Shown: in pieces, positions 1-64,000 of the stretch
Layout of the letters: each line of letters opens with the position of its first letter
Numbering within the stretch: the stretch's first letter is position 1
Assembly: GCF_029223525.1 (NCBI RefSeq)
Contig: NZ_JARHTQ010000001.1
Location: forward strand, 1-64,000
Direction of reading: 5' to 3'
DNA from: Streptantibioticus ferralitis
GTDB lineage: Bacteria; Actinomycetota; Actinomycetes; Streptomycetales; Streptomycetaceae
Length of the DNA stretch: 64,000 nt
The notes under the pieces: generated by a model
Seen by the model: the letters and a program-made list of their open reading frames with translations, nothing else
Told to the model about the DNA's origin: nothing
The model's database searches: none
Position numbers and translations under genes: made by a program

Positions 1-34
1 GGGGGGTGGGGGCGGGGGGGGAGGCCCCCCGGGG

Positions 35-625
35 CTAGGCCCTGGCGCCCCTAACCCCGTGTAGGGCCACCGAGACCGCGGCCTGGGTGATCGCGTCCGG
101 GTCCTCGGCTGCGCCGAGTTCGATGCGGCGTACGGCGGCGTCGACGATGCCCTGGAGGAGCATCGCGGTCAGCCGGGGCTCTTCGTGGCCCAGGGCGCTG
201 AGTGCCTCGACGACAATGGCGATCAGTCCGCCGTGCGCGGCGCGGATCTTCTCGCGTGCGCCCGCGTCGAGTTCGCCCGCCGAGATGGCGACGACCGCGC
301 GGTGCCGACGGTCACCGACCAGGGCGAGCTGCTGCCGTACGTAGGCCTCGATCTTGTTCTCGGCCGTGTCGGCGGCTTCCATGGCCGCTTCGACTTCGGC
401 GGCCCAGACGGGGAAGTCAGCGGCGCACAGTTCCTCGACGACGGCTGCCCGGGAGCGGAAGTACTCGTAGACGGAGGAGCGTGCGAGGCCGGTGCGTTCG
501 GCGAGGGCGGGGAACGTCAGCGCCTCCGTACCGCCCTCGGACAGCAGGGAACGCGCGGCGTCCAGCAGGGCGCTGCGCTGCATCGTCCGGTGCTCGGCCA
601 CTGAGGCCGCTCGAATCCTGGGCAC
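35..625 (-). CDS. TetR/AcrR family transcriptional regulator
   Basis: A predicted one-component repressor of 196 aa. Residues about 15-62 form the TetR-type helix-turn-helix (RSALLDAARSLLSEGG, then LAERTGLARSSVYEYF), and the rest is an all-helical ligand-binding domain with no recognisable ligand signature. The longest reading starts at a GTG with no clear ribosome binding site; an ATG at residue 15 would still keep the HTH. It lies 34 bp downstream of whiG on the same strand, so it may be read through from whiG. A G/C-rich stretch at 1-34 follows the stop codon. The family is certain; the target genes and inducer are unknown. Confidence 0.85.
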   Translation of the reverse strand: MPRIRAASVAEHRTMQRSALLDAARSLLSEGGTEALTFPALAERTGLARSSVYEYFRSRAAVVEELCAADFPVWAAEVEAAMEAADTAENKIEAYVRQQLALVGDRRHRAVVAISAGELDAGAREKIRAAHGGLIAIVVEALSALGHEEPRLTAMLLQGIVDAAVRRIELGAAEDPDAITQAAVSVALHGVRGARA

Positions 626-659
626 CCCACCACTCTACGGACAGCGGCCCTCGGTGGGG

Positions 660-1508
660 TCAGCAGCGTCCGACATCTGCCAGTTTGGCGCGCAGCTGAA
701 GTACCGACTTGGTGTGGATCTGGCTGACTCGGCTCTCGGTGACGCCCAGGACATGGCCGATCTCGGCGAGGGTGAGGCCCTCGTAGTAGTAGAGGGTGAC
801 CACGGTCTTCTCGCGTTCGGGGAGGGTGTTGACCGCGCGGGCCAGCAGTCGGCGTAGTTCGCGGTCTTCGGCCACCTCGACGGGATTGTCGGCGGCGCGG
901 TCCTCCAGGGTGTCGACCAGGCTCAGCCGGTCGCCGCCTTCGGTGCCGACGTACAGCAGTTCTTCCAGCGCGACGACGTTGGCGAGTGAGAGCTGGCCGA
1001 AGATGGTGTGCAGTTCCTCGACGGCGATGTCCATCTCGGTGGCGACTTCGGCTTCGGAGGGCGTGCGGTGGTATTTCGCTTCGAGGGTCGCGTAGGCGCG
1101 TTCGACGGCGCGCGCTTTCTGGCGTACGGAGCGGGGGATCCAGTCGAGTGCCCTGAGTTCGTCGATCATGGCGCCGCGGATTCGACTGATGGCGTAGGTC
1201 TCGAACTTGATGGAGCGTTCGGGTTCGAACTTCTCGATGGCGTCGATGAGTCCGAAGACGCCGGAGGAGACGAAGTCGGCCTGTTCGACGTTGGGCGGCA
1301 GGCCGACGCTGACCCGGCCGGCGACGTACTTCACCAGTGGCGAGTAGTGCAGGATCAGTTGCTCGCGCAGTCGTGCCTCCCCGGTGGCCTTGTAGGAGCG
1401 CCACAACTCGTCCAGTGCGGTGGGGGCGGCGGTCTGCGCGCGCGGCGGAACTCCGCGGTCGTCGGTGGCCGCGGTCGCGCGGTCAGGCCCGGAGGTGTGC
1501 TGGGGCAT
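660..1508 (-). CDS. whiG: RNA polymerase sigma factor WhiG (FliA-type, sporulation)
   Basis: A 282-aa alternative sigma factor of the FliA/WhiG group, which in Streptomyces commits aerial hyphae to sporulation. Region 2 is clear at about residues 45-120 ([51 protein letters not shown]). The [15 protein letters not shown] segment typical of FliA/WhiG follows, then region 4 with [20 protein letters not shown] and an HTH ending ESRVSQIH. It has no ECF features and is the size expected for WhiG. The start is an ATG. The 269 bp upstream, before the dprA stop, hold no gene and probably carry its promoter. In Streptomyces WhiG is held inactive by the anti-sigma factor RsiG with c-di-GMP; that gene is not in this window. 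Confidence 0.95.
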
Positions 1509-1777
1509 GCGTCGCCTTGAGCCGTTCTGCCGTGACGTTGGTGGGGATTCGGGTCTCCGCGAGCGTAGCGTGAGCTGAGCGTCGCGTAGTGCTACGACGT
1601 TCGGGTGAGCCTCACGCAGATACGTTCCGCCATTTGGGGGTCAGGGCTTGGAGTCTCTTTGCCCTTTCCTTCCATGGATGTTGCGCATTAAAGCGTTCAG
1701 CGGTCATGTCCCTAACCTCGCCATCGGGTCGCCCCAGGTCAAGAACCTTCCTGTCACCTGATGGTGTGTTGACCGGG

Positions 1778-2944
1778 TCACCGGATCCGGGGTGTACCAC
1801 CCTCTCGGGCGGCGGTGGTCAGCCGCCAGCGGGTGCCATGGCGCTCGACGTAGCCGAGCGCCTGGAGTTCGTGGAGTCTGCCGGCGGCTTCGTCGACGCC
1901 GGTTCCCGCGGTGCGGGCGATGTGTGCGGTGTCGGCGTCGCCTTGGCCGGGCAGCCCTTCGAGTACCGCGGCGGTCGCGGGTGTCAGGAGGTCTCGGGGC
2001 AGTACCGGGCCCCGGCGTTCGGGCGCGAGGTCCTCGCCGATGCTGCCGACGAGTTCGATGATGTCCGCCGCGTCGGTGACCAGTTGGCCTTCTTCGCGTA
2101 GGAGCTGGTGGACGCCGGCTGACAGTCCTGAGGTGACCGGGCCTGGTACTCCCATGGTGATGCGGCCGAGCGCGGTCGCGCGTCGGGCGGTGATCAGTGA
2201 GCCGCTGCGTAGTTGGGCCTCCACGACCACGGTGCCCCGGGTCAACGCGGCGATGACGCGGTTGCGTTGGATGAAGCGGCTTCGGGTGGGGTGGTCACCG
2301 GGGGGCAATTCGGCGAGGGTCAGGCCTTGTTGGGTGATGCGCCGGATCAACTCGGTGTTTCCGCGTGGATAGGGGATGTCCACTCCGCAGGCCATCACCG
2401 CGATCGTCGCTCCCCCGGCGGCGAGCGTGCCCCGGTGTGCGGCGCTGTCGATACCGTGGGCGGCACCGGAGACCACGGTCCAGCCGGCTTCGGCCAGGTC
2501 GGCGGCGAGGGTCGCGGCCATGTGTGTGCCGTAGTCGCTGCAGGCCCGGGCGCCGACGACGGCGACGGAGCGCAGTGCCCAGGGGCGTAGCGTGGGGTGG
2601 CCGACGGCCCACAGTCCGATGGGGCGTTGGTCGCCGAGGTCGTCGAGTTGGCTGGGCCAGTCGGGGTCGGTTGGGCAGATGAAGCGTCCGCCGAGTGCTT
2701 CGATGGTGGCCAGGTCGGGGTCCGGCCGCGCGTGTTGTCCGCGTAGTCGGTATCCGGCGGCGCGGGCGTTGCTGATGCCGGGTGGTGGCTCTTGGGCGGT
2801 GAGCATGCGCAGGGTTTCGGTGGGGCCGTGTTCGCGGAGCCATCGGCCGACGGTGGGGTCGCCGGGCTCGGCGATTCTGGTGAGTGCGGCGCGCGCCCGG
2901 CGTTCTTCGGGCCGGGTGGTGGCGGTGGCCGGTTCGGTGGTCAT
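1778..2944 (-). CDS. dprA: DNA-processing protein DprA (Smf)
   Basis: DprA loads RecA onto incoming single-stranded DNA in transformable bacteria; in Streptomyces its role is less clear. The 388-aa product has the DprA Rossmann core at about residues 125-300: SVAVVGARACSDYGT, SGAAHGIDSAAHRG, VMACGVDIPYPRGN, RFIQRNRVIAALTR and EAQLRSGSLITARRA. A C-terminal winged helix follows at about 310-380. The ATG start overlaps the comM stop in an ATGA arrangement, which implies translational coupling. It is the last gene of the yraN-comM-dprA operon. A longer upstream reading in this frame is antisense-like, arginine-rich and not credible. Confidence 0.93.
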   Translation of the reverse strand: MTTEPATATTRPEERRARAALTRIAEPGDPTVGRWLREHGPTETLRMLTAQEPPPGISNARAAGYRLRGQHARPDPDLATIEALGGRFICPTDPDWPSQLDDLGDQRPIGLWAVGHPTLRPWALRSVAVVGARACSDYGTHMAATLAADLAEAGWTVVSGAAHGIDSAAHRGTLAAGGATIAVMACGVDIPYPRGNTELIRRITQQGLTLAELPPGDHPTRSRFIQRNRVIAALTRGTVVVEAQLRSGSLITARRATALGRITMGVPGPVTSGLSAGVHQLLREEGQLVTDAADIIELVGSIGEDLAPERRGPVLPRDLLTPATAAVLEGLPGQGDADTAHIARTAGTGVDEAAGRLHELQALGYVERHGTRWRLTTAAREGGTPRIR

Positions 2945-4560
2945 GTGCCGCTCCCTACGGTGGCCGGTACTCCGCGGTATACGCCGGTGCGCAGTTGGAG
3001 TGCTTGTCCTACGTCGTCGTAGTCGGGTCGGTCGTGGCCGGCCAGGTCGGCGACGGTCCAGGCGACGCGTAGGACTCGGTCCAGGCCGCGTGCGGTGAGC
3101 AGGCCGCGTTCCATTTCGCGTTCGACGTCGCGCATGGCGCCGGTGCGTACTCTCCAGCGGGTGCGTAGTTCGTGTCCGGGGACTTGGCTGTTGGTGTTCC
3201 AGGGCAGGTCTTGGTAGCGGGTGGCGGCTCGCTTCCTGGCTGTGTGGACTCGTTCGGCGACCTGTGCGGTGGTCTCGCCTCCGGTTCCGTGGCTGATCAG
3301 TTCGGAGCGGGTGACGGTGTCGACGGTGACGCGTAGGTCGACGCGGTCGAGCAGCGGGCCGGAGAGTCGGGCTTGGTAGCGCCGTACTTCGTTGGGTGTG
3401 CACTGGCAGCCGCCGCCGAGGATGGCGTGGCGGCCGCAGGGGCAGGGGTTGGCGGCGAAGACCAGCAGGAACTTGGCGGGTAGCCGCATCACGCCCGCGC
3501 TGCGGGCGACGACGACATGGTCGGATTCGAGGGGTTGGCGGAGGGCTTCCAGTACGCGGGTGCTGAATTCGGGGGCTTCGTCGAGGAACAGCACGCCGTG
3601 GTGGGCGAGCGAGACGGCTCCTGGTCTGGGGAGTCCGGTGCCGCCGCCGACGATGGACGGCATGGTGGCTGAGTGGTGCGGGGCGCAGTAGGGGGCTGTG
3701 TCGATGTGGGGTTTGCCGGGCGGGAGGATTCCGGCGATGGAGTGGACGGCGGTGACTTCTAGGGCCTGTTGTGCGGTGAGGGGTGGCAGGAGTCCTGGGA
3801 GTCGTTCGGCGAGCATGGTCTTGCCTGCGCCGGGTGGTCCTGACAGGTAGAGGTGGTGGCTTCCGGCGGCGGCGATTTCCAGGGCTTTGCGGGCCAGGGG
3901 TTGTCCGGCGACGTCGGCGAGGTCTGGTGGGCGTTGGCTGCGGGTGGTGCCGAGTCCTAGTCCGAGGCCGAGTCCGGGGAGGGTGAGGCTTGCGCTGATG
4001 GTGTCGGGGCGTTTGTCGCCGTCGTCGGGTTCTTCGTCGGGGACGGGTTCGTCGTTGAGTGCGGCGATGAGTTGTCGCAGGCTGCGGACGCCGAGTACGG
4101 CGATGTCGGGTACCAGGGAGGCTTCGGCGGCGGCGCGTTCGGGGACGACGACGTGGCGGTATCCGGCGTCGGCGGCGGCGAGTACGGCGGGCAGGACGCC
4201 GCGTACTGGCCGTACTCGTCCGTCGAGGCCGAGTTCGCCGATCATCATCAGGTCGGCGATGGCGGCGGGTCCGATGCGTTCCGCGGCGGCGAGTACGGCG
4301 CAGGCTACGGCGAGATCGAAGCCGCTTCCGCTTTTGGGTACGGACGCCGGGCTGAGGCCGACGGTGAGTTTTTTCTGCGGCCAGGTCTCGCCGCTGTTGA
4401 CGAGGGCTGCGCGGACGCGGTCTCGGCTTTCCGAGAGGCTTTTGTCGGGCAGTCCGACGAGGGTGAACGCGGCTACGCCGGGTTCGAGGTCGGCTTGGAC
4501 TTCGACGACCACTCCTTCGACGCCGACGAGGGCGACGGAGCAGGTGCGGGCGAATCCCAT
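2941..4560 (-). CDS. comM: YifB/ComM family Mg chelatase-like AAA+ ATPase
   Basis: This 539-aa protein belongs to the ComM/YifB family, hexameric AAA+ helicase-like ATPases that promote branch migration during integration of transformed DNA. The N-terminal chelatase-associated domain (VGLPDKSLSESRDRVRAAL) is followed by Walker A GPPGAGKT at about residues 241-248, Walker B region VLFLDEAPEFS, and a cysteine cluster NPCPCGRHAILGGGCQC. It starts at an ATG that shares one base with the yraN stop (TGATG) and ends overlapping dprA. Co-transcription with dprA supports a DNA-uptake or recombination role. No domain is missing. Confidence 0.93.
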   Translation of the reverse strand: MGFARTCSVALVGVEGVVVEVQADLEPGVAAFTLVGLPDKSLSESRDRVRAALVNSGETWPQKKLTVGLSPASVPKSGSGFDLAVACAVLAAAERIGPAAIADLMMIGELGLDGRVRPVRGVLPAVLAAADAGYRHVVVPERAAAEASLVPDIAVLGVRSLRQLIAALNDEPVPDEEPDDGDKRPDTISASLTLPGLGLGLGLGTTRSQRPPDLADVAGQPLARKALEIAAAGSHHLYLSGPPGAGKTMLAERLPGLLPPLTAQQALEVTAVHSIAGILPPGKPHIDTAPYCAPHHSATMPSIVGGGTGLPRPGAVSLAHHGVLFLDEAPEFSTRVLEALRQPLESDHVVVARSAGVMRLPAKFLLVFAANPCPCGRHAILGGGCQCTPNEVRRYQARLSGPLLDRVDLRVTVDTVTRSELISHGTGGETTAQVAERVHTARKRAATRYQDLPWNTNSQVPGHELRTRWRVRTGAMRDVEREMERGLLTARGLDRVLRVAWTVADLAGHDRPDYDDVGQALQLRTGVYRGVPATVGSGT

Positions 4561-4919
4561 CACGCCACCCCGCGTACGTGTTCGAGGCGGGCGGCGCCGC
4601 GTTCGGGGACCAGGACGCCGATGAGGTCGATGCGGACGCCGCCTGGTGGTGGTCCGCCGTGTTGGGCGAGCCAGTGTTCCGCGAGGTGTCGTAGCCGCTG
4701 TGCTTTGCGTGGTGTCATGGCGGCCATGGGGTGTTGGTAGGCGTCGCCTCTTCGGGATTTGACCTCGCAGATCACCAGGCAGTCGCCGTCGGCGGCGACG
4801 ATGTCGATCTCTCCTGCGGTGCATCGCCAGTTGCGGGCGAGGACGGTCAGGCCGGTGTGGGTGAGGCGACGGGCGGCGAGGTTTTCGCCGTAGTGGCCGA
4901 GGGCTGTGCGGGCGTTCAT
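4560..4919 (-). CDS. yraN: UPF0102 family YraN-like nuclease-fold protein
   Basis: A 119-aa member of UPF0102/YraN, a small family with the restriction-endonuclease-like fold and no settled biochemical role. The core reads [20 protein letters not shown] then [16 protein letters not shown], giving the E-x(n)-D...E-x-K pattern of PD-(D/E)XK nucleases. I chose the ATG at 4919 because a strong GGAGGTGG Shine-Dalgarno sits about 8 bases upstream. A GTG three codons earlier would lie inside that site. It is the first gene of the yraN-comM-dprA operon, all joined by start/stop overlaps. A DnaA-box-like sequence lies about 80 bp upstream. Confidence 0.9.
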
Positions 4920-5001
4920 GGGTACCACCTCCGGGTCCGACTGTGGCGGTTCCGGAGACGGTCAGATGATCTTGAACGGATTCTGTGGGTTACTGGCCGG
5001 T

Positions 5002-5010
5002 TGTGGACAA
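5002..5010 (-). promoter_or_regulatory. Consensus DnaA box upstream of yraN
   Basis: The 9-mer reads TTGTCCACA on the minus strand, the preferred Streptomyces DnaA box. It is a single site about 80 bp upstream of the yraN start, in the likely promoter region. One 9-mer match can occur by chance, so a regulatory role is inference. Confidence 0.45.
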
Positions 5011-5128
5011 CTCCACCACCCGCGAGAGTGAGATCAGGAGGGTGAGGTCAGGGGGTCAGCGGCGATCCGCACGATCGGCTGCAGTTCGCGGTGGCGGCAC
5101 CTCAGGATGTCGGGGGCGACAGTGGCCG

Positions 5129-5455
5129 TCAGGCGTTGAAGCCGGATTCGTCGGACGGCAGATCGAGGTCGCTCTTGTTCAGCTCCTCGATGTTCACGTC
5201 CTTGAATGTCAGCACCCGCACCTGCTTGACGAAGCGAGCCGGCCGGTACATGTCCCACACCCAGGCATCGGCCATCGACACCTCGAAGAACACCTCGCCC
5301 TGGACCGAGTGCACCTGCATCTCGTAGTCGTTGGTCAGGTAGAAGCGCCGCTCGGTCTCGATCACGTATTTGAACAGCCCGACGACATCGCGGTACTCCC
5401 GGTAGAGCTTCAGCTCCATCTCGGTCTCGTACTTTTCGAGGTCCTCGGCGCTCAT
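5129..5455 (-). CDS. DUF2469 family conserved actinobacterial protein
   Basis: A 108-aa protein that I recognise as DUF2469, a family restricted to actinobacteria and typically encoded close to the signal peptidase/rplS cluster, as here. The start is MSAEDLEKYETEMELKLYRE. The sequence is rich in acidic and aromatic residues (VVGLFKYVIETERRFYLTN, ADAWVWDMYRPARFVKQV) and has no signal peptide, membrane segment or known catalytic motif. It is probably cytosolic. About 200 bp without a gene separates it from yraN. Function is unknown; the family assignment is firm. Confidence 0.88.
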   Translation of the reverse strand: MSAEDLEKYETEMELKLYREYRDVVGLFKYVIETERRFYLTNDYEMQVHSVQGEVFFEVSMADAWVWDMYRPARFVKQVRVLTFKDVNIEELNKSDLDLPSDESGFNA

Positions 5456-5494
5456 GGCATGTTCCCCTTCAGCGGTACGTTCCCCCGCCGTCTT

Positions 5495-6046
5495 TCAGTC
5501 GCGCTCCGTCTCCAGGAGCAGCGGCGACGGCGGAGGCCCCTCATCAAGCAGCCTACGCAGCAGCTCGGCGAGCCTGGTCGGATACACCGTCTCACGGGTG
5601 GCGAGCAGTTCCTCGCAGGTCCACCAGCGCAGTCCGCGCACGCTGCGCCGTTCCAGCTCCGTATGCCCCTGGGTGTGCGGCTCGGCGGCGTGGGTGCGGC
5701 CCAGGTAGTACCACTCGTCCTGCTCCCAGCGCCGACCGTCGAAGTCGAACGCGCACGAGCGCTGCCACACTGCCGGGCCCAGCCGCACGGACGTGATGCC
5801 CGTCTCCTCCGCCACCTCGCGTAGCGCGGCGGCTCGCAGGCTCTCCCCCGGCTCGACCCCGCCGCCGGGGGTGAACCACCAGGTCGTGGCAGGGTCGGCG
5901 GGCTCGAAGCCGTGCAGCAGCAGGATCCGGTCCGCCGGATCGAGCAGGATGACGCGGGCCGCCCGGCGCGGCTGCCCAGCCGATCCGACCGCTGCCGCCC
6001 GCTCGGCCTCCGGCTCGCTCACCGGCTCACGCTCGGGCCAGGACAC
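5495..6046 (-). CDS. NUDIX hydrolase (MutT-like)
   Basis: A NUDIX hydrolase expected to cleave a nucleoside-diphosphate-linked substrate. The Nudix box is complete (GGGVEPGESLRAAALREV then AEETGI), with TTWWFTPGG in front and conserved tryptophans after it. The exact substrate cannot be told. Three GTG starts are possible. I chose the one at 6046 because GGAG lies 7 bases upstream; it overlaps the sipZ end by 20 bases. The others are 6061, without a good site, and 6022, just past the sipZ stop. Co-transcription with sipZ is likely. About 183 aa. Confidence 0.88.
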   Translation of the reverse strand: MSWPEREPVSEPEAERAAAVGSAGQPRRAARVILLDPADRILLLHGFEPADPATTWWFTPGGGVEPGESLRAAALREVAEETGITSVRLGPAVWQRSCAFDFDGRRWEQDEWYYLGRTHAAEPHTQGHTELERRSVRGLRWWTCEELLATRETVYPTRLAELLRRLLDEGPPPSPLLLETERD

Positions 6047-6770
6047 GCCGCCGCTCCGCACGCTTGCGCCGTCGGCCCGCGATCGGCCCGTACGCCGCGC
6101 CGCCGAGGATCAGCACGACTCCCGCCGTGACCGCCGAGGCGATCCAGGTGATCGGGCCGGGCTGCGAGACGCCGCCGGGCAGGGCGGCGAAGGAGCCCGG
6201 GCGGGTCACCTCCTTCAGCTGGCCGAGCGGCCAGACGGTGGCGTCGACGCGGGCGGCGACCTCGCTGCTCGGCACGGCTCCGTGGTCGCCGTCGGCCAGG
6301 TGCACCCGGGAGTCCATGGAGACCTGGCGGTTGTCGCCGAGCATGAACAGCTGGCCGCGCGGGACGGTGGTGGCCGGAATCGGCGCCTGGCCCTGCTGCA
6401 GCAGATACGGTTCGCCGATCGGGGCGCCGTTCACCGTCAGCCTGCCCTGCTTGTCGCAGCAGGCGATCTTGTCGCCGCCGACGCCGACGACCCGCTTCAC
6501 GATGGGTTCATTGCCCCACTGCGGGTCGTTGAACACGACCACGTCACCGCGGCGTACCTCGTCGCCCTTGATCCGCTGCGCCAGCACCCGGTCGCCGGGG
6601 TTGACGGTTGGCTGCATCGAGTCGGTGGGCACGGTATAGGGCCGGTAGACGATGGCGCCCCAGACGAATCCGCCCAGGAACAGCAGACAGCCAAGGGCCA
6701 CCGCCAACCCGGACAGGACGGTGCCCAGGCGGCCGCTGCCGCTGTTCGCGTGGGTATCCCGGCTGCTCAT
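6027..6770 (-). CDS. sipZ: Type I signal peptidase (SipZ position)
   Basis: A membrane-bound type I signal peptidase that cleaves Sec/Tat signal peptides outside the membrane. It has one N-terminal membrane segment (LSGLAVALGCLLFLGGFVWG). Catalytic serine is in VPTDSMQPTVNPGDRV, general-base lysine in PIVKRVVGVGGDKI, and box E in MLGDNRQVSMDSR. A second hydrophobic segment near the C-terminus (ITWIASAVTAGVVLILGGAA) is followed by an arginine-rich tail. The ATG at 6770 is preferred because AGGG lies 8 bases upstream; an earlier GTG has no spaced site. It is the most divergent of the four and the last in the array, matching the sipW-X-Y-Z order described in Streptomyces lividans. Confidence 0.9.
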   Translation of the reverse strand: MSSRDTHANSGSGRLGTVLSGLAVALGCLLFLGGFVWGAIVYRPYTVPTDSMQPTVNPGDRVLAQRIKGDEVRRGDVVVFNDPQWGNEPIVKRVVGVGGDKIACCDKQGRLTVNGAPIGEPYLLQQGQAPIPATTVPRGQLFMLGDNRQVSMDSRVHLADGDHGAVPSSEVAARVDATVWPLGQLKEVTRPGSFAALPGGVSQPGPITWIASAVTAGVVLILGGAAYGPIAGRRRKRAERRRVLARA

Positions 6771-6803
6771 GGGCGGCACCCTACCGGGCGGTACCCATGG
6801 CGG

Positions 6804-7835
6804 TCAGCAGTCCTTCCGCTGCTTTTTGATCAGGCGGCGGCGACGCAGCAGCACCAGCGGAACCGCGCCCGCCAGCCCGGCCGCCGCGGGGACGGCTCCT
6901 GCGGCGCTGTTGATGCCGGGCTGGTTGAACGTCGAGGGAATCGGCAGCGTGCTCCAGCGGGTGACCGGCCAGGCGACCACGATGGCGCGGCCGACGACCT
7001 GGTTGACCGAGACCGTGCCGCCGCCGGGCAGCATCTGGTGGTAGCGCGAGTCCAGCGAGTCCTGGCGGTGGTCGCCCATGACCCAGATGCGGTTCGGCGG
7101 GACCTTGATCGGGCCGAACGGCTTGTCACCGCAGGGGGTGTTGCCCGGGAAGATGTACGGCTCGTCGAGCGCCTTGCCGTTGACCACGACCGGCCCGGTG
7201 CCCTTGCACTCGACCGTGTCACCGCCGACCGCGATGACCCGCTTGATCAGGTCCTTCTCCTCGGCGGACGGCATCAGGCCGATGAAGCTCAGCACCTTCT
7301 GGATGCCCGAGGCGACCGGATTGGTGGTGGTCGGCGGGTTCTCCTCGAGCCAGCCGCCCGGGTCGTGGAAGACCACGACCTCACCGCGCGACGGCTTCGA
7401 GCCGAACCACGGCGTCAGCTTGTCGACCAGCACCCGGTCGCCGACCTGCAGCGTGTTCTGCATCGACTGGGACGGGATGGAGAAGGCCTGCACCAGGAAC
7501 GTCTTGATGATGAGGGCGAGGACCAGTGCGATGCCGATGAGGATCGGCAGCTCCTTCCAGAAGGAGCGCGGCTTCTTCCGCTCGCTTCCGCCCGCCCGGG
7601 CACCGGACTCCTGCTCGCGCCTGCCCCAGCTCCACCGGCCGCCGGACGCACCCGCTCCGCCGGAGCCGCCGGTGCCGTCCGAGCCCTGCTCGAACCGCCG
7701 CATACCGTCCTCGTCAGGGGACTTGCCGAGATTCACCGCCGTCGCCTCTTCCTCGACGGCGCCGACCGATGGGCCCTGCCCTTCGGGCTCGCCGGGTCCG
7801 GACCGTGCGCCGACCACCAGGTCCCCCACTTCCAC
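6804..7835 (-). CDS. sipY: Type I signal peptidase (SipY position)
   Basis: Third of four tandem signal peptidases, 343 aa. A long disordered cytoplasmic N-terminus of about 90 residues (Gly/Ser/Glu-rich, then basic RKKPRSFW) precedes the membrane anchor ELPILIGIALVLALIIKTFL. The catalytic serine lies in IPSQSMQNTLQVGDRV (about residue 124), the lysine in DLIKRVIAVGGDTV (about 198), and box E in VMGDHRQDSLDSR. The C-terminus carries a second hydrophobic stretch (AAGAVPAAAGLAGAVPLVLL) and a basic tail. The GTG at 7835 has GGAG upstream, giving a 122-base overlap with the 3' end of sipX. A shorter start further in cannot be excluded. The gap to sipZ is about 33 bases. Confidence 0.9.
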   Translation of the reverse strand: MEVGDLVVGARSGPGEPEGQGPSVGAVEEEATAVNLGKSPDEDGMRRFEQGSDGTGGSGGAGASGGRWSWGRREQESGARAGGSERKKPRSFWKELPILIGIALVLALIIKTFLVQAFSIPSQSMQNTLQVGDRVLVDKLTPWFGSKPSRGEVVVFHDPGGWLEENPPTTTNPVASGIQKVLSFIGLMPSAEEKDLIKRVIAVGGDTVECKGTGPVVVNGKALDEPYIFPGNTPCGDKPFGPIKVPPNRIWVMGDHRQDSLDSRYHQMLPGGGTVSVNQVVGRAIVVAWPVTRWSTLPIPSTFNQPGINSAAGAVPAAAGLAGAVPLVLLRRRRLIKKQRKDC

Positions 7836-8778
7836 TCCTCACTCCGCGCCACAGCCTGCTCCGCGCGCGATGCAGGCCCATCACTCCCATAACGAGCGGG
7901 AGTTCCGCAGGAGTCGGGAGTTGGACCATTCCTTGCCGATTATTGGCCTTCCGCAGGGCCGCCGTCCCGTCGGCGCCCGCGTTGGGCACCGATGCGAACG
8001 TTCCTGGTTCGGGCAGCGTCCGCCAGTGTGAGAAGGGCCAGGCGATCACGAACGCCCTGCCCACCACCTGGCTCTCGGCGACCGTACCGCCTCCGGGCTC
8101 GTCCATGTGGTAGCGCGAGTCGGCCGAGTTGCTGCGGTGGTCGCCCATCACCCACAGCCGCCCCGAGGGGACGGTGAGGCTGAACCGGATCTGCGACGGC
8201 GGGTTACCGGGGGCGACATACGGCTCGTCCAGCGCCTTTCCGTTGACCGTGACCCGGCCCCGGGTGTCGCAGCAGGCGACCTTGTCGCCGCCGACCGCGA
8301 TCACCCGTTTGATCAGGTCCTGCTCGTTCGCCGCCGGGAGCAGGCCGATGAAGGTGAAGAACTCCTTGACCTGCTTCACGCCCGCCGGGTCCGGCTTGGG
8401 TTTGGGCTCGCCGTCCAGCCAGTGTCCGGGGTCCTTGAAGACCACGACGTCGCCGCGCTGCGGTTTCGACCCGAACCACGGGGTGAGTTTGTCGACCAGC
8501 ACCCGGTCGCCGATCTGGATGGTCTCCTCCATCGATCCGGAGGGGATCACGAAGGCCTGCACCAGGAACGTCTTGAGGACCAGGGCGATCAGCAGCGCGA
8601 CCCCGATAAGGATCGGCACCTCCTTCGCCGCCGACCTGCGGCGCCGCCGCTTGACCCGCTTGGCGGCGCGCCGCCGCTCCGCCCGGCCCGGTGATCTGGG
8701 TACGTCGCCGCGCACCGTTCCCGCGGTGTCGGCGGCCGCGCGGTGGTGCCCGTAGCGGGGGCGGCCGCGGTTACCCAT
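7714..8778 (-). CDS. sipX: Type I signal peptidase (SipX position)
   Basis: Second of the four signal peptidases, about 354 aa from the ATG at 8778. The cytoplasmic N-terminus is strongly basic (AERRRAAKRVKRRRRRSAAK) and leads into the anchor VPILIGVALLIALVLKTFLV. Catalytic serine is in IPSGSMEETIQIGDRVLVDK, lysine in DLIKRVIAVGGDKV, and box E in VMGDHRSNSADSR. After residue about 290 a weakly hydrophobic stretch (ELPLVMGVMGL) is followed by a long Gly/Arg-rich tail read through the sequence that also encodes the sipY N-terminus. The start overlaps the sipW stop by 8 bases, so translation is probably coupled. It is closest in sequence to SipY. Confidence 0.9.
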   Translation of the reverse strand: MGNRGRPRYGHHRAAADTAGTVRGDVPRSPGRAERRRAAKRVKRRRRRSAAKEVPILIGVALLIALVLKTFLVQAFVIPSGSMEETIQIGDRVLVDKLTPWFGSKPQRGDVVVFKDPGHWLDGEPKPKPDPAGVKQVKEFFTFIGLLPAANEQDLIKRVIAVGGDKVACCDTRGRVTVNGKALDEPYVAPGNPPSQIRFSLTVPSGRLWVMGDHRSNSADSRYHMDEPGGGTVAESQVVGRAFVIAWPFSHWRTLPEPGTFASVPNAGADGTAALRKANNRQGMVQLPTPAELPLVMGVMGLHRARSRLWRGVRSGSGGPGGRRTVRTRRARRAGPIGRRRRGRGDGGESRQVP

Positions 8779-9601
8779 GCGCACCGTCCGCAGCCATGTG
8801 CGTGGGCGGCGGTACGTGGGCGAAGCCCGTCGGGCGGTGCAGTGTGCGCATCCGGCCGAACGGCCAGCCGATCCAGTCGGCGCGTCCGATCACCTGGTCC
8901 ACCGGGACGGTGCCGCCGCCGGGGTCGCCGAGGTGGTCGCGTGAGTCACGCGAATCGCTGCGGTGGTCGCCCATGACCCATAGCTTCCCCGGCGGCACCA
9001 CGATGTCGAACGGCACCTGGGAGGGAACGTCGCCGGGGTACAGGTAGTCCTCCTCGACCGGCTGTCCGTTCACCATGATCCTGCCCTGCCTGTCGCAGCA
9101 TGTGACTCGGTCGCCGCCCACCCCGACCACGCGCTTGATGTAGTCCGTCTCGTCCGGCTGTGCCAGCCCGGCCATGCTGCCCACGGTGCGCAGCAGATGG
9201 GTCAGCGGGTTCTCCGACGGCGGGTCCTGGACGAAGGATCCGGCGCCGTCGAAGACGACAACGTCGCCGCGCCGCGGTTGGTTGCCGAAACGGTACGCCA
9301 GCTTGTTGACCACAACCCGGTCGCCGACCTTCAAGGTGTTCTCCATCGATCCGCTGGGGATCAGGAAGGGCTGCACCAGCAGGGCGTTGACCAGGGAGAG
9401 CACGCCGAGGCAGACGACGCCCAGCAGCGCGGCTTCCTGCCACAGGGGCAGCCCGTCCCACCAGTCGCGGAGGGCGCGGAGGGCGCGGAGGCGGACGCGG
9501 AAGCCGCGCGGGCCGGAAACGGCGAAGCGCGACCGCCCGATCCGCCCCCGAAGGGGGGATGAGCTGTCGCGCTCCACGTCACGTTGTGCTTCGGTGTCCA
9601 T
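8771..9601 (-). CDS. sipW: Type I signal peptidase (SipW position)
   Basis: First gene of the signal peptidase array, 276 aa. It has a basic N-terminal region, one anchor (AALLGVVCLGVLSLVNALLV), catalytic serine about residue 85 in IPSGSMENTLKVGDRVVVNK, lysine about 156 in DYIKRVVGVGGDRV, and box E VMGDHRSDSRDSRDHLGDPG. Unlike the SipY and SipZ paralogues it shows no C-terminal hydrophobic segment; it ends shortly after the conserved WPFGRMRTLHRP. It lies about 97 bases downstream of rplS, so it may be transcribed separately or by read-through. The catalytic dyad is intact in all four paralogues. Confidence 0.9.
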   Translation of the reverse strand: MDTEAQRDVERDSSSPLRGRIGRSRFAVSGPRGFRVRLRALRALRDWWDGLPLWQEAALLGVVCLGVLSLVNALLVQPFLIPSGSMENTLKVGDRVVVNKLAYRFGNQPRRGDVVVFDGAGSFVQDPPSENPLTHLLRTVGSMAGLAQPDETDYIKRVVGVGGDRVTCCDRQGRIMVNGQPVEEDYLYPGDVPSQVPFDIVVPPGKLWVMGDHRSDSRDSRDHLGDPGGGTVPVDQVIGRADWIGWPFGRMRTLHRPTGFAHVPPPTHMAADGAHG

Positions 9602-9698
9602 CGGGCGCAGAGCCTATCCGGCTCGGCTGTGCCCGCTGGCACGAGTCCACCGCGAGTGGATCACCTGGCGGCGATCCGTCGCGGCGGGCGCGCGAGAC

Positions 9699-10049
9699 TC
9701 AGCTCTCGCGCTTCTCCTTGATCTTGGCGGCCTTGCCGCGCAGCTCACGGAGGTAGTACAGCTTGGCGCGGCGGACGTCACCGCGGGTCACCAGCTCGAT
9801 CTTCTCGACGATCGGGGTGTGCACCGGGAAGGTACGCTCCACGCCGACGCTGAAGCTGACCTTGCGGACGGTGAAGGTCTCGCGGATGCCGGAGCCCTGG
9901 CGGCGGATGACGACGCCCTTGAACTGCTGCACGCGGGAGCGGTTGCCCTCGATGACGCGGACGTGGACGTTGACGGTGTCACCCGGGCGGAAGCTCGGGA
10001 TGTCCTCGCGCTTGGACTGGGCGTCGACGGCGTCGAGCAGGTGCGACAT
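9699..10049 (-). CDS. rplS: 50S ribosomal protein L19
   Basis: Ribosomal protein L19, 116 aa, at the interface of the two subunits. The family signature is clear: [40 protein letters not shown] and a lysine/arginine-rich end ([19 protein letters not shown]). The ATG at 10049 gives the usual N-terminus [20 protein letters not shown]; upstream in-frame codons do not resemble L19. It follows trmD after about 130 bases, within the widely conserved rpsP-rimM-trmD-rplS order. No unusual residues. Confidence 0.97.
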
Positions 10050-10179
10050 GGTGCTCTGCTTTCTTCGCTGATGCCACAGGTCATCAGCGGTAGGTAGGAA
10101 TGAGGTTTCTGGTGCCGCTTCGCCGTCCGGGCGTCGTTCCCCCTGTGGCAGGGGCGCACGGCGGGCGTACAGCAGCGAC

Positions 10180-11004
10180 CTATTGTTCCACGGGCTCGGC
10201 CGCTCGCCCAAATCGCCCGTCCGGGCCCTGCACCCAGCCCAGCTCGGCGAGGAGTTCGCGGTCGCGCTTGTCCAAGGCGGCGGGGTCGCAGCGTTCGATC
10301 AGGTCGGGCCGGTTTGCGCAGGTGCGGCGGAAGGCCTCGTCCCGCCGCCAGCGGGCGATCTTCCCGTGGTGGCCGCTGACCAGCACTTCGGGGATGTCCC
10401 GGTCCCGCCATACCGGCGGCTTGGTGTAGACCGGGCCTTCCAGCAGGTTGGCCATGGCGCCGGGGGCGAAGGAGTCGTCGCGGTGCGATTCGGCGTTGCC
10501 GAGCACTCCGGGCAGCAGTCGCGCCACCGCCTCGGTGATGACCAGCACCGCGGCCTCACCGCCGGCGAGTACGTAGTCGCCGATGGAGACCTCGTGCACC
10601 TCCCACCGCTCGGCGTAGGCGTCGATCACCCGGCGGTCGATGCCTTCGTAGCGGGCGGGCGCGAAGACCAGCCATGGCTTCGCCGACAGTTCGACGGCGA
10701 GTTGCTGGGTGAAGGGGCGCCCGCTGGGTGTCGGTACGACCAGCACGGGGGCGGCCGGCTCCGTGTCGGACGCGCCGGAAGCCTCGATGGCGTCCAGCGC
10801 CTCGCCCCACGGTTCGGGCTTCATGACCATGCCCGGTCCGCCGCCGTACGGGGTGTCGTCGACGGTGTTGTGCCGGTCGTGCGTCCATTCCCGCAGGTCG
10901 TGTACGCGTACGTCCAGCTGGCCGCGGGCGCGCGCCTTGCCGACCAGCGAGACGTTCAGCGGTTCGAGGTACTCGGGGAAGATCGTGACGACGTCGATCC
11001 GCAT
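10180..11004 (-). CDS. trmD: tRNA (guanine-N1)-methyltransferase TrmD
   Basis: TrmD methylates G37 next to the anticodon in tRNAs reading CNN codons, preventing +1 frameshifts. The 274-aa protein starts [20 protein letters not shown] and contains the SPOUT trefoil-knot elements: [26 protein letters not shown], and [20 protein letters not shown], then [20 protein letters not shown] and [17 protein letters not shown]. Its ATG shares a base with the rimM stop (TGATG), so the two are translationally coupled. All conserved catalytic and cofactor-binding segments are present. Confidence 0.97.
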
Positions 11005-11555
11005 CAGGCTTCTTCCCGGTCGCGCTTGCTGTCGATCTCCGCCTCGCCCTCGTTGAGCAGGCCGGGTGGCGGGGTGATGACCGCGCGCTGCAGTTCCAGG
11101 TCGATGTCCGGAACGATGTCGGCGACGAACGGGATCAGCACCTCGCTGCCGTCCGGTCGCTCGACGACCAGCAGGTCCTGGTACGGCAGGTGGGAGATCT
11201 CGGTGATCCGGCCGACGGCGGTGCCGTCCTCGGTCACCACGTCCAGGTCGATCAGCTGGTGGTCGTAGTACTCCTCGGGGTCCTCCGGCGTCTCCTGCGG
11301 GTCGACGTCGGCGATCAGCAGCGTGTTGCGCAGCGCCTCGGCGGCGTTGCGGTCGGTGACGCCCTCGAAGCGCAGCAGCAGGCGGCCGCTGTGCACCCGG
11401 CCGGTCTCGATGGTCAGCGGGCCGGTTGCCGCCGGGTCGGTGGCGAGTACGGCGCCGGGCGCGAGCCGCAGCTCGGGCTCGTCGGTGCGCACCTCGATCG
11501 TGACCTCGCCCTTGATGCCGTGGGCGCGGCCGATCCGGCCGACTACGAGCTGCAC
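11004..11555 (-). CDS. rimM: 16S rRNA processing protein RimM
   Basis: RimM assists assembly of the 30S head by binding S19. The protein is 183 aa from a GTG at 11555, chosen because a perfect GGAGGTGA Shine-Dalgarno lies 7 bases before it. The N-terminal beta-barrel domain starts [20 protein letters not shown], and the C-terminal PRC-barrel domain includes [20 protein letters not shown] and [15 protein letters not shown]. It overlaps trmD by one base. The 187 bases between it and khpA hold a strong hairpin, so rimM may be partly uncoupled from rpsP-khpA. Confidence 0.95.
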
Positions 11556-11652
11556 GTTGTCACCTCCCGGTGAGGGTATGGCTTGGCGGTTTCGGGGGGT
11601 TGCTCCCCGCGCCCCCACTCAATTCTGGGGGCAGGTCCCGGATCACCGGCAA

Positions 11653-11694
11653 CGGCTCGGGCCGGGGCGGCCGTAGCCGTCCCGGCCCGAGCCG
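11653..11694 (-). terminator. Strong GC hairpin between khpA and rimM
   Basis: Arms at 11653-11671 and 11676-11694 form a 19-bp stem with a single mismatched position and a 4-base loop (CGTA). There is no U-tract. It lies downstream of khpA and upstream of rimM on the minus strand, so it could attenuate transcription or protect the rpsP-khpA mRNA end. A second small hairpin (GGGGGCG/CCCCC) lies at about 11708-11727. Confidence 0.6.
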
Positions 11695-11742
11695 GTGTTG
11701 GGGTTTGCCGGGGGCGTCCGCCCCCGAAGAAGCCCGGTCTGC

Positions 11743-11982
11743 TCAGCGGACCTGGTCCACGTCGACAAGGTCGACACGGACCCCGCGGCCGCCGAGGGCA
11801 CCGACGACGGTACGCAGGGCGCGCGCGGTGCGGCCGTTGCGGCCGATCACCTTGCCGAGGTCGTCCGGGTGGACCCGGACCTCGAGTACGCGCCCACGGC
11901 GCAGGTTGCGCGAGGCGACCTGCACATCGTCCGGGTTGTCGACGATGCCCTTCACGAGGTGCTCAAGAGCCTCCTCAAGCAT
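11743..11982 (-). CDS. khpA: KH-domain RNA-binding protein KhpA
   Basis: A 79-aa single KH-domain protein of the KhpA/YlqC family, which in Gram-positive bacteria pairs with KhpB (Jag) to bind many RNAs. The GxxG loop is visible in DDLGKVIGRNGRTARALRTV at about residues 42-60. The N-terminus MLEEALEHLVKGIVDNPDDV is typical. It begins two bases after the rpsP stop, so it is co-transcribed with rpsP, the standard location for this family. Confidence 0.93.
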   Translation of the reverse strand: MLEEALEHLVKGIVDNPDDVQVASRNLRRGRVLEVRVHPDDLGKVIGRNGRTARALRTVVGALGGRGVRVDLVDVDQVR

Positions 11983-11984
11983 GC

Positions 11985-12428
11985 TCAGGACTCGGTCGAC
12001 TCGGCGGTGGACTCGGCCTCGGCAGCCTCGTCCGCCTTCTTCTCGGCCTTCTTCGCCTTCGGGGTGATCGCCTCACCCTTCGGCTCGTCCTTGGCCTCCT
12101 TGGCGGCGGCCTCGAAGAGGGCGCGCTTGTCGGCCTTCGGCTCGGCGACCTTCATCGGGGCCGGGGCGGGCAGGCCCTTGAACTTCTGCCAGTCGCCGGT
12201 GACCTTGAGGATGGCGAGGACCGGCTCGGTCGGCTGCGCGCCGACACCCAGCCAGTACTGCGCGCGCTCGCTGTCGAGCTCGATGCGCGACGGGTTCTGC
12301 ACCGGGTGGTACAGGCCGATCTCCTCGATGGCCCGGCCGTCACGGCGGGTACGGGAGTCGGCGACGACGATGCGGTAGTGAGGCGAACGGATCTTGCCCA
12401 GACGCTTCAGCTTGATCTTGACTGCCAC
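11985..12428 (-). CDS. rpsP: 30S ribosomal protein S16
   Basis: Ribosomal protein S16, needed for 30S assembly. The conserved core is residues 1-80: [40 protein letters not shown], and the region around [20 protein letters not shown]. After it comes a charged Ala/Lys/Glu-rich tail of about 55 residues ([16 protein letters not shown] and on), common in actinobacterial S16, giving 147 aa in all. The start is GTG with AGGAGAA upstream. It is the first gene of the rpsP-khpA unit; about 206 gene-free bases upstream should hold the promoter. Confidence 0.97.
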
Positions 12429-12634
12429 GGGAGTGGGTTCTCCTGGTTTTGACGTGGTTGGGCAGCGCGGATCGCCACGTGGGGTTGTGGGAGCCGGTTG
12501 CCCGACGGACGCGTCAGCCGAAGGAGAGAGGGGTCCTGCACGGCTGCCGAGTGCTCAGCGGACCATTCTGCCACACCGCGCTGCCACGTCGTGCCGCCGG
12601 TCCCCGCGCCGACGGCCGCCACGTCGCTGACGCC

Positions 12635-13246
12635 TCACGCCGCGCCGACCACCTCCGGGATGCGGAAGGGCTGGCCGCACGCGCCGCACATGATCGGCGC
12701 CTGTTCCAGTACGGACGGAACGACCCTGACGTTGCGCCCGCAGTCGCACACGGCCTTGACGCGTACGCCGCCGCCGGACGAGCCGTGCCGGGCGGCGGGG
12801 CCGCGGAAGGAGCGGCTGCTGTCGGCTGCGGTCGCCATGGTGTGGGCCTTCAGCGCACGCTGCAGCCGCTCGATCGTCGGCCGGTAGCGCTTTCTGGTGT
12901 CCGGGCGCATCACGACCAGCGAGAAGCCGCTGCTGGGATGCGGCTCCTCGGAGTGGTCCAGGCCCAGTTCGTCGGCGATCGCCAGGAACCGGCGGTTGTG
13001 GTAGCGGCCGGCGCGTGAGGTGTCACGTACGCCGCGGGCGGCGGCGATCCCGTGCACGGCCTCGTGCAGCAGCCTTTCGAAGGAGAGCTCCGTACCGCAG
13101 GCGGACGAGGACTCTCCGATCAGGGACTCGGGGGCGGCCAGGTCCGGCAGCTCGGGGTGGTGCCGTTGAATGTCGGCCCACGCGACTGCCAGCTCGGCGG
13201 CGAGAACTGGTGGTGTCGTGCTCACGTCGTGACAACGAGTAGACAT
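12635..13246 (-). CDS. SprT-like zinc protein with C-terminal zinc ribbon
   Basis: A 203-aa protein from the ATG at 13246. At about residues 55-75 it has ELSFERLLHEAVHGIAAARG, a variant of the HExxH zinc-metallopeptidase helix (HEAVH), followed by a conserved YHNRRFLAIADELGL segment like that of SprT/SprT-like proteins. The C-terminus carries a zinc ribbon with two Cys pairs (VCDCGRNVRVV and MCGACGQPF). No signal peptide. SprT-like proteins act on DNA-protein cross-links or are inactive relatives; whether this one is proteolytic is unproven. Upstream in-frame extension is compositionally odd and was not used. Confidence 0.7.
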   Translation of the reverse strand: MSTRCHDVSTTPPVLAAELAVAWADIQRHHPELPDLAAPESLIGESSSACGTELSFERLLHEAVHGIAAARGVRDTSRAGRYHNRRFLAIADELGLDHSEEPHPSSGFSLVVMRPDTRKRYRPTIERLQRALKAHTMATAADSSRSFRGPAARHGSSGGGVRVKAVCDCGRNVRVVPSVLEQAPIMCGACGQPFRIPEVVGAA

Positions 13247-13372
13247 GCCGGTGTGTTCCGATTCCGGGGCTATCCCAAATAATTTGCACGTACTCGTCAG
13301 TTCGGGCTCATGCATCCGACTGAGGGCGGGTGCGGACGTCTGTGGATGAGCTGTGCGTCCATAGAACAAGCC

Positions 13373-13434
13373 GGGGCGTACTGCTGCGACGGGCCCAGGA
13401 GATGACTCCCCTGGAAATCGCAGTAGTACGCCCC
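13373..13434 (-). terminator. Long hairpin terminator downstream of proS
   Basis: Arms 13373-13389 and 13418-13434 pair over 17 bp with one G-U type mismatch; the first ten bases are GGGGCGTACT. A smaller inner pairing (CCAGG/CCTGG) lies in the 28-base loop. It sits 100 bases past the proS stop and 130 bases before the SprT-like gene, both on the minus strand, so it probably ends the proS transcript. There is no long U-run. Confidence 0.7.
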
Positions 13435-13532
13435 GTTTGGTTCGTGTGCGCGCTATGTACGGGCTGGTGTGCCCGTTTGTGACAGACCCCGTGTGGTCAG
13501 CGCGGGGCCACTTCTGGCTCGGTGCGCCCGGC

Positions 13533-14945
13533 TCAGTACGCCCGGGCGACCAAGGCGACGGTACCGGGTGCGTCGTCCGACTGCGGCACCGACCCGTCCT
13601 CTGCCACCAGGCAGCGGACGGTGACGCTCTGCTCGGCGAGCTTGGCCTCGCCTTCCGGGCCGAGCTTCGACCACGGGATGCGGGCCCAGCCGGTCGACGC
13701 CGCCTCGGCGGCCTCCTCGACGGTGTCGACGTCGGCGGTACGGGCCTTGCGCCGGTCACGGGACTGCTGGAGCAGCAGCGCCTGGTCCTCCTCCAGCAGC
13801 TTCGGCAGCAGCGCGGCCAGCGCGTCGAGCGCGACCGGCTCCTTGCCGCCGGGGATCCGGCGGGCCAGCATGGCGGTGCCGTTCTCCAGGTCGCGCGGGC
13901 CGACCTCGATGCGCACCGGTACGCCCTTGAGCTCCCAGTCGACGGCGCGGCGGCCGAAGGGGGTGTCGGTGCGGTCGTCCACCTGCACCCGTACGCCTGC
14001 GGCCTTGAGCTGGTCGCCGATCTCCCGCACCTTGGCGATCACCGCGTCGTCGCCCTTGATGGCGAGCACCACGGCCTGGACGGGCGCCAGGCGCGGCGGG
14101 ACGCGCAGGCCGTTGTCGTCGCCGTGGGACATGATCAGTCCGCCGACCATGCGGGTGGACACGCCCCAGGAGGTCTGCCAGACCAGTTCCTGCCGGCCGT
14201 CCTTCGACAGGTACTGGGTCTCGAAGGCCCGGGCGAAGTTCTGGCCGAGCTCGTGGCTGGTGCCCATCTGCAGGGCCTTGCCGTCGCCCATCATCGCTTC
14301 GAGGGTGAGGGTGTTGATCGCACCCGCGAAGCGCTCCTTGGCGGTCTTGCGGCCCAGGACCACGTCGATGCCGAGGACGTTGGTCATGAAGTCGCCGTAG
14401 ACGTCGCTGTGGATGCGGGCGGCGTAGTCGCGCGCGTCCTCGTAGCCGGCGTGCGCGGTGTGGCCCTCCTGCCAGAGGAACTCGGTGGTGCGCAGGAAGA
14501 CGCGCGGGCGCATCTCCCAACGCACCACGTTCGCCCACTGGTTGATCAGCAGCGGCAGGTCGCGGTAGCTCTGCACCCACTTGGAGAAGTACTCGTTGAT
14601 GATCGTCTCGGAGGTCGGCCGGACGACCACCGGCTCCTCGAGGTCCTTGCCGCCGGCGTGCGTGACGACGGCGAGCTCGGGGGCGAAGCCCTCGACGTGC
14701 TCGGCTTCCCTGGTCAGGTAGGACTGCGGGATGAACAGCGGGAAGTACGCGTTCTGCGCGCCCGCGTCCTTGATCCGCGCGTCCATCTCCTGCTGCATCC
14801 GCTCCCACAGCCCGTACCCGTACGGTCGGATGACCATGGTGCCGCGCACCGGCCCGTTGTCGGCCAGCTCGGCCTTGTTGATCAAGTCCTGGTACCAGCG
14901 GGGGAAGTCGTCCGCCTGGGGGGTGAGAACGGGAGCCTTTGCCAT
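13533..14945 (-). CDS. proS: Prolyl-tRNA synthetase, archaeal/eukaryote-type
   Basis: A class II synthetase that charges tRNA-Pro, 470 aa from the ATG at 14945 (MAKAPVLTPQADDFPRWYQD). Motif 2 region is NVVRWEMRPRVFLRTTEFLW and the histidine loop QEGHTAHAGYEDA; motif 3 lies near TSWGVSTRMVGGLIMSHGDD. The length, the absence of the ~180-residue editing insertion found in bacterial-type enzymes, and the sequence style all mark the shorter archaeal/eukaryotic class, here with a short C-terminus and no visible zinc cysteines. It is a free-standing transcript ended by the hairpin at 13373-13434. Whether a bacterial-type proS also exists elsewhere in the genome cannot be seen from here. Confidence 0.94.
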   Translation of the reverse strand: MAKAPVLTPQADDFPRWYQDLINKAELADNGPVRGTMVIRPYGYGLWERMQQEMDARIKDAGAQNAYFPLFIPQSYLTREAEHVEGFAPELAVVTHAGGKDLEEPVVVRPTSETIINEYFSKWVQSYRDLPLLINQWANVVRWEMRPRVFLRTTEFLWQEGHTAHAGYEDARDYAARIHSDVYGDFMTNVLGIDVVLGRKTAKERFAGAINTLTLEAMMGDGKALQMGTSHELGQNFARAFETQYLSKDGRQELVWQTSWGVSTRMVGGLIMSHGDDNGLRVPPRLAPVQAVVLAIKGDDAVIAKVREIGDQLKAAGVRVQVDDRTDTPFGRRAVDWELKGVPVRIEVGPRDLENGTAMLARRIPGGKEPVALDALAALLPKLLEEDQALLLQQSRDRRKARTADVDTVEEAAEAASTGWARIPWSKLGPEGEAKLAEQSVTVRCLVAEDGSVPQSDDAPGTVALVARAY

Positions 14946-15192
14946 GGCGCAGATCGTACGGGGAGGGCGCGCCTGAGCGTGAATCGGCTGCTCCCCGGGC
15001 TCGGGGTGCGCGCCGTACGCGGGCTCCGGGATACGGCGAAGGGGGCGCACGGAGGGCGCGTTCAAGCGCTCCTGCGTAGCCTCTGGACTACGGACGGGAA
15101 GCGGAGTTCCCTGGCTTGCGGGGGATCTCGCGTACGACGTGAGGCGCAATGCGGGGGCACTCGACGACGACTCGCTGGAATGAGGCCGCTCG

Positions 15193-16026
15193 ATGACACC
15201 CATGCTCGTTTCCTCCGCGCCCGGGCTGACCGGACGGCCGGAGCGCACCGATGGCAGCGCGCGTGACTGGGCCGAGATCCAGGAGCGGATGCTGGTACCG
15301 CTGTACGAGGCCGTGTACGAGCGGCTTGAGGTCGGACCGCAGACCCGACTGCTGGGGGTCGGCTGCGGTGCGGGACTGGCGCTGCTGCTGGCCGCCGCGC
15401 GCGGCGCGGCGGTGACCGGCGTGGACCGGGACGGGCGGCGGCTCGCGCTGGCGCGCGAGCGGCTGCTGCCCGCGCCGCAGTGGGGTGCGCGGCGGTCCGG
15501 TTACGGGCAGGCGCGGCTCGCCCTTGGGGGTCCGGAGTGCGCGGCGGCGCAGTGCGGGTCCGCGTTCACGGTGGTGACGGCGTTCGATCCGACGCTGCCC
15601 GCCGAGTGGCTGGTGCTCGCGCTGCGGTCGGCGGCCGGGCTGGCGCGGCGGGGTGCGGCGGTGGTGCTGGCCGGTTGGGGGCCGCCGGAGCGGTGTGCGA
15701 CGGCGCATGTGCTGCGGGTCGCGGAGCGGCTGGCGGGGCTGGCGGAGCCGGTGCGGGTGAGTGCCCGGGATGATCTGGAGGAGCGGGCGCACGACGCCGG
15801 GCTGCGGTTGGACGGTTCGGGGCGGGTGGCGTGCCCCTTCGCGTACCCGGACATGGACAGCGCGGTGCGCGGGCTGGTCTCCACCGGTCTGTTCGACACG
15901 GCGATCGAGGCGACCGACCGCCCGCAGGTCGACAAGGAACTGGCGGAGGCCCTCCATCGGTACCGCCGCCCGGATGGCACGGTGCGGATGGAAAACGTCT
16001 TCCGCTATGTGGTCGCCCGGGTCTGA
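15193..16026 (+). CDS. SAM-dependent methyltransferase (class I, unknown substrate)
   Basis: A 277-aa class I methyltransferase. Motif I is RLLGVGCGAGLALLLAAARG at about residues 52-71, followed by VTGVDRDGRRLALARERL, the acidic residue that contacts the SAM ribose. The C-terminal half has a conserved HRYRRPDGTVRMENVFRYVV ending. ATG start with TGAGG 7 bases upstream. It is the only plus-strand gene between proS and the Uma2 gene. The substrate cannot be predicted; a small-molecule or natural-product-type methyltransferase is as likely as an RNA or protein one. Confidence 0.85.
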   Translation: MTPMLVSSAPGLTGRPERTDGSARDWAEIQERMLVPLYEAVYERLEVGPQTRLLGVGCGAGLALLLAAARGAAVTGVDRDGRRLALARERLLPAPQWGARRSGYGQARLALGGPECAAAQCGSAFTVVTAFDPTLPAEWLVLALRSAAGLARRGAAVVLAGWGPPERCATAHVLRVAERLAGLAEPVRVSARDDLEERAHDAGLRLDGSGRVACPFAYPDMDSAVRGLVSTGLFDTAIEATDRPQVDKELAEALHRYRRPDGTVRMENVFRYVVARV

Positions 16027-16619
16027 GGCCCGGACGACACCCCTCTCGAAGCGTCGCGGTGGGTTCGGCACCGCCGGTCCACGGCGTCGTGGTCGCTCGC
16101 CATCACGGCGGGAGATCATCAGGCCGCCCGGCCCGGCACGGACGCTCCCGTCGCGACGCGGATTTCGGCTCGCCGCGGACGGCCTCGACGGGGGGACTGC
16201 CCGGTTCGGCGCCGCCGGTCCACGGCGTCGTGGTCGCTCCCGGTCGGGGCGGAAGATCTTTGCCGTCCGACCCGGCAACCGCCCGTTCCCGCCAGAACGC
16301 GGCCCTCGGCCCGCCGCGGAGGCCGCATCGGGTCACGGCCGGTTCGGCGCCGCCGGGGTCCACAGCATCGCGGCCGCTGCCCGGAAACCGTCCGCCGCGA
16401 CGGCGGGCGGCGCCCGCGGCGGAGCCCGGCGGAAACAGGCAGCGCGCGACCCCCATCAGCACGCGACCCACGGGGTTGCCCACCGCACAGCGGGCCACCC
16501 GGCCCGGAATCCGGAACGATCACGGAGGACTGTCCGCCGCCACGGCGAGCCCCCGAAGGGCGGAGCCGGGCGCAACCCGCTGGAAGGCCGCACCCGGTGG
16601 GCCGGGCGGGCCCGTGGGG
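16027..16619. repeat. Gene-free block with ~140-bp degenerate tandem repeats
   Basis: No credible gene lies in these 593 bases. A 37-base element beginning TTCGGCACCGCCGGTCCAC recurs at about 16064-16100, 16205-16240 and 16343-16380, spaced 141 and 138 bases. The sequence between copies is also related (GGAGATCATC/GGAAGATCTT, then CTCGCCGCGGACGGCC/CCCGCCGCGGAGGCC), so this is a diverged tandem array of a ~140-bp unit. Related elements occur near 45.8, 57.8-58.0 and, weakly, 62.5 kb. Confidence 0.7.
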
Positions 16620-17170
16620 CTAGTTGTCCGGGCGGTCCGGGCGCGGGATGCCCGCCGTCCGGTACGCCTCGGCCTCCTCCGGTGTTTCGCGTTCCAGCAA
16701 CGCCTTGGCGAGGGCGTCGAGTTGGGCGCGGTGGGCGGTGAGGAGCCGGCACGCCTCCTCGTAGCACTCGTCGACGATGCGCCGCATCTCCGCGTCGACG
16801 GCGTCGAGGGTGGCGGGTGCGGCGGCCAGACCGTAGGCCTGCTGGGCGTCCTGCGGGAGGGCGGTGAGCGGGCCGATGCGTTCGCTCATGCCCCAACGGG
16901 CGACCATGCCGCGCACGATGTTGGTGACCGGTTCCAGGTCGCGATGTTGCCCGCGCCGAGCTGTTTGCTGAACTCGGTGTACGAGATCGACTGGCTCGTC
17001 GGGCCGCCGAAGAACGACAGCAACGCGTCGGTGATGAGGAAGACTGCGAGGGCGGTCAGGATCATGCCGCCCCAGCCACCCATCCGACGGCGCGGCCGCT
17101 GCGGCGGGGGCGCGCCCTCCGACCGCCACGGCTGATCCGGGCTCTGTCGGGGCGGTACGGGGTTGGTCAC
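16620..17170 (-). pseudogene. Internally deleted ftsH-like gene remnant
   Basis: The two ends of an FtsH AAA+ metalloprotease are present, but the middle is gone. From a GTG at 17170 one frame reads MTNPVPPRQSPDQPWRSEG, a basic proline-rich stretch, a membrane segment (GGMILTALAVFLITDALLSF) and the FtsH periplasmic start SISYTEFSKQLGAGN. At about 16940 the similarity jumps, in a different frame, to the extreme C-terminus of FtsH: LEPVTNIVRGMVARWGMSER, the DAQQAYG and RRIVDECYEEA segments, ending at 16620. The AAA+ domain (Walker A/B, SRH) and the HEXXH zinc site are absent. The frame change means that even the residual ends are not one open reading frame. Confidence 0.85.
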
Positions 17171-17240
17171 GCCCCGACCATACGTACAGGCAGTGACAGG
17201 TGCCGGGACCCGCATCCGGAACGTGCGCGACCGCGGGGGG

Positions 17241-17756
17241 TCACAGGCCGGGCCACTCCTCGGCGGTGAGCGCGAACCGCTCGTGGTCCCGCCAGGCGTC
17301 GTTGATGTAGAGCATGCGCGGGGAGAAACCTTCGTGCCGGAACCCGAGCCGCTTGGCCAGCGCGATGGAACGGACGTTGTCCGGCTGGATGTTGATCTCC
17401 AGCCGGTGCAGCGCCAGACCGTCGGGGAGTTCGCTGAAGCACCTGTCCACCACCTGCCGCATGCCCTCGGTCATCCGTCCGGTGCCCGCGTACGGCAGGT
17501 ACGAGTCATAGCCGAGCACACCGTTGCGGAACCGGGCGCGCACGATGTTGGTCACGTTGCACTTGCCGACGATGCCGCCGTCCGCGCCGTCGATCACGAG
17601 GAACGTCTGCAGCGACGGGCCCTGGTTGCGCAGCAGTTCGGGGAACCCGTCCGGGTCGACCGGGTTCCACGCGCCGATGTGCTCGGCGGACCGCACGACG
17701 GCCTCGGCGTAGGCCGCCGCGTCCGATGGCCGGGGCGGCCTGATGTGCACGCGCAT
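17241..17756 (-). CDS. GNAT family N-acetyltransferase (RimJ/RimL-like)
   Basis: A GNAT acetyltransferase that moves an acetyl group from acetyl-CoA to an amine, of the RimJ/RimL ribosomal N-terminal acetyltransferase subgroup. Visible are the N-terminal IRPPRPSDAAAYAEAVVRSA, the P-loop-like acetyl-CoA site (PYAGTGRMTEGMRQVVDRCF), and HRLEINIQPDNVRSIALAKR then LGFRHEGFSPRMLYINDAWR, the standard family ending. From the ATG at 17756 it is about 171 aa. It follows ffh by 22 bases on the same strand and is probably co-transcribed with it. The substrate is unknown. Confidence 0.85.
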   Translation of the reverse strand: MRVHIRPPRPSDAAAYAEAVVRSAEHIGAWNPVDPDGFPELLRNQGPSLQTFLVIDGADGGIVGKCNVTNIVRARFRNGVLGYDSYLPYAGTGRMTEGMRQVVDRCFSELPDGLALHRLEINIQPDNVRSIALAKRLGFRHEGFSPRMLYINDAWRDHERFALTAEEWPGL

Positions 17757-17778
17757 GGTGTTCTCGTGCGGCACCCGG

Positions 17779-19329
<1,551 letters not shown>

Positions 19330-19501
19330 GGCGTCGCGGGTCCTCGTGTCGGGGGCGGGCGGATATCGCCCTCCAGGGTATCTGGCCCGTCCAGGTCCGG
19401 TCTCCATCGCGGTGCGAGGCCGCTTCGCGGCTGGATCTTCAGACGGCGGCGCATATGCGCGTGGGACAATGACGGCGTCGTCGAACGCCGAGGAAGTGAT
19501 C

Positions 19502-20053
19502 ATGTCGATCCTGGACGACCTACGTGCCAACCCGCACGCGGACATCAAGACCGAGGGCTACGTCATCGATGTCGTCGACGGAAGGGTGATCATGACCCCC
19601 CAGGGGCCTGACCGGGACGACACGATCTTCGATGTCCGCAGCCAGATCCGCGATCAATACGGTAAGTCCGTGAAGACCGCGTCGGATGTCTTCGTCGACT
19701 TCCCCGGCGAGACCTCCTTCGCACCAGACGTCGCCATCCTCGACGCGGACGCCGTACGGCACGGCAACAGGTACGTGTGCACGAACGTTCTGGCCGCGGT
19801 TGAGTTCGTCTCGGTTGAGAACGACGTGAACGACTACGTGACGAAGGTGGCCAAGTACGGCCGCTTCGGCATCGCCACGTACTTGATCATCGACCCGTTC
19901 AAGCAGGTGTGCACACTCCTCGAAGGCCCGACGCCCACGGGATATGCCGAGCGCACGGAAATCCCCTTCGGCGAGCATGTGGAACTGCGCCTCGCGGACG
20001 GCCGGAGCATCGACATCGACACCAGCGATTTCCCCGATCGCAAGGCCAAGTAG
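19502..20053 (+). CDS. Uma2 family (DUF820) putative restriction-endonuclease-fold protein
   Basis: A 183-aa member of the Uma2/DUF820 family, which has the PD-(D/E)XK nuclease fold and is expanded in cyanobacteria and Streptomyces. The signature is FAPDVAILDADA, then AAVEFVSVENDVNDYVTKVA and KYGRFGIATYLIIDP. The ATG at 19502 has GAGGAAG a few bases upstream. It lies divergently from ffh and convergently with glnD (7 bases between stops), splitting an otherwise conserved gene neighbourhood, which suggests a later insertion. Nuclease activity has rarely been shown for this family. No partner toxin, antitoxin or transposase is next to it. Confidence 0.88.
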   Translation: MSILDDLRANPHADIKTEGYVIDVVDGRVIMTPQGPDRDDTIFDVRSQIRDQYGKSVKTASDVFVDFPGETSFAPDVAILDADAVRHGNRYVCTNVLAAVEFVSVENDVNDYVTKVAKYGRFGIATYLIIDPFKQVCTLLEGPTPTGYAERTEIPFGEHVELRLADGRSIDIDTSDFPDRKAK

Positions 20054-20060
20054 GCCAGCC

Positions 20061-22517
20061 CTACCGCAACGCCCCCTCCACCTCCCGGGCCACCTCGGCC
20101 GCCCGGTCCGGCGGGAGGGGTGCGCCGTCCGCGCCCACCACGTAGAACGCGTCCACCGCGTTGGCGCCGAGGGTGCTGATCCGGGCCGAGCGCACCGCGA
20201 CCCCGCTCGCGTCCTCCAGGGCGCGGCCGATCCGGTGCAGCAGCCCCGGCGCGTCCTGCGCCCTGACCTCGATCACGGTGGCCACCTCCGAGGTGCCGGT
20301 GGCCACCGTCACCCTGGGCGGCGGGGCCGGGACGCCCCTGCGCCGCGGGTACGCGGCCTCGCGCTCCGCCAACCGGGACTCGATGTCCAGGGAGCCGTCG
20401 AACGCCCGCGCGAAGTCGGCACGCAGCCGCGCGACCTCCGGCAGCGAGCCGAACTCGGCCGCGACCCGCCAGCTCAGCAAGGTCACAGGTCCCGCCCCGA
20501 TCGGGTCCGCGGTCCGCAGATCCGCCGCCCGCACCGTCAACCGGTGCAGCGCCAGCACGCCCGCCGCCGCGGGCAGCAGGCCCGGGCGGTCCGGCACCGC
20601 CAGCAGCAGTTCCACGCCGACCGGCTCGGTGCCGTCCTCCGTCACCGGCTCCGACTCGGCCTGCAGCGCCACCACCGGGCCGCCGGTGCGGGCCGCCTCG
20701 ACCGCAAGGCGCTCCTCCTCGGCCGAGGTCTCCCGGGTCGGCGTGCTGGGCGGCGCTCCGCCGGCCAGCACGCCCGCCACCCGGCGCACCAGTTCGGCGA
20801 CGAGCGACGCCCGCCAGGCGCTCCACGCCGCGGGGCCGGTGGCGAGCGCGTCGGCCTGGGTCAGCGCGTGCAGCAGGTCGAGGCACTCGGTCGACCGCAC
20901 CGCCTTCGCCACGGACTCGACGGTGGCCGGGTCGTCCAGATCGCGCCGGGTCGCCGTTTCGATGAGCAGCAGATGGTGCCGTACCAGCAGGGCCAGCGTG
21001 TCGGCGTCGGTGCGGCCGAAGCCCAGCCGGGCGGCCACGTCCCGGGCGATGACCTCGCCCGCCGTCGAGTGGTCGCCCGGCCAGCCCTTGCCGATGTCGT
21101 GCAGCAGCGCGGCGATCAGCAGCAGATCGGGGCGGCTGACGTGCCGGGTCAGCGACGACGCCTGGACGGCCGTTTCGACGAGGTGGCGGTCAACCGTCCA
21201 GCGGTGTACGGGGTTTCGCTGCGGACGGCACCGTACCCGCTCCCAGTCCGGCAGCAGCCTGGTGATCAGGCCCTCGGCCTCCAGCGCTTCCCACACCGCC
21301 ACCGTGGCCTCGCCCGCGCCGAGCAGCGTGACGAGCTGCTCCCGCGCCTCGGCGGGCCAGGGCACCGGCAGCGGGTGCGCCGCGGCGGCCAGCGCCCGTA
21401 CCGCGGGCAGCGAGATCGGCAGGCCCGCCTGGGCGGCGGCGGCCGCCGCGCGCAGCGGGAGCACCGGGTCGCGTTCCGGCCTGGCGGTACGGGCGAGCAC
21501 CGCCTCGCCCTCCTGCTCGACGACGCCCTCGGCGAGCGGCATCCGCTCGGCGCTGACCGGTTCGGTTCGGCCGCGGGTGAGGAAGCGCTTACGGGGCCGC
21601 GCCGACCGTGACCGCAGCACCCGGCCGACCGCGCGCCAGGTCACATCGCTCGCGTACGCCACCGTGCGCGCCGCCTCGTACACCTGCCGCAGCAGGGTGT
21701 CGGCGTCCAACACGCCCAGCCAGTCGGCGACTTGGTCCTGCTCCTGCAGGCTCAGCCGGTCGGTGGACCGGCCGGTGACCAGGTGCAGGGCGTCGCGGGT
21801 GTCGAGCAGCCGGGTACGGGCTTCGGCCAGGCCCTCGCGCGGGGCGTCGGCCAGCCAGGAGGCGGCGACGGCGCGCAGCACGGTGGCGTCCCGCAGTCCG
21901 CCGCGCGCCTCCTTCAGATCGGGTTCCAGCAGATAGGCCAACTCGCCCTGCCGGGCGGCCCGTTCCAGGCACAGTTCGTGGAGTTCGGGCAGCCGTTTCG
22001 GCGCCTGTGCGCGCCAGTCGCCGAGTACGGCGGTGCGCAGCGAGGCGGTGAGCTCCGGGTCGCCCGCGATGTGGCGGGCGTCGAGCAGGCCGAGCTGCAC
22101 CTTGAGATCGTCCTCGGCCGTTTTGCGGGCCTCGGCCGGGGTGCGCACCGAGTGGTCGAGGGCGAGGCCCAGGTCCCACACCGGGTACCAGAGGCGGTCG
22201 GCGAGCGCGGAGACCTCGCCGGTGGTGGCCGACCCGTCGTGCAGCAGCAGCAGGTCGAGGTCGCTGCGCGGCGAGAGTTCGCCGCGCCCGTAGCCGCCGA
22301 CTGCGACGAGTGCCGTACCGGCGTGCGGGGTGGGGAAGAGTCCGGCGAGCCACTGGTCGGTCAGCTCGGCGAGCCTGGCACGACGCGACGGTCCCGGCTG
22401 GCCCTCCTCGTTGAGCAGGGCCAGCCGGGCCGCCGCGTAGCCGACACCGGGCGACCGTGCGCCCTCCGGTACACGGTGGGGGGTCCCGGAGGTCTCCGGG
22501 ACGGCACGGTCGGTCAT
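20061..22517 (-). CDS. glnD: PII nucleotidyltransferase/adenylyl-removing enzyme GlnD
   Basis: GlnD modifies PII; in Streptomyces it adenylylates GlnK at Tyr51 under nitrogen limitation and reverses this under excess. The 818-aa protein has, in order: nucleotidyltransferase domain with VGGYGRGELSPRSDLDLLLL near residue 75, a GlnE/GlnD linker domain, an HD hydrolase domain with LLLIAALLHDIGKGWPGDHS, and two C-terminal ACT domains (ELLLAVPDRPGLLPAAAGVL and IEVRAQDAPGLLHRIGRALE) for glutamine sensing. It is the last gene of amtB-glnK-glnD, 64 bases after glnK. Start: ATG at 22517. Confidence 0.95.
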   Translation of the reverse strand: MTDRAVPETSGTPHRVPEGARSPGVGYAAARLALLNEEGQPGPSRRARLAELTDQWLAGLFPTPHAGTALVAVGGYGRGELSPRSDLDLLLLHDGSATTGEVSALADRLWYPVWDLGLALDHSVRTPAEARKTAEDDLKVQLGLLDARHIAGDPELTASLRTAVLGDWRAQAPKRLPELHELCLERAARQGELAYLLEPDLKEARGGLRDATVLRAVAASWLADAPREGLAEARTRLLDTRDALHLVTGRSTDRLSLQEQDQVADWLGVLDADTLLRQVYEAARTVAYASDVTWRAVGRVLRSRSARPRKRFLTRGRTEPVSAERMPLAEGVVEQEGEAVLARTARPERDPVLPLRAAAAAAQAGLPISLPAVRALAAAAHPLPVPWPAEAREQLVTLLGAGEATVAVWEALEAEGLITRLLPDWERVRCRPQRNPVHRWTVDRHLVETAVQASSLTRHVSRPDLLLIAALLHDIGKGWPGDHSTAGEVIARDVAARLGFGRTDADTLALLVRHHLLLIETATRRDLDDPATVESVAKAVRSTECLDLLHALTQADALATGPAAWSAWRASLVAELVRRVAGVLAGGAPPSTPTRETSAEEERLAVEAARTGGPVVALQAESEPVTEDGTEPVGVELLLAVPDRPGLLPAAAGVLALHRLTVRAADLRTADPIGAGPVTLLSWRVAAEFGSLPEVARLRADFARAFDGSLDIESRLAEREAAYPRRRGVPAPPPRVTVATGTSEVATVIEVRAQDAPGLLHRIGRALEDASGVAVRSARISTLGANAVDAFYVVGADGAPLPPDRAAEVAREVEGALR

Positions 22518-22581
22518 ACGGTCTCCCAATGCCAAGCGCGGTTCCGCATCGTCGCAGCTGAGTGGTCTACGGCGGGCCGGT

Positions 22582-24296
<1,715 letters not shown>

Positions 24297-24387
24297 CGGC
24301 GTCTCCTCGTCGTCGGTACGGCCCGTGCGGGCGGGGAGTGGGGGGAACTGAAAGGGCCGGTTATCGCCAAGAGGGTGGCGGAGCCGG

Positions 24388-24425
24388 GTTTCAGTCGCCG
24401 CAGCGCGGTGTTTCACCGTCGTGAC
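24388..24425 (-). promoter_or_regulatory. GlnR binding box upstream of amtB
   Basis: On the minus strand the site reads GTCAC-n6-GAAAC, six bases, then CTGCG-n6-GAAAC. This is the actinomycete GlnR box pattern (gTnAC-n6-GAAAC repeated with 22-base spacing), with three good half-sites and one degenerate half-site. It begins about 92 bases upstream of the amtB start. GlnR activation of amtB-glnK-glnD is known in Streptomyces. Confidence 0.82.
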
Positions 24426-24534
24426 GAAGATGGCGTGCGTGTTACGGCCCGGTGAACCGGTGCTCGCCGCTCATGGTGAACGCATTGCTCCGTATACCGG
24501 GTGCCACTGCGATTTCCGGGGTGTCCCGTGCGTT

Positions 24535-24570
24535 TCCCGGCGGGTCCCGGCGGGTCCCGGCGGGTCCCGG
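24535..24570. repeat. 10-bp tandem repeat (TCCCGGCGGG)
   Basis: About 3.6 exact copies of TCCCGGCGGG lie in the 383-base gap between nsdA and amtB, upstream of the GlnR box. It is probably slippage-generated; no function is evident. Confidence 0.7.
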
Positions 24571-24679
24571 GCGGGGATACGGAACCGGCCGCGGCGGTTG
24601 CCCGTCGACCTGGCGGTGGGGGAGCCTAGTCGGGCTGATCGGGGTGGCCGCCGCGGCCGGAGTGGAGAGGTCCGTGGGG

Positions 24680-26203
24680 TCAGACGGCCTGGGCCGCCGG
24701 GTCCAGTTCGCAGTCGTCGGGCAGATCGGTCCGCAGTTGGTCGCTGAGCGCTATGACCTCGGCCACCTGTCCGTAGTCGCGTACCGCGGTGTCCGTGGTG
24801 CGACGGATTCGGGTGTTGACCCGCTCGGAGCGGATCTTCCTGGCCACGGCGATCGCCTCGGCGGCGAGCTCCGAGGCGTGCTCGGGGTTCTGCTGGAGCA
24901 GATGGACGCTGGCCATGCCGATCAGGTTCAGCGCGTAGCTGCGCTGGTGCTCGGGGTCCTGGGCGAACAGCTCGACGGCCCGCTCCATCACCGGCTGCGC
25001 CAGCGAGGCGTACGTCGGGCTGCGACCGGCGACGTACGCCAGGTCGCGGTAGGAGTGCGCGTTCTCCGCGTTCAGCTCGGCCTCGGAGAAGAACCGGATC
25101 CAGTCGGGGTCCTCGGCCGGGCGGCGGTCGCTGAAGGTGTCCTCGGCCATCCGTACCGCGCGGTGGCACTTCTGCACCTGGCCCATGCTGGCGTAGGCGC
25201 GGGCCTCCATCGCGTGGAGCATCGACTGGGTGGTCGCGGTGGCGGAGTCCCGGCTGCCGTACTGCGCGAGGTGGACCAGCTCCAACGCGTCGTCGGGACG
25301 GCCCAGATGGATCATCTGACGGCTCATGCTGGACAGCACGTACGCACCGAGCGGGCGGTCCCCCGCCTCCTTGGCGGCGTGCAGCGCGAGCACGAAGTAC
25401 TTCTGCGCGCTGGGCTGCAGGCCCACGTCGTAGCTCATCCACCCGGCGAGTTCGGCGAGTTCGGCGGTGACCTTGAACAGCCGCTTGGTGACCGGCTGCG
25501 GATGGGTCTCCTGCAGTAGGTCGGTCACCTCGTGGAGTTGCCCGACGACCGCCTTGCGGCGCAGTCCGCCACCGCACTGCGCGTCCCACTGGCGGAACAT
25601 GACCGTGGTGGCCTCCAGCAGATCGAGCTCCGGCCCGGAGAGCTTGGCGGGCCGGGACGACCGTTCGGCGTGCGCGGTACGGCCCGCGGCGCCCAGGTCG
25701 GGCACCGGGACGCCCGGCGGTGCGGGCACCAGCCAGCGCTGCATCGGCTCGATCAACGCGGGCCCGGCGGACAACGCCAGCGAGGCACCGAGGAAGCCGC
25801 GGCGCCCGAGCATCAGATCGCTGCGGGAGAACTCGCTGATCAGCTCTACGGTTTGGGTGCCCGCCCACGGCAGGTCGACGCCGGAGGTGGCGGGCGGCTG
25901 GTGTGCGCTGCGCAGGCCCAGGTCCTCGATGGCGACGACCGATCCGAAGCGCTCGGAGAACAGCTCGGAGAGAATTCTCGGGATCGGCTCGCGCGGCTGC
26001 TCTCCGTCGAGCCAGCGCCTCACCCGCGAGGTGTCGGTGCTGATGTGGTGCGCACCGATCTGCCGTGCCCGTCGGTTGACCTGGCGAGCGAGTTCGCCCT
26101 TGGACCAGCCGCTGCGGACGAACCAGGAACCCAGCTGCTCGTTGGCCTGCTTCTCGCCGACGCCGTTGGCGTCGGCCTCGCCGCTTGTGACGCTTCCGAC
26201 CAC
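24680..26203 (-). CDS. nsdA: NsdA-like regulator of differentiation and antibiotic production
   Basis: A 507-aa protein that I recognise as NsdA, described in Streptomyces coelicolor as a negative regulator of sporulation and antibiotic production. The N-terminal 70 residues are helix-turn-helix-like (SWFVRSGWSKGELARQVNRR, DTSRVRRWLDGEQPREPIP). After a linker containing GRRGFLGASLALSAGPAL comes a long helical repeat region of TPR type (for example LHAMEARAYASMGQVQKCHR and YALNLIGMASVHLLQQNPEH). The start is a GTG at 26203; a longer ATG form is possible but poorly supported. It is monocistronic, with a 0.5-kb gene-free region upstream. Confidence 0.88.
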   Translation of the reverse strand: MVGSVTSGEADANGVGEKQANEQLGSWFVRSGWSKGELARQVNRRARQIGAHHISTDTSRVRRWLDGEQPREPIPRILSELFSERFGSVVAIEDLGLRSAHQPPATSGVDLPWAGTQTVELISEFSRSDLMLGRRGFLGASLALSAGPALIEPMQRWLVPAPPGVPVPDLGAAGRTAHAERSSRPAKLSGPELDLLEATTVMFRQWDAQCGGGLRRKAVVGQLHEVTDLLQETHPQPVTKRLFKVTAELAELAGWMSYDVGLQPSAQKYFVLALHAAKEAGDRPLGAYVLSSMSRQMIHLGRPDDALELVHLAQYGSRDSATATTQSMLHAMEARAYASMGQVQKCHRAVRMAEDTFSDRRPAEDPDWIRFFSEAELNAENAHSYRDLAYVAGRSPTYASLAQPVMERAVELFAQDPEHQRSYALNLIGMASVHLLQQNPEHASELAAEAIAVARKIRSERVNTRIRRTTDTAVRDYGQVAEVIALSDQLRTDLPDDCELDPAAQAV

Positions 26204-26663
26204 CGGAACGCCCCCATCCCACTTCTCTTCGCCGAACTCTCCAAAGGATGCCGCCAGTTGGGGCTCCTTGTCCTCAACGCGCCACCCCCGGTGACCGAAT
26301 GCTCGTGAGTGCCCTGCCTCCGGCATGCCCGCGGACGGCGCGTCTTCCGGGGGCTCGTAAACCGAAAGTAATCCCGTGATCACCCATCCGGCGAGGGCGG
26401 ATGCCGAATCGCCACCATTCGCCACCCCTTCGAATGAACTCTTCCCCCGCCGCACACGATTCACTTGACAGATGAACATCAGGTCCGAGTGGAGCGAGGT
26501 GCGGCAGGGCGCGCACTGCGCCGCGCACCACTCCCCGCGCCGCGATGCGCTGCCGACGCGCCGCCCCCGACGGCGCGTCGCGAGCTGCGGGTGGGCAGTC
26601 AGCCGCAGAGAACCCGCAAAGGGGTGGTGGGCGACGGCAAATCCAACGCAGCGGCCCGTCAGG
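26204..26663. other. Gene-free region between nsdA and the prim/pol gene
   Basis: A divergent intergenic region with locally lower GC, for example 26354-26370 and 26440-26480. It should carry the nsdA promoter on the minus strand and one for the prim/pol gene on the plus strand. A TTGACA at 26465-26470 is visible on the plus strand, but no matching -10 is convincing. Confidence 0.5.
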
Positions 26664-26700
26664 GCCTCCTTTGAGGGTGGTGGTGGGCGACGGGAGGGCG
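26664..26700 (+). repeat. Dispersed repeat family B, copy 1
   Basis: A 37-base element, GCCTCCTTTGAGGGTGGTGG followed by TGGGCGACGGGAGGGCG. About 30 of 37 positions match the copy at 44557-44593, with further copies at about 40884-40926 (inverted) and 50457-50490. It lies 35 bases upstream of the prim/pol gene. Confidence 0.7.
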
Positions 26701-26734
26701 TAACCATCGACGAATTCGGAGTGTTGGAGGTGAC

Positions 26735-27412
26735 ATGGGCTTCACGATCGGCAGCTTCCGGGAGATCCGGGACATCGCGCCCGGCGTGCGCCGCCGCACC
26801 CGCGCCTCGGTCCGCTCAACGATCGCGGAGTACACGGCGGTGTACGGCTGGGCGGTAACCCCCGGCGCCCGCGCCACCCGAGGCGGTGGCCAGTGCAGTT
26901 GCGGTGACCCGGAATGCGCGGCGCCCGGCGCCCACGCGCTGGGCTTCGCCGCCGAGATCCCGGCGGGCGCGAACGGGGAACAGGTCGCCGCCGCCTGGGC
27001 ACAGACACCGGGCGCGGCCGTACTCCTGCCCGCCGGGCGATCGTTCGACGTACTGGACGTCGCGGAGGAGGCGGGCTGCCGGGCGATGGTGCGCCTGGAG
27101 CGGATGGGGCTGCGGCTCGGGCCGGTGATCGGCACACCGGACGGCCGGGCGCTGTTCTTCGTCGCGCCCGGCGCGGCGGACGAGCTGCCACGGCTGCTCT
27201 ACCGGATGGGCTGGGACGACGCCGCTCTCGATCTGCGCTGCCGGGGTCTGGGCGACCATGTCACCGCGCCGCCCTCGGACCTCGGGGGTCTGGGCCCGGT
27301 CCGCTGGCTGCGTCCGCCCTCCCCCGACCGGCAGCCGCCGGAGGCGCGCCTGCTGCTGGGCACGCTGGCGTACGTGTGCCACCGGCACAGGATGCCGGTG
27401 CGGACGTTGTGA
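26735..27412 (+). CDS. Stand-alone bifunctional primase/polymerase-domain protein
   Basis: A 225-aa protein consisting only of a domain related to the N-terminal prim/pol (AEP-type) domain found in plasmid and phage replication proteins. Support comes from the YGWAVTPGAR start, the GDPECAAPGAHALGF cysteine motif (CSCGDPECAAPG), and the late core VTAPPSDLGGLGPVRWLRPP. The helicase part usually fused to this domain is absent. Start ATG with GGAGGTGAC directly upstream. Single-domain forms beside nsdA are conserved in Streptomyces chromosomes as I recall, so it is likely a domesticated core gene. Polymerase activity is unproven. Confidence 0.75.
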   Translation: MGFTIGSFREIRDIAPGVRRRTRASVRSTIAEYTAVYGWAVTPGARATRGGGQCSCGDPECAAPGAHALGFAAEIPAGANGEQVAAAWAQTPGAAVLLPAGRSFDVLDVAEEAGCRAMVRLERMGLRLGPVIGTPDGRALFFVAPGAADELPRLLYRMGWDDAALDLRCRGLGDHVTAPPSDLGGLGPVRWLRPPSPDRQPPEARLLLGTLAYVCHRHRMPVRTL

Positions 27413-27421
27413 TGGAGATGG

Positions 27422-27456
27422 GTAAGGGGCGCCCGCCAGTGGCGGGCGCCCCTTAC
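27422..27456. terminator. Perfect bidirectional terminator hairpin
   Basis: Arms 27422-27437 and 27441-27456 are perfectly complementary over 16 bp (GTAAGGGGCGCCCGCC) with a 3-base loop. It lies between the convergent prim/pol gene and ftsY and can serve both. Confidence 0.85.
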
Positions 27457-27477
27457 CCATCGGACCTACTCGGCGGG

Positions 27478-28707
27478 TCAGTCGCCGATCAGCGCGTCGA
27501 CGAACGCCTCCGGCTCGAACGGCGCCAGGTCGTCGGGCCCCTCACCGAGGCCGACGAGCTTGACCGGTACGCCCAGTTCCCGCTGGACGGCGACCACGAT
27601 GCCGCCCTTGGCGGTGCCGTCGAGCTTGGTCAGGGCGATACCGGTGATGTCCACGACCTCCGCGAAGACCCGGGCCTGGACCAGCCCGTTCTGGCCGGTG
27701 GTGGCATCCAGGACCAGGATCACCTCGTCGACCGGGCCGTGCTTCTCCACGACCCGCTTGACCTTGCCGAGCTCGTCCATCAGGCCGGTCTTGGTGTGCA
27801 GTCGGCCCGCGGTGTCGATCAGCACCACATCGGCGCCCTCAGCGATACCTTCCTTCACCGCGTCGAACGCGACGGAGGCGGGGTCGCCGGCCTCCGGGCC
27901 GCGCACGGTGCGCGCCCCGACCCGCTCGCCCCAGGTCTGCAGCTGGTCGGCGGCGGCGGCGCGGAACGTGTCGGCGGCGCCGAGCACCACACTGCGGCCG
28001 TCGGCCACCAGAACGCGGGCCAGCTTGCCGGTGGTGGTGGTCTTACCGGTGCCGTTGACGCCGACCACCATCAGCACCGCGGGGGTGTCCTGCGGGCTTT
28101 CGGTGTGCAGGACGCGGTCCATGTCGGTACCGACCAGCGTCAGCAGTTCCTCGCGCAGCAGTGCGCGCAACTCGTCGGGGGTCCGGGTGCCCAGCACCTT
28201 GACCCGGGTGCGCAGCCGCTCGACCAGTTCCTGGGTGGGGGCGACACCGACGTCGGCGGTGAGCAGGGTGTCCTCGATCTCCTCCCAGGTGTCCTCGTCG
28301 AGACGGTCACGGGAGAGCAGGGTGAGCAGTCCCTTGCCGAGGGTGCTCTGCGAGCGGGACAGCCGGGACCGCAGCCGTACCAGTCGGCCCTCGGTGGGCT
28401 CGGGCACCTCGACGGGCGGGGCGAGCGGTTCCCCGGCCACCGTCTCGGGTTCTTCGACCTCCGCGACCTCGGTGGCCGCGGGGGCGTCCGGCAGGTCGAC
28501 CTCTTCGATGGTCCTGCGGGGCTCGTCGTGCGGTTCCTCCGCCTCCTCGCCGAGGTGCGGCTCGGCCGGCGGGGTGGTGATCTTCGGTTCTGCCGACGGC
28601 GGCGGCGTGGGCGGCAGCTGCTTCTTGCGGCGACTGCTGACCACGAGGCCGCTCAGCGCGCCGACCGCGACCAGGGCGATGACTACAGCAAGGATGACGG
28701 TTTCCAT
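27478..28707 (-). CDS. ftsY: Signal recognition particle receptor FtsY
   Basis: The SRP receptor GTPase, 409 aa. It begins with a hydrophobic membrane segment (METVILAVVIALVAVGALSG) and an acidic, proline-rich A domain of about 110 residues, as usual in actinobacteria. The NG domain follows: G1 VVGVNGTGKTTTTGKLARVL, DTFRAAAADQL, G3 DTAGRLHTK, G4 ALTKLDGTAKGG, and the closing GEGPDDLAPFEPEAFVDALI. The ATG at 28707 has GGAGG upstream. It ends against a perfect terminator. Confidence 0.96.
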   Translation of the reverse strand: METVILAVVIALVAVGALSGLVVSSRRKKQLPPTPPPSAEPKITTPPAEPHLGEEAEEPHDEPRRTIEEVDLPDAPAATEVAEVEEPETVAGEPLAPPVEVPEPTEGRLVRLRSRLSRSQSTLGKGLLTLLSRDRLDEDTWEEIEDTLLTADVGVAPTQELVERLRTRVKVLGTRTPDELRALLREELLTLVGTDMDRVLHTESPQDTPAVLMVVGVNGTGKTTTTGKLARVLVADGRSVVLGAADTFRAAAADQLQTWGERVGARTVRGPEAGDPASVAFDAVKEGIAEGADVVLIDTAGRLHTKTGLMDELGKVKRVVEKHGPVDEVILVLDATTGQNGLVQARVFAEVVDITGIALTKLDGTAKGGIVVAVQRELGVPVKLVGLGEGPDDLAPFEPEAFVDALIGD

Positions 28708-28919
28708 AACGCCCTCCAGTATCGGCCACTGCGCAAGGGCCGCGCCCTGGAAGACGCGGGGCACACAGTTAAAGCAACTTAATGGGACAAAGGTCACTCT
28801 TGACGTTTTCCCGACCCGCATACGATCCTGATCTGCAATGCGCGTAGAGGGCCCTTAGCGATGGTCCCGTAGTCGCCGTTTCCCCCTCCCCCGACTTCCC
28901 GCTCGGAGAAACCACCGTT

Positions 28920-30383
28920 ATGGAGAAGACGCCTGCTCTCGAAGCAGAAGGCGCCATCGAGACCCGCGGCATCGAGCCCGTCCCCGACTCCGAGCGGCAG
29001 GGCCGCGTCAGAGAGCTCTTCCCCACCTGGGTGGCGGCCAACATCAGCGTCCTGCTGCTCACCATGGGCGCGGGCCTGGTGGTCTCCAACGGCCTGAACT
29101 TCTACCAGGTCCTGCTGGTCGCCGTCCTCGCCCCCATTGTGTCGTACGGCATCGTGGGTGTGCTCACCATCGCGGGCAAGCGCGGTGGCGCGCCCGGTAT
29201 GACGCTCTCGCGCGCGGTCTTCGGCCAGCGCGGCAACCTCCTCCCCGGCGCGGTGACCTGGATCGCACGCTGGGGCTGGGAAACGATCAACGCGGTGACC
29301 GGCGCGTACGCCGTGCTCACCATCCTCAACCTGCTGTTCGGGATCAAGAGCAGCACGCCCCTGATCATCGTCACCCTGCTGTTCTTCGTCGGCGCCACCT
29401 TCACGGTCAGCGGTATGGGCCGCAAGGTGCTGCTGCTGTGCAACCGGTGGTCGGCGTACCTCTTCGGCGCCTTCAGCCTCGCGGTGCTGGGCTATCTGGT
29501 CGCCGACACCAACTGGTCCGCGGTCTTCTCCCGTCCGGCGGGCTCAACCGCGCTGCTGGTGGCCGGAGTTGGCACCATCGCGGCCGGTGGCCTCAGCTGG
29601 GCGCCGTCCGGCGCCGACTTCTCGCGCTACCTGCCGCGCACGGCCTCCAGCAAGGGCATCGTGGGCAACACGGTCGCGGGCGCGGGCATCGTCGTGGTGC
29701 CGCTGGTGCTGATGGGCGCGGTGATGGCGGTCGGTACGCCGGATCTGGCCAAGGCCAGCGACCCGGTCTCGTTCATCGGCAAGCTGCTGCCGATGTGGCT
29801 GTCGGTTCCGTATCTGTTCATCGCGCTGATCGGCATGCTGCTCATCAACAGCATGTCGATGTACTCGGCCGGGTTCACCGCGCAGACCCTGGGTTTCAAG
29901 ATCCCGCGTGCCTGGGCGGTCAGCGTCAACGCGGTCATCAGCCTGGTCTTCGGTTCGCTGCTGATGATCGTGGCGTCCGGCTTCATCAGCTCGTTCATCT
30001 CCTTCCTGACCCTGCTGGCGGTCTCGTTCTCGGCGTGGATCGGCGTCTTCGGCGTCGACATGCTGCGCGGCCGGGAGTACGACCCGAAGGCGCTGATGGA
30101 CACCACCCGTACCAGCGCCTACTGGTACAAGGGCGGCTTCGCCTGGCAGGCGATGACGGCCTGGGCGGCGGGTCTGGTCATCGGTCTGTGCTTCACTTCC
30201 GTCTCCTGGTTCTCCGGCCCGCTGGCCGGCACCTGGCTCGGTAAGAACGGCCTGGGCTGGGCGGTGACGATCGTCATCGCCGCGGTGCTGTACGCGGTGC
30301 TGCCGCGGGAGCAGGCCGCGGTCAGCGGTGAGGCGGCGGAGGCGGTCGAGACCGCCGACCCCGCGAGCGAACTGGTCAGCTGA
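28920..30383 (+). CDS. NCS1 family cytosine/purine permease
   Basis: A 487-aa inner-membrane transporter of the nucleobase:cation symporter-1 family. About twelve hydrophobic helices are visible. Family landmarks are FPTWVAANISVLLLTMGAGL in helix 1, GAPGMTLSRAVFGQRGNLLP, WIARWGWETINAV, the WAPSGADFSRYLP loop and LLINSMSMYSAGFTAQTLG. The substrate is probably cytosine or a purine; allantoin or hydantoin are alternatives. No catabolic genes are adjacent. A hairpin terminator follows the stop codon. Confidence 0.9.
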   Translation: MEKTPALEAEGAIETRGIEPVPDSERQGRVRELFPTWVAANISVLLLTMGAGLVVSNGLNFYQVLLVAVLAPIVSYGIVGVLTIAGKRGGAPGMTLSRAVFGQRGNLLPGAVTWIARWGWETINAVTGAYAVLTILNLLFGIKSSTPLIIVTLLFFVGATFTVSGMGRKVLLLCNRWSAYLFGAFSLAVLGYLVADTNWSAVFSRPAGSTALLVAGVGTIAAGGLSWAPSGADFSRYLPRTASSKGIVGNTVAGAGIVVVPLVLMGAVMAVGTPDLAKASDPVSFIGKLLPMWLSVPYLFIALIGMLLINSMSMYSAGFTAQTLGFKIPRAWAVSVNAVISLVFGSLLMIVASGFISSFISFLTLLAVSFSAWIGVFGVDMLRGREYDPKALMDTTRTSAYWYKGGFAWQAMTAWAAGLVIGLCFTSVSWFSGPLAGTWLGKNGLGWAVTIVIAAVLYAVLPREQAAVSGEAAEAVETADPASELVS

Positions 30384-30401
30384 CCCAACGCCAAGCGCGT
30401 C

Positions 30402-30434
30402 GTCCCCCCTTCGCCGTCTCCGGCGGAGGGGGGA
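30402..30434 (+). terminator. Terminator downstream of the NCS1 permease
   Basis: Arms GTCCCCCCTTCGCCG (30402-30416) and its near complement (30420-30434) pair with one mismatch and are followed by GTTTCTG. It lies 18 bases after the stop. Confidence 0.75.
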
Positions 30435-30435
30435 C

Positions 30436-30840
30436 GTTTCTGTGCGGGGGTGCCGCTTCTGCTGGCGCATCAGCCAGGCCGCGCCCCGGCTGCCGTCTCC
30501 GTAGGGGACGTTGGGAAACCCGCGTGGGAGGTGACGTCCCGTACGGACGGTTGACGACCCGCACGGAATGCTGCGGACCGGCTCGGGACGATGCGGGCCC
30601 CACGGGGACACTGCGTACCCGCGCAGGACTCGGTGCCCCCGCGAGACGCCGCGGCCCGGCCCAGGACGCCACGGACCGGAACGGCCCGGCACTCGCCCTC
30701 AAGGCCGCCCGCGCCCTCGGTGTTCGTTCGACTGCGCCGCCCGCAGCGGAAAGTTCGGGCAGCCCCGCGTCCGGCGCTCCCCCTGCGCCGCCGGTCGATC
30801 CGGTGCCGTCGGCACACAGCGCCCGCCGGTCCGGAAAAGC
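30436..30840. other. Gene-free interval between convergent permease genes
   Basis: About 400 bases with no credible gene. Short open frames exist in all phases but are compositionally random. Short GC-rich motifs recur (GTACGGACGG, GACGATGCGGG, GCGGCCCGG) without a clear repeat unit. Confidence 0.5.
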
Positions 30841-30882
30841 CCGCCGCCCCGGCTCAGCCATGGTGCTGAGCCGGGGCGGCGG
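30841..30882 (-). terminator. Perfect 18-bp terminator downstream of glcP
   Basis: Arms 30841-30858 and 30865-30882 are perfectly complementary (CCGCCGCCCCGGCTCAGC) with the loop CATGGT. On the minus strand the hairpin is followed by GCTTTT, a short U-tract, 30 bases past the glcP stop. Confidence 0.85.
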
Positions 30883-30911
30883 AACTGGAAGAGCGGGCAG
30901 CGGGGGGTGGT

Positions 30912-32342
30912 TTAGCCCATCTCCTCCAGGGCCTTGCCCTTCGTTTCCCGGACGAAGAACGCCACGAAGGGAATCGAGAGGATGGCGAAGAAGGTGTAGA
31001 TCACATAGGCGCCCGACAGGTTCCAGTCGGACAGGGTCGGGAAGCTGACCGTGATCAGCCAGTTGGCGATCCACTGGGCGGCGGCCGCCACACCGAGCGC
31101 CGCGGCGCGGATCTTGTTGGGGAACATCTCGCCGAGCAGCACCCAGACCACCACGCCCCAGGACAGGGCGAAGAACAGCACGAAGGCGTGGGCCGCGCCC
31201 AGCGCGACGGTGCCCTGGAGGTTCGGCAGGTGGATGGCGGCGCCGGAGCCGGTCTTGTACGAGAACGCCCAGGCGGCCAGGCCCAGCGAGATCGCCATAC
31301 CGACGGAGCCGATGAGGGCCAGCGGCTTGCGGCCGATCCGGTCGACGAAGATCATCGCGATCACGGTGCCGATCACGTTGATGATCGACGTGGTGAACGA
31401 GTAGAGGAACGAGCTGGACGGGTCGATACCGACCGACTGCCACAGCGACGCCGAGTAGTAGAAGATCACGTTGATGCCGACGAGCTGCTGGAAGACGGAC
31501 AGGCCGATACCGACCCACACGATCGGCAGGAAGCCCGCCCTGCCACCGAGCAGGTCCTTGAACCTCGCCTTGTGCTCGCGGTGCATGCCCTGGCGGATCT
31601 CGGCGACCCGGGCGTCGAGGTCGGCGCCGTTGCCCTCGACCTCGGCGAGGACCTTCTGCGCGTCGGCCTCACGGCCGACGGAGATCAGGAAGCGCGGCGA
31701 CTCCGGGATCGCGAGGGACAGCAGTCCGTAGAGCGCGGCGGGCACGACCATCACACCGAGCATCCACTGCCAGGCCTCCAGGCCGCCGATCTTGCCGCGC
31801 TGCTGGCCGTTGGCCATCTGCAGGATGCCGTAGTTGACCAGCTGCGATATCGCGATGCCGATGACGATCGCGGCCTGCTGGAAAGAGCCGAGGCGTCCGC
31901 GGTAGGCGGGGGGTGCGACCTCGGCGATGTACGCGGGGCCGATCACCGAGGCCATGCCGATGGCGAAGCCACCGATCACCCGCCACAGGGTGAGGTCCCA
32001 CACCGCGAACGGCAGCGCCGAGCCGATCGCGCTGACCACGAAGAGGATCGAGGCGATCTGCATGACGCGGATGCGGCCGATGCGGTCGGCGATGCGGCCC
32101 GCGGTCGCGGCGCCGATCGCGCACCCGAGCAGTGCCGCGGCGACCACCTGGGCGAGCAGGGCGTGGCCGATGCCGAACTTGCCCTGGATGCCGTTGACCG
32201 CACCGTTGATCACGGAGCTGTCGTAGCCGAAGAGGAATCCGCCCATGGCTGCGGCGGCGGTGATGAAGATGACATGGCCGAGGTGGTCCGGCGCGGCCTT
32301 ATGGCCGCCGGGCGCTACGTCCGATGCGGTGCTGGTGGTCAA
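30912..32342 (-). CDS. glcP: MFS glucose/sugar:proton symporter (GlcP-like)
   Basis: A 476-aa sugar porter with 12 predicted membrane helices. The sugar-porter signatures are present: GYDSSVINGAVNGIQ in helix 1, ADRIGRIRVM, PESPRFLIS before the central loop, QQLVGINVIFYYSASLWQS in helix 7, FVDRIGRKPLALIG, and the ending FFVRETKGKALEEM. In Streptomyces coelicolor the major glucose permease GlcP is encoded beside smc, as here, so glucose uptake supporting glucose kinase-dependent repression is likely. The upstream region is unusually AT-rich and holds a 15-bp palindrome. Confidence 0.88.
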   Translation of the reverse strand: MTTSTASDVAPGGHKAAPDHLGHVIFITAAAAMGGFLFGYDSSVINGAVNGIQGKFGIGHALLAQVVAAALLGCAIGAATAGRIADRIGRIRVMQIASILFVVSAIGSALPFAVWDLTLWRVIGGFAIGMASVIGPAYIAEVAPPAYRGRLGSFQQAAIVIGIAISQLVNYGILQMANGQQRGKIGGLEAWQWMLGVMVVPAALYGLLSLAIPESPRFLISVGREADAQKVLAEVEGNGADLDARVAEIRQGMHREHKARFKDLLGGRAGFLPIVWVGIGLSVFQQLVGINVIFYYSASLWQSVGIDPSSSFLYSFTTSIINVIGTVIAMIFVDRIGRKPLALIGSVGMAISLGLAAWAFSYKTGSGAAIHLPNLQGTVALGAAHAFVLFFALSWGVVVWVLLGEMFPNKIRAAALGVAAAAQWIANWLITVSFPTLSDWNLSGAYVIYTFFAILSIPFVAFFVRETKGKALEEMG

Positions 32343-32541
32343 CGTGAACTCCTGGGGCTCTGCACAGAGCCCTCCCGTGGGGGCCTGGATCTTCGATTGC
32401 TTCGAGTGTCAGGCGGTCCGTCGACCGTCACCACTCGGCTATCCATCGAAAGTTAAAGCGACGTTGCAGAGACTATGCCTTCAAGTTTCGAAGTCAAGAG
32501 GGGGTGGTGGGTCTCCTTGGACATAATTCCGGTCACATGAT

Positions 32542-32556
32542 GTTCATATATTGAAC
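32542..32556. promoter_or_regulatory. 15-bp AT-rich palindrome upstream of glcP
   Basis: GTTCA-TATAT-TGAAC, a perfect 5+5 inverted repeat in an AT-rich stretch, 200 bases upstream of glcP and 53 bases past the smc stop. It looks like a dimeric repressor operator rather than a terminator. The cognate regulator is unknown. Confidence 0.45.
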
Positions 32557-32609
32557 TTTTGATGGAAGCGTCGCCAAGCCGATACAAGAGGTACGCGGAG
32601 GCGGTCGGA

Positions 32610-35600
32610 CTACTTCTTGCCGTCCCGCAACCGCTGGCTGATCACCTTCGAGACCCCGTCGCCCTGCATCGACACGCCGTACAGCGCGTCGGCGACCTCC
32701 ATCGTGCGCTTCTGGTGGGTGATCACGATGAGCTGCGAACTCTCCTGGAGCTCCTTCATGATCCGAATCAGACGCTGAAGGTTGGTGTCATCGAGCGCCG
32801 CTTCGACCTCGTCCATCACATAGAACGGGCTGGGCCGGGCCTTGAAGATCGACACCAGCAGCGCCACCGCGGTCAGCGACCGTTCGCCGCCGGAGAGCAG
32901 TGAGAGCCGCTTGACCTTCTTGCCCGGCGGCCGGGCCTCGACCTCGACGCCGGTGGCCAGCATGTCGTCAGGATCGGTGAGGATCAGCCGGCCTTCACCA
33001 CCCGGGAACAACCGGGAGAAAACCCCCTCGAACTCCCGTGCCGTGTCGTGGTAGGCGGCCGTGAACACCTGCTCGACGCGCTCGTCGACCTCCTTGACCA
33101 CCTGCAACAGGTCGGCGCGGGTCTTCTTGAGGTCTTCCAACTGCTCGGAGAGGAACTTGTGCCGCTCCTCCAGGGCCGCGAACTCCTCAAGGGCGAGCGG
33201 GTTGACCTTGCCCAACTGCTGGTATGCCTTCTCGGCGGCCCGCAGCCGCTTCTCCTGCTCGGCGCGCACATACGGGCGGGGCGCGGCCTCGGTGTCCGGC
33301 GCCTCGCCCTCGGCGGGCGAGATCGGCGCTGCGGCGTGAAGCGCCTCGGTCGAAGGTGGTGGAGGGAGCCGGGTGGGCGGCGGTACCGGCTGGTCGGGGC
33401 CGTACTCGGCGACCAGCCCGGCCGGTTCGATCCCGTGCTCCTCCAGCGCCTTGGCTTCCAGCTGTTCGATCCGCAGCCGCTTCTCGGCGCCCAGCACCTC
33501 GCCGCGGTGCACCGAGTCGGTGAGTTTGTCCAGCTCGGACTTCAGGCCGCGTGAGGCGTCCCGTTCGGCTGCCAGCCGGGACTCGCGCTCGGCCTTCGCC
33601 CGCTCGGCCGCCGACCGCTCGCGCTCGGCGCGGGCCAGCGAGACGGTCACGTACTCCAGCAGTCCCCGCGCACCGGCCAGCACGGCGGAGGCCACGCGTG
33701 CCTCGTACTCCTGGCGCGCCTTGCGGCGGTCGGCGCGCGCCCGCGCTTCGCGCTCCATCCGCGCCCCCCGGTCCAGCGCGTCGGCGCGGCCCGCGAGCGC
33801 CTTGACCCGCTCCTCGTGGGTACGCAGTTGCAGCCGCGCCTCCATCTCGGTCTGGCGGGCGTTGGCGCCGTCGGCGGCGAGCCGGTCACGTTGCGAGGTG
33901 TCCGGCTCCTCCTCGGCCGGTGACTGCTCGGCCTCGTGCGACCGCTCGGTCAGCTCGGTCAGCTCCGCGCCGGCCCGGGCCAGTGCCTCCTCCGCGCGGG
34001 CGACGGCTGCCGCGGCGCGTTCGGCTTCGCCCGCCGCGCCGCGTGCCTGCCCGCCGAGGCGTCCCAGCTGCTGGGCGACCGCCGACTTCTCCTTCTCCGC
34101 GTCCCGCCGCCGGGCGGCGAGTTCCTCCACCGCCCGGGCGCTGTCGGTCCGGCGCTCCTTCGCCCGGGCCTGGACCACGGTGAGCTCCTCGCAGCGCACC
34201 GCGAGCCGCCGCAGCTCGGCCGCCGCCTCGTCCACCGCGGCCTGTACCTCCAGCAGGCTGGGCGCTCCTGCCGAGCCGCCCTGCCCGAAGTGCGCCGCCA
34301 GGACATCGCCGTCGGCGGTTACGGCGGTCAGCTGAGGGTGCCGGGCGATCAGCGCTTCGGCGTCCGCGAGGGTGCCCACCACCACGGTGTCCCGCAGCAG
34401 CCGCCGCAGTGCGGGTACCAACTCCGCCGGCCCGCTGACGAGTTCGGCGGCAGGCCGAGCGCCGCTGGGAAACGATTCGGCAGCCCCGGCGGGGTCGACG
34501 TGCCGCGGCCCGGGCGCGGCGCCCGTGTCCGGGCGGGCGTCGGAGGCCACCGGCGCTCCCGAGGTGCCCCCGGAGGAGTCGGCCTCCGGTGCCGCGCCGA
34601 TGAGGAGCGCGGCCCGCCCCGCGTCGTCCTTACGCAGCAGCCGCAGGGCGTTGGCGGCGGCAGCGGGGTGGGCCACCGCGACGGCGTCGGCGGCCGCGCC
34701 CAGGGCGGCGGCGACGGGGACCTCGAATCCCGGCGCCACGGTGAGGAGTTCGGCGGCCGGGCCGAGCAGCCCGGTCAGCCGGTCGTCGGCGCCGAGCAGT
34801 ATGCCCGTACCGTCCTTGCGGCGCAGGCCGAGTGCCAGGGCGTCGTGCCGGGCGGCGAGCGCCGCGCGTTCGCGCTCCGCCGTGGTGGCGGCTTCGCGGG
34901 CGGCGGCCAGCTCTTCCTCGGCCCGCTCCTGCTCGCGCTTGGCGGACTCGTAGCGTTCCTCCAACTCGGCGTCGTCCACCGCCAGGCCGTCGACCTGGGC
35001 GCGCAGTTGCTCGTACTCCTCCTGCGCGGTCACCGCGCGCTCCGCCGCCTCGTCGCGGGCGGCGGTCAGCCGGCCGATCTCGGCCTCGGCGGCGCTCGCC
35101 CGGCTGCGGGCCGCGTTGACCTGGCCGTGCAGCCGGGCCAGGCCCTCGCGGCGGTCGGCGATCGCCCTGGCGGCCGCCTTGAGCCGCTGGTCCTCCTGGG
35201 CGAGCGCGCGTTCCAGCTCGGCGCGGTGGGCGACGGTGTCCTCCAGCGCGAACTGCGCGGCCTCCAGCGCCGCGGTCAGCTCGGCCTCCTGCTCGCGGAT
35301 CCGGGCGGCCTCGCGCTCCATCTCCTCCGGGTCCCGGCCGCGCCGCTCCTCGGGCTGCTGCGCGGTGGCGTGTTTGACCTTCTGCTCGGCCAGGCCGATG
35401 GTGCCCCGTACCCGCTCGGCGAGTTGCGACAGTGCGTACCAGCTCTGCTGGGCCTCGGCGAGGCGCGGCCCGATCTGGCGTACCTGCTCCTCCAGTTGGG
35501 CTTCGCGCCGGATCGCGGCGGCCAGTTCGGTCTCGACGGCGTCGCGGCGCTCCTTGAGTGCCGTCTCGTCGGCGATCTCGGTGCGCAGCGCGGCGCGCAG

Positions 35601-36308
35601 GGTGACCAGGTCGTCCGCGAGCAGCCGCAGCCGGGCGTCCCGAAGGTCGGCCTGGATGACGGCGGCGCGGCGGGCGACGGCGGCCTGCCGGCCCAGTGGC
35701 TTGAGCTGGCGGCGCAACTCGGCGGTGAGGTCGGTGACGCGCGCGAGGTTGGCCTGCATCGCGTCCAGTTTGCGAAGCGCCTTCTCCTTGCGCTTGCGGT
35801 GCTTGAGGACGCCCGCCGCCTCCTCGATGAAGGCGCGGCGGCCCATCGGGTCGGCGTGCAGTACGGAGTCGAGCTGGCCCTGGCCGACGATGACGTGCAT
35901 CTCGCGGCCGATACCGGAGTCGGACAGCAGTTCCTGGATGTCGAGGAGTCGGCAGGTGTCGCCGTTGATCTGGTACTCGCTGCCGCCGTTGCGGAACATC
36001 GTCCGCGTGATGGTGACCTCGGCGTAGTCGATGGGCAGTGCGCCATCGCTGTTGTCGACGGTGAGGGAGACCTCTGCGCGGCCGAGCGGCGGGCGACCGG
36101 TGGTGCCCGCGAAGATCACGTCCTCCATCTTGCCGCCGCGCAGGCTCTTGGCCCCCTGTTCACCCATGACCCAGGACAGGGCGTCCACCACATTGGACTT
36201 GCCCGAGCCGTTGGGGCCGACGACGCAGGTGATGCCGGGTTCGAAGCGCAGGGTCGTGGCCGAGGCAAAGGATTTGAACCCACGCAGGGTCAAGCTCTTC
36301 AGATGCAC
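32610..36308 (-). CDS. smc: Chromosome segregation ATPase SMC
   Basis: The 1232-aa SMC subunit of condensin, which compacts and segregates chromosomes with ScpA/ScpB. Walker A is VGPNGSGKSNVVDALSWVMG at about residues 31-50; QGQLDSVLHADPMGRRAFIE follows. Two long coiled coils flank the hinge near residues 500-660, which holds an extra Gly/Ala/Ser/Pro-rich insert (around SSGGTSGAPVASDARPDTG). The C-terminal head has the signature LSLLSGGERSLTAVALL and Walker B PFYVMDEVEAALDD. Start ATG at 36308. A Pro-rich insert in the C-terminal coiled coil (PVPPPTRLPPPPS) is notable but actinomycete-typical. Confidence 0.97.
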   Translation of the reverse strand: MHLKSLTLRGFKSFASATTLRFEPGITCVVGPNGSGKSNVVDALSWVMGEQGAKSLRGGKMEDVIFAGTTGRPPLGRAEVSLTVDNSDGALPIDYAEVTITRTMFRNGGSEYQINGDTCRLLDIQELLSDSGIGREMHVIVGQGQLDSVLHADPMGRRAFIEEAAGVLKHRKRKEKALRKLDAMQANLARVTDLTAELRRQLKPLGRQAAVARRAAVIQADLRDARLRLLADDLVTLRAALRTEIADETALKERRDAVETELAAAIRREAQLEEQVRQIGPRLAEAQQSWYALSQLAERVRGTIGLAEQKVKHATAQQPEERRGRDPEEMEREAARIREQEAELTAALEAAQFALEDTVAHRAELERALAQEDQRLKAAARAIADRREGLARLHGQVNAARSRASAAEAEIGRLTAARDEAAERAVTAQEEYEQLRAQVDGLAVDDAELEERYESAKREQERAEEELAAAREAATTAERERAALAARHDALALGLRRKDGTGILLGADDRLTGLLGPAAELLTVAPGFEVPVAAALGAAADAVAVAHPAAAANALRLLRKDDAGRAALLIGAAPEADSSGGTSGAPVASDARPDTGAAPGPRHVDPAGAAESFPSGARPAAELVSGPAELVPALRRLLRDTVVVGTLADAEALIARHPQLTAVTADGDVLAAHFGQGGSAGAPSLLEVQAAVDEAAAELRRLAVRCEELTVVQARAKERRTDSARAVEELAARRRDAEKEKSAVAQQLGRLGGQARGAAGEAERAAAAVARAEEALARAGAELTELTERSHEAEQSPAEEEPDTSQRDRLAADGANARQTEMEARLQLRTHEERVKALAGRADALDRGARMEREARARADRRKARQEYEARVASAVLAGARGLLEYVTVSLARAERERSAAERAKAERESRLAAERDASRGLKSELDKLTDSVHRGEVLGAEKRLRIEQLEAKALEEHGIEPAGLVAEYGPDQPVPPPTRLPPPPSTEALHAAAPISPAEGEAPDTEAAPRPYVRAEQEKRLRAAEKAYQQLGKVNPLALEEFAALEERHKFLSEQLEDLKKTRADLLQVVKEVDERVEQVFTAAYHDTAREFEGVFSRLFPGGEGRLILTDPDDMLATGVEVEARPPGKKVKRLSLLSGGERSLTAVALLVSIFKARPSPFYVMDEVEAALDDTNLQRLIRIMKELQESSQLIVITHQKRTMEVADALYGVSMQGDGVSKVISQRLRDGKK

Positions 36309-36469
36309 GCCGAGCTCTCCTCCTCCGCTCCGCAGCGGCAGCCGCTGATGTCGCTGTCGAGGAGTCGGACTCTACAGTTCGGGCCCGGTTTCGCCGGGGA
36401 GGATGCAGGGCACACCAGAGGTTAAGAACCGAAGAGGATCACGGGGGTGTGGCAAGGGGGGACACGACG

Positions 36470-36491
36470 AAGGGACGCCGAAGCGTCCCTT
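36470..36491 (-). terminator. Hairpin downstream of the 66-aa gene
   Basis: AAGGGACGC (36470-36478) pairs perfectly with GCGTCCCTT (36483-36491) around the tetraloop CGAA (UUCG on the transcript). It lies between the 66-aa coiled-coil gene and smc and probably separates their transcripts. Confidence 0.7.
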
Positions 36492-36558
36492 TACAGAACT
36501 TCAAGCGGTGTGCTGATCCGGACCGAGCGGTATCGGCCGGGTCAAGCCAGCAGCCGGA

Positions 36559-36759
36559 TCAAGCCAGCGCGGGCTCCGCCTGGGGAACGTCGATGGAGCT
36601 GAGCAGCGACTCTTCACGCGACGAAGCCAGAGCGTCGTTCTCGGCCTGGATCCGTACGAGCTCGGACTCCAGGTCCTGTACACGCTGCTGAAGCCGTCGC
36701 ATCTCGGCGAGGAGTCGCGGGTCGGGACCGCCGACGTAACCGAGAAGCGCCTTTGCCAT
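36559..36759 (-). CDS. Small conserved coiled-coil protein (66 aa)
   Basis: A 66-aa protein from an ATG at 36759 with GGAGGA 9 bases upstream. The N-terminus MAKALLGYVGGPDPRLLAEM is followed by an ideal heptad coiled coil (RRLQQRVQDLESELVRIQAE) and an acidic end. I recognise it as a small protein conserved in actinobacteria, but no function is assigned. The longer in-frame reading upstream is low-complexity and was not used. It sits 250 bases upstream of smc on the same strand, separated by a hairpin. Confidence 0.8.
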   Translation of the reverse strand: MAKALLGYVGGPDPRLLAEMRRLQQRVQDLESELVRIQAENDALASSREESLLSSIDVPQAEPALA

Positions 36760-37112
36760 GATGGATGGTCCTCCACGCTGAGTGACCGACCTGAGCGGTG
36801 TGGGTCGTGAGGGGGTTACCGCACCCGCCGTTTGCGCCGCCGCCGTTGTCCTTCTCACAGCCAAACAGCTAAGGTGCGCGGGGCTTCCAGCGTCTCACCA
36901 AATGGTTTGACGGTCAACACGATCACACCCCAGTCGTGCGGCGCGCCGTCAACGTCACGCGGCGCGTCACTCGCCGCGGGGGCACCCGCAGGGGGCTCAG
37001 AGATCATCCTTTCGCGGCAGCCTGGCACGCCGGTGCCGAAATGGCAACTGCCGAAACTGAGCTGTGCCGACCAATTGCCCGCAGCTTATGCGCGGGCCCG
37101 CGGATGACGCCA
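36760..37112. other. Gene-free interval upstream of the 66-aa gene
   Basis: About 350 bases with no credible gene. It is less GC-rich than its neighbours (for example 36850-36930) and probably holds the promoter of the 66-aa gene on the minus strand. Confidence 0.5.
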
Positions 37113-37481
37113 TCAGCGAGTGCTGAATCTGTCATATCCGCCGCGCGGCACACCCCAGATCTCTGTGACACCATCCACCCGACCTGGGGTTTCGCCAGCT
37201 CTGAGCCAGTCGAGCAGTCGCTCGCACCGCCCCCTGGTGCCCTCCGCGACAACCTGCACGCGCCCGTCGGCGAGGTTGGAGACGTAGCCGGAGAGGCCGC
37301 CGATCTCCAGTGCCGTGGCCCGGGTCCACCAGCGGAACCCGACGCCCTGGACCCGGCCGCGTACCCATGCGGTCAGCCGCACCTCCTCGGCGGCGGCGCC
37401 GATGACGGCGTGACCCTGTTGGGCGTTGTCCGCGTCACCGTTTCGGGTGCCCCCATCACCATTGCGGGCAGAGTCGTTCAC
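37113..37481 (-). CDS. acyP: Acylphosphatase
   Basis: Acylphosphatase hydrolyses carboxyl-phosphate bonds of acylphosphates. The domain is the C-terminal 90 residues of a 122-aa protein: [20 protein letters not shown] with the catalytic arginine, and [20 protein letters not shown] with the catalytic asparagine in the SN motif. A hydrophilic N-terminal extension of about 30 residues has no parallel in short family members. The GTG at 37481 is preferred because AGAGGGA lies 9 bases upstream. An ATG 11 codons earlier is possible. Confidence 0.92.
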
Positions 37482-37808
37482 CGGGTCGTCCCTCTCGATA
37501 TGGCGTGCGTCCAACCCCCTGGCATATGCCCGGGTCGGCGGGTCGGCTGGCCGTGCGCACCGGGGTCCGGGGCGGCCGACGGAAGTTACCGTACGCGGGC
37601 GCCAACGGGCCGGACGCGAGCCGTCGGCCGATCAGTCACCGCACCTCCGTGAAATGCGGCATCCCGTCAATTACGTGGGCTTCGCTCCGATAACGGCCGG
37701 GGTTCGATACAGTCACGCCGCATCAGGACTCACTCGTTCGAGTGAAAGCAGGTGCCGTTCCGCGCCCCCGCGGGGCACAGCCGACACCGGGAAGCGAGGA
37801 CCGCGCAG

Positions 37809-38753
37809 ATGGGCCGCCATCGCCGCACTTCCGCCGAACCCGTCCCACCGCCCCCTTCGGAGCCCGGCCGGTCGGTGCACGGCCGCGGGACGGACCGGCG
37901 GCGCAATCCTCCGGCGCGCACCGGCCTGTTGGGCGTCTCCGCCGCGCTCGCGGTGGGCGCGGTGGCCGTCACCTCCGGCCTGGTGCCGGTACCGGGCGGA
38001 CTGCCTGGCGTGTCGGGCCGCTACACCTTCGGCGCGCCGGACGACGCCCCGGACAACCTGCCACGAGCCGACGGCACACCGACCACCCCGGTACGGGTCG
38101 CCGCCCCGGCGAGCCCGTCGGGCCGCGGCTCCGTTCCGACCAGCCGGGACACCGGGCGCGGCGCCGTCCCGGGCGGCGTGATGCCCACGGCCTCGTCCAG
38201 CGCATCGGCGACGCCGTCGCCCAGTGCCTCGGCGACGGCCTTGCCGACACAGCGCGGCGCCGCACCTGCCGCCCCAACCGCCTCGTCCAGCACGGACGGC
38301 ACGGGTGACACGGATGGCGCGAACGGCACCGATGCCCCCTACGGCACCAGCGGCCAGGCGGCCGCGCCGGGCGCCAACGCCCGAGCGATGCGCCAGGTCC
38401 TGGCCCTGGTGAACCAGGAGCGCGCCAAGGCGGGCTGCGTCCCGCTCACCGAGGACCCCCGACTCGGCACGCTCGCCCAGGACTTCAGCCAGGAGATGGC
38501 CACCCGCGGCTTCTTCGGCCACACCGATCCGGACGGCAAGTCGCCCTGGGACCGGGCCGCGCCACTCGGGATAGCCAATCTGGGCGGCGAGAACATAGCC
38601 CGCGGCCAGGCCGGCGCCCAGGCGGTGATGGAGACCTGGATGAACAGTCCTGGCCATCGGGCCAACATCCTCGACTGCGAGTACCACACCATAGGGATAG
38701 GCGTCGATTTCGACTCCGGTGGCCCTTGGTGGACACAGGACTTCGGCTTCTGA
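37809..38753 (+). CDS. Secreted SCP/CAP-domain protein
   Basis: A 314-aa exported protein of the CAP (SCP/PR1, YkwD-like) superfamily. It starts MGRHRRTSAEP, has a membrane or signal segment (RTGLLGVSAALAVGAVAVTS) at about residues 37-57, then a long Ser/Thr/Ala/Pro-rich low-complexity linker of about 120 residues. The CAP domain occupies the last 125 residues: ALVNQERAKAGCVPLTEDPR, FFGHTDPDGKSPWDRA, NLGGENIARGQAGAQAVMET and WMNSPGHRANILDCEYHTIG, with the conserved His and Glu positions. Function in bacteria is unclear; extracellular or wall-associated roles are usual. Confidence 0.88.
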   Translation: MGRHRRTSAEPVPPPPSEPGRSVHGRGTDRRRNPPARTGLLGVSAALAVGAVAVTSGLVPVPGGLPGVSGRYTFGAPDDAPDNLPRADGTPTTPVRVAAPASPSGRGSVPTSRDTGRGAVPGGVMPTASSSASATPSPSASATALPTQRGAAPAAPTASSSTDGTGDTDGANGTDAPYGTSGQAAAPGANARAMRQVLALVNQERAKAGCVPLTEDPRLGTLAQDFSQEMATRGFFGHTDPDGKSPWDRAAPLGIANLGGENIARGQAGAQAVMETWMNSPGHRANILDCEYHTIGIGVDFDSGGPWWTQDFGF

Positions 38754-38794
38754 GGGCCTCGTGGTCCTGGCGACTCACCAGGCACACGAGGCCC
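38754..38794. terminator. Bidirectional terminator, CAP gene / flavodoxin gene
   Basis: GGGCCTCGTG (38754-38763) pairs perfectly with CACGAGGCCC (38785-38794), with an inner CCTGG/CCAGG stem. It lies between the convergent CAP-domain and flavodoxin-fold genes. Confidence 0.8.
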
Positions 38795-38819
38795 ACAGCG
38801 CAGCCGCCGTGACGTTACG

Positions 38820-39410
38820 TCAGGCTGCGGCGCCGACGGCGAAGATCCGCGCGGTGTCGGCGATCCGGCGGCCGAGGTGCTCGGCGGTGGCGATGTCCGC
38901 CTTGTGGACGCCGTCCGGGCCCTCGTCGTTGTTGGTCTGAGCGCCCGCGCCGAGGAAGATGCCGAGGCGGTTGAGGTCGTTCTCGGAGGCCGTGGAGGCG
39001 TTCCACCCCGGGTGCAGGCCCAGGCTGACCCAGTGCATGCCGTGCTGGGCGGCGAGCACGGTGAAGAACTGCAGGGTGTGCAGCTTGTCACCGCTCTTGG
39101 ATGCGGAGTTGGTGAATCCGGCGGCCAGCTTGTTCTTCCAGGCCGCGCTGAACCAGCGCTTGGAGCTGGCCTCGGCGAAGGCGTGGAAGGCCGCCGACGC
39201 GGTACCCATGTAGGTCGGCGAGCCGAAGACGATGGCGTCGGAGGAGTCCAGCAGCTCCCACTGCTCATCGGTGATCGCCTCGACGTTGACCAGGTGGACG
39301 GTGGCACCCGCCGCGGCGGCGCCGTCGCGGACGGCCTCGGCGAGGACGGCGGTGTGGCCGTAGCCGGAGTGGTACGCGATGGCCACGACAGGGGTGACGG
39401 GAGTGGTCAC
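38820..39410 (-). CDS. Flavodoxin-fold NAD(P)H:quinone oxidoreductase (WrbA-like)
   Basis: A 196-aa flavodoxin-like protein of the NADPH-dependent FMN reductase/WrbA group. FMN-binding landmarks are AIAYHSGYGHTAVLAEAVRD at the N-terminus, AIVFGSPTYMGTASAAFHAF around residue 65, and NKLAAGFTNSASKSGDKLHT. It is a soluble redox enzyme, probably reducing quinones or azo/nitro compounds. The start codon is GTG with AGGAG 7 bases upstream. It is divergent from an HxlR regulator gene, the usual pairing for reductases induced by reactive carbonyl or disulfide stress. Confidence 0.88.
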   Translation of the reverse strand: MTTPVTPVVAIAYHSGYGHTAVLAEAVRDGAAAAGATVHLVNVEAITDEQWELLDSSDAIVFGSPTYMGTASAAFHAFAEASSKRWFSAAWKNKLAAGFTNSASKSGDKLHTLQFFTVLAAQHGMHWVSLGLHPGWNASTASENDLNRLGIFLGAGAQTNNDEGPDGVHKADIATAEHLGRRIADTARIFAVGAAA

Positions 39411-39538
39411 GGTTGCGCTCCTAGATGCGATCGGCCCCGGGCGAAAGGCGTGGGCCCCGGGGTGGCATCACCAGGAGAGCACTTCCTAATCGAAAGCGCA
39501 ACCCACCAGTTAGCGCTGTGCCCGAGTACGCTTGTGCT

Positions 39539-39949
39539 ATGGCTACGACCGAGACCCCCGCCTGTCCTTCGTCCGAGGACGAAGCGCAGGCGTTCGACGT
39601 GTTCGCCAAGGCCTGCCCGTCACGCGCCACGCTGGAGCACATCACCGGCCGTTGGGGCAGCCTGACACTGGGCGCGCTCAGTGAATGCACGCTGCGCTTC
39701 AACGAGTTGCGGCGCCGGGTCGACGGCGTGAGCGAGAAGATGCTCTCCCAGACCCTGCACGCGCTGGAGCGCGACGGACTGGTGCATCGCCAGGCGGCGG
39801 CCACCAATCCGCCGCGGGTGGACTACTGCCTGACCCCGCTGGGCCGCGCGGTGGTCGAGCGCCTGCTGTCGCTGATCGATCTGGTGGAGGACCGGATGCC
39901 CGAGGTACTGGCCGCTCGGGAGGCCTACGACACCCGCGGCGGACGCTGA
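39539..39949 (+). CDS. HxlR family winged-helix regulator
   Basis: A 136-aa HxlR-type DNA-binding protein. Its features are an N-terminal cysteine in [20 protein letters not shown], the winged helix [20 protein letters not shown] then [20 protein letters not shown], and [16 protein letters not shown]. HxlR regulators of reductase genes often sense electrophiles or disulfides through such cysteines. No Shine-Dalgarno is visible. A TAnnnT -10 (TACGCT, 39527-39532) lies 6 bases before the ATG, so the mRNA may be leaderless. It probably controls the divergent flavodoxin-fold gene. Its last 25 bases overlap mutM on the other strand. Confidence 0.88.
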
Positions 39950-40845
39950 CAGCGCGGGCAGAAGTAGCTGGACCTGTTCATCCACGGCCGTCGGCGGATC
40001 AGCGTCCCGCAGCGCCGGCAGGGCTCTCCCTCCCGGCCGTACACGTCCAGCGAGCGGTCGAAGTACCCCGACTCGCCGTTGACGTTGACGTACAGGCTGT
40101 CAAAGCTCGTACCGCCGGCGGCCAGTGCGTCGCCCATCACCTCGCGGATGTGGGCGATCAGTTCCGCGGTGCGCGGGCGGGTCATGGCGGCGGTGGGACG
40201 GTCGTAGTGCAGTTTGCTGCGCCACAGCGCCTCGTCGGCGTAGATGTTGCCGACACCGCTGATCAGTGACTGGTCCAGCAGTGCGCGCTTGATCGTGGTG
40301 CGGCGGCGGCGCAGCGCCTCGTGGAAGACGTCCTCGTCGAACGCCTTCTCCAGCGGGTCGGGGGCGATGTGCGCGAGGGGCAGCGGAAGGCCCACGGCGG
40401 CGTCCGGGCCGTCGGGTACGCAGTCGTGCACCGACAGTCCGCCGAAGGTGCGCTGGTCGACGAAGCGCAGCTCGGTGCCGCCCGCCTCGCCCGCGGCTGA
40501 TGTCCCCGCCTCGCCAGCGGCCGGCGCCGCGGTGTCGGTGAAGCGGACCCGGATCCGCAGGTGCGCCTCGTCGGGCACGTTCTGCGGCTGCACGAGCAGC
40601 TGGCCGCTCATGCCGAGGTGCCCGAGCAGCGAGGTGCCGTTGCCCAGCGGCAGCCAGAGGTACTTGCCGCGGCGGTAGGCCGGGCCGAGGGTGACCCCGC
40701 GCAGCCGGTCCGCGAAGTCGGCCGCGCCCGCGAGGTGGCGGCGCACCGCACGCGGGTGCAGCACCTCGGTGTCGGTGACCGTACGGCCGCTGACCCAGCG
40801 CTCAAGTCCCCGGCGGACGACCTCCACCTCGGGCAGCTCGGGCAT
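39925..40845 (-). CDS. mutM: Formamidopyrimidine-DNA glycosylase MutM (Fpg)
   Basis: A base-excision repair enzyme removing 8-oxoguanine and formamidopyrimidines. After Met the N-terminus is [20 protein letters not shown] with the catalytic Pro2 and Glu3. [20 protein letters not shown] carries the conserved lysine, [16 protein letters not shown] the helix-two-turn-helix, and [15 protein letters not shown] with FCPRCQ the C-terminal zinc finger. An Ala/Gly-rich insert ([18 protein letters not shown]) lies at about residues 85-105. The ATG at 40845 has GGAGGGG upstream; 306 aa. The 3' end overlaps the HxlR gene by 25 bases. Confidence 0.95.
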
Positions 40846-40861
40846 GTCCCCTCCAAGCGTT

Positions 40862-40896
40862 ACGGGCCCACCACCGATGATCGGTGGCAGGCCCGT
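40862..40896 (-). terminator. Hairpin between rnc and mutM, joined to repeat family B
   Basis: Outer arms 40862-40868 (ACGGGCC) and 40890-40896, inner arms 40871-40878 (CCACCGAT) and 40880-40887, with a symmetric two-base internal loop. It lies just upstream of the mutM ribosome binding site and 80 bases past the rnc stop. It may end the rnc transcript or attenuate read-through into mutM. The adjacent 40884-40926 is an inverted copy of repeat family B. Confidence 0.6.
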
Positions 40897-40977
40897 TCGT
40901 CGCCCACCACCGCCCTCAACCGGGCCCTTGGGGCCGCGGAGTTGGCGGTAGCGTGTCACACGGTGCTGAACAGCGAC

Positions 40978-41751
40978 TCAGTGGGCCGCGGATTCCGCTG
41001 TCTTCTCCTGCGCGGAGCCGTCCCGCTCCTCGCACTTGGCGCGGATCTCCCGCCAGGCGGACTCGGCCGCCTGCTGTTCGGCCTCCTTCTTGCTGCGGCC
41101 GGTGCCGGTGCCGTACGTGACACCACCGACGCGGGCGGCAGCCGTGAAGGTCTTCTCGTGGTCCGGCCCCGACTCGGTGACCAGGTACTCGGGGACCCCG
41201 AGCGCCTCGGTCGCGGTGAGCTCCTGGAGGCTGGTCTTCCAGTCCAGGCCCGCCCCGAGGTTCGAGGACTTCTCGATCAACGGGTCGAAGAGGCGGTGGA
41301 CCAGTTCGGACGCGGCGTCGAGACCCTGGTCCAGGTAGACGGCGCCGATCACCGCCTCCAGGGTGTCGGCGAGGATCGAGGCCTTGTCCCGGCCGCCGGT
41401 CCCCTCCTCGCCCCTGCCCAGGCGGATGAACCTGCCCAGCTCAAGGCCGCGAGCCACCTCCGCCAGCGCACGCGAGTTGACCACCGCGGCCCGCAGCTTG
41501 GCCAGTTGGCCCTCGGGCAGGTCGGGGTGGACCCGGTACAGCGTGTCGGTGACGACCAGGCCGAGCACCGAGTCCCCGAGGAACTCCAGCCGCTCGTTGG
41601 TCGGCAGGCCACCGTTCTCGTAGGCGAACGACCGGTGGGTGAGCGCACGCACCAGAAGGGCGGGTTCGAGTGTGTACCCGAGCCGCCCTTCCAGAAGCGT
41701 GTGGGACGAGGCTGCCTTGATGGCGTCTGCCGACGACTTTGCGTCTGACAT
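40978..41751 (-). CDS. rnc: Ribonuclease III
   Basis: A double-strand-specific endonuclease that processes rRNA precursors and, in Streptomyces (AbsB), globally affects antibiotic synthesis. The 257-aa protein has the RNase III signature [20 protein letters not shown], the second catalytic acid region [16 protein letters not shown], and a C-terminal dsRNA-binding domain ([20 protein letters not shown], then [20 protein letters not shown]). The ATG at 41751 has AGGTGA 8 bases upstream. It follows rpmF closely in the order DUF177-rpmF-rnc. Confidence 0.95.
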
Positions 41752-41770
41752 GAAGCCTGTCACCTACCGA

Positions 41771-41944
41771 TCAGACCTCGAGGACCTGACGCTTGTTGTA
41801 GGTGCCGCAGCTCGGGCACGCGATGTGCTGCTGCTTCGGCTCGTGGCAGCGCTCGCACGCCACGAGGGGGGTGACCGCAGCCTTCCACTGCGACCGGCGG
41901 TGGCGCGTGTTGCTGCGCGACATCTTCCGCTTCGGAACAGCCAC
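41771..41944 (-). CDS. rpmF: 50S ribosomal protein L32 (zinc-binding form)
   Basis: Ribosomal protein L32, 57 aa from a GTG. MAVPKRKMSRSNTRHRRSQW is the standard N-terminus. Four cysteines form a zinc site (ACERCHEPKQQHIACPSCG), so this is the zinc-dependent C+ form, not the Zur-derepressed C- paralogue. It starts two bases after the DUF177 stop, as in most bacteria. Confidence 0.97.
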   Translation of the reverse strand: MAVPKRKMSRSNTRHRRSQWKAAVTPLVACERCHEPKQQHIACPSCGTYNKRQVLEV

Positions 41945-41946
41945 GG

Positions 41947-42549
41947 CTATTTCTCCTGCTTCTCGTCGACGCCGCGCTCGGCGCCGCCCATGTTGTCCTT
42001 CTCGCCGGCCTTGAGGCTGTCGGCGAGTCCCTGCAGTGCCGCCCAACGGATGTCGGCAGCATCGTGGTGGTGTTCCGGATCGTCCGCGAGCCGGGCTCCG
42101 CAATCGGAGCACAGACCCGGGCAGTCCTCCCGGCACACCGGCTGCAGCGGCAGTTCCAGCACCACCGCGTCGCGCAGCACGGATTCGAGGTCGAACATGT
42201 CGTCCTCGAGGACGAGCAGTTCCTCCTCGTCGCCGTCTTCAGCCTCTTCGGCGTTGCCGCCGAAGCGCTCATCGGCGTCGGGGTAGGAGTACAGCTCCTG
42301 AAAGTCCGAATCGAGCTCCCACTCGATCGACTCCAGACACCTTACGCACTCGCCCGCGACCAGCGCATGGGCGGTGCCCGTAACGAGCACGCCTTCCATG
42401 ACCGATTCGAGTCGCAGGTCGAGTTCGATCGAGGCCCCCTCCGGGACACCGATCACCCCGGCGATGCCGAGATCCGCGGGCGCGGGCACCGTACGGGAGA
42501 CCCTCTTCATCGCGCCAGGCCGACGGCCCAGCTCGCGTGTGTCGAACAC
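41947..42549 (-). CDS. DUF177 family protein (YceD-like)
   Basis: A 200-aa member of DUF177/YceD, linked to 23S rRNA maturation or ribosome assembly and almost always located just before rpmF. The conserved parts are FDTRELGRRPGAMKRVSRTV, GTAHALVAGECVRCLESIEW, ELPLQPVCREDCPGLCSDCG with its cysteine pairs, and DIRWAALQGLADSL. An acidic insert (EEAEDGDEEELLVLEDD) is present. The GTG start is not supported by a clear Shine-Dalgarno, but the N-terminal FDTRELGRRPG is family-typical. Confidence 0.9.
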   Translation of the reverse strand: MFDTRELGRRPGAMKRVSRTVPAPADLGIAGVIGVPEGASIELDLRLESVMEGVLVTGTAHALVAGECVRCLESIEWELDSDFQELYSYPDADERFGGNAEEAEDGDEEELLVLEDDMFDLESVLRDAVVLELPLQPVCREDCPGLCSDCGARLADDPEHHHDAADIRWAALQGLADSLKAGEKDNMGGAERGVDEKQEK

Positions 42550-42752
42550 GAGAGGGTCGCGATGGTCAAGGCGGGCGTTGATGGCTTCCTGCTTTCCTTG
42601 GTGCTTGTGCCGTGCGGCGCGGGCCGACCTGAAAGAGGGCAGCCGGAAACCGGCTCATAAATGGGCCGGAGGTGTCAGGATACTGGACGCGCGTCCTTGG
42701 CCCAACTTCGCCCACCGCCCGGCAGTGACCGGCGAGCGCCGCACAGGCCCGG

Positions 42753-43880
42753 TCAACGGCCCTGTTCGAGTTCCCGCAGGTGGTTCAGATCGATCAGGCC
42801 GGTGTCGAAGAAGCTGGTCTCGTCCAGGCCGCCCGGCTGTGCGGTGTGCTGTTGGTACTGCTGCGTCTGTTGGTGCTCGTGCGGCTGGTGCTGCTGCGGG
42901 ATGTGGTGCTCGTAGCCCTGCTGCTGCCAGGTGTACGCGCCAGGATCGGCGTACTCGGGCTGCTGCGGGTAGCCGTAGGCGTCGTAGCCGCCGCTCTGGT
43001 ACGGGTCCTGCTGGTAGCCCCCGTACTCGGTCGCCATCGGGGCGTACTCGGACTGCTGCGGGTAGTCGTAGCCGGGAGCGGCGGCCGGTTCCTGGAGCGC
43101 CGGTTCCTGGTGCAGCGGCTCATGGAGCGCCGGTTCCTGCGGGGCGCCGGCCAGGCCCGCCAGGTACTCGGCGTCGGACTGGTGGGCGGCCATCGGCGTG
43201 CCGTCGGGTGCCAGGCCGTCCTGGGCGGCCATGTGCGCGGCCAGTTCGTCGGTGGGGCGGTAGCCGGTGAGCTTCTGCCGGCCGCGGCCGACCGCCTCCA
43301 GGGTCTTGGCCAGCACCGCCTCGAAGGCGCCGAGCTTGGCGTCCACATAGGCGTCGGCCCGGCGGCGCAGCTCCTCCGGGTCGCCGGTACGCTCCGGCGT
43401 CTCTTCGTCCGCCATGCCGTGCTCGTCGGTGCCGGGACCACGGCCCAGCAGCTTCTCGCGGCCGCGGTCGACCGAGCCGAGGGTCTTGGTGAGGACCACT
43501 TCGAAGTTGGCGAGCTTGCTGTCGACGTACTCGTCCGCCTCCACGCGGATCTCCTCGGCCTCCTGGCGGGCCTCGGCCAGGATCCGGTCGGCTTCCGCCT
43601 GGGACCGCCGGGCGACCTCGGTGTCGGAGACCAGCGAACCGCGCTGCTCATGCGCGGAGGCGATGATCCGCTCCGCCTCGGCGTACGCCTCGGCGACCAT
43701 CTGCTCACGGTCGCCGAGCAGCGCCTGCGCCTGGGAGAGCGAGTCCGGGAGGGCGTTGCGCACCTCGGAGAGCAGGGCCAGCAGCTCGCCGCGGTTGACC
43801 ACGCAGGACGCCGACATCGGCATGGAGCGCGCGCCTTCGACGGCCGCGACGATCTCGTCGAGCTTCTTTTGCACGTCCAT
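42753..43880 (-). CDS. DivIVA/ATP-synthase-B-like coiled-coil protein with Gln/Tyr-rich tail
   Basis: A 375-aa soluble protein conserved at this place in Streptomyces. It starts MDVQKKLDEIVAAVEGARSM, then has a continuous amphipathic coiled coil at about residues 40-130 (AQALLGDREQMVAEAYAEAE, RSQAEADRILAEARQEAEEI) and a repeated segment (YVDSKLANFEVVLTKTL and YVDAKLGAFEAVLAKTL). The last 150 residues are disordered and rich in Gln, Tyr, Pro and Gly. The architecture resembles DivIVA/Wag31-type cytoskeletal proteins, but the membrane-binding N-terminus of DivIVA is not evident. The role is unknown. Confidence 0.8.
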   Translation of the reverse strand: MDVQKKLDEIVAAVEGARSMPMSASCVVNRGELLALLSEVRNALPDSLSQAQALLGDREQMVAEAYAEAERIIASAHEQRGSLVSDTEVARRSQAEADRILAEARQEAEEIRVEADEYVDSKLANFEVVLTKTLGSVDRGREKLLGRGPGTDEHGMADEETPERTGDPEELRRRADAYVDAKLGAFEAVLAKTLEAVGRGRQKLTGYRPTDELAAHMAAQDGLAPDGTPMAAHQSDAEYLAGLAGAPQEPALHEPLHQEPALQEPAAAPGYDYPQQSEYAPMATEYGGYQQDPYQSGGYDAYGYPQQPEYADPGAYTWQQQGYEHHIPQQHQPHEHQQTQQYQQHTAQPGGLDETSFFDTGLIDLNHLRELEQGR

Positions 43881-44011
43881 GTCTCGTGGTGTCTTTCCTC
43901 GGCGGGCCCGGCTCGGCCGGGTGGATGGATGGATCAGACTCTACGGCCACCGGCCGCGCCCGGCACAGTGACTGACGAACCGTCAGAAACTTGCGGGGCG
44001 CTACGGGCGGC

Positions 44012-44521
44012 TCAGCCTCGCCCGAGCTTCTCGCGCAGGCTCCGCAGTACGGGTTCGGGCACCAGGTGGGAGACGTCGCCACCCCACTGGGCGACCTCCT
44101 TGACCAGGCTGGAGGACAGGAAGCTGTAGGTGGGGTTGGTGGGTACGAAGAGGGTTTCGACACCGGACAGCCCGTTGTTCATCTGGGCCATCTGCAGCTC
44201 GTAGTCGAAGTCGCTGACGGCACGCAGGCCCTTGACGATGGCCGGGATGTCGCGCTGCTTGCAGAAGTCGACCAGCAGGCCGTGGAAGGCCTCCACCCGG
44301 ACGTTGCCGAACTCCGAGGTGACCTGCTCGATCAGCGCTATGCGCTCCTCGATGGTGAACAGACCCTGCTTCGCCTTGTTGATCATCACGGCGACGTAGA
44401 CCTCGTCGTACAGCCGGGACGCGCGGGCGATGATGTCGAGGTGTCCGTTGGTGATGGGGTCGAAGGACCCCGGACAGACGGCGCGGCGCAACAGTGGTTC
44501 CTCGCTCTCCGATGCGGTCAT
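44012..44521 (-). CDS. coaD: Phosphopantetheine adenylyltransferase
   Basis: CoaD makes dephospho-CoA from 4'-phosphopantetheine and ATP, the penultimate step of CoA synthesis. The 169-aa protein has the T/HxGH nucleotide motif in CPGSFDPITNGHLDIIARAS, the substrate-binding DFCKQRDIPAIVKGLRAVSD, and a variant of the ISSTxxR motif (YSFLSSSLVKEVA). It overlaps the rsmD end by four bases (ATGA), so rsmD-coaD form a coupled pair as in many bacteria. Confidence 0.96.
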   Translation of the reverse strand: MTASESEEPLLRRAVCPGSFDPITNGHLDIIARASRLYDEVYVAVMINKAKQGLFTIEERIALIEQVTSEFGNVRVEAFHGLLVDFCKQRDIPAIVKGLRAVSDFDYELQMAQMNNGLSGVETLFVPTNPTYSFLSSSLVKEVAQWGGDVSHLVPEPVLRSLREKLGRG

Positions 44522-45168
44522 GACGCGTCGGCGCTGTCGTCACTGCGGCGCGCAGCGCCTCGTTTGAGGGCGGCGGCGGGCGACGGTTGGGCGTCGGCGC
44601 GTGTCGCGGCGGCGCGACCGTACCAAAGTGTGCCCTCGCCGTAGCGACGGGCCCGAAGCCCCTCAAAGCCCTCGGGCCAGCGGAATTCTCCGCCCCTGGT
44701 GCTTCTCTCCACGGTGGCGAGCACGTCGTCGGCGAGCCACCCCTGGGCCCGGAGTGTGAGGAGGATCTCTCGCAGTTCGTCATCGGTGACCGCGTAGGGC
44801 GGGTCGAGGAATACCACGTCGTACGGGGCGGCGGGGGGCGGTACGGCGATCAGCTTCTCGGCCTTGGCGGCACGTACCTCGGCGCCGGGCAGCCCGATGG
44901 TGCGGACGTTCTCCCGGATGGTGCGGGCCGCTCGGGCGTCCGCCTCGACCAGCAGGACGTGCTCGGCGCCGCGCGAGAGCGCCTCCAGGCCGACCGCGCC
45001 GGAACCGCCGTACAGATCGAGCACCCGCGCTCCGTGCAGGGAGCCGCGCAGCGACTCCCAGGTGGAGAACAGGCCTTCGCGCGCCCGGTCGGACGTGGGC
45101 CGGGTGCCCTGTCCTGGTGGGACGGCCAACCGGCGGCCACCTGCGGCACCGGCAATCACGCGGGTCAC
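44518..45168 (-). CDS. rsmD: 16S rRNA (guanine966-N2)-methyltransferase RsmD
   Basis: RsmD methylates G966 of 16S rRNA. The 216-aa protein starts MTRVIAGAAGGRRLAVPPGQ and has TRPTSDRAREGLFSTWES, SAM motif I VLDLYGGSGAVGLEALSRGA, and the catalytic motif VVFLDPPYAV. The last about 28 residues (from RADAQPSPAAALKRGAARRS) are not part of the domain. They are encoded by an inverted reading of dispersed repeat family B at 44557-44593, so the repeat has replaced or extended the original 3' end. Coupled to coaD by a 4-base overlap. Confidence 0.94.
   Translation of the reverse strand: MTRVIAGAAGGRRLAVPPGQGTRPTSDRAREGLFSTWESLRGSLHGARVLDLYGGSGAVGLEALSRGAEHVLLVEADARAARTIRENVRTIGLPGAEVRAAKAEKLIAVPPPAAPYDVVFLDPPYAVTDDELREILLTLRAQGWLADDVLATVERSTRGGEFRWPEGFEGLRARRYGEGTLWYGRAAATRADAQPSPAAALKRGAARRSDDSADAS
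44557..44593 (+). repeat. Dispersed repeat family B copy inside the rsmD 3' end
   Basis: GCCTCGTTTGAGGGCGGCGG followed by CGGGCGACGGTTGGGCG. It matches the copy at 26664-26700 at about 30 of 37 positions. It lies within the coding sequence of rsmD, antisense to it. Confidence 0.7.
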
Positions 45169-45843
45169 CCTCGGTCACGTTCCTTTGCGTCGCCGTTGCG
45201 TTCCGTGGTGGAGCGGCGTCGGTGATGACGCCGCACCACCACGATACGTAGCCCCCGGCAGGCCTGCCTGCGGGGGTAAAGGGGGTTTTCCCCCGGGGGC
45301 TCCGCCCCCGGACCCCCCTTCCGGGGCTCCGCCCCTGGACCCCGCTCCGGAGGGTGGCTCATCCCCGGGGCACGCTTGGCGGGGCTCGCCCGCACTTCTA
45401 CCGGCCCACCGTTCCCGGGCTCCGCCCCCAGACCCCACTCCGGGAGGTGGCTCACCCCCCGGGGAACGCTTCACGGGGCTCGCCCGCAAGCTCACCCCAG
45501 GCCACCGTTCCTGGGCTCCGCCCCCGGACCCCGCTCCGGAGGTCGCTCATCCCCAGGGGACGCTTGGCGGGGCTCGCCCGCAGGCCCACCGTTTCCAGGC
45601 TCCGCCCCCGGACCCCGCTCCGGGCTCGCCAGCGGGGCTGCGCCCCCGGACTTCGGTTCCGGGGGCGCGGCCCCGGCCCCGCTTCGGGGGGCGCGGCCCC
45701 GCTGCCGCACCCCCGGCTCCGGGGTTCCACCCCGGAGCCTCCGCGCCATGCTGCCGGCCGTCGGGCCGGAGTCCTCTTGCCGTCGCAGCGGTGGGCAACC
45801 CCGTGGTGTGGACCGGCGGTACCGAACTCGTCGCAGCCCGCGG
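45169..45843. repeat. Gene-free region with ~90-bp tandem repeats
   Basis: No credible gene in 675 bases. From 45327 a unit beginning CTCCGCCCC(C/T)GGACCCC and ending near CCACCGTTCC repeats at 45327, 45420, 45516 and, partially, 45600 (unit lengths 93, 96 and 84). Each unit contains GGCTCATCCCC, then ACGCTTGGCGGGGCTCGCCC or a close variant. Flanks are palindromic G/C runs (45285-45325 and 45630-45730). At 45783-45828 an inverted copy of repeat family A (CGTGGTGTGGACCGGCGGTA) follows. Confidence 0.8.
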
Positions 45844-46383
45844 CTACGCCTCGCCGTCTCCCGGGGTGGCCGAGGTGGCCGACGGTGCCGAACCCACGAG
45901 GGTGGGTGAGGCATAGCGGGACCAGGACAGGCAGCCGTCGGGCGGGCAGTGTTCGGGGTGGCGGGGGTCATGGCCCAGTTCACGCAGCTTGGTGCGCACC
46001 GAGTCCGGGGTGCGGCCGAAGCGGGCGGCGGTGCGGGCGATGGTCTCACCGTCGTGGAACCGGCGGACCAGTTCCTCCTCGTGCTGCGGTATCCACGGTG
46101 CGCCGTGGCCGGGGAACAGCTCCCGCAGCACATCGCGGTCGGGGATCGGCTCGGCCACGTCGGCGGCCAGGGCCAGGGCGCGCAGCGCGCGGTTCAGCGC
46201 GATGCGCAAGGTGGCCACATCCGCCATCGGCAGCCGCAGTTGGCCGGAGGCCAGCGGGGTGCCGGGGTCGGTCTCGGTCCAGCCGGTGAGCGTCAACGTG
46301 ACGGTGGTGTCGTCCTCGCTGGCAAGCTCGATCCGGAAGACCTTCTCGCCGAGCGGTAGTTCATTGAGATGACGAAACGCCAT
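45844..46383 (-). CDS. Putative helix-turn-helix protein of unknown function
   Basis: A protein of about 179 aa from the ATG at 46383 (MAFRHLNELPLGEKVFRIEL). The first 65 residues are beta-rich and look like a small sandwich domain (DDTTVTLTLTGWTETDPGTP). The region after residue 110 has a helix-turn-helix-like segment: EELVRRFHDGETIARTAARF then GRTPDSVRTKLRELGHDPR. I do not recognise a named family. The last 20 residues run into the repeat-bearing intergenic sequence and may not be ancestral. It lies 107 bases downstream of recG on the same strand. Confidence 0.65.
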   Translation of the reverse strand: MAFRHLNELPLGEKVFRIELASEDDTTVTLTLTGWTETDPGTPLASGQLRLPMADVATLRIALNRALRALALAADVAEPIPDRDVLRELFPGHGAPWIPQHEEELVRRFHDGETIARTAARFGRTPDSVRTKLRELGHDPRHPEHCPPDGCLSWSRYASPTLVGSAPSATSATPGDGEA

Positions 46384-46489
46384 GATTCTGCCCCCAAGGG
46401 TCCAAGTCAGCCCATCCGCTGTCGGATTGGCTCGGACTGGTTCCATTCTCCCAGGGGGGTCTGACAATCGAGGGTGCCGGAACGGGCCT

Positions 46490-48676
46490 TCAGCCCTTCT
46501 CCAGATACTCCTCGCGGGAGGCGTCGACCAGGCTGTCCAAAGCGCTCAACAGGTCGGGATGACCGGTCAGTTCGGGGTCGGCCGCGACCAGGGCGGTGGC
46601 CTCCTCGCGGGCCGCCTCGATCACGTCCACGTCGTCGATGACGGCGAGCATCCGCAACGACGACCGGGTGCCGGACTGCGCCTGTCCCAGCACATCGCCC
46701 TCGCGGCGCTGCTCCAGATCGATACGGGACAGCTCGAAGCCGTCCAGTGTGCCGGCGACCGCGTCCAGCCGCGCCCTCGCCGCACTCGCCTCGGGCATCT
46801 CGGTGACCAGCAGGCACAGGCCCGCCGCGCTGCCCCGGCCGACCCGGCCGCGCAACTGGTGCAGTTGGGAGACGCCGAACCGATCGGCGTCCATGATCAC
46901 CATCGCGGTTGCGTTCGGCACGTTCACCCCGACCTCGATGACGGTGGTGGCGACCAGCACGTCCACCTGCCCGGCCGCGAAGCGCCGCATCACGTCGTCC
47001 TTGGCGTCCGGCGCCATCCGGCCGTGCAGCACCTCCACCCGCAGCCCGTGCAGCGGGCCCTTGGCGATCTGCTCGGCGATGTCGAGCACCGCCAGCGCGG
47101 GACGGCGCTCGGCCTCGTCCTCCGGCGACTTCTGCTTCGGCTCCTCCTCGTCGCCGATGCGCGGGCACACCGCGTACGCCTGGTGCCCGGCCTCGACCTC
47201 CTCCCGTACCCGCTCCCAGGCGCGGGTGAGGAAGTGCGGCTTGTCCTTCGCCGGTACGACATGCGTGGCGATCGGGGAGCGTCCCGCGGGCAACTGGTCC
47301 AGTACCGAGGTCTCCAGATCGCCGAAGACGGTCATGGCGACCGTGCGCGGGATCGGGGTTGCGGTCATCACCAGCAGATGCGGGGGCTGTGTGCCCTTGC
47401 CGCGCAGCGCGTCGCGCTGTTCGACCCCGAAGCGGTGCTGCTCGTCGACGACGACCAGGCCGAGGTCGTGGAACTGGACGGTGTCCTCGATCAGCGCATG
47501 GGTGCCGATGACGATCCCGGCCTCCCCGGTGACCAGGTCGAGCAGCGCCTGGCGGCGGGCGGCGGTCCCCATGGAACCGGTCAGCAGGACGACCTTGGTC
47601 CCGACGTCGGAGCCGCCGAGCATGCCCGCCTCGGCCAGCTCGCCCATCATCTCGGTGATCGAGCGGTGGTGCTGCTGGGCGAGGACCTCGGTGGGCGCCA
47701 GCATCGCGGCCTGCCCGCCGGAGTCGACCACGGCGAGCATCGCGCGCAGCGCGACCAGCGTCTTGCCGGAGCCGACCTCGCCCTGGAGCAGCCGGTGCAT
47801 GGGGTGCTCGGTCGCCAGGTCGGCGAAGATCTCCGTGCTGACCGCGCGCTGCCCCTCGGTGAGGGTGAACGGCAGCTTGGCGTCGAAGGCGCTCAGCAAC
47901 CCGGCCTCGCTCGGCACCCGCGCGACGGCGGGCAGGCTGGCGTCCGCCGCCCGTCGCCGGGCCAGCGCGACCTGCAGCACGAACGCCTCGTCCCACTTCA
48001 GGCGTTCGCGCGCGTCCGCGATATCGGCCTTGGTACGCGGCCGGTGCACCTTCTCCAGGGCCTCGGGCAGCGGGGCCAGGCCGCGCGCGGTCCGCAGCGT
48101 CTCGGGCAGCGGTTCGCCGATGCCCGTCCAGCCGGTCGCCTGCAGCGAGTTGAGCGCGGTGTCGACGGACTGGGCGATCTGCCAGGACGCGATCTGCTTG
48201 CACGCCGGGTAGAGCGGCAGCAGCCGGTTCGCGAACGCGTCCACGGCCTCCTGGCCGTCCTCGACGTCGAGCAACTGGTAGTCGGGGTGGGCGAGTTGGC
48301 GCACCCGGTTGAAGACCGTCACCTTGCCCGCGAACATCCCTCGGCGGCCCGGCAGCAGCTTCTGGTGGTGGAAGTGCGCGGCCTTGTTGAAGAAGACCAG
48401 GGTCAGCGAGCCGCTGCCGTCGGTGACCACGACTTCCAGGCGCACGCCCTTGCCGTGGTTGTAGGTCTTCTTCTCGGCCTTGGCGACCCGCGCGACGACG
48501 GTGACGTGCTCGTCCAGCGGGAGGTCGGCGAGCCGGGTCAGCTCGCCGCGCTCGGCGTACCTGCGCGGATAGTGGTGCAGCAGATCGCCGACGGTGTGCA
48601 GGTCGAGGTGGTCGGCGAGCACCTTCGCGGTGCGGTCACCGACGACCTTGCGCAGGGATTCGTCCAGGGCAGCCAT
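46490..48676 (-). CDS. recG: ATP-dependent DNA helicase RecG
   Basis: RecG remodels stalled replication forks and Holliday junctions. The 728-aa protein has the N-terminal wedge/OB-fold domain (HVTVVARVAKAEKKTYNHGK), Walker A QGEVGSGKTLVALRAMLAVV, the DEQH box LVVVDEQHRFGVEQRDALR, motif III TATPIPRTVAMTVFGDLE, motif V ATTVIEVGVNVPNATAMVI and motif VI QLHQLRGRVGRGS. Start ATG at 48676. It follows the DAK2/FakA-like gene after 38 bases, a gene pair also common in Firmicutes. Confidence 0.96.
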   Translation of the reverse strand: MAALDESLRKVVGDRTAKVLADHLDLHTVGDLLHHYPRRYAERGELTRLADLPLDEHVTVVARVAKAEKKTYNHGKGVRLEVVVTDGSGSLTLVFFNKAAHFHHQKLLPGRRGMFAGKVTVFNRVRQLAHPDYQLLDVEDGQEAVDAFANRLLPLYPACKQIASWQIAQSVDTALNSLQATGWTGIGEPLPETLRTARGLAPLPEALEKVHRPRTKADIADARERLKWDEAFVLQVALARRRAADASLPAVARVPSEAGLLSAFDAKLPFTLTEGQRAVSTEIFADLATEHPMHRLLQGEVGSGKTLVALRAMLAVVDSGGQAAMLAPTEVLAQQHHRSITEMMGELAEAGMLGGSDVGTKVVLLTGSMGTAARRQALLDLVTGEAGIVIGTHALIEDTVQFHDLGLVVVDEQHRFGVEQRDALRGKGTQPPHLLVMTATPIPRTVAMTVFGDLETSVLDQLPAGRSPIATHVVPAKDKPHFLTRAWERVREEVEAGHQAYAVCPRIGDEEEPKQKSPEDEAERRPALAVLDIAEQIAKGPLHGLRVEVLHGRMAPDAKDDVMRRFAAGQVDVLVATTVIEVGVNVPNATAMVIMDADRFGVSQLHQLRGRVGRGSAAGLCLLVTEMPEASAARARLDAVAGTLDGFELSRIDLEQRREGDVLGQAQSGTRSSLRMLAVIDDVDVIEAAREEATALVAADPELTGHPDLLSALDSLVDASREEYLEKG

Positions 48677-48714
48677 CGCTGTCCATCTTGGCGCACGGCT
48701 GTGACAACGCGCGT

Positions 48715-50385
48715 TTACTCGACACCGATGAGCAGCAGGCGGCTGCCCTGCCCGCCCGTGTAGACCACTGTGTCCACCGCCAGGTGGCGGTCGTGCACAT
48801 GGGCCCGCAGCCGGTCCGCGAGGTCGTGCGGGGCGTCCTCGCCCAGGACGAAGGTGACCATCTCGCCGCCCGCGGCGAGCATCCGGTCGAGCACGGTGAC
48901 CGCGGTGTGCACGGGGTCACCGCCGATGACCGCCACATCGCCGTCGATCAGGCCGAGCGTGTCCCCGGCCTGGCAGACGCCCGCCATGGTCCACGACTCG
49001 TGCTCGGCGACGGCCAGTTCGGCGTAGCGGGTGGCCCCGGCGGCCGCCGTCATCGCCACCACGTCCTCGTCGAACCGGCGGGACGGCTGGTGCACGGCGA
49101 GCGCCGCGATGCCCTGGACGACGGACCGGGTGGGAATCAGCGCGACCCGCACACCGTCGGTGCGGACCCGCTCGGCCGCCGCCGCGACGGTGTGCCGCAA
49201 CTCGTCGTCGTTGGGCAGCAGTACCGCCTCACGGGCTCCCGACTGCCGGATGGCCTGCGCGATCTCGCCGCTGGCCAGCGGTTCGCCGGGGCGCGAGGGG
49301 ACGACGACGGCCCCGGCCTGGGTGCACAGCGCGGCCACCCCGTCGCCCTCGACCACGGCGACGATCGCCCGGCGCACCGGTGCCGCGGGCCGGGCCGCCG
49401 CTCCTTGGGCCGCGTCGCCGAAGTGGGTGATGCGGATGCGGTACGGCCGCCCCGCCTCGACCCCGGCCTCGACGGCGGCGCCCGCGTCGTCGACATGGAC
49501 GTGCACGTTCCACAGGCCGTCGCCGCCGACCACGACAAGGCAGTCGCCCAGCGCGTCCAGCTGGGTCTTCAGCCGGTCGACCGCCTGGTCGGGGGCCTCC
49601 AGCAGGTAGATGACCTCGAAGGCGGGGCCGCCCGGGACCGCGTGCGGGTCACCGGTCGCGTCGCCGCCGCAGCTCGCGCAGCCGTACGGGACCAGCGGCG
49701 GGTGCAGGCCCGGGGAGGCGGGCAGCCGGTCGGGGACGTCCCCGCAGAGCGCCTCGGCGAGCGCCCCCAGCACCGCGACCAGACCGCGCCCGCCCGCGTC
49801 CACCACCCCGGCCCGGCCGAGCACGTCGAGCTGTGCGGGAGTACGGGCCAGCGCGGCGCGCGCGCCCTGGTACGCGGCGGTGGCGACCGCCACCAGCTCG
49901 TCGGCCCCGTGCGTGCCGGGCTCCCCCTCGGCGCAGGCTGCGGCGTCGGCCGCCGCGGTGGCGACGGTGAGCATCGTGCCCTCGACCGGATGCGCGACCG
50001 CCTGGTACGCCGATCCGGCGGCGGCCCGCAGCGCCGTGCGCAGCCCGGCGGCGTCGGGTCGCTCGGCCAGCACCTCGCTCATCGCCCGGAGCAGCTGCGC
50101 GAGGATGGTGCCGGAGTTGCCGCAGGCCCCGATGAGCGCGCCGTGTGCCATGGTCCGTACCGCCTCGGCCACCCCGGGAGTGCTGCCGGAGGCGGCGTAG
50201 CCGTCGAAGACGGCGTCCACGGACTGGGCGGCGGACTCGACGGTCAGGTAGAGGTTGGTGCCGGTGTCGCCGTCCGCGACCGGGTACACGTTGATCGCGT
50301 CGATCTCCTCGCGCGCCTGGCCGAGCGCCCGCAGGGCCAGACGGCACCAGGTGCGCACCGCGGCGGCGTCGAGCGTGTGCGGCAC
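48715..50385 (-). CDS. DAK2 domain protein, FakA-like
   Basis: A protein of about 556 aa of the FakA/YloV family. In Firmicutes FakA phosphorylates fatty acids carried by FakB (DegV). The N-terminal DhaL/DAK2 domain shows EIDAINVYPVADGDTGTNLY with the Mg-binding aspartates and ALIGACGNSGTILAQLLRAM. The middle domain (EVIYLLEAPDQAVDRLKTQL, WNVHVHVDDAGAAVEAGV) and the C-terminal DegV-like domain follow. The GTG start at 50385 has GGAGGA upstream; the longer in-frame extension is arginine-rich and not credible. An unusual Cys-x-x-Cys (GCASCGGDATG) lies near residue 230. Located directly before recG. Confidence 0.9.
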   Translation of the reverse strand: MPHTLDAAAVRTWCRLALRALGQAREEIDAINVYPVADGDTGTNLYLTVESAAQSVDAVFDGYAASGSTPGVAEAVRTMAHGALIGACGNSGTILAQLLRAMSEVLAERPDAAGLRTALRAAAGSAYQAVAHPVEGTMLTVATAAADAAACAEGEPGTHGADELVAVATAAYQGARAALARTPAQLDVLGRAGVVDAGGRGLVAVLGALAEALCGDVPDRLPASPGLHPPLVPYGCASCGGDATGDPHAVPGGPAFEVIYLLEAPDQAVDRLKTQLDALGDCLVVVGGDGLWNVHVHVDDAGAAVEAGVEAGRPYRIRITHFGDAAQGAAARPAAPVRRAIVAVVEGDGVAALCTQAGAVVVPSRPGEPLASGEIAQAIRQSGAREAVLLPNDDELRHTVAAAAERVRTDGVRVALIPTRSVVQGIAALAVHQPSRRFDEDVVAMTAAAGATRYAELAVAEHESWTMAGVCQAGDTLGLIDGDVAVIGGDPVHTAVTVLDRMLAAGGEMVTFVLGEDAPHDLADRLRAHVHDRHLAVDTVVYTGGQGSRLLLIGVE

Positions 50386-50456
50386 CGGTTTCCTCCTGTG
50401 GGGCGGCCGACGTGTGGCACCCGACAGTAGTGGCGTGCGCAGGAGCAGCGACCCGT

Positions 50457-50490
50457 AGGGCCTTGTTCGACGGTGGCGGCGGCGTGCCCC
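50457..50490 (+). repeat. Dispersed repeat family B, degenerate copy
   Basis: AGGGCCTTGTTCGACGGTGG then CGGCGGCGTGCCCC, related to the copies at 26664 and 44557. It lies in the divergent intergenic region between the FakA-like gene and rpmB. Confidence 0.5.
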
Positions 50491-50559
50491 GGTCGGCGGA
50501 CGGCTCGCGGCGGGGTCCGTCGCGACCATGGTAGTTTTTCTGTACGGGAGCAGGCGTTG

Positions 50560-50614
50560 TATGCTGCTCCGGTTGCCCGACACCAGTCGGGCCTTTCTCT
50601 CGGTCCCACCGAGA
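50560..50614 (+). promoter_or_regulatory. rpmB promoter -10 and structured leader
   Basis: A TATGCT -10 (50560-50565) is followed by two consecutive hairpins in the presumed leader. The first is GCCCGAC-ACCA-GTCGGGC (50575-50592), directly followed by CTTTCTCT. The second is TCTCGGT-CCC-ACCGAGA (50598-50614). The first looks like a transcription attenuator. rpmB starts 38 bases later. Confidence 0.5.
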
Positions 50615-50652
50615 ACTCACCGTACGTGCATCTGAAGTCTTTGGAGTGACCC

Positions 50653-50838
50653 GTGGCTGCCAACTGCGACGTCTGCGGCAAGGGGCCGGGCTTCGGCAAC
50701 AACATCTCCCACTCGCACCGCCGTACGCGCCGTCGTTGGAACCCCAACATCCAGACGGTGCGCGCTGTGGTCGGTCGGACGCCGAAGCGCCTCAATGTCT
50801 GCACCTCGTGCATCAAGGCCGGCAAGGTCGCGCGCTGA
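50653..50838 (+). CDS. rpmB: 50S ribosomal protein L28 (zinc-binding form)
   Basis: Ribosomal protein L28, 61 aa from a GTG with TGGAGTG upstream. The sequence is typical: [56 protein letters not shown]. The two CxxC pairs show the zinc-dependent C+ form. It is monocistronic, with a structured leader and a strong bidirectional terminator downstream. Confidence 0.97.
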
Positions 50839-50877
50839 CGTCCACCGCGTCGTCGTAGTGCAGCCCTGCGGCTGATC

Positions 50878-50912
50878 AAAAACCGGTCCACCTTGCGGTG
50901 GGCCGGTTTTTT
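50878..50912. terminator. Rho-independent terminator, rpmB / thiD
   Basis: AAAAACCGGTCCACC (50878-50892) pairs with GGTGGGCCGGTTTTTT (50897-50912) around TTGC with one mismatch. The A-tract and U-tract flanks suit termination from both the rpmB and the thiD side. Confidence 0.92.
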
Positions 50913-50925
50913 GCCGTTCGGGCGC

Positions 50926-51714
50926 TCAACGCCACTGCCAGGCGTGGTCGACCGGCCCGATCCCGGCGCCCAGCGGGAAGCCGGCGGCGATGGCCCCGGT
51001 CACATAGCGCTTGGCGGATCCCACGGCCTCGGGGACGCCCACGCCCTGGGCGAGGTACGTGGCGATGGCGCTGGCCAGGGTGCAGCCGGTGCCGTGGGTA
51101 TGGCGGTTTTCGTGGCGGGTGGCGCGGAACCAGTGCTCATCGGTTCCGTCGGAGAGCAGATCCACCGGTGCGCCGGGCAGATGGCCGCCCTTGATCAGCG
51201 CCCAGCGCGGCCCGAGGGCCAGGATGGCCCGCGCGGCGTCCGGCAGGTCCGACTCCCCGGTCACCTTGACGCCGGTGAGCTGTTCGACCTCGTCCAGGTT
51301 GGGGGTGGCGACGGTCGCGGTGGGCAGTAGCCGGGTGCGTACCGATTCCAGCGCCTCGGTGGCCAGCAGCGTGTCACCGTGCTTGGAGACGCCGACCGGG
51401 TCGACGACGACCGGGGCTTCGAGTCCGTCCAGCAGTTCGGCGACGGTGCGCACCAGTTCCGCGGAGGAGAGCATGCCGGTCTTGACCGCCTGGACCCCGA
51501 TGTCGTCGACGACGCTGCGGAATTGGGCGCGCACGGCCTCCGCGGGCAGTTCCCAGGCGCCCTGCACCCCGAGCGAGTTCTGCGCGGTCACCGCGGTGAT
51601 CACGCTCATGCCGTGCGCACCGAGCGCCTGCATCGTCTTCAGGTCGGCCTGGATGCCCGCGCCGCCACCGGAGTCGGAACCGGCGACGGTCAGGACACGT
51701 GGAGGAATCCTCAT
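50926..51714 (-). CDS. thiD: Hydroxymethylpyrimidine/phosphomethylpyrimidine kinase
   Basis: ThiD phosphorylates HMP and HMP-P in thiamine synthesis. The ribokinase-like protein is 262 aa from the ATG at 51714 ([20 protein letters not shown]). Substrate-binding [31 protein letters not shown]-like [13 protein letters not shown], and the anion hole/catalytic Asp region [20 protein letters not shown] are present. It ends at the shared terminator and lies near thiL on the same strand, 147 bases apart. No TPP riboswitch was seen upstream. Confidence 0.93.
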
Positions 51715-51861
51715 AACGACCGAACCTAGCCGGTCAACGTTCAACGGCCCGTAAACGGGCAGCGAACGTCAGGCCTTCCGGCGGATCTCACATCCGGTCG
51801 CGGGCCCGCGGGCACACAAAGCCGCTGGACGCACCGGTAACCCGGCGCGGCCCGCGGGACC

Positions 51862-52821
51862 CTACTCCCCGAAGTGGTCGAAGCCTCCGGCCCGCTCCCA
51901 GGGCGCGCCGTCCACCGTCACCTGTGGCCCGGCCGTGCCCGCCGCCAGTACCTCGCCGATCACCCGCCAGCGCGCGGGCAGCTTGGCGTCGGGCGGGAAC
52001 GTCGCCACGATCGCGTGGTCCTCTCCCCCGGTGAGCACCCACTGCAGCGGATCGACACCGACCGCCTGGCCGATGTCCTTCATCTGCGCGGGTACGTCGA
52101 TGTCGCCGGACTTCAGGTCGATGCGGACACCACTGGCCGTGGCGATGTGTCCGAGGTCGGCCACCAGGCCGTCGCTGACGTCGGTCATCGCCGTCGCGCC
52201 CAGATCGGCGGCGGCCGGGCCCGCGTGGTACGGCGGTTCCGGTCGCCGGTGCGCCTCGACGAAGGCGCGAGGGCTGCGGAAGCCGCGGGACAACACCGCG
52301 AATCCAGCCGCCGACCACCCCAACCAGCCGGTGACCGCCACCATGTCACCGGGCCGGGCGCCGGACCGGGTGACGGGCTGGCGATTGCGCAGGTCACCCA
52401 GCGCCGTGATGGCCACGGTGATGGTTTCTCCACGCACCACATCACCGCCGACCACGGCCGCGCCCGCCACGTCGCACTCGTCGCGCAGCCCGTCCATCAG
52501 TTCCATCGGCCAGGTCGCCGGCAGTTCCGCGGGAACGACCAGGCCGAGCAGCAGCGCGGTGGGTACGGCTCCCATGGCCGCGATATCGGCGAGATTCTGC
52601 GCCGCCGCTTTGCGGCCGACGTCATAGGCTGTGGACCAGTCCCGCCGGAAGTGCCGCCCCTCAAGCAGTACATCCGTGCTGGCCACCACCCGCCGGTCGG
52701 GCGCGGCCACCACAGCCGCGTCGTCGCCGGGCCCCAGCCGAACGGCCGGGGTGGCGGTGAGCCGGGAGGTCAACTCCCTGATGAGCCCGAACTCCCCCAG
52801 CTCACCCACGGTCCCCTTCAT
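51862..52821 (-). CDS. thiL: Thiamine-monophosphate kinase
   Basis: ThiL makes the active cofactor TPP from TMP. The 319-aa protein starts MKGTVGELGEFGLIRELTSR and has the metal/nucleotide motifs VRLGPGDDAAVVAAPDRR, STDVLLEGRHFRRDWSTAYD, KAAAQNLADIAAMGAVPTAL, AVTGWLGWSAAGFAVL and DVSDGLVADLGHIATAS. All conserved aspartates are visible. thiD follows 147 bases downstream on the same strand. Confidence 0.94.
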   Translation of the reverse strand: MKGTVGELGEFGLIRELTSRLTATPAVRLGPGDDAAVVAAPDRRVVASTDVLLEGRHFRRDWSTAYDVGRKAAAQNLADIAAMGAVPTALLLGLVVPAELPATWPMELMDGLRDECDVAGAAVVGGDVVRGETITVAITALGDLRNRQPVTRSGARPGDMVAVTGWLGWSAAGFAVLSRGFRSPRAFVEAHRRPEPPYHAGPAAADLGATAMTDVSDGLVADLGHIATASGVRIDLKSGDIDVPAQMKDIGQAVGVDPLQWVLTGGEDHAIVATFPPDAKLPARWRVIGEVLAAGTAGPQVTVDGAPWERAGGFDHFGE

Positions 52822-53063
52822 CCCACTCGCTCCTTCAGCAACACCTTGTGCAACGCAGTCCCCTTCACCCGCGGGCCGTCGGCCGCCTTGGCCGTCGGCT
52901 CGTCAATCCGCCGCACAGGAACGTCCCCCATAGCCTTAAGGCCATGGGAAGTGCCCCCTTCGCCGCGCCGTGCGCGCCGCGCGGGTCTCCCCGCTGCACG
53001 CGACGACGCGGTACGGTTGCCGTCCCCTTCCCACATGATCCTCGTAGCCGCCGTGGAGGTTCC

Positions 53064-53297
53064 GTGGTACAGGCGTACATCCTGATCCAGACCGAGGTCG
53101 GCAAAGCCTCGGCCGTAGCGGAGGTGATCTCCAGCATCCCCGGAGTCATGATGGCCGAGGACGTCACCGGTCCATACGACGTGATCGTGCGCGCCCAAGC
53201 GGAGACAGTGGATGAACTGGGTCGCATGGTGGTCGCCAAGGTCCAGCAAGTGGACGGCATCACCCGCACTCTGACCTGCCCGGTCGTCCATCTGTAG
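53064..53297 (+). CDS. AsnC/Lrp effector-domain (RAM) protein without HTH
   Basis: A 77-aa protein that is only the ligand-binding RAM domain of the Lrp/AsnC family: MVQAYILIQTEVGKASAVAE, ITSIPGV-like ISSIPGVMMAEDVTGPYDVI, and DGITRTLTCPVVHL. The DNA-binding domain is absent, and nothing upstream in frame could supply it. The GTG at 53064 has GGAGG 4-5 bases upstream. Such stand-alone domains bind amino acids and may act through hetero-oligomers. The partner is unknown. Confidence 0.88.
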   Translation: MVQAYILIQTEVGKASAVAEVISSIPGVMMAEDVTGPYDVIVRAQAETVDELGRMVVAKVQQVDGITRTLTCPVVHL

Positions 53298-53316
53298 CCC
53301 CGCCTATGCTCGGTCG

Positions 53317-53853
53317 GTGAGCTCATCCACCCGCCGGCCGCACCGTTTGTCCAAGTTGTTCCGACTGGCTCGCCTTTATGACTCACTGCCCGTTGCCGCC
53401 GTTCTACTGGCGGCGACGGGCTGTTCGTCCAACGCCTCGTACATCGTTGCGGTGCCGACCCCTTCGGCCGCCCAGGCAGCGGTGTGCCGTGCGCTGCACA
53501 ACGCGCTGCCGAAGACGGTCAACGGGCTGGCCCGGCATCCCACCAGCCCGGCGTCGGACTTCACCGCCGCGTGGGGCGACCCCGCCATCGTGCTGCGCTG
53601 CGGCGTGCCCACACCCGATGTCCTCAACTCCGGCAGCGAACATTACAACCCGACCACCGAGGCGGCGTCGATCAACGGCGTGGACTGGCTGCCGGAAAAG
53701 CAGTCGGACGGCAGCGTGCGCAACACCACCACGTTGCGCAAGGCGTTCGTGGAAGTGACAATCCCGGCGAAGTACACCGGACCGTACGGTGACATCAGTG
53801 CGCTCACCGATCTCGCCGACGCCGTCAAGAAGTCGGACCCGCCGGGGCTTTAA
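53317..53853 (+). CDS. DUF3515 family putative lipoprotein
   Basis: A 178-aa actinobacterial DUF3515 protein. After about 20 basic residues a signal segment (DSLPVAAVLLAATGC) ends in a cysteine at about residue 36 that fits a lipobox (LAATGC), so membrane-anchored export is likely. The mature domain has VCRALHNALPKTVNGLARHP, WGDPAIVLRCGVPTPDVL, and a conserved VDWLPEKQSDGSVRNTTTLR. It begins 19 bases after the AsnC-domain gene and may be co-transcribed with it. Function unknown. Confidence 0.85.
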   Translation: MSSSTRRPHRLSKLFRLARLYDSLPVAAVLLAATGCSSNASYIVAVPTPSAAQAAVCRALHNALPKTVNGLARHPTSPASDFTAAWGDPAIVLRCGVPTPDVLNSGSEHYNPTTEAASINGVDWLPEKQSDGSVRNTTTLRKAFVEVTIPAKYTGPYGDISALTDLADAVKKSDPPGL

Positions 53854-53891
53854 CGGCTGGTCGCCACCGATGCCCCGGCGGTACGGCGCAC

Positions 53892-55049
<1,158 letters not shown>

Positions 55050-55083
55050 GTCGCTGTGACCCTACCGTTCGGTTCCGGACAGA

Positions 55084-56088
55084 CTAGCGACGCTCGGCTT
55101 TGGCGGACCGCGACATCAGCTCCTTGAGCGCCACGAGCGGCGGTTTGCCCTCGTGCACGATCTCCACCACGGTCTCGGTGATCGGCACCTCGACACCGTG
55201 TCGACGGGCCAGATCCAGCACGGATTCACAGGATTTGACGCCTTCCGCGGTCTGCTTGGTCACCGCGACCGTCTCCTCCAGCGTCATACCGCGGCCGAGG
55301 TTGCGGCCGAAGGTGTTGTTCCGGGAGAGCGGCGAGGAGCAGGTCGCGACCAGGTCACCCAGACCGGCGAGGCCCGCGAAGGTGTGCGCGTCGGCGCCCA
55401 TCGCCAAGCCGAGACGCGTGGTTTCGGCCAGTCCGCGGGTGATCAACGACGCCTTGGCGTTGTCGCCGAGCCCCATGCCGTCGGCGATGCCGACCGCGAG
55501 CGCGATGACATTCTTCACGGCTCCGCCGAGTTCGCAACCGACCACGTCGGTGTTGGTGTAGGGCCGGAAGTACGCGGTGTGACAGGCCGCCTGCAGCCGC
55601 TGGGCGACCGCCTCGTCGCGACAGGCGACCACCGAGGCGGCGGGCTGCCGGGCCGCGATCTCCTTGGCCAAGTTGGGCCCTGACAGCACCGCGACGCGCT
55701 CCGGACCGGCCTTGGCCACCTCCTCGATCACCTCGCTCATCCGCTTGGCGGTGCCGAGTTCAACGCCCTTCATCAGGCTGACCAGGACCGCGTCGGGCGG
55801 CAGCAGGGGGGCCCACTCGGTGAGGTTGGCGCGCAGCGTCTGGGACGGTACGGCGAGGATCACGAACTCCGCGTCGCGCGCCGCCTCCGCCGGGTCGGTG
55901 GTGGCCCGTACCCCGGGCGGCAGTTCGACGCCCGGCAGGTAGTCGGGATTGGTGCCGGTGCTGTTGATGGCATCGACGGGGGCGGCGCGGCGACCCCACA
56001 GGGTCACCTCGCAGCCGGCGTCGGCGAGGATCATCGCGAAGGCCGTGCCCCAGGATCCGGTGCCGTACACCGCGCAGCGCGTCGTCAC
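55084..56088 (-). CDS. gpsA: Glycerol-3-phosphate dehydrogenase [NAD(P)+]
   Basis: Reduces dihydroxyacetone phosphate to sn-glycerol-3-phosphate for phospholipid synthesis. The 334-aa protein has the Rossmann motif YGTGSWGTAFAMILADAGCE, ILAVPSQTLRANLTEWAP, VLSGPNLAKEIAARQPAASV, and the catalytic-lysine region CELGGAVKNVIALAVGIADG then NAKASLITRGLAE. The GTG start abuts the plsC stop with no gap. With plsC it forms the first two steps towards phosphatidic acid, so the order is functionally coherent. Confidence 0.95.
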   Translation of the reverse strand: MTTRCAVYGTGSWGTAFAMILADAGCEVTLWGRRAAPVDAINSTGTNPDYLPGVELPPGVRATTDPAEAARDAEFVILAVPSQTLRANLTEWAPLLPPDAVLVSLMKGVELGTAKRMSEVIEEVAKAGPERVAVLSGPNLAKEIAARQPAASVVACRDEAVAQRLQAACHTAYFRPYTNTDVVGCELGGAVKNVIALAVGIADGMGLGDNAKASLITRGLAETTRLGLAMGADAHTFAGLAGLGDLVATCSSPLSRNNTFGRNLGRGMTLEETVAVTKQTAEGVKSCESVLDLARRHGVEVPITETVVEIVHEGKPPLVALKELMSRSAKAERR

Positions 56089-56907
56089 TTACGCTCCACT
56101 CTTTTCTGCGTTCCCTGCGTTGTCCGCGTCGTCTGCATTGTCGGCGCTCCCGGCGCTCCCGGCGCTCTCGGTCACCGTCTCACGTCGAGCCGTCTGCCTC
56201 GCGCGGGCCGACCTGCGGTGGTCGTAACGCTCCGTGGGCGCGGGCTCACCACGTAGCTCGGCGAGCAGCTCGGTGATCGCGTCCATGATCGCTTCGGTGG
56301 CGCCGCGCAGGTTCTCCGCGGTGGGCTCCAGCCCGTAGTACGCGGACAGGTCGACCGGCGGTCCGGCCAGCACCTTGAACGTCTTGCGCGGGAACAGCTT
56401 CAGCTTGCCGTAGGGCGGCAGCGCCTCATTGGCGCCCCACTGCGCGACCGGGATCACCGGCGCCTTGGTGAGCAGGGCGACCCGGGCCGCGCCGGTCTTG
56501 CCCGCCATCGGCCACTGATCGGGATCGCGGGTGAGTGTGCCCTCCGGGTAGAAGGCCACGCACTCGCCGGAGTTGATGGCCTCGACGGCGGCCCGGAAGG
56601 CGTTGGCCGCGTCGGTGGACTCCCGGTAGACGGGGATCTGGCCGATGCGGCGCAGCAGCGCGCCGACGAGCGGGGCCTTGAAGAGGGCGTACTTGGCCAG
56701 GAAGCGTGGGACGCGTCCGGTGTTGTACTGGAAATGCGCGTACGAGAACGGGTCCAGGTACGAGTTGTGGTTGACCGCGGTGATGAATCCGCCGTCCGTC
56801 GGAATGTTCTCCATTCCGCGCCAGTCCCGCTTGAAGAACACGATGAGCCATGGTTTCGCGATGACGGCGGCCAAGCGGTACCAGAAGCCGATTCTGCGGC
56901 GGGACAC
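56089..56907 (-). CDS. plsC: 1-acyl-glycerol-3-phosphate acyltransferase (PlsC-like)
   Basis: Acylates lysophosphatidic acid at the membrane. The 272-aa protein has the catalytic NHxxxxD motif in ITAVNHNSYLDPFSYA, the glycerophosphate-binding FYPEGTLTRDPDQW, and VALLTKAPVIPVAQWGANEA. A C-terminal Ala/Ser/Asp/Asn tail is low-complexity. The GTG at 56907 has GAGGA 7 bases upstream; upstream in-frame sequence is not credible. Directly followed by gpsA and then ddl. Confidence 0.92.
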   Translation of the reverse strand: MSRRRIGFWYRLAAVIAKPWLIVFFKRDWRGMENIPTDGGFITAVNHNSYLDPFSYAHFQYNTGRVPRFLAKYALFKAPLVGALLRRIGQIPVYRESTDAANAFRAAVEAINSGECVAFYPEGTLTRDPDQWPMAGKTGAARVALLTKAPVIPVAQWGANEALPPYGKLKLFPRKTFKVLAGPPVDLSAYYGLEPTAENLRGATEAIMDAITELLAELRGEPAPTERYDHRRSARARQTARRETVTESAGSAGSADNADDADNAGNAEKSGA

Positions 56908-57105
56908 CAGGACATCCTCCTCGATTGGCGCTGCCCTCGGTTTCATCTGGGCTTTCGGACAGCCGCACAAGTTTCGCCCCAGGCCCGCGCTCTGTCGAGA
57001 AGCACCCGCCGTAAGGGGTTCGCGGCCGGTGGCGGCGGGGACGGTACCGACACCGTAACGCGGGTTGCCGAGGCCGTCGCGACCGCCCACGGGGAGAATG
57101 ACCGG

Positions 57106-57747
57106 ATGCGCAGCCAAAGGGTGTGGGATCTCGTCATACCGCTCAAACCGTTGGGCCTGGCCAAGAGCAGGCTGGCGGCCACCGCGGGCGACGATCTGCG
57201 GCCCGGACTCGCCCTGGCGTTCGCGCAGGACACCGTGGCCGCCGTGCTGGCCTGTGCGGTGGTACGGGGGGTGTGCGTGGTCACCGACGATCCGCTGGCC
57301 GCGACCGAGCTGTCGGCGCTTGGTGCGCGGATCGTGCCGGACGCCCCGGCGGCGGGCCTGAACGCGGCGCTGGCCCATGGCGCCCGCGCGGTGCGGTCCG
57401 AGCGGCCGGGCGCCGCGGTCGCGGCGCTGAACGCCGATCTTCCGGCGCTGCGCCCCGCGGAACTGGAATCGGTGCTCGGTTCGGCCGCCGAGGCCGAGCG
57501 GGCGTTCCTCGCGGACGCGGCGGGCATCGGCACCACGTTGCTCACCGCGTCCGGCGGCGTCCCCCTGGCCCCGGCCTTCGGCGGCCCCTCCCGGGCCCGG
57601 CACCGCGCTTCCGGCGCCCGGGAGATCACCCTGCCCGGCGTGGACTCGGTACGGCGCGACGTGGACACCGCGGACGACCTACGCGCGGCCATCGCACTGG
57701 GCGTGGGCCCACGCACGGCGACAGCCGTCACCGCACTTCGCGCGTAG
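57106..57747 (+). CDS. cofC: 2-phospho-L-lactate/PEP guanylyltransferase (CofC/FbiD)
   Basis: CofC (FbiD) activates phospholactate or phosphoenolpyruvate with GTP in coenzyme F420 synthesis. The 213-aa protein starts MRSQRVWDLVIPLKPLGLAK with the nucleotide-binding KPLGLAKSRLA, and has VCVVTDDPLAATELSALGA, ALNADLPALRPAELESVL with the metal-binding Asp, and SVRRDVDTADDLRAAIALGV. The ATG at 57106 has GGGGAG upstream. It is divergent from plsC, and no other F420 genes are adjacent. Confidence 0.93.
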   Translation: MRSQRVWDLVIPLKPLGLAKSRLAATAGDDLRPGLALAFAQDTVAAVLACAVVRGVCVVTDDPLAATELSALGARIVPDAPAAGLNAALAHGARAVRSERPGAAVAALNADLPALRPAELESVLGSAAEAERAFLADAAGIGTTLLTASGGVPLAPAFGGPSRARHRASGAREITLPGVDSVRRDVDTADDLRAAIALGVGPRTATAVTALRA

Positions 57748-57787
57748 GCCCTTCCGGCGGATCCCCCACCGGCTTGCGGCGGCTTCA

Positions 57788-57983
57788 AATCCGCCGGTAC
57801 CCACCATCGCGGTCACTCGCCGCCGCGGCGTTTTCTTCCGGGGCAAGCCCCAAACCCCCAGAAGCCGCGAGGGGGCATTGTGGACCCGGCCCCAGACGAA
57901 TGGGGGTGTTAGGGGCTTGCCCCCCAACAAGGAACCGCCGCCGCGGCGAGCAACCCCGACGATGGAGACCGGCGGTCCCGAAC
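57788..57983. repeat. ~196-bp imperfect palindrome built from family A repeats
   Basis: Outer arms 57788-57830 (AATCCGCCGGTACCCACCAT and on) and 57936-57983 are inverted copies of repeat family A. Inner arms carry GGGGCAAGCCCC (57838-57849) and GGGGCTTGCCCC (57912-57923). It lies in the 383-base gene-free gap between cofC and the cold-shock-like gene. Confidence 0.7.
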
Positions 57984-58056
57984 GCACCGCAACCAGAACG
58001 GTCAGGCCCCCGCAAAGGCCCGGCGGTGCCCAACCGCCCCACAACGCGGCCCCAAC

Positions 58057-58086
58057 CGCACCCGCACCCGCACCCGCACCCGCACC
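58057..58086. repeat. Hexamer microsatellite (CGCACC x5)
   Basis: Five exact copies of CGCACC, 45 bases upstream of the cold-shock-like gene. Likely slippage-prone. Confidence 0.85.
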
Positions 58087-58104
58087 CCGGAAAGCGATCC
58101 CCCC

Positions 58105-58129
58105 GCTGGCAGCCGACTAGGCTGCCAGC
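58105..58129 (+). promoter_or_regulatory. Perfect 10-bp palindrome at the start of the cold-shock-like gene
   Basis: GCTGGCAGCC (58105-58114) pairs with GGCTGCCAGC (58120-58129) around GACTA, ending one base before the ATG. TAGGCT (58118-58123) fits an actinomycete -10 and is 7 bases before the ATG. No Shine-Dalgarno exists. It could be an operator on a leaderless promoter or, if transcribed, an occluding hairpin. Confidence 0.55.
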
Positions 58130-58130
58130 C

Positions 58131-58349
58131 ATGCAGGCGACTTCGTACACCTTCGACCCCGAGACCCGCTGCGGCAGCGTGCTGCTGGACGACGGCACGC
58201 CAGTGCCGTTCGACGCGGCGGCGTTCGACGCGGGAGGGCTGCGGCTGCTGCGGGTCGGGCAGCGGGTGCGCATCAGGGTCGAGGGCGAGGGCGAGGCGCG
58301 CCGCGTGGTCTTTGTGACGCTGCAGACGTTCGACGATCCCGGGGCCTGA
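58131..58349 (+). CDS. Small cold-shock-domain-like protein
   Basis: A 72-aa protein that resembles a cold-shock/OB fold: [60 protein letters not shown]. The G-x-V...DDG...PF...GLRLL..GQRVR pattern parallels CspA-like domains, but the classical RNP motifs (KGFGFI and VFVH) are missing, so RNA binding is uncertain. The ATG at 58131 lies one base after a perfect palindrome and lacks a ribosome binding site. It converges on hupS at a shared hairpin terminator. Confidence 0.75.
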
Positions 58350-58367
58350 TCCACCGGCGACACGGCG

Positions 58368-58399
58368 CGGGCCGGGCTCCCGTCCGGGGGCCCGGCCCG
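58368..58399. terminator. Bidirectional hairpin between the cold-shock-like gene and hupS
   Basis: CGGGCCGGGC (58368-58377) pairs perfectly with GCCCGGCCCG (58390-58399), extended inward by a few pairs. It lies between convergent genes. Confidence 0.75.
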
Positions 58400-58442
58400 T
58401 TGCGGCCTGAGGGGACTGTTCCGCTCGCTGCGGGTGGTCCGG

Positions 58443-59051
58443 CTACCTGCTCGCGGTCCGCTTGGCGGTGGTCTTGCGTGTGGTGGCCTTCTTGGCCGGA
58501 GCCTTCTTGGCGGTGGCCTTCTTCGCCGCGGCCTTCTTGGCGGTGGCCTTCTTCGCCGTCGTCTTCTTGGCGGCGGCCTTCTTTGCCGTCGTCTTCTTGG
58601 CGGCGGCCTTCTTGGCGACCGTCTTCTTCACTGCGGCCTTCTTGGCGGTGACCTTCTTGGCCGCCGCCTTCTTCGCCGCGGCCTTCTTCGCTACCGCCTT
58701 CTTGACCGTAACGCCGCCGGTGAGGCTGCCCTTGGGCGCCTTCTTCACCGCGACCTCGCCGCCCCTCGGCAGCTTCTTGGTGCCGCTGACCAGGTCCTTG
58801 AAGCCCTGACCCGCCCGGAAGCGCGGCACGGAGGTCTTCTTGACCCGGACGCGCTCGCCGGTCTGCGGGTTACGGGCGTAACGCGCGGGCCGGTCCACCT
58901 TCTCGAACGAGCCGAAACCGGTGACCGAGACCCGGTCGCCGCTGACAACGGCCCGGACGATCGCATCGAGAACGGCGTCGACCGCTTCCGCCGCCTGCTG
59001 CCGCCCGCCGACCTTGTCGGCAATCGCTTCTACGAGCTGCGCCTTGTTCAC
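58443..59051 (-). CDS. hupS: HU-family nucleoid protein with lysine-rich tail (HupS)
   Basis: A sporulation-type HU protein of 202 aa. Residues 1-92 are a complete HU domain ([60 protein letters not shown]). After a short linker comes an H1-like tail made of repeated KKA(A/T)AKK units, about 80 residues with no acidic residue, typical of HupS in Streptomyces and of mycobacterial HupB. It binds and compacts DNA in spores. The GTG start has AAGGGG upstream. The tail is encoded by near-identical tandem codons, visible as DNA repeats from 58480 to 58700. Confidence 0.95.
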
Positions 59052-59188
59052 GTCTTCCCCTTCGGAAACTTTGCTGGAACGAAAACCGTGTCCAAGCAGA
59101 TCAAGCTTTTTCGCACGTTAGGCAGATATATACCGCAAATCAAATACGAAACGGGCGAATCACCCTTGTGCCGCAACGAACTCGGCTC

Positions 59189-59485
59189 TCACTGAGTTCC
59201 GGGATCGGGGAACCGCCCCTCGTCTAAGTCCCGCATGAAGCGCTCCAACCGCTGCTGTGCGCCAACCACGTCGTGCTTGGCGGCGGCGGTGATGACGAGC
59301 AGCTTGCGGGTCATCGCCACCCGTACGTCGTCGGGGACTTGCAGTGCCCGCACTCGGGCATGCGCCACCTTCAGGCGTGCCGCAACGACCCCGTAGAGCT
59401 TGAGTTGGTCATCGCGGTCCATGTGCCAATTGTGCCATCTGAGGCGAGTTGTCACCTCCGCAGGGGTCAACTCGCCGTACGCCAC
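59189..59485 (-). CDS. Small conserved hypothetical protein (98 aa)
   Basis: A 98-aa all-alpha protein (MAYGELTPAEVTTRLRWHNW, LYGVVAARLKVAHARVRALQ, DVVGAQQRLERFMRDLDEGR), basic and cytosolic with no membrane segment. I do not recognise a family. The GTG start has a weak GGTGGA site. It lies between leuD and hupS on the same strand, 97 bases after the leuD stop. Base composition is that of a coding gene. A shorter start (MDRDDQLKLYGV) is possible. Confidence 0.6.
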   Translation of the reverse strand: MAYGELTPAEVTTRLRWHNWHMDRDDQLKLYGVVAARLKVAHARVRALQVPDDVRVAMTRKLLVITAAAKHDVVGAQQRLERFMRDLDEGRFPDPGTQ

Positions 59486-59581
59486 ACGCGTCCACCGCGC
59501 CCCACACGCCGAACGCGCCCCCAGCCTCGTGGGCCAGGAGCGCGTTGCGGATAGTACGTGTTGTACTGGGAAAGCGGGAGG

Positions 59582-60175
59582 TCAGACTTCCACCGTACGG
59601 GGCTTGTAGGCGGGCCGACTCGACTCGTACTCGGCGATGTCGGCTTCATGGCGCAGCGTCAGGCTGATGTCGTCCAGGCCTTCGAGCAACCGCCACCGTG
59701 CGTTGTCGTCCAACTCGAAGGACTGCGTTAGGCCTTCCGCGCGTACCTCGCGGGCCACCAGGTCGACGGTGATCTCGGCGGCCGGGTCGCTCTCCGTCAG
59801 CTTCCACAGCCGTTCGATGACGTCCTGCGGCACAACAACCGTGAGCAGACCGTTCTTCAGCGAGTTGCCACGGAAGATGTCCGCGAAGCGGGAGGAGAGC
59901 ACGGTTTTGAAGCCGTAGTTCTGCAAGGCCCACACGGCGTGCTCGCGGGACGAGCCGGTACCGAAGTCGGGACCTGCGACCAGGACGGTGGCACCATGCC
60001 GTTCGGGCTGGTTGAGAACGAAGTCCTGGTCCTTGCGCCAGGCCTCGAACAAGCCGTCCTCGAAACCGTTGCGGGTGACCTTCTTCAGCCAGTGCGCGGG
60101 AATGATCTGGTCGGTGTCGACATTGCTGCGGCGCAGCGGCACAGCCCGGCCGGTGTGTGTGGTGAAAGCTTCCAT
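59582..60175 (-). CDS. leuD: 3-isopropylmalate dehydratase small subunit
   Basis: LeuD completes the isopropylmalate isomerase of leucine synthesis with LeuC. The 197-aa protein starts [20 protein letters not shown] and has the swivelling-domain motif [20 protein letters not shown] and [20 protein letters not shown]. It begins 7 bases after the leuC stop, so the two are co-transcribed and probably coupled. Confidence 0.96.
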
Positions 60176-60181
60176 GACCGC

Positions 60182-61606
60182 TCAGGCCTCCACGGGGGTA
60201 CGGACGTCGGACAGATCGGCGGGCGAGGCGAGGTGGCCCAGTACCGCCGTGGCGGCGGCGACCTGGGGAGAGACCAGATGGGTGCGGCCGCCCTTGCCCT
60301 GCCGTCCCTCGAAGTTGCGGTTCGAGGTGGACGCCGACCGCTCCCCGGGGGCGAGTTGGTCGGGATTCATACCCAGGCACATCGAGCAACCCGCGTGCCG
60401 CCATTCGGCTCCCGCGGCGGTGAACACCTTGTCCAGGCCCTCCTCCACGGCCTGCAGGGCGACCCGTACCGAACCGGGTACCACCAGCATCCGCAGCCCG
60501 TCGGCGACCTTGCGGCCCTCCAGCACGGACGCGGCCGACCGCAGGTCCTCGATACGGCCGTTGGTGCACGAGCCGACGAAGACGGTGTCCACGGCGATGT
60601 CGCGCAGCGGCTGGTCGGGCCGCAGGCCCATGTACTCCAGCGCCTTCTCGGCGGCCAGCCGCTCGCTCGGGTCGGCGAACGACGCCGGGTCCGGCACCGC
60701 GGCCGACAGCGGCGCGCCCTGGCCCGGGTTGGTGCCCCAGGTGACGAACGGCGCCAGCCGCGCGGCGTCGATGTAGACCTCGTGGTCGAAGACCGCGTCG
60801 TCATCGGTGCGCAGCGTCTTCCAGTAAGCCACCGCCGCGTCCCAGTCCTCGCCCTCGGGGGCGTGCGGACGGCCCTTGAGGTAGGCGAACGTGGTCTCGT
60901 CGGGCGCGATCATTCCGGCGCGGGCGCCCGCCTCGATCGACATGTTGCACACGGTCATCCGGGCTTCCATCGACAGCTTCTCGATGGCGGAGCCGCGGTA
61001 CTCGATCACATAGCCCTGGCCGCCGCCGGTGCCGATCTTCGCGATGATCGCCAGGATCAGGTCCTTGGCGGTGACACCGTCGGGCAGTTCGCCCTCGACG
61101 GTGATCGCCATGGTCTTGAACTTCGGCATCGGCAGCGTCTGGGTGGCCAGTACGTGCTCGACCTGGCTGGTGCCGATGCCGAAGGCCAGCGCGCCGAACG
61201 CGCCGTGCGTGGAGGTGTGGCTGTCACCGCAGACCACAGTGGTGCCCGGCTGGGTCAGTCCCAGCTGCGGGCCCACGACGTGGACCACGCCCTGCTCGAC
61301 GTCCCCGAGCGGATGCAGCCGCACCCCGAACTCGGCGCAGTTCTTACGCAGCGTCTCCAGCTGGGTACGCGAGACCGGGTCGGCGATCGGCTTGTCGATG
61401 TCGAGGGTCGGGGTGTTGTGATCCTCGGTCGCGATGGTCAGGTCCGTGCGGCGCACGGTGCGGCCGCTGAGGCGAAGCCCGTCGAAGGCCTGCGGGCTGG
61501 TCACCTCGTGCAGCAGGTGCAGATCGATGAAGAGGAGGTCAGGCTCGCCCTCGGCGCGCCGAACGACATGGTCGTCCCAGACCTTCTCCGCGAGTGTCCG
61601 TCCCAT
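60182..61606 (-). CDS. leuC: 3-isopropylmalate dehydratase large subunit
   Basis: LeuC carries the [4Fe-4S] cluster that isomerises 2- to 3-isopropylmalate. The 474-aa protein starts [20 protein letters not shown] (ATG at 61606 with GGAGG 7 bases upstream). The cluster ligands are in [13 protein letters not shown] and [33 protein letters not shown] and [20 protein letters not shown] are further aconitase-family landmarks. Expected to be activated by the divergent NdgR in response to leucine or related amino acids. Confidence 0.96.
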
Positions 61607-61762
61607 CGCTTTCCCTCCGGTCGGCGTCTGCACCGACCTGCTCGTCCGAGTGCCGCGGCGTCCGGCCGCTGGTACGCGGGGGGTGTGCGGCACACCGCGA
61701 TGCCGAACGCCGATCCGGCGTTGCCTTCCAGCGTGACGGCTTCCTCGGAAAATTGAACTTGC

Positions 61763-61779
61763 GTTTCACACTGTGAGAC
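61763..61779. promoter_or_regulatory. Operator palindrome between leuC and ndgR, with ndgR promoter
   Basis: GTTTCACA-C-TGTGAGAC, a 17-bp inverted repeat with one mismatch. A TTGCGT (61759-61764) and AAGTAT (61782-61787), 17 bases apart, fit a -35/-10 for ndgR; the palindrome lies between them. The start codon at 61794 is about 7 bases past the -10, so ndgR may be leaderless. Probably the NdgR binding site. Confidence 0.65.
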
Positions 61780-61793
61780 GTAAGTATCGTTTC

Positions 61794-62510
61794 ATGGACA
61801 ACTCTAGCGGCGTCGGCGTTCTCGACAAGGCAGCTCTGGTGCTCAGCGCGCTGGAGTCCGGACCGGCCACCCTGGCCGGACTGGTCGCCTCCACCGGCCT
61901 CGCCCGCCCCACCGCACACCGGCTCGCGGTCGCGCTGGAACACCACCGCATGGTCGCCCGCGACATGCAGGGCCGCTTCATCCTGGGACCACGGCTGTCG
62001 GAACTGTCCGCCGCCGCGGGCGAGGACCGGCTGCTCGCCACCGCCGGCCCCGTACTCACCCATCTACGGGATGTGACCGGCGAGAGCGCGCAGCTCTACC
62101 GGCGCCAGGGCGACATGCGGATCTGCGTGGCCGCGGCCGAGCGGCTGTCCGGACTGCGGGACACGGTGCCGGTCGGCTCCACGCTGCCGATGAAGGCCGG
62201 ATCGGCCGCCCAGGTCCTGCTGGCCTGGGAGGAGCCGGAGCGGCTGCACCGCGGTCTGCAGGGCGCCCGCTTCACCGCCACCGCGCTGTCCGGCGTACGG
62301 CGGCGCGGCTGGGCCCAGTCCATCGGTGAGCGCGAGCCGGGTGTGGCGTCCGTCTCCGCGCCGGTACGCGGGCCGTCCAACCGCGTGGTCGCCGCGGTAT
62401 CGGTCTCCGGCCCGATCGAGCGCCTCACCCGCCACCCGGGCCGTATGCACGCCCAGGCGGTGGTCGACGCGGCGGCCCGCCTCAGCGAGGCCCTGCGCCG
62501 GAACGGCTGA
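61794..62510 (+). CDS. ndgR: IclR family regulator NdgR
   Basis: A 238-aa IclR regulator. NdgR in Streptomyces and its mycobacterial homologue activate leuCD and affect amino-acid metabolism and antibiotic production. The winged helix is at residues 8-60 (VLDKAALVLSALESGPATLA, TGLARPTAHRLAVALEHHRM). The C-terminal effector domain has GESAQLYRRQGDMRICVAAA, GSTLPMKAGSAAQVLLAWEE and RGPSNRVVAAVSVSGPIERL. The ATG at 61794 gives the usual MDNSSGVGVLDKAAL start and no Shine-Dalgarno is present. Divergent from leuC across an operator-like palindrome. Confidence 0.95.
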   Translation: MDNSSGVGVLDKAALVLSALESGPATLAGLVASTGLARPTAHRLAVALEHHRMVARDMQGRFILGPRLSELSAAAGEDRLLATAGPVLTHLRDVTGESAQLYRRQGDMRICVAAAERLSGLRDTVPVGSTLPMKAGSAAQVLLAWEEPERLHRGLQGARFTATALSGVRRRGWAQSIGEREPGVASVSAPVRGPSNRVVAAVSVSGPIERLTRHPGRMHAQAVVDAAARLSEALRRNG

Positions 62511-62726
62511 CGCCTGGTCTTCGGGGGCTTCGGGGGATTCGGCGCCGCCGGGCTCCGCCGGAAGGTTGCTCGGCGTCGCGGCGGATTGAAGATCATTGGG
62601 GGCGAGCCCCCAATCCCCCAACGATGCCCGGCCTGCTCGGCATCAGGGGCCCGCCCGGAGAAGCCCCGTACAGCGCCGGGCACTTGAGTGCCGAGCCTTC
62701 ACAGCAGCCGTACCGCCACAACGCAA
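62511..62726. other. Gene-free region with degenerate repeat material
   Basis: No gene. It contains a partial family A-like element (TTCGGCGCCGCCGGGCTCC at about 62539) and an inverted G/C motif ATTGGGGGCGAGCCCCCAAT (62595-62614) resembling the inner arms of the palindrome near 57.9 kb. Confidence 0.5.
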
Positions 62727-62753
62727 AAGGCCTCCTGCTGAGCAGGAGGCCTT
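62727..62753 (-). terminator. Terminator of the tRNA operon
   Basis: AAGGCCTCCTGCT (62727-62739) and AGCAGGAGGCCTT (62741-62753) are perfect complements around a single G. On the minus strand it is followed by TTTT, 4 bases beyond the last tRNA-Glu. Confidence 0.9.
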
Positions 62754-62757
62754 ACCG

Positions 62758-62830
62758 TACCCCCGACCGGATTCGAACCGGCGCTACCGCCTTGAGAGGG
62801 CGGCGTGCTAGGCCGCTACACAACGGGGGC
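62758..62830 (-). tRNA. tRNA-Glu (anticodon CTC), copy 2
   Basis: 73-nt cloverleaf starting GCCCCCGTTGTGTAGC. The anticodon stem/loop is CGCCC-TCTCAAG-GGCG-like with CTC in the loop (CCCTCTCAAGG), and the T-arm is GCCGG-TTCGAAT-CCGGT. CCA is not encoded. It differs from the next gene by a compensated pair in the anticodon stem (C-G instead of T-A). It is last in the tRNA-Gln, tRNA-Glu, tRNA-Glu series. Confidence 0.96.
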
Positions 62831-62916
62831 CCTAGCGATCCTTCACACGGCGCCAACCGCGTTGTTCACAGCATCGCCTCCGGGTGCGACCCGGATGGTG
62901 ACGGTGTCAGGATCTG

Positions 62917-62989
62917 TACCCCCGACCGGATTCGAACCGGCGCTACTGCCTTGAGAGGGCAGCGTGCTAGGCCGCTACACAACGGGGGC
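62917..62989 (-). tRNA. tRNA-Glu (anticodon CTC), copy 1
   Basis: 73-nt cloverleaf starting GCCCCCGTTGTGTAGC, with the anticodon arm GCTGCCCTCTCAAGGCAG. It is identical to the copy at 62758-62830 except for a compensated T-A/C-G pair in the anticodon stem. CCA is not encoded. 86 bases separate the two copies. Confidence 0.96.
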
Positions 62990-63011
62990 TTGATCGAATT
63001 ACGTCGATCAG

Positions 63012-63083
63012 CTGGGGTACCAGGACTCGAACCTAGACTAACTGAACCAGAATCAGTCGTGCTGCCAATTACACCATACCCCA
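63012..63083 (-). tRNA. tRNA-Gln (anticodon CTG)
   Basis: 72-nt cloverleaf starting TGGGGTATGGTGTAATTGGC. The anticodon stem ACTGA/TCAGT encloses TTCTGGT with CTG; the T-arm is TAGG-TTCGAGT-CCTG. The discriminator base is G and CCA is not encoded. First of three clustered tRNA genes. Confidence 0.96.
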
Positions 63084-63607
63084 CCGAACTCAACCCCCCG
63101 GTGGAGGCCTTGTTTGGCGCTTACGCCCTCCGGTCCGGCCTTTTTCGGCCCGCCCGGGCGGCGCAGAAAGAACATTACCGGATGCCTGCCGTGGCGCCAA
63201 AATCGAATAGCCGGACCACCGACCGTGTACGGTGCGTGACCGCCGCCTTACCCCCCAGTGCCCACCACCAGGCCATCCCTCACAGGCGCCTGAACACTCC
63301 GTGACCGCCCGGCGGGAGGCTGCCTCCTCCCGCCCGCCGCAGGCGCGGCCAGACGGCCCGGACGGGCCCGCCAGGACCCTCCCGCGGCACACGGTCACGA
63401 CGAGGTGTCCGTGGCCTCGATGCCCGCCAGCCGCGGACCAGCGTGCGGCCGTGGTCGGACGCCGCGTCCGGTCGAGGTGCGGCGCGCCGCGAACTCCCCC
63501 TGTGGGACGGGTGACTGGCCGGCGTGCCGGAGGCCTGGCCGTCGCCGCGTACGAACTACGCAAACCCAGCAGCGCCGTTGGAAAGCATGAGAAAAACGCA
63601 TGGGAAA
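63084..63607. other. Gene-free interval between gltX and the tRNA genes
   Basis: About 520 bases with no credible gene. It should contain the promoter of the tRNA genes on the minus strand. The part at 63150-63210 is relatively AT-rich. No integrase remnant or direct repeat of a tRNA 3' end was found. Confidence 0.5.
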
Positions 63608-63638
63608 GGGGGCGGCGGCCACCATGGCCGCCGCCCCC
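63608..63638 (-). terminator. Terminator downstream of gltX
   Basis: GGGGGCGGCGGCCA (63608-63621) and TGGCCGCCGCCCCC (63625-63638) are perfectly complementary with the loop CCA. It lies 17 bases past the gltX stop; the minus strand continues with CTTTCCC. Confidence 0.85.
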
Positions 63639-63655
63639 TCTGTTGTGCGGGCGCG

Positions 63656-64000
63656 TCAGTCCGTCAGCTTCGCCAGCGCGGCGTCGATGCGCGCCAGGGT
63701 CCGCTCGCGCCCGAGTACCTCAAGGGACTCGAACAGCGGCAGGCCGACCGTACGGCCGGTGATCGCCACCCGGACCGGGGCCTGGGCCTTGCCGAGCTTC
63801 AGGCCGTGCTCCTCGCCGGCGGCCAGCACGGCCTCCTTCAGCGCGTCGGCCTGCCACTCGGCGACGTCCGCGAGCTTGGCGCGTGCGGTGCGCAGCAGCG
63901 CGTCCGAGCCCTCCTTCATCGCCTTCTGCCAGGACGCCTCGTCCTCCACCGGCTCGTCGAGGAAGAGGAAGTCGACGTTGGCCGTGATGTCGGACAGCAC
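63656..64000 (-). CDS. gltX: Glutamyl-tRNA synthetase, C-terminal part (runs off the window)
   Basis: Only the last 114 residues are visible; the gene continues beyond the right edge. The sequence ([80 protein letters not shown]) is the C-terminal anticodon-binding domain of class Ib GltX. The catalytic HIGH and KMSKS motifs lie outside the window. In actinobacteria GltX usually charges both tRNA-Glu and tRNA-Gln, with GatCAB converting the latter, and both tRNA types lie directly downstream here. Confidence 0.93.

Follow-up and report, generated by a model that had tools for sequence, protein, structure and literature searches.

A probable pseudogene of the ffh-linked FtsH gene in Streptantibioticus ferralitis, retaining both ends of the gene without its catalytic middle

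The window (the whole 64-kb stretch of S. ferralitis DNA that was analysed) includes the conserved gene order ffh, GNAT acetyltransferase gene, ftsH and convergent methyltransferase-like gene, in which the place of ftsH is occupied by the remains of that gene (Table 1). Most of the relatives examined have the methyltransferase gene opposite this slot. In the window, 70 bases separate the GNAT gene from the FtsH start. The window was searched throughout by tblastn (E up to 1e-5), using the intact FtsH of the congener G002 as the query, and only two matches were obtained. Residues 1-79 of the query matched 17170-16943 with 92% identity (E 1.3e-40), and residues 533-642 matched 16952-16623 with 87% identity (E 5.8e-53). 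These E-values exclude chance, and there is no stop inside either match, the TAG stop of the C-terminal piece being at 16622-16620. Hence, both ends are derived from FtsH, as had been proposed in a first-pass annotation made from the sequence alone, which also expected an N-terminus of about 75 codons (76 were found) and a change of frame near 16940 (located at 16943/16942). Its estimate of about 95 codons for the C-terminal piece holds when counted from GMVARWG, but is too low for the piece as a whole.

Table 1. Features at and around the FtsH remnant (positions in the 64-kb window).
Feature	Position	Strand	Evidence
Methyltransferase-like gene, convergent, downstream anchor	15193..16026	+	Methyltransf_25/11, weak
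Enlarged intergenic stretch between remnant and methyltransferase gene, 593 bp	16027..16619	.	~62 bp (G002) and 164 bp (G001) between matches
C-terminal piece of FtsH remnant, ~105 codons and TAG stop, in a frame differing from that of the N-terminal piece	16620..16942	-	87% identity, Peptidase_M41
ORF of 169 codons (GTG at 17129) with the C-terminal piece in frame	16620..17129	-	TIGR01241 62 bits, cut-off 600
ORF open from the old start, 94 aa: 76 FtsH codons and 18 out-of-frame codons, then stop	16886..17170	-	
Deletion junction, blunt, frame shifted	16942..16943	-	1,369 / 1,366 bp gone relative to two congeners
N-terminal piece of FtsH remnant, 76 codons: GTG start, basic and proline-rich leader, first membrane helix, SISYTEFSKQLGAGNI	16943..17170	-	92% identity and nucleotide comparison
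GNAT acetyltransferase gene, upstream neighbour, resembles RimJ type	17241..17774	-	Acetyltransf_3 E 1.6e-16; NF008072 70.7 bits, below cut-off 190
ffh, signal recognition particle protein, conserved upstream anchor	17779..19548	-	TIGR00959 568 bits, cut-off 473

The N-terminal piece is 3 codons shorter than in relatives, the difference lying within the proline-rich stretch, and scored 23.1 bits against the Pfam family FtsH_ext, below the cut-off of 25.5. The ORF containing the C-terminal piece matched positions 85-187 of the 191 in the Peptidase_M41 profile (E 2.5e-22); the upstream part of this ORF is the N-terminal piece read in the wrong frame. No NCBIfam match was found for the 94-aa ORF. 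Both ends are thus like those of the FtsH family of ATP-dependent zinc metalloproteases (TIGR01241, PF01434 / PF06480), but the version in the window differs from this family in lacking the AAA+ and catalytic parts and in its low TIGR01241 score. Neither piece includes Walker A or HEXXH, in agreement with the first-pass annotation, which had reported the Walker motifs and HEXXH site to be missing. Of the N-terminal membrane anchor and the extracytoplasmic domain, only the first helix and the domain start remain. The Walker A, Walker B and SRH arginine motifs of the AAA+ module, present in both congeners, are absent from the locus, and the HEXXH zinc site that characterises peptidase family M41 is deleted. 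A functional mini-FtsH composed of the two ends was rejected, as these are in different frames.

The two other genomes of the genus that were examined, G001 and G002, carry a complete gene of 641 and 642 codons, respectively, at the same spot and in the same gene order. The encoded proteins include GPPGTGKT, AIIFIDEID, RPGRFDR and HESGH, and that of G002 passes TIGR01241 with 706 bits. A search of solved structures with an intact orthologue returned the expected FtsH chains. The identity of the two pieces and the shared gene order define the sequence in the window as a descendant of the gene at the orthologous site, and its reading frame is wrecked by a lesion that is absent from these relatives. 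Base-by-base comparison with the congeners gave the join as GGCAACATC directly followed by GCGACCTGG, with 1,369 bases missing from the window relative to G002 and 1,366 relative to G001, both leaving a remainder of 1 modulo 3. The suggested loss of more than 1 kb by one internal deletion is upheld by syntenic intact genes in both congeners, and the alignment to related FtsH sequences recommended at that stage resolved the junction to a blunt join. The missing stretch corresponds to protein residues ~80-535, which comprise the second membrane segment, the AAA+ ATPase, the zinc site and all of the extracytoplasmic part beyond the N-terminal piece. There is no microhomology at the join, zero bases being common to both ends, which excludes a collapse between repeats as the cause and points to homology-independent end joining as the deletion mechanism.

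Three M41 matches were found in the S. ferralitis genome, namely the remnant and two complete FtsH genes on contigs C42 and C33, both of which include Walker A, Walker B and HEXXH; the search for an intact ftsH elsewhere, also recommended in the first-pass annotation, thus had a positive outcome. The two complete proteins are ~46% identical to the ffh-linked FtsH used as query, and the orthologues matched in the family are at least 71% identical to it, so that orthologues and paralogues are cleanly split. When the deleted middle (1,291 bp as DNA) was sought in the remainder of the genome, the 40 scored of 358 first-look candidates included only paralogues at 71% and scraps of 114 and 40 bp. 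No transfer of the middle to another genomic place was found among these candidates.

The distribution of the ffh-linked gene was examined in the family. With the C-terminal part as query, 144 of 297 genomes gave a match at E 1e-25, including the window and the broken copies in G009, G035 and G155. With the whole protein, 72 of 150 genomes matched at E 1e-170 with the identity noted above. The lowest of these matches, that of G073, extends over residues 2-559 and includes a stop; four further matches have one internal stop each, which is probably the gene's own end; among the matches with an internal stop, G110 was checked. Frame breaks or a stop in G148, G198 and G073 may be sequencing faults, and these copies were scored as full, as was L028, which has a frame break near residue 175. 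Among 38 loci fetched as gene-bearing, 34 have ffh on the fetched stretch, and FtsH directly follows ffh or the ffh-GNAT pair in 33 of these, with no other searched-for gene intervening. The exceptions are L023, situated where its contig ends, L139, with ~3 kb between the genes, and three loci that have no ffh in the stretch (L126, L134 and L142). In some intact orthologues (L032, L033, L041-L043, L046, L051, L052 and L060) the second Walker A residue is altered, giving GSPGTGKT, GAPGTGKT or GLPGTGKT versus GPPGTGKT. Eight of 23 matches at E 1e-190 in 296 genomes of the class, own family included, lie outside the family (57-66% identity), and linkage to ffh was seen in none of the eight stretches fetched (4.8-10.5 kb, some ended by contig ends).

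Fifty of the 153 genomes without a match were chosen by listing and handle number, hence not at random, and examined for the state of the slot. All 50 have ffh, and in 49 no FtsH was detected beside it at E 1e-4. The empty slot is bounded by the methyltransferase gene in 37 loci. In the other 13, of which seven belong to groups g2 and g5, this anchor was not seen in the stretch and the slot is incompletely bracketed. In a scan of the 50 loci for scraps of FtsH, two of which have intervals too short for the purpose, only one hit, in G052 (E 2.7e-14), was accepted; sense-strand hits at E 0.01 occurred in 7 loci, equal to the 7 obtained with reversed controls.

Four family members besides S. ferralitis have partial copies. 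In G009 of the sister genus (locus L064, reverse complement of 6435-6752, ffh on the plus strand), residues 1-31 are fused in frame to residue 571 onward, giving an ORF of 105 codons in the slot that consists of the ends only. In G035, pieces remain around residues 125-284, 339-406 and 536-638. The copy in G155 has a good C-terminal part from residue 362 and a stop within 78-315, and nothing matches ahead of residue 78. G052 retains residues 1-45 only. As the breakpoints differ, the broken copies look like separate events.

A tree of ffh DNA was built from 90 loci (54 lost, 36 full), the five exceptional loci named above having been dropped for lack of ffh from the 95 tried. It requires 16 changes of state, as compared with an average of 28.3 when the labels were shuffled, and at least 10 changes between presence and absence are forced by its well-supported branches. 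The tree represents one gene, was made by a quick method and does not tell whether a given change was a loss or a regain. However, losses are the simpler reading since the full copies are mostly at one site and several of the loci scored as lost retain remains, and loss rather than gain is thus favoured on most branches. The loss is not peculiar to the lineage of the window, but one of many in the family.

In an M41 search of 38 family genomes, each was found to have one high-scoring copy covering the full profile. No second M41 match was present in 18 of the 20 genomes with an empty slot, and the remaining two have a copy of a third type; one FtsH thus suffices for many members of the family. 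The third type (M41 E ~1e-49 to 1e-57) is scattered, being found in 6 of the 38 family genomes and in all three genomes of the genus of the window; it is represented by the C33 gene (L012) in S. ferralitis and by two copies (contigs C7 and C19) in G009. It was considered as a possible compensation for the loss, but was counted in 5 of 25 genomes lacking the ffh-linked gene and in 4 of 16 possessing it, the types being separated in this count by M41 score and place only, and there is no sign of such a role. The distribution, together with a study of an S. lividans FtsH3 that is probably the same gene (see below), suggests that the ffh-linked FtsH is a dispensable extra copy in this family.

Changes in the retained codons were assigned to branches by parsimony. 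The branch leading to the window has 7 nonsynonymous and 16 synonymous changes, far below the nonsynonymous share of 69-74% expected under neutrality (P 1.8e-5 to 1.8e-4). This ratio does not differ significantly from the 6:10 of two sister branches (Fisher P 0.74, based on few changes) or from the 2:10 of the GNAT gene of the same genome (P 0.45). So most of the divergence predates the deletion, and the gene was under selection over most of the branch. As the retained codons are still constrained, the deletion looks recent; relaxation is not visible because the deletion is too recent or the changes too few.

Taken together, these data are best explained by a pseudogene of an ffh-linked extra FtsH, inactivated in the fairly recent past by a single homology-independent deletion of ~1.37 kb within the gene, a reading to which we assign a probability of about 90%. 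The collapsed ftsH with its ends kept and its catalytic middle deleted, as described in the first-pass annotation, thus stands both as an observation and as an interpretation. A single event would have removed the catalytic middle and shifted the frame of the gene. Its loss would have been tolerated through redundancy, since the genome still has two intact FtsH genes and this copy is often absent or broken in the family. In kind, the locus resembles ordinary internal-deletion pseudogenes of a redundant paralogue, which likewise show a single deletion, a shifted frame and retention of other copies; what is unusual in comparison with ordinary bacterial pseudogenes is that the gene is repeatedly absent or broken at one site in the family.

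It is improbable that the gene is intact and that 1.37 kb was dropped by the assembler. The assembly is a draft of 110 contigs, and retained codons as constrained as those of intact relatives are likewise expected from a false join. On the other hand, there are no bases common to the two ends from which a collapse might arise, the middle was found on no other contig among the candidates scored, and other genera have independent lesions in this gene. Even less credible is a continued use of the short ORFs, i.e. of the 94-residue membrane-anchored peptide of the window or the 105-residue protein of G009, for instance as a decoy joining or inhibiting FtsH hexamers. The window peptide does retain the start, the basic leader and the membrane helix, the ends in G009 are fused in frame, and the codons are below the neutral expectation not only in the window but also in the C-terminal part of G009 (12 nonsynonymous and 14 synonymous private changes, P 0.0027). 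However, one protein could be made from both ends in the window only by frameshifting, and a recent deletion can itself explain the constraint. Moreover, the breakpoints differ (~79/537 in the window versus ~31/571 in G009), which argues that no common product is preserved, and in G023, of the same genus as G009, the slot is empty (a 27-bp interval, too short for the scrap scan). Within the pseudogene reading, it is doubtful, though less so than either of these alternatives, that the loss was repeatedly favoured rather than due to mere drift; the gene would then encode a conditionally costly protease beside the SRP gene, deleted perhaps ten or more times in parallel, with the window among the freshest cases.

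SCO5586 of S. coelicolor is presumably ffh, although no paper stating this was found in the open-access literature. SCO5587 should then adjoin ffh, and we take SLIV_10535 of S. lividans to lie at the matching place in a reversed numbering. As judged by these locus numbers, SCO5587 and SLIV_10535 probably are the same orthologue as the ffh-linked gene. SCO5587 is termed an FtsH homologue and is reported to interact with the kinase PkaI (PMC4416010), which agrees with the intact ftsH that the first-pass annotation placed in this neighbourhood of S. coelicolor. According to PMC5994538, FtsH3 (SLIV_10535) of S. lividans is expressed at 6.46 TPM and FtsH (SLIV_20750) at 2,528.62 TPM. Growth was affected significantly less by deleting ftsH3 than by deleting ftsH, and each of the two mutants showed increased diamide sensitivity while producing a secreted reporter (PMC5994538). 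If this is the same gene, its weak expression and mild deletion effect would fit a dispensable extra copy. In these two papers, SCO5587 and SLIV_10535 are treated as functional, whereas the gene in the window is broken.

As a membrane protease FtsH is of central importance, and why Streptomyces has several is described as unexplained in PMC5994538. No paper describing the repeated loss of the ffh-linked FtsH was found in the open-access literature. The ffh-adjacent site, with many empty slots and partly erased copies, is a natural experiment, in which secretion, envelope stress and sporulation can be compared within close pairs of which only one member has this FtsH. The locus should be annotated as a pseudogene, not as a small FtsH. 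While the pseudogene is ordinary in kind, its added value is in the repeated and still visible erosion of one FtsH copy in a family known for secretion.

The intergenic stretch downstream of the remnant is several times longer than that of the congeners and contains 2.3 tandem copies of a 141-bp unit (16062-16384). No structured RNA was indicated by folding of 16030-16625 (z-score -0.51), and Rfam gave nothing up to E 1 in 15900-17300. Upstream, the GNAT gene of G002 (L009) has ~48 bp more than that of the window or G001. Within the tandem repeat stretch, a dispersed repeat of ~58 bp (GGTTCGGCACCGCCGGTCCACGGCGTCGTGGTCGCTC and flanks) occurs at 16053-16111 and 16203-16239, which we guess might be a REP-type element. 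It is present in many copies in each of the three genomes of the genus. The surrounding 586 bp gave 41, 44 and 27 matches in these genomes, own locus included, with 40 candidates scored per genome, a minority of the matches being to other parts of the 586-bp query.
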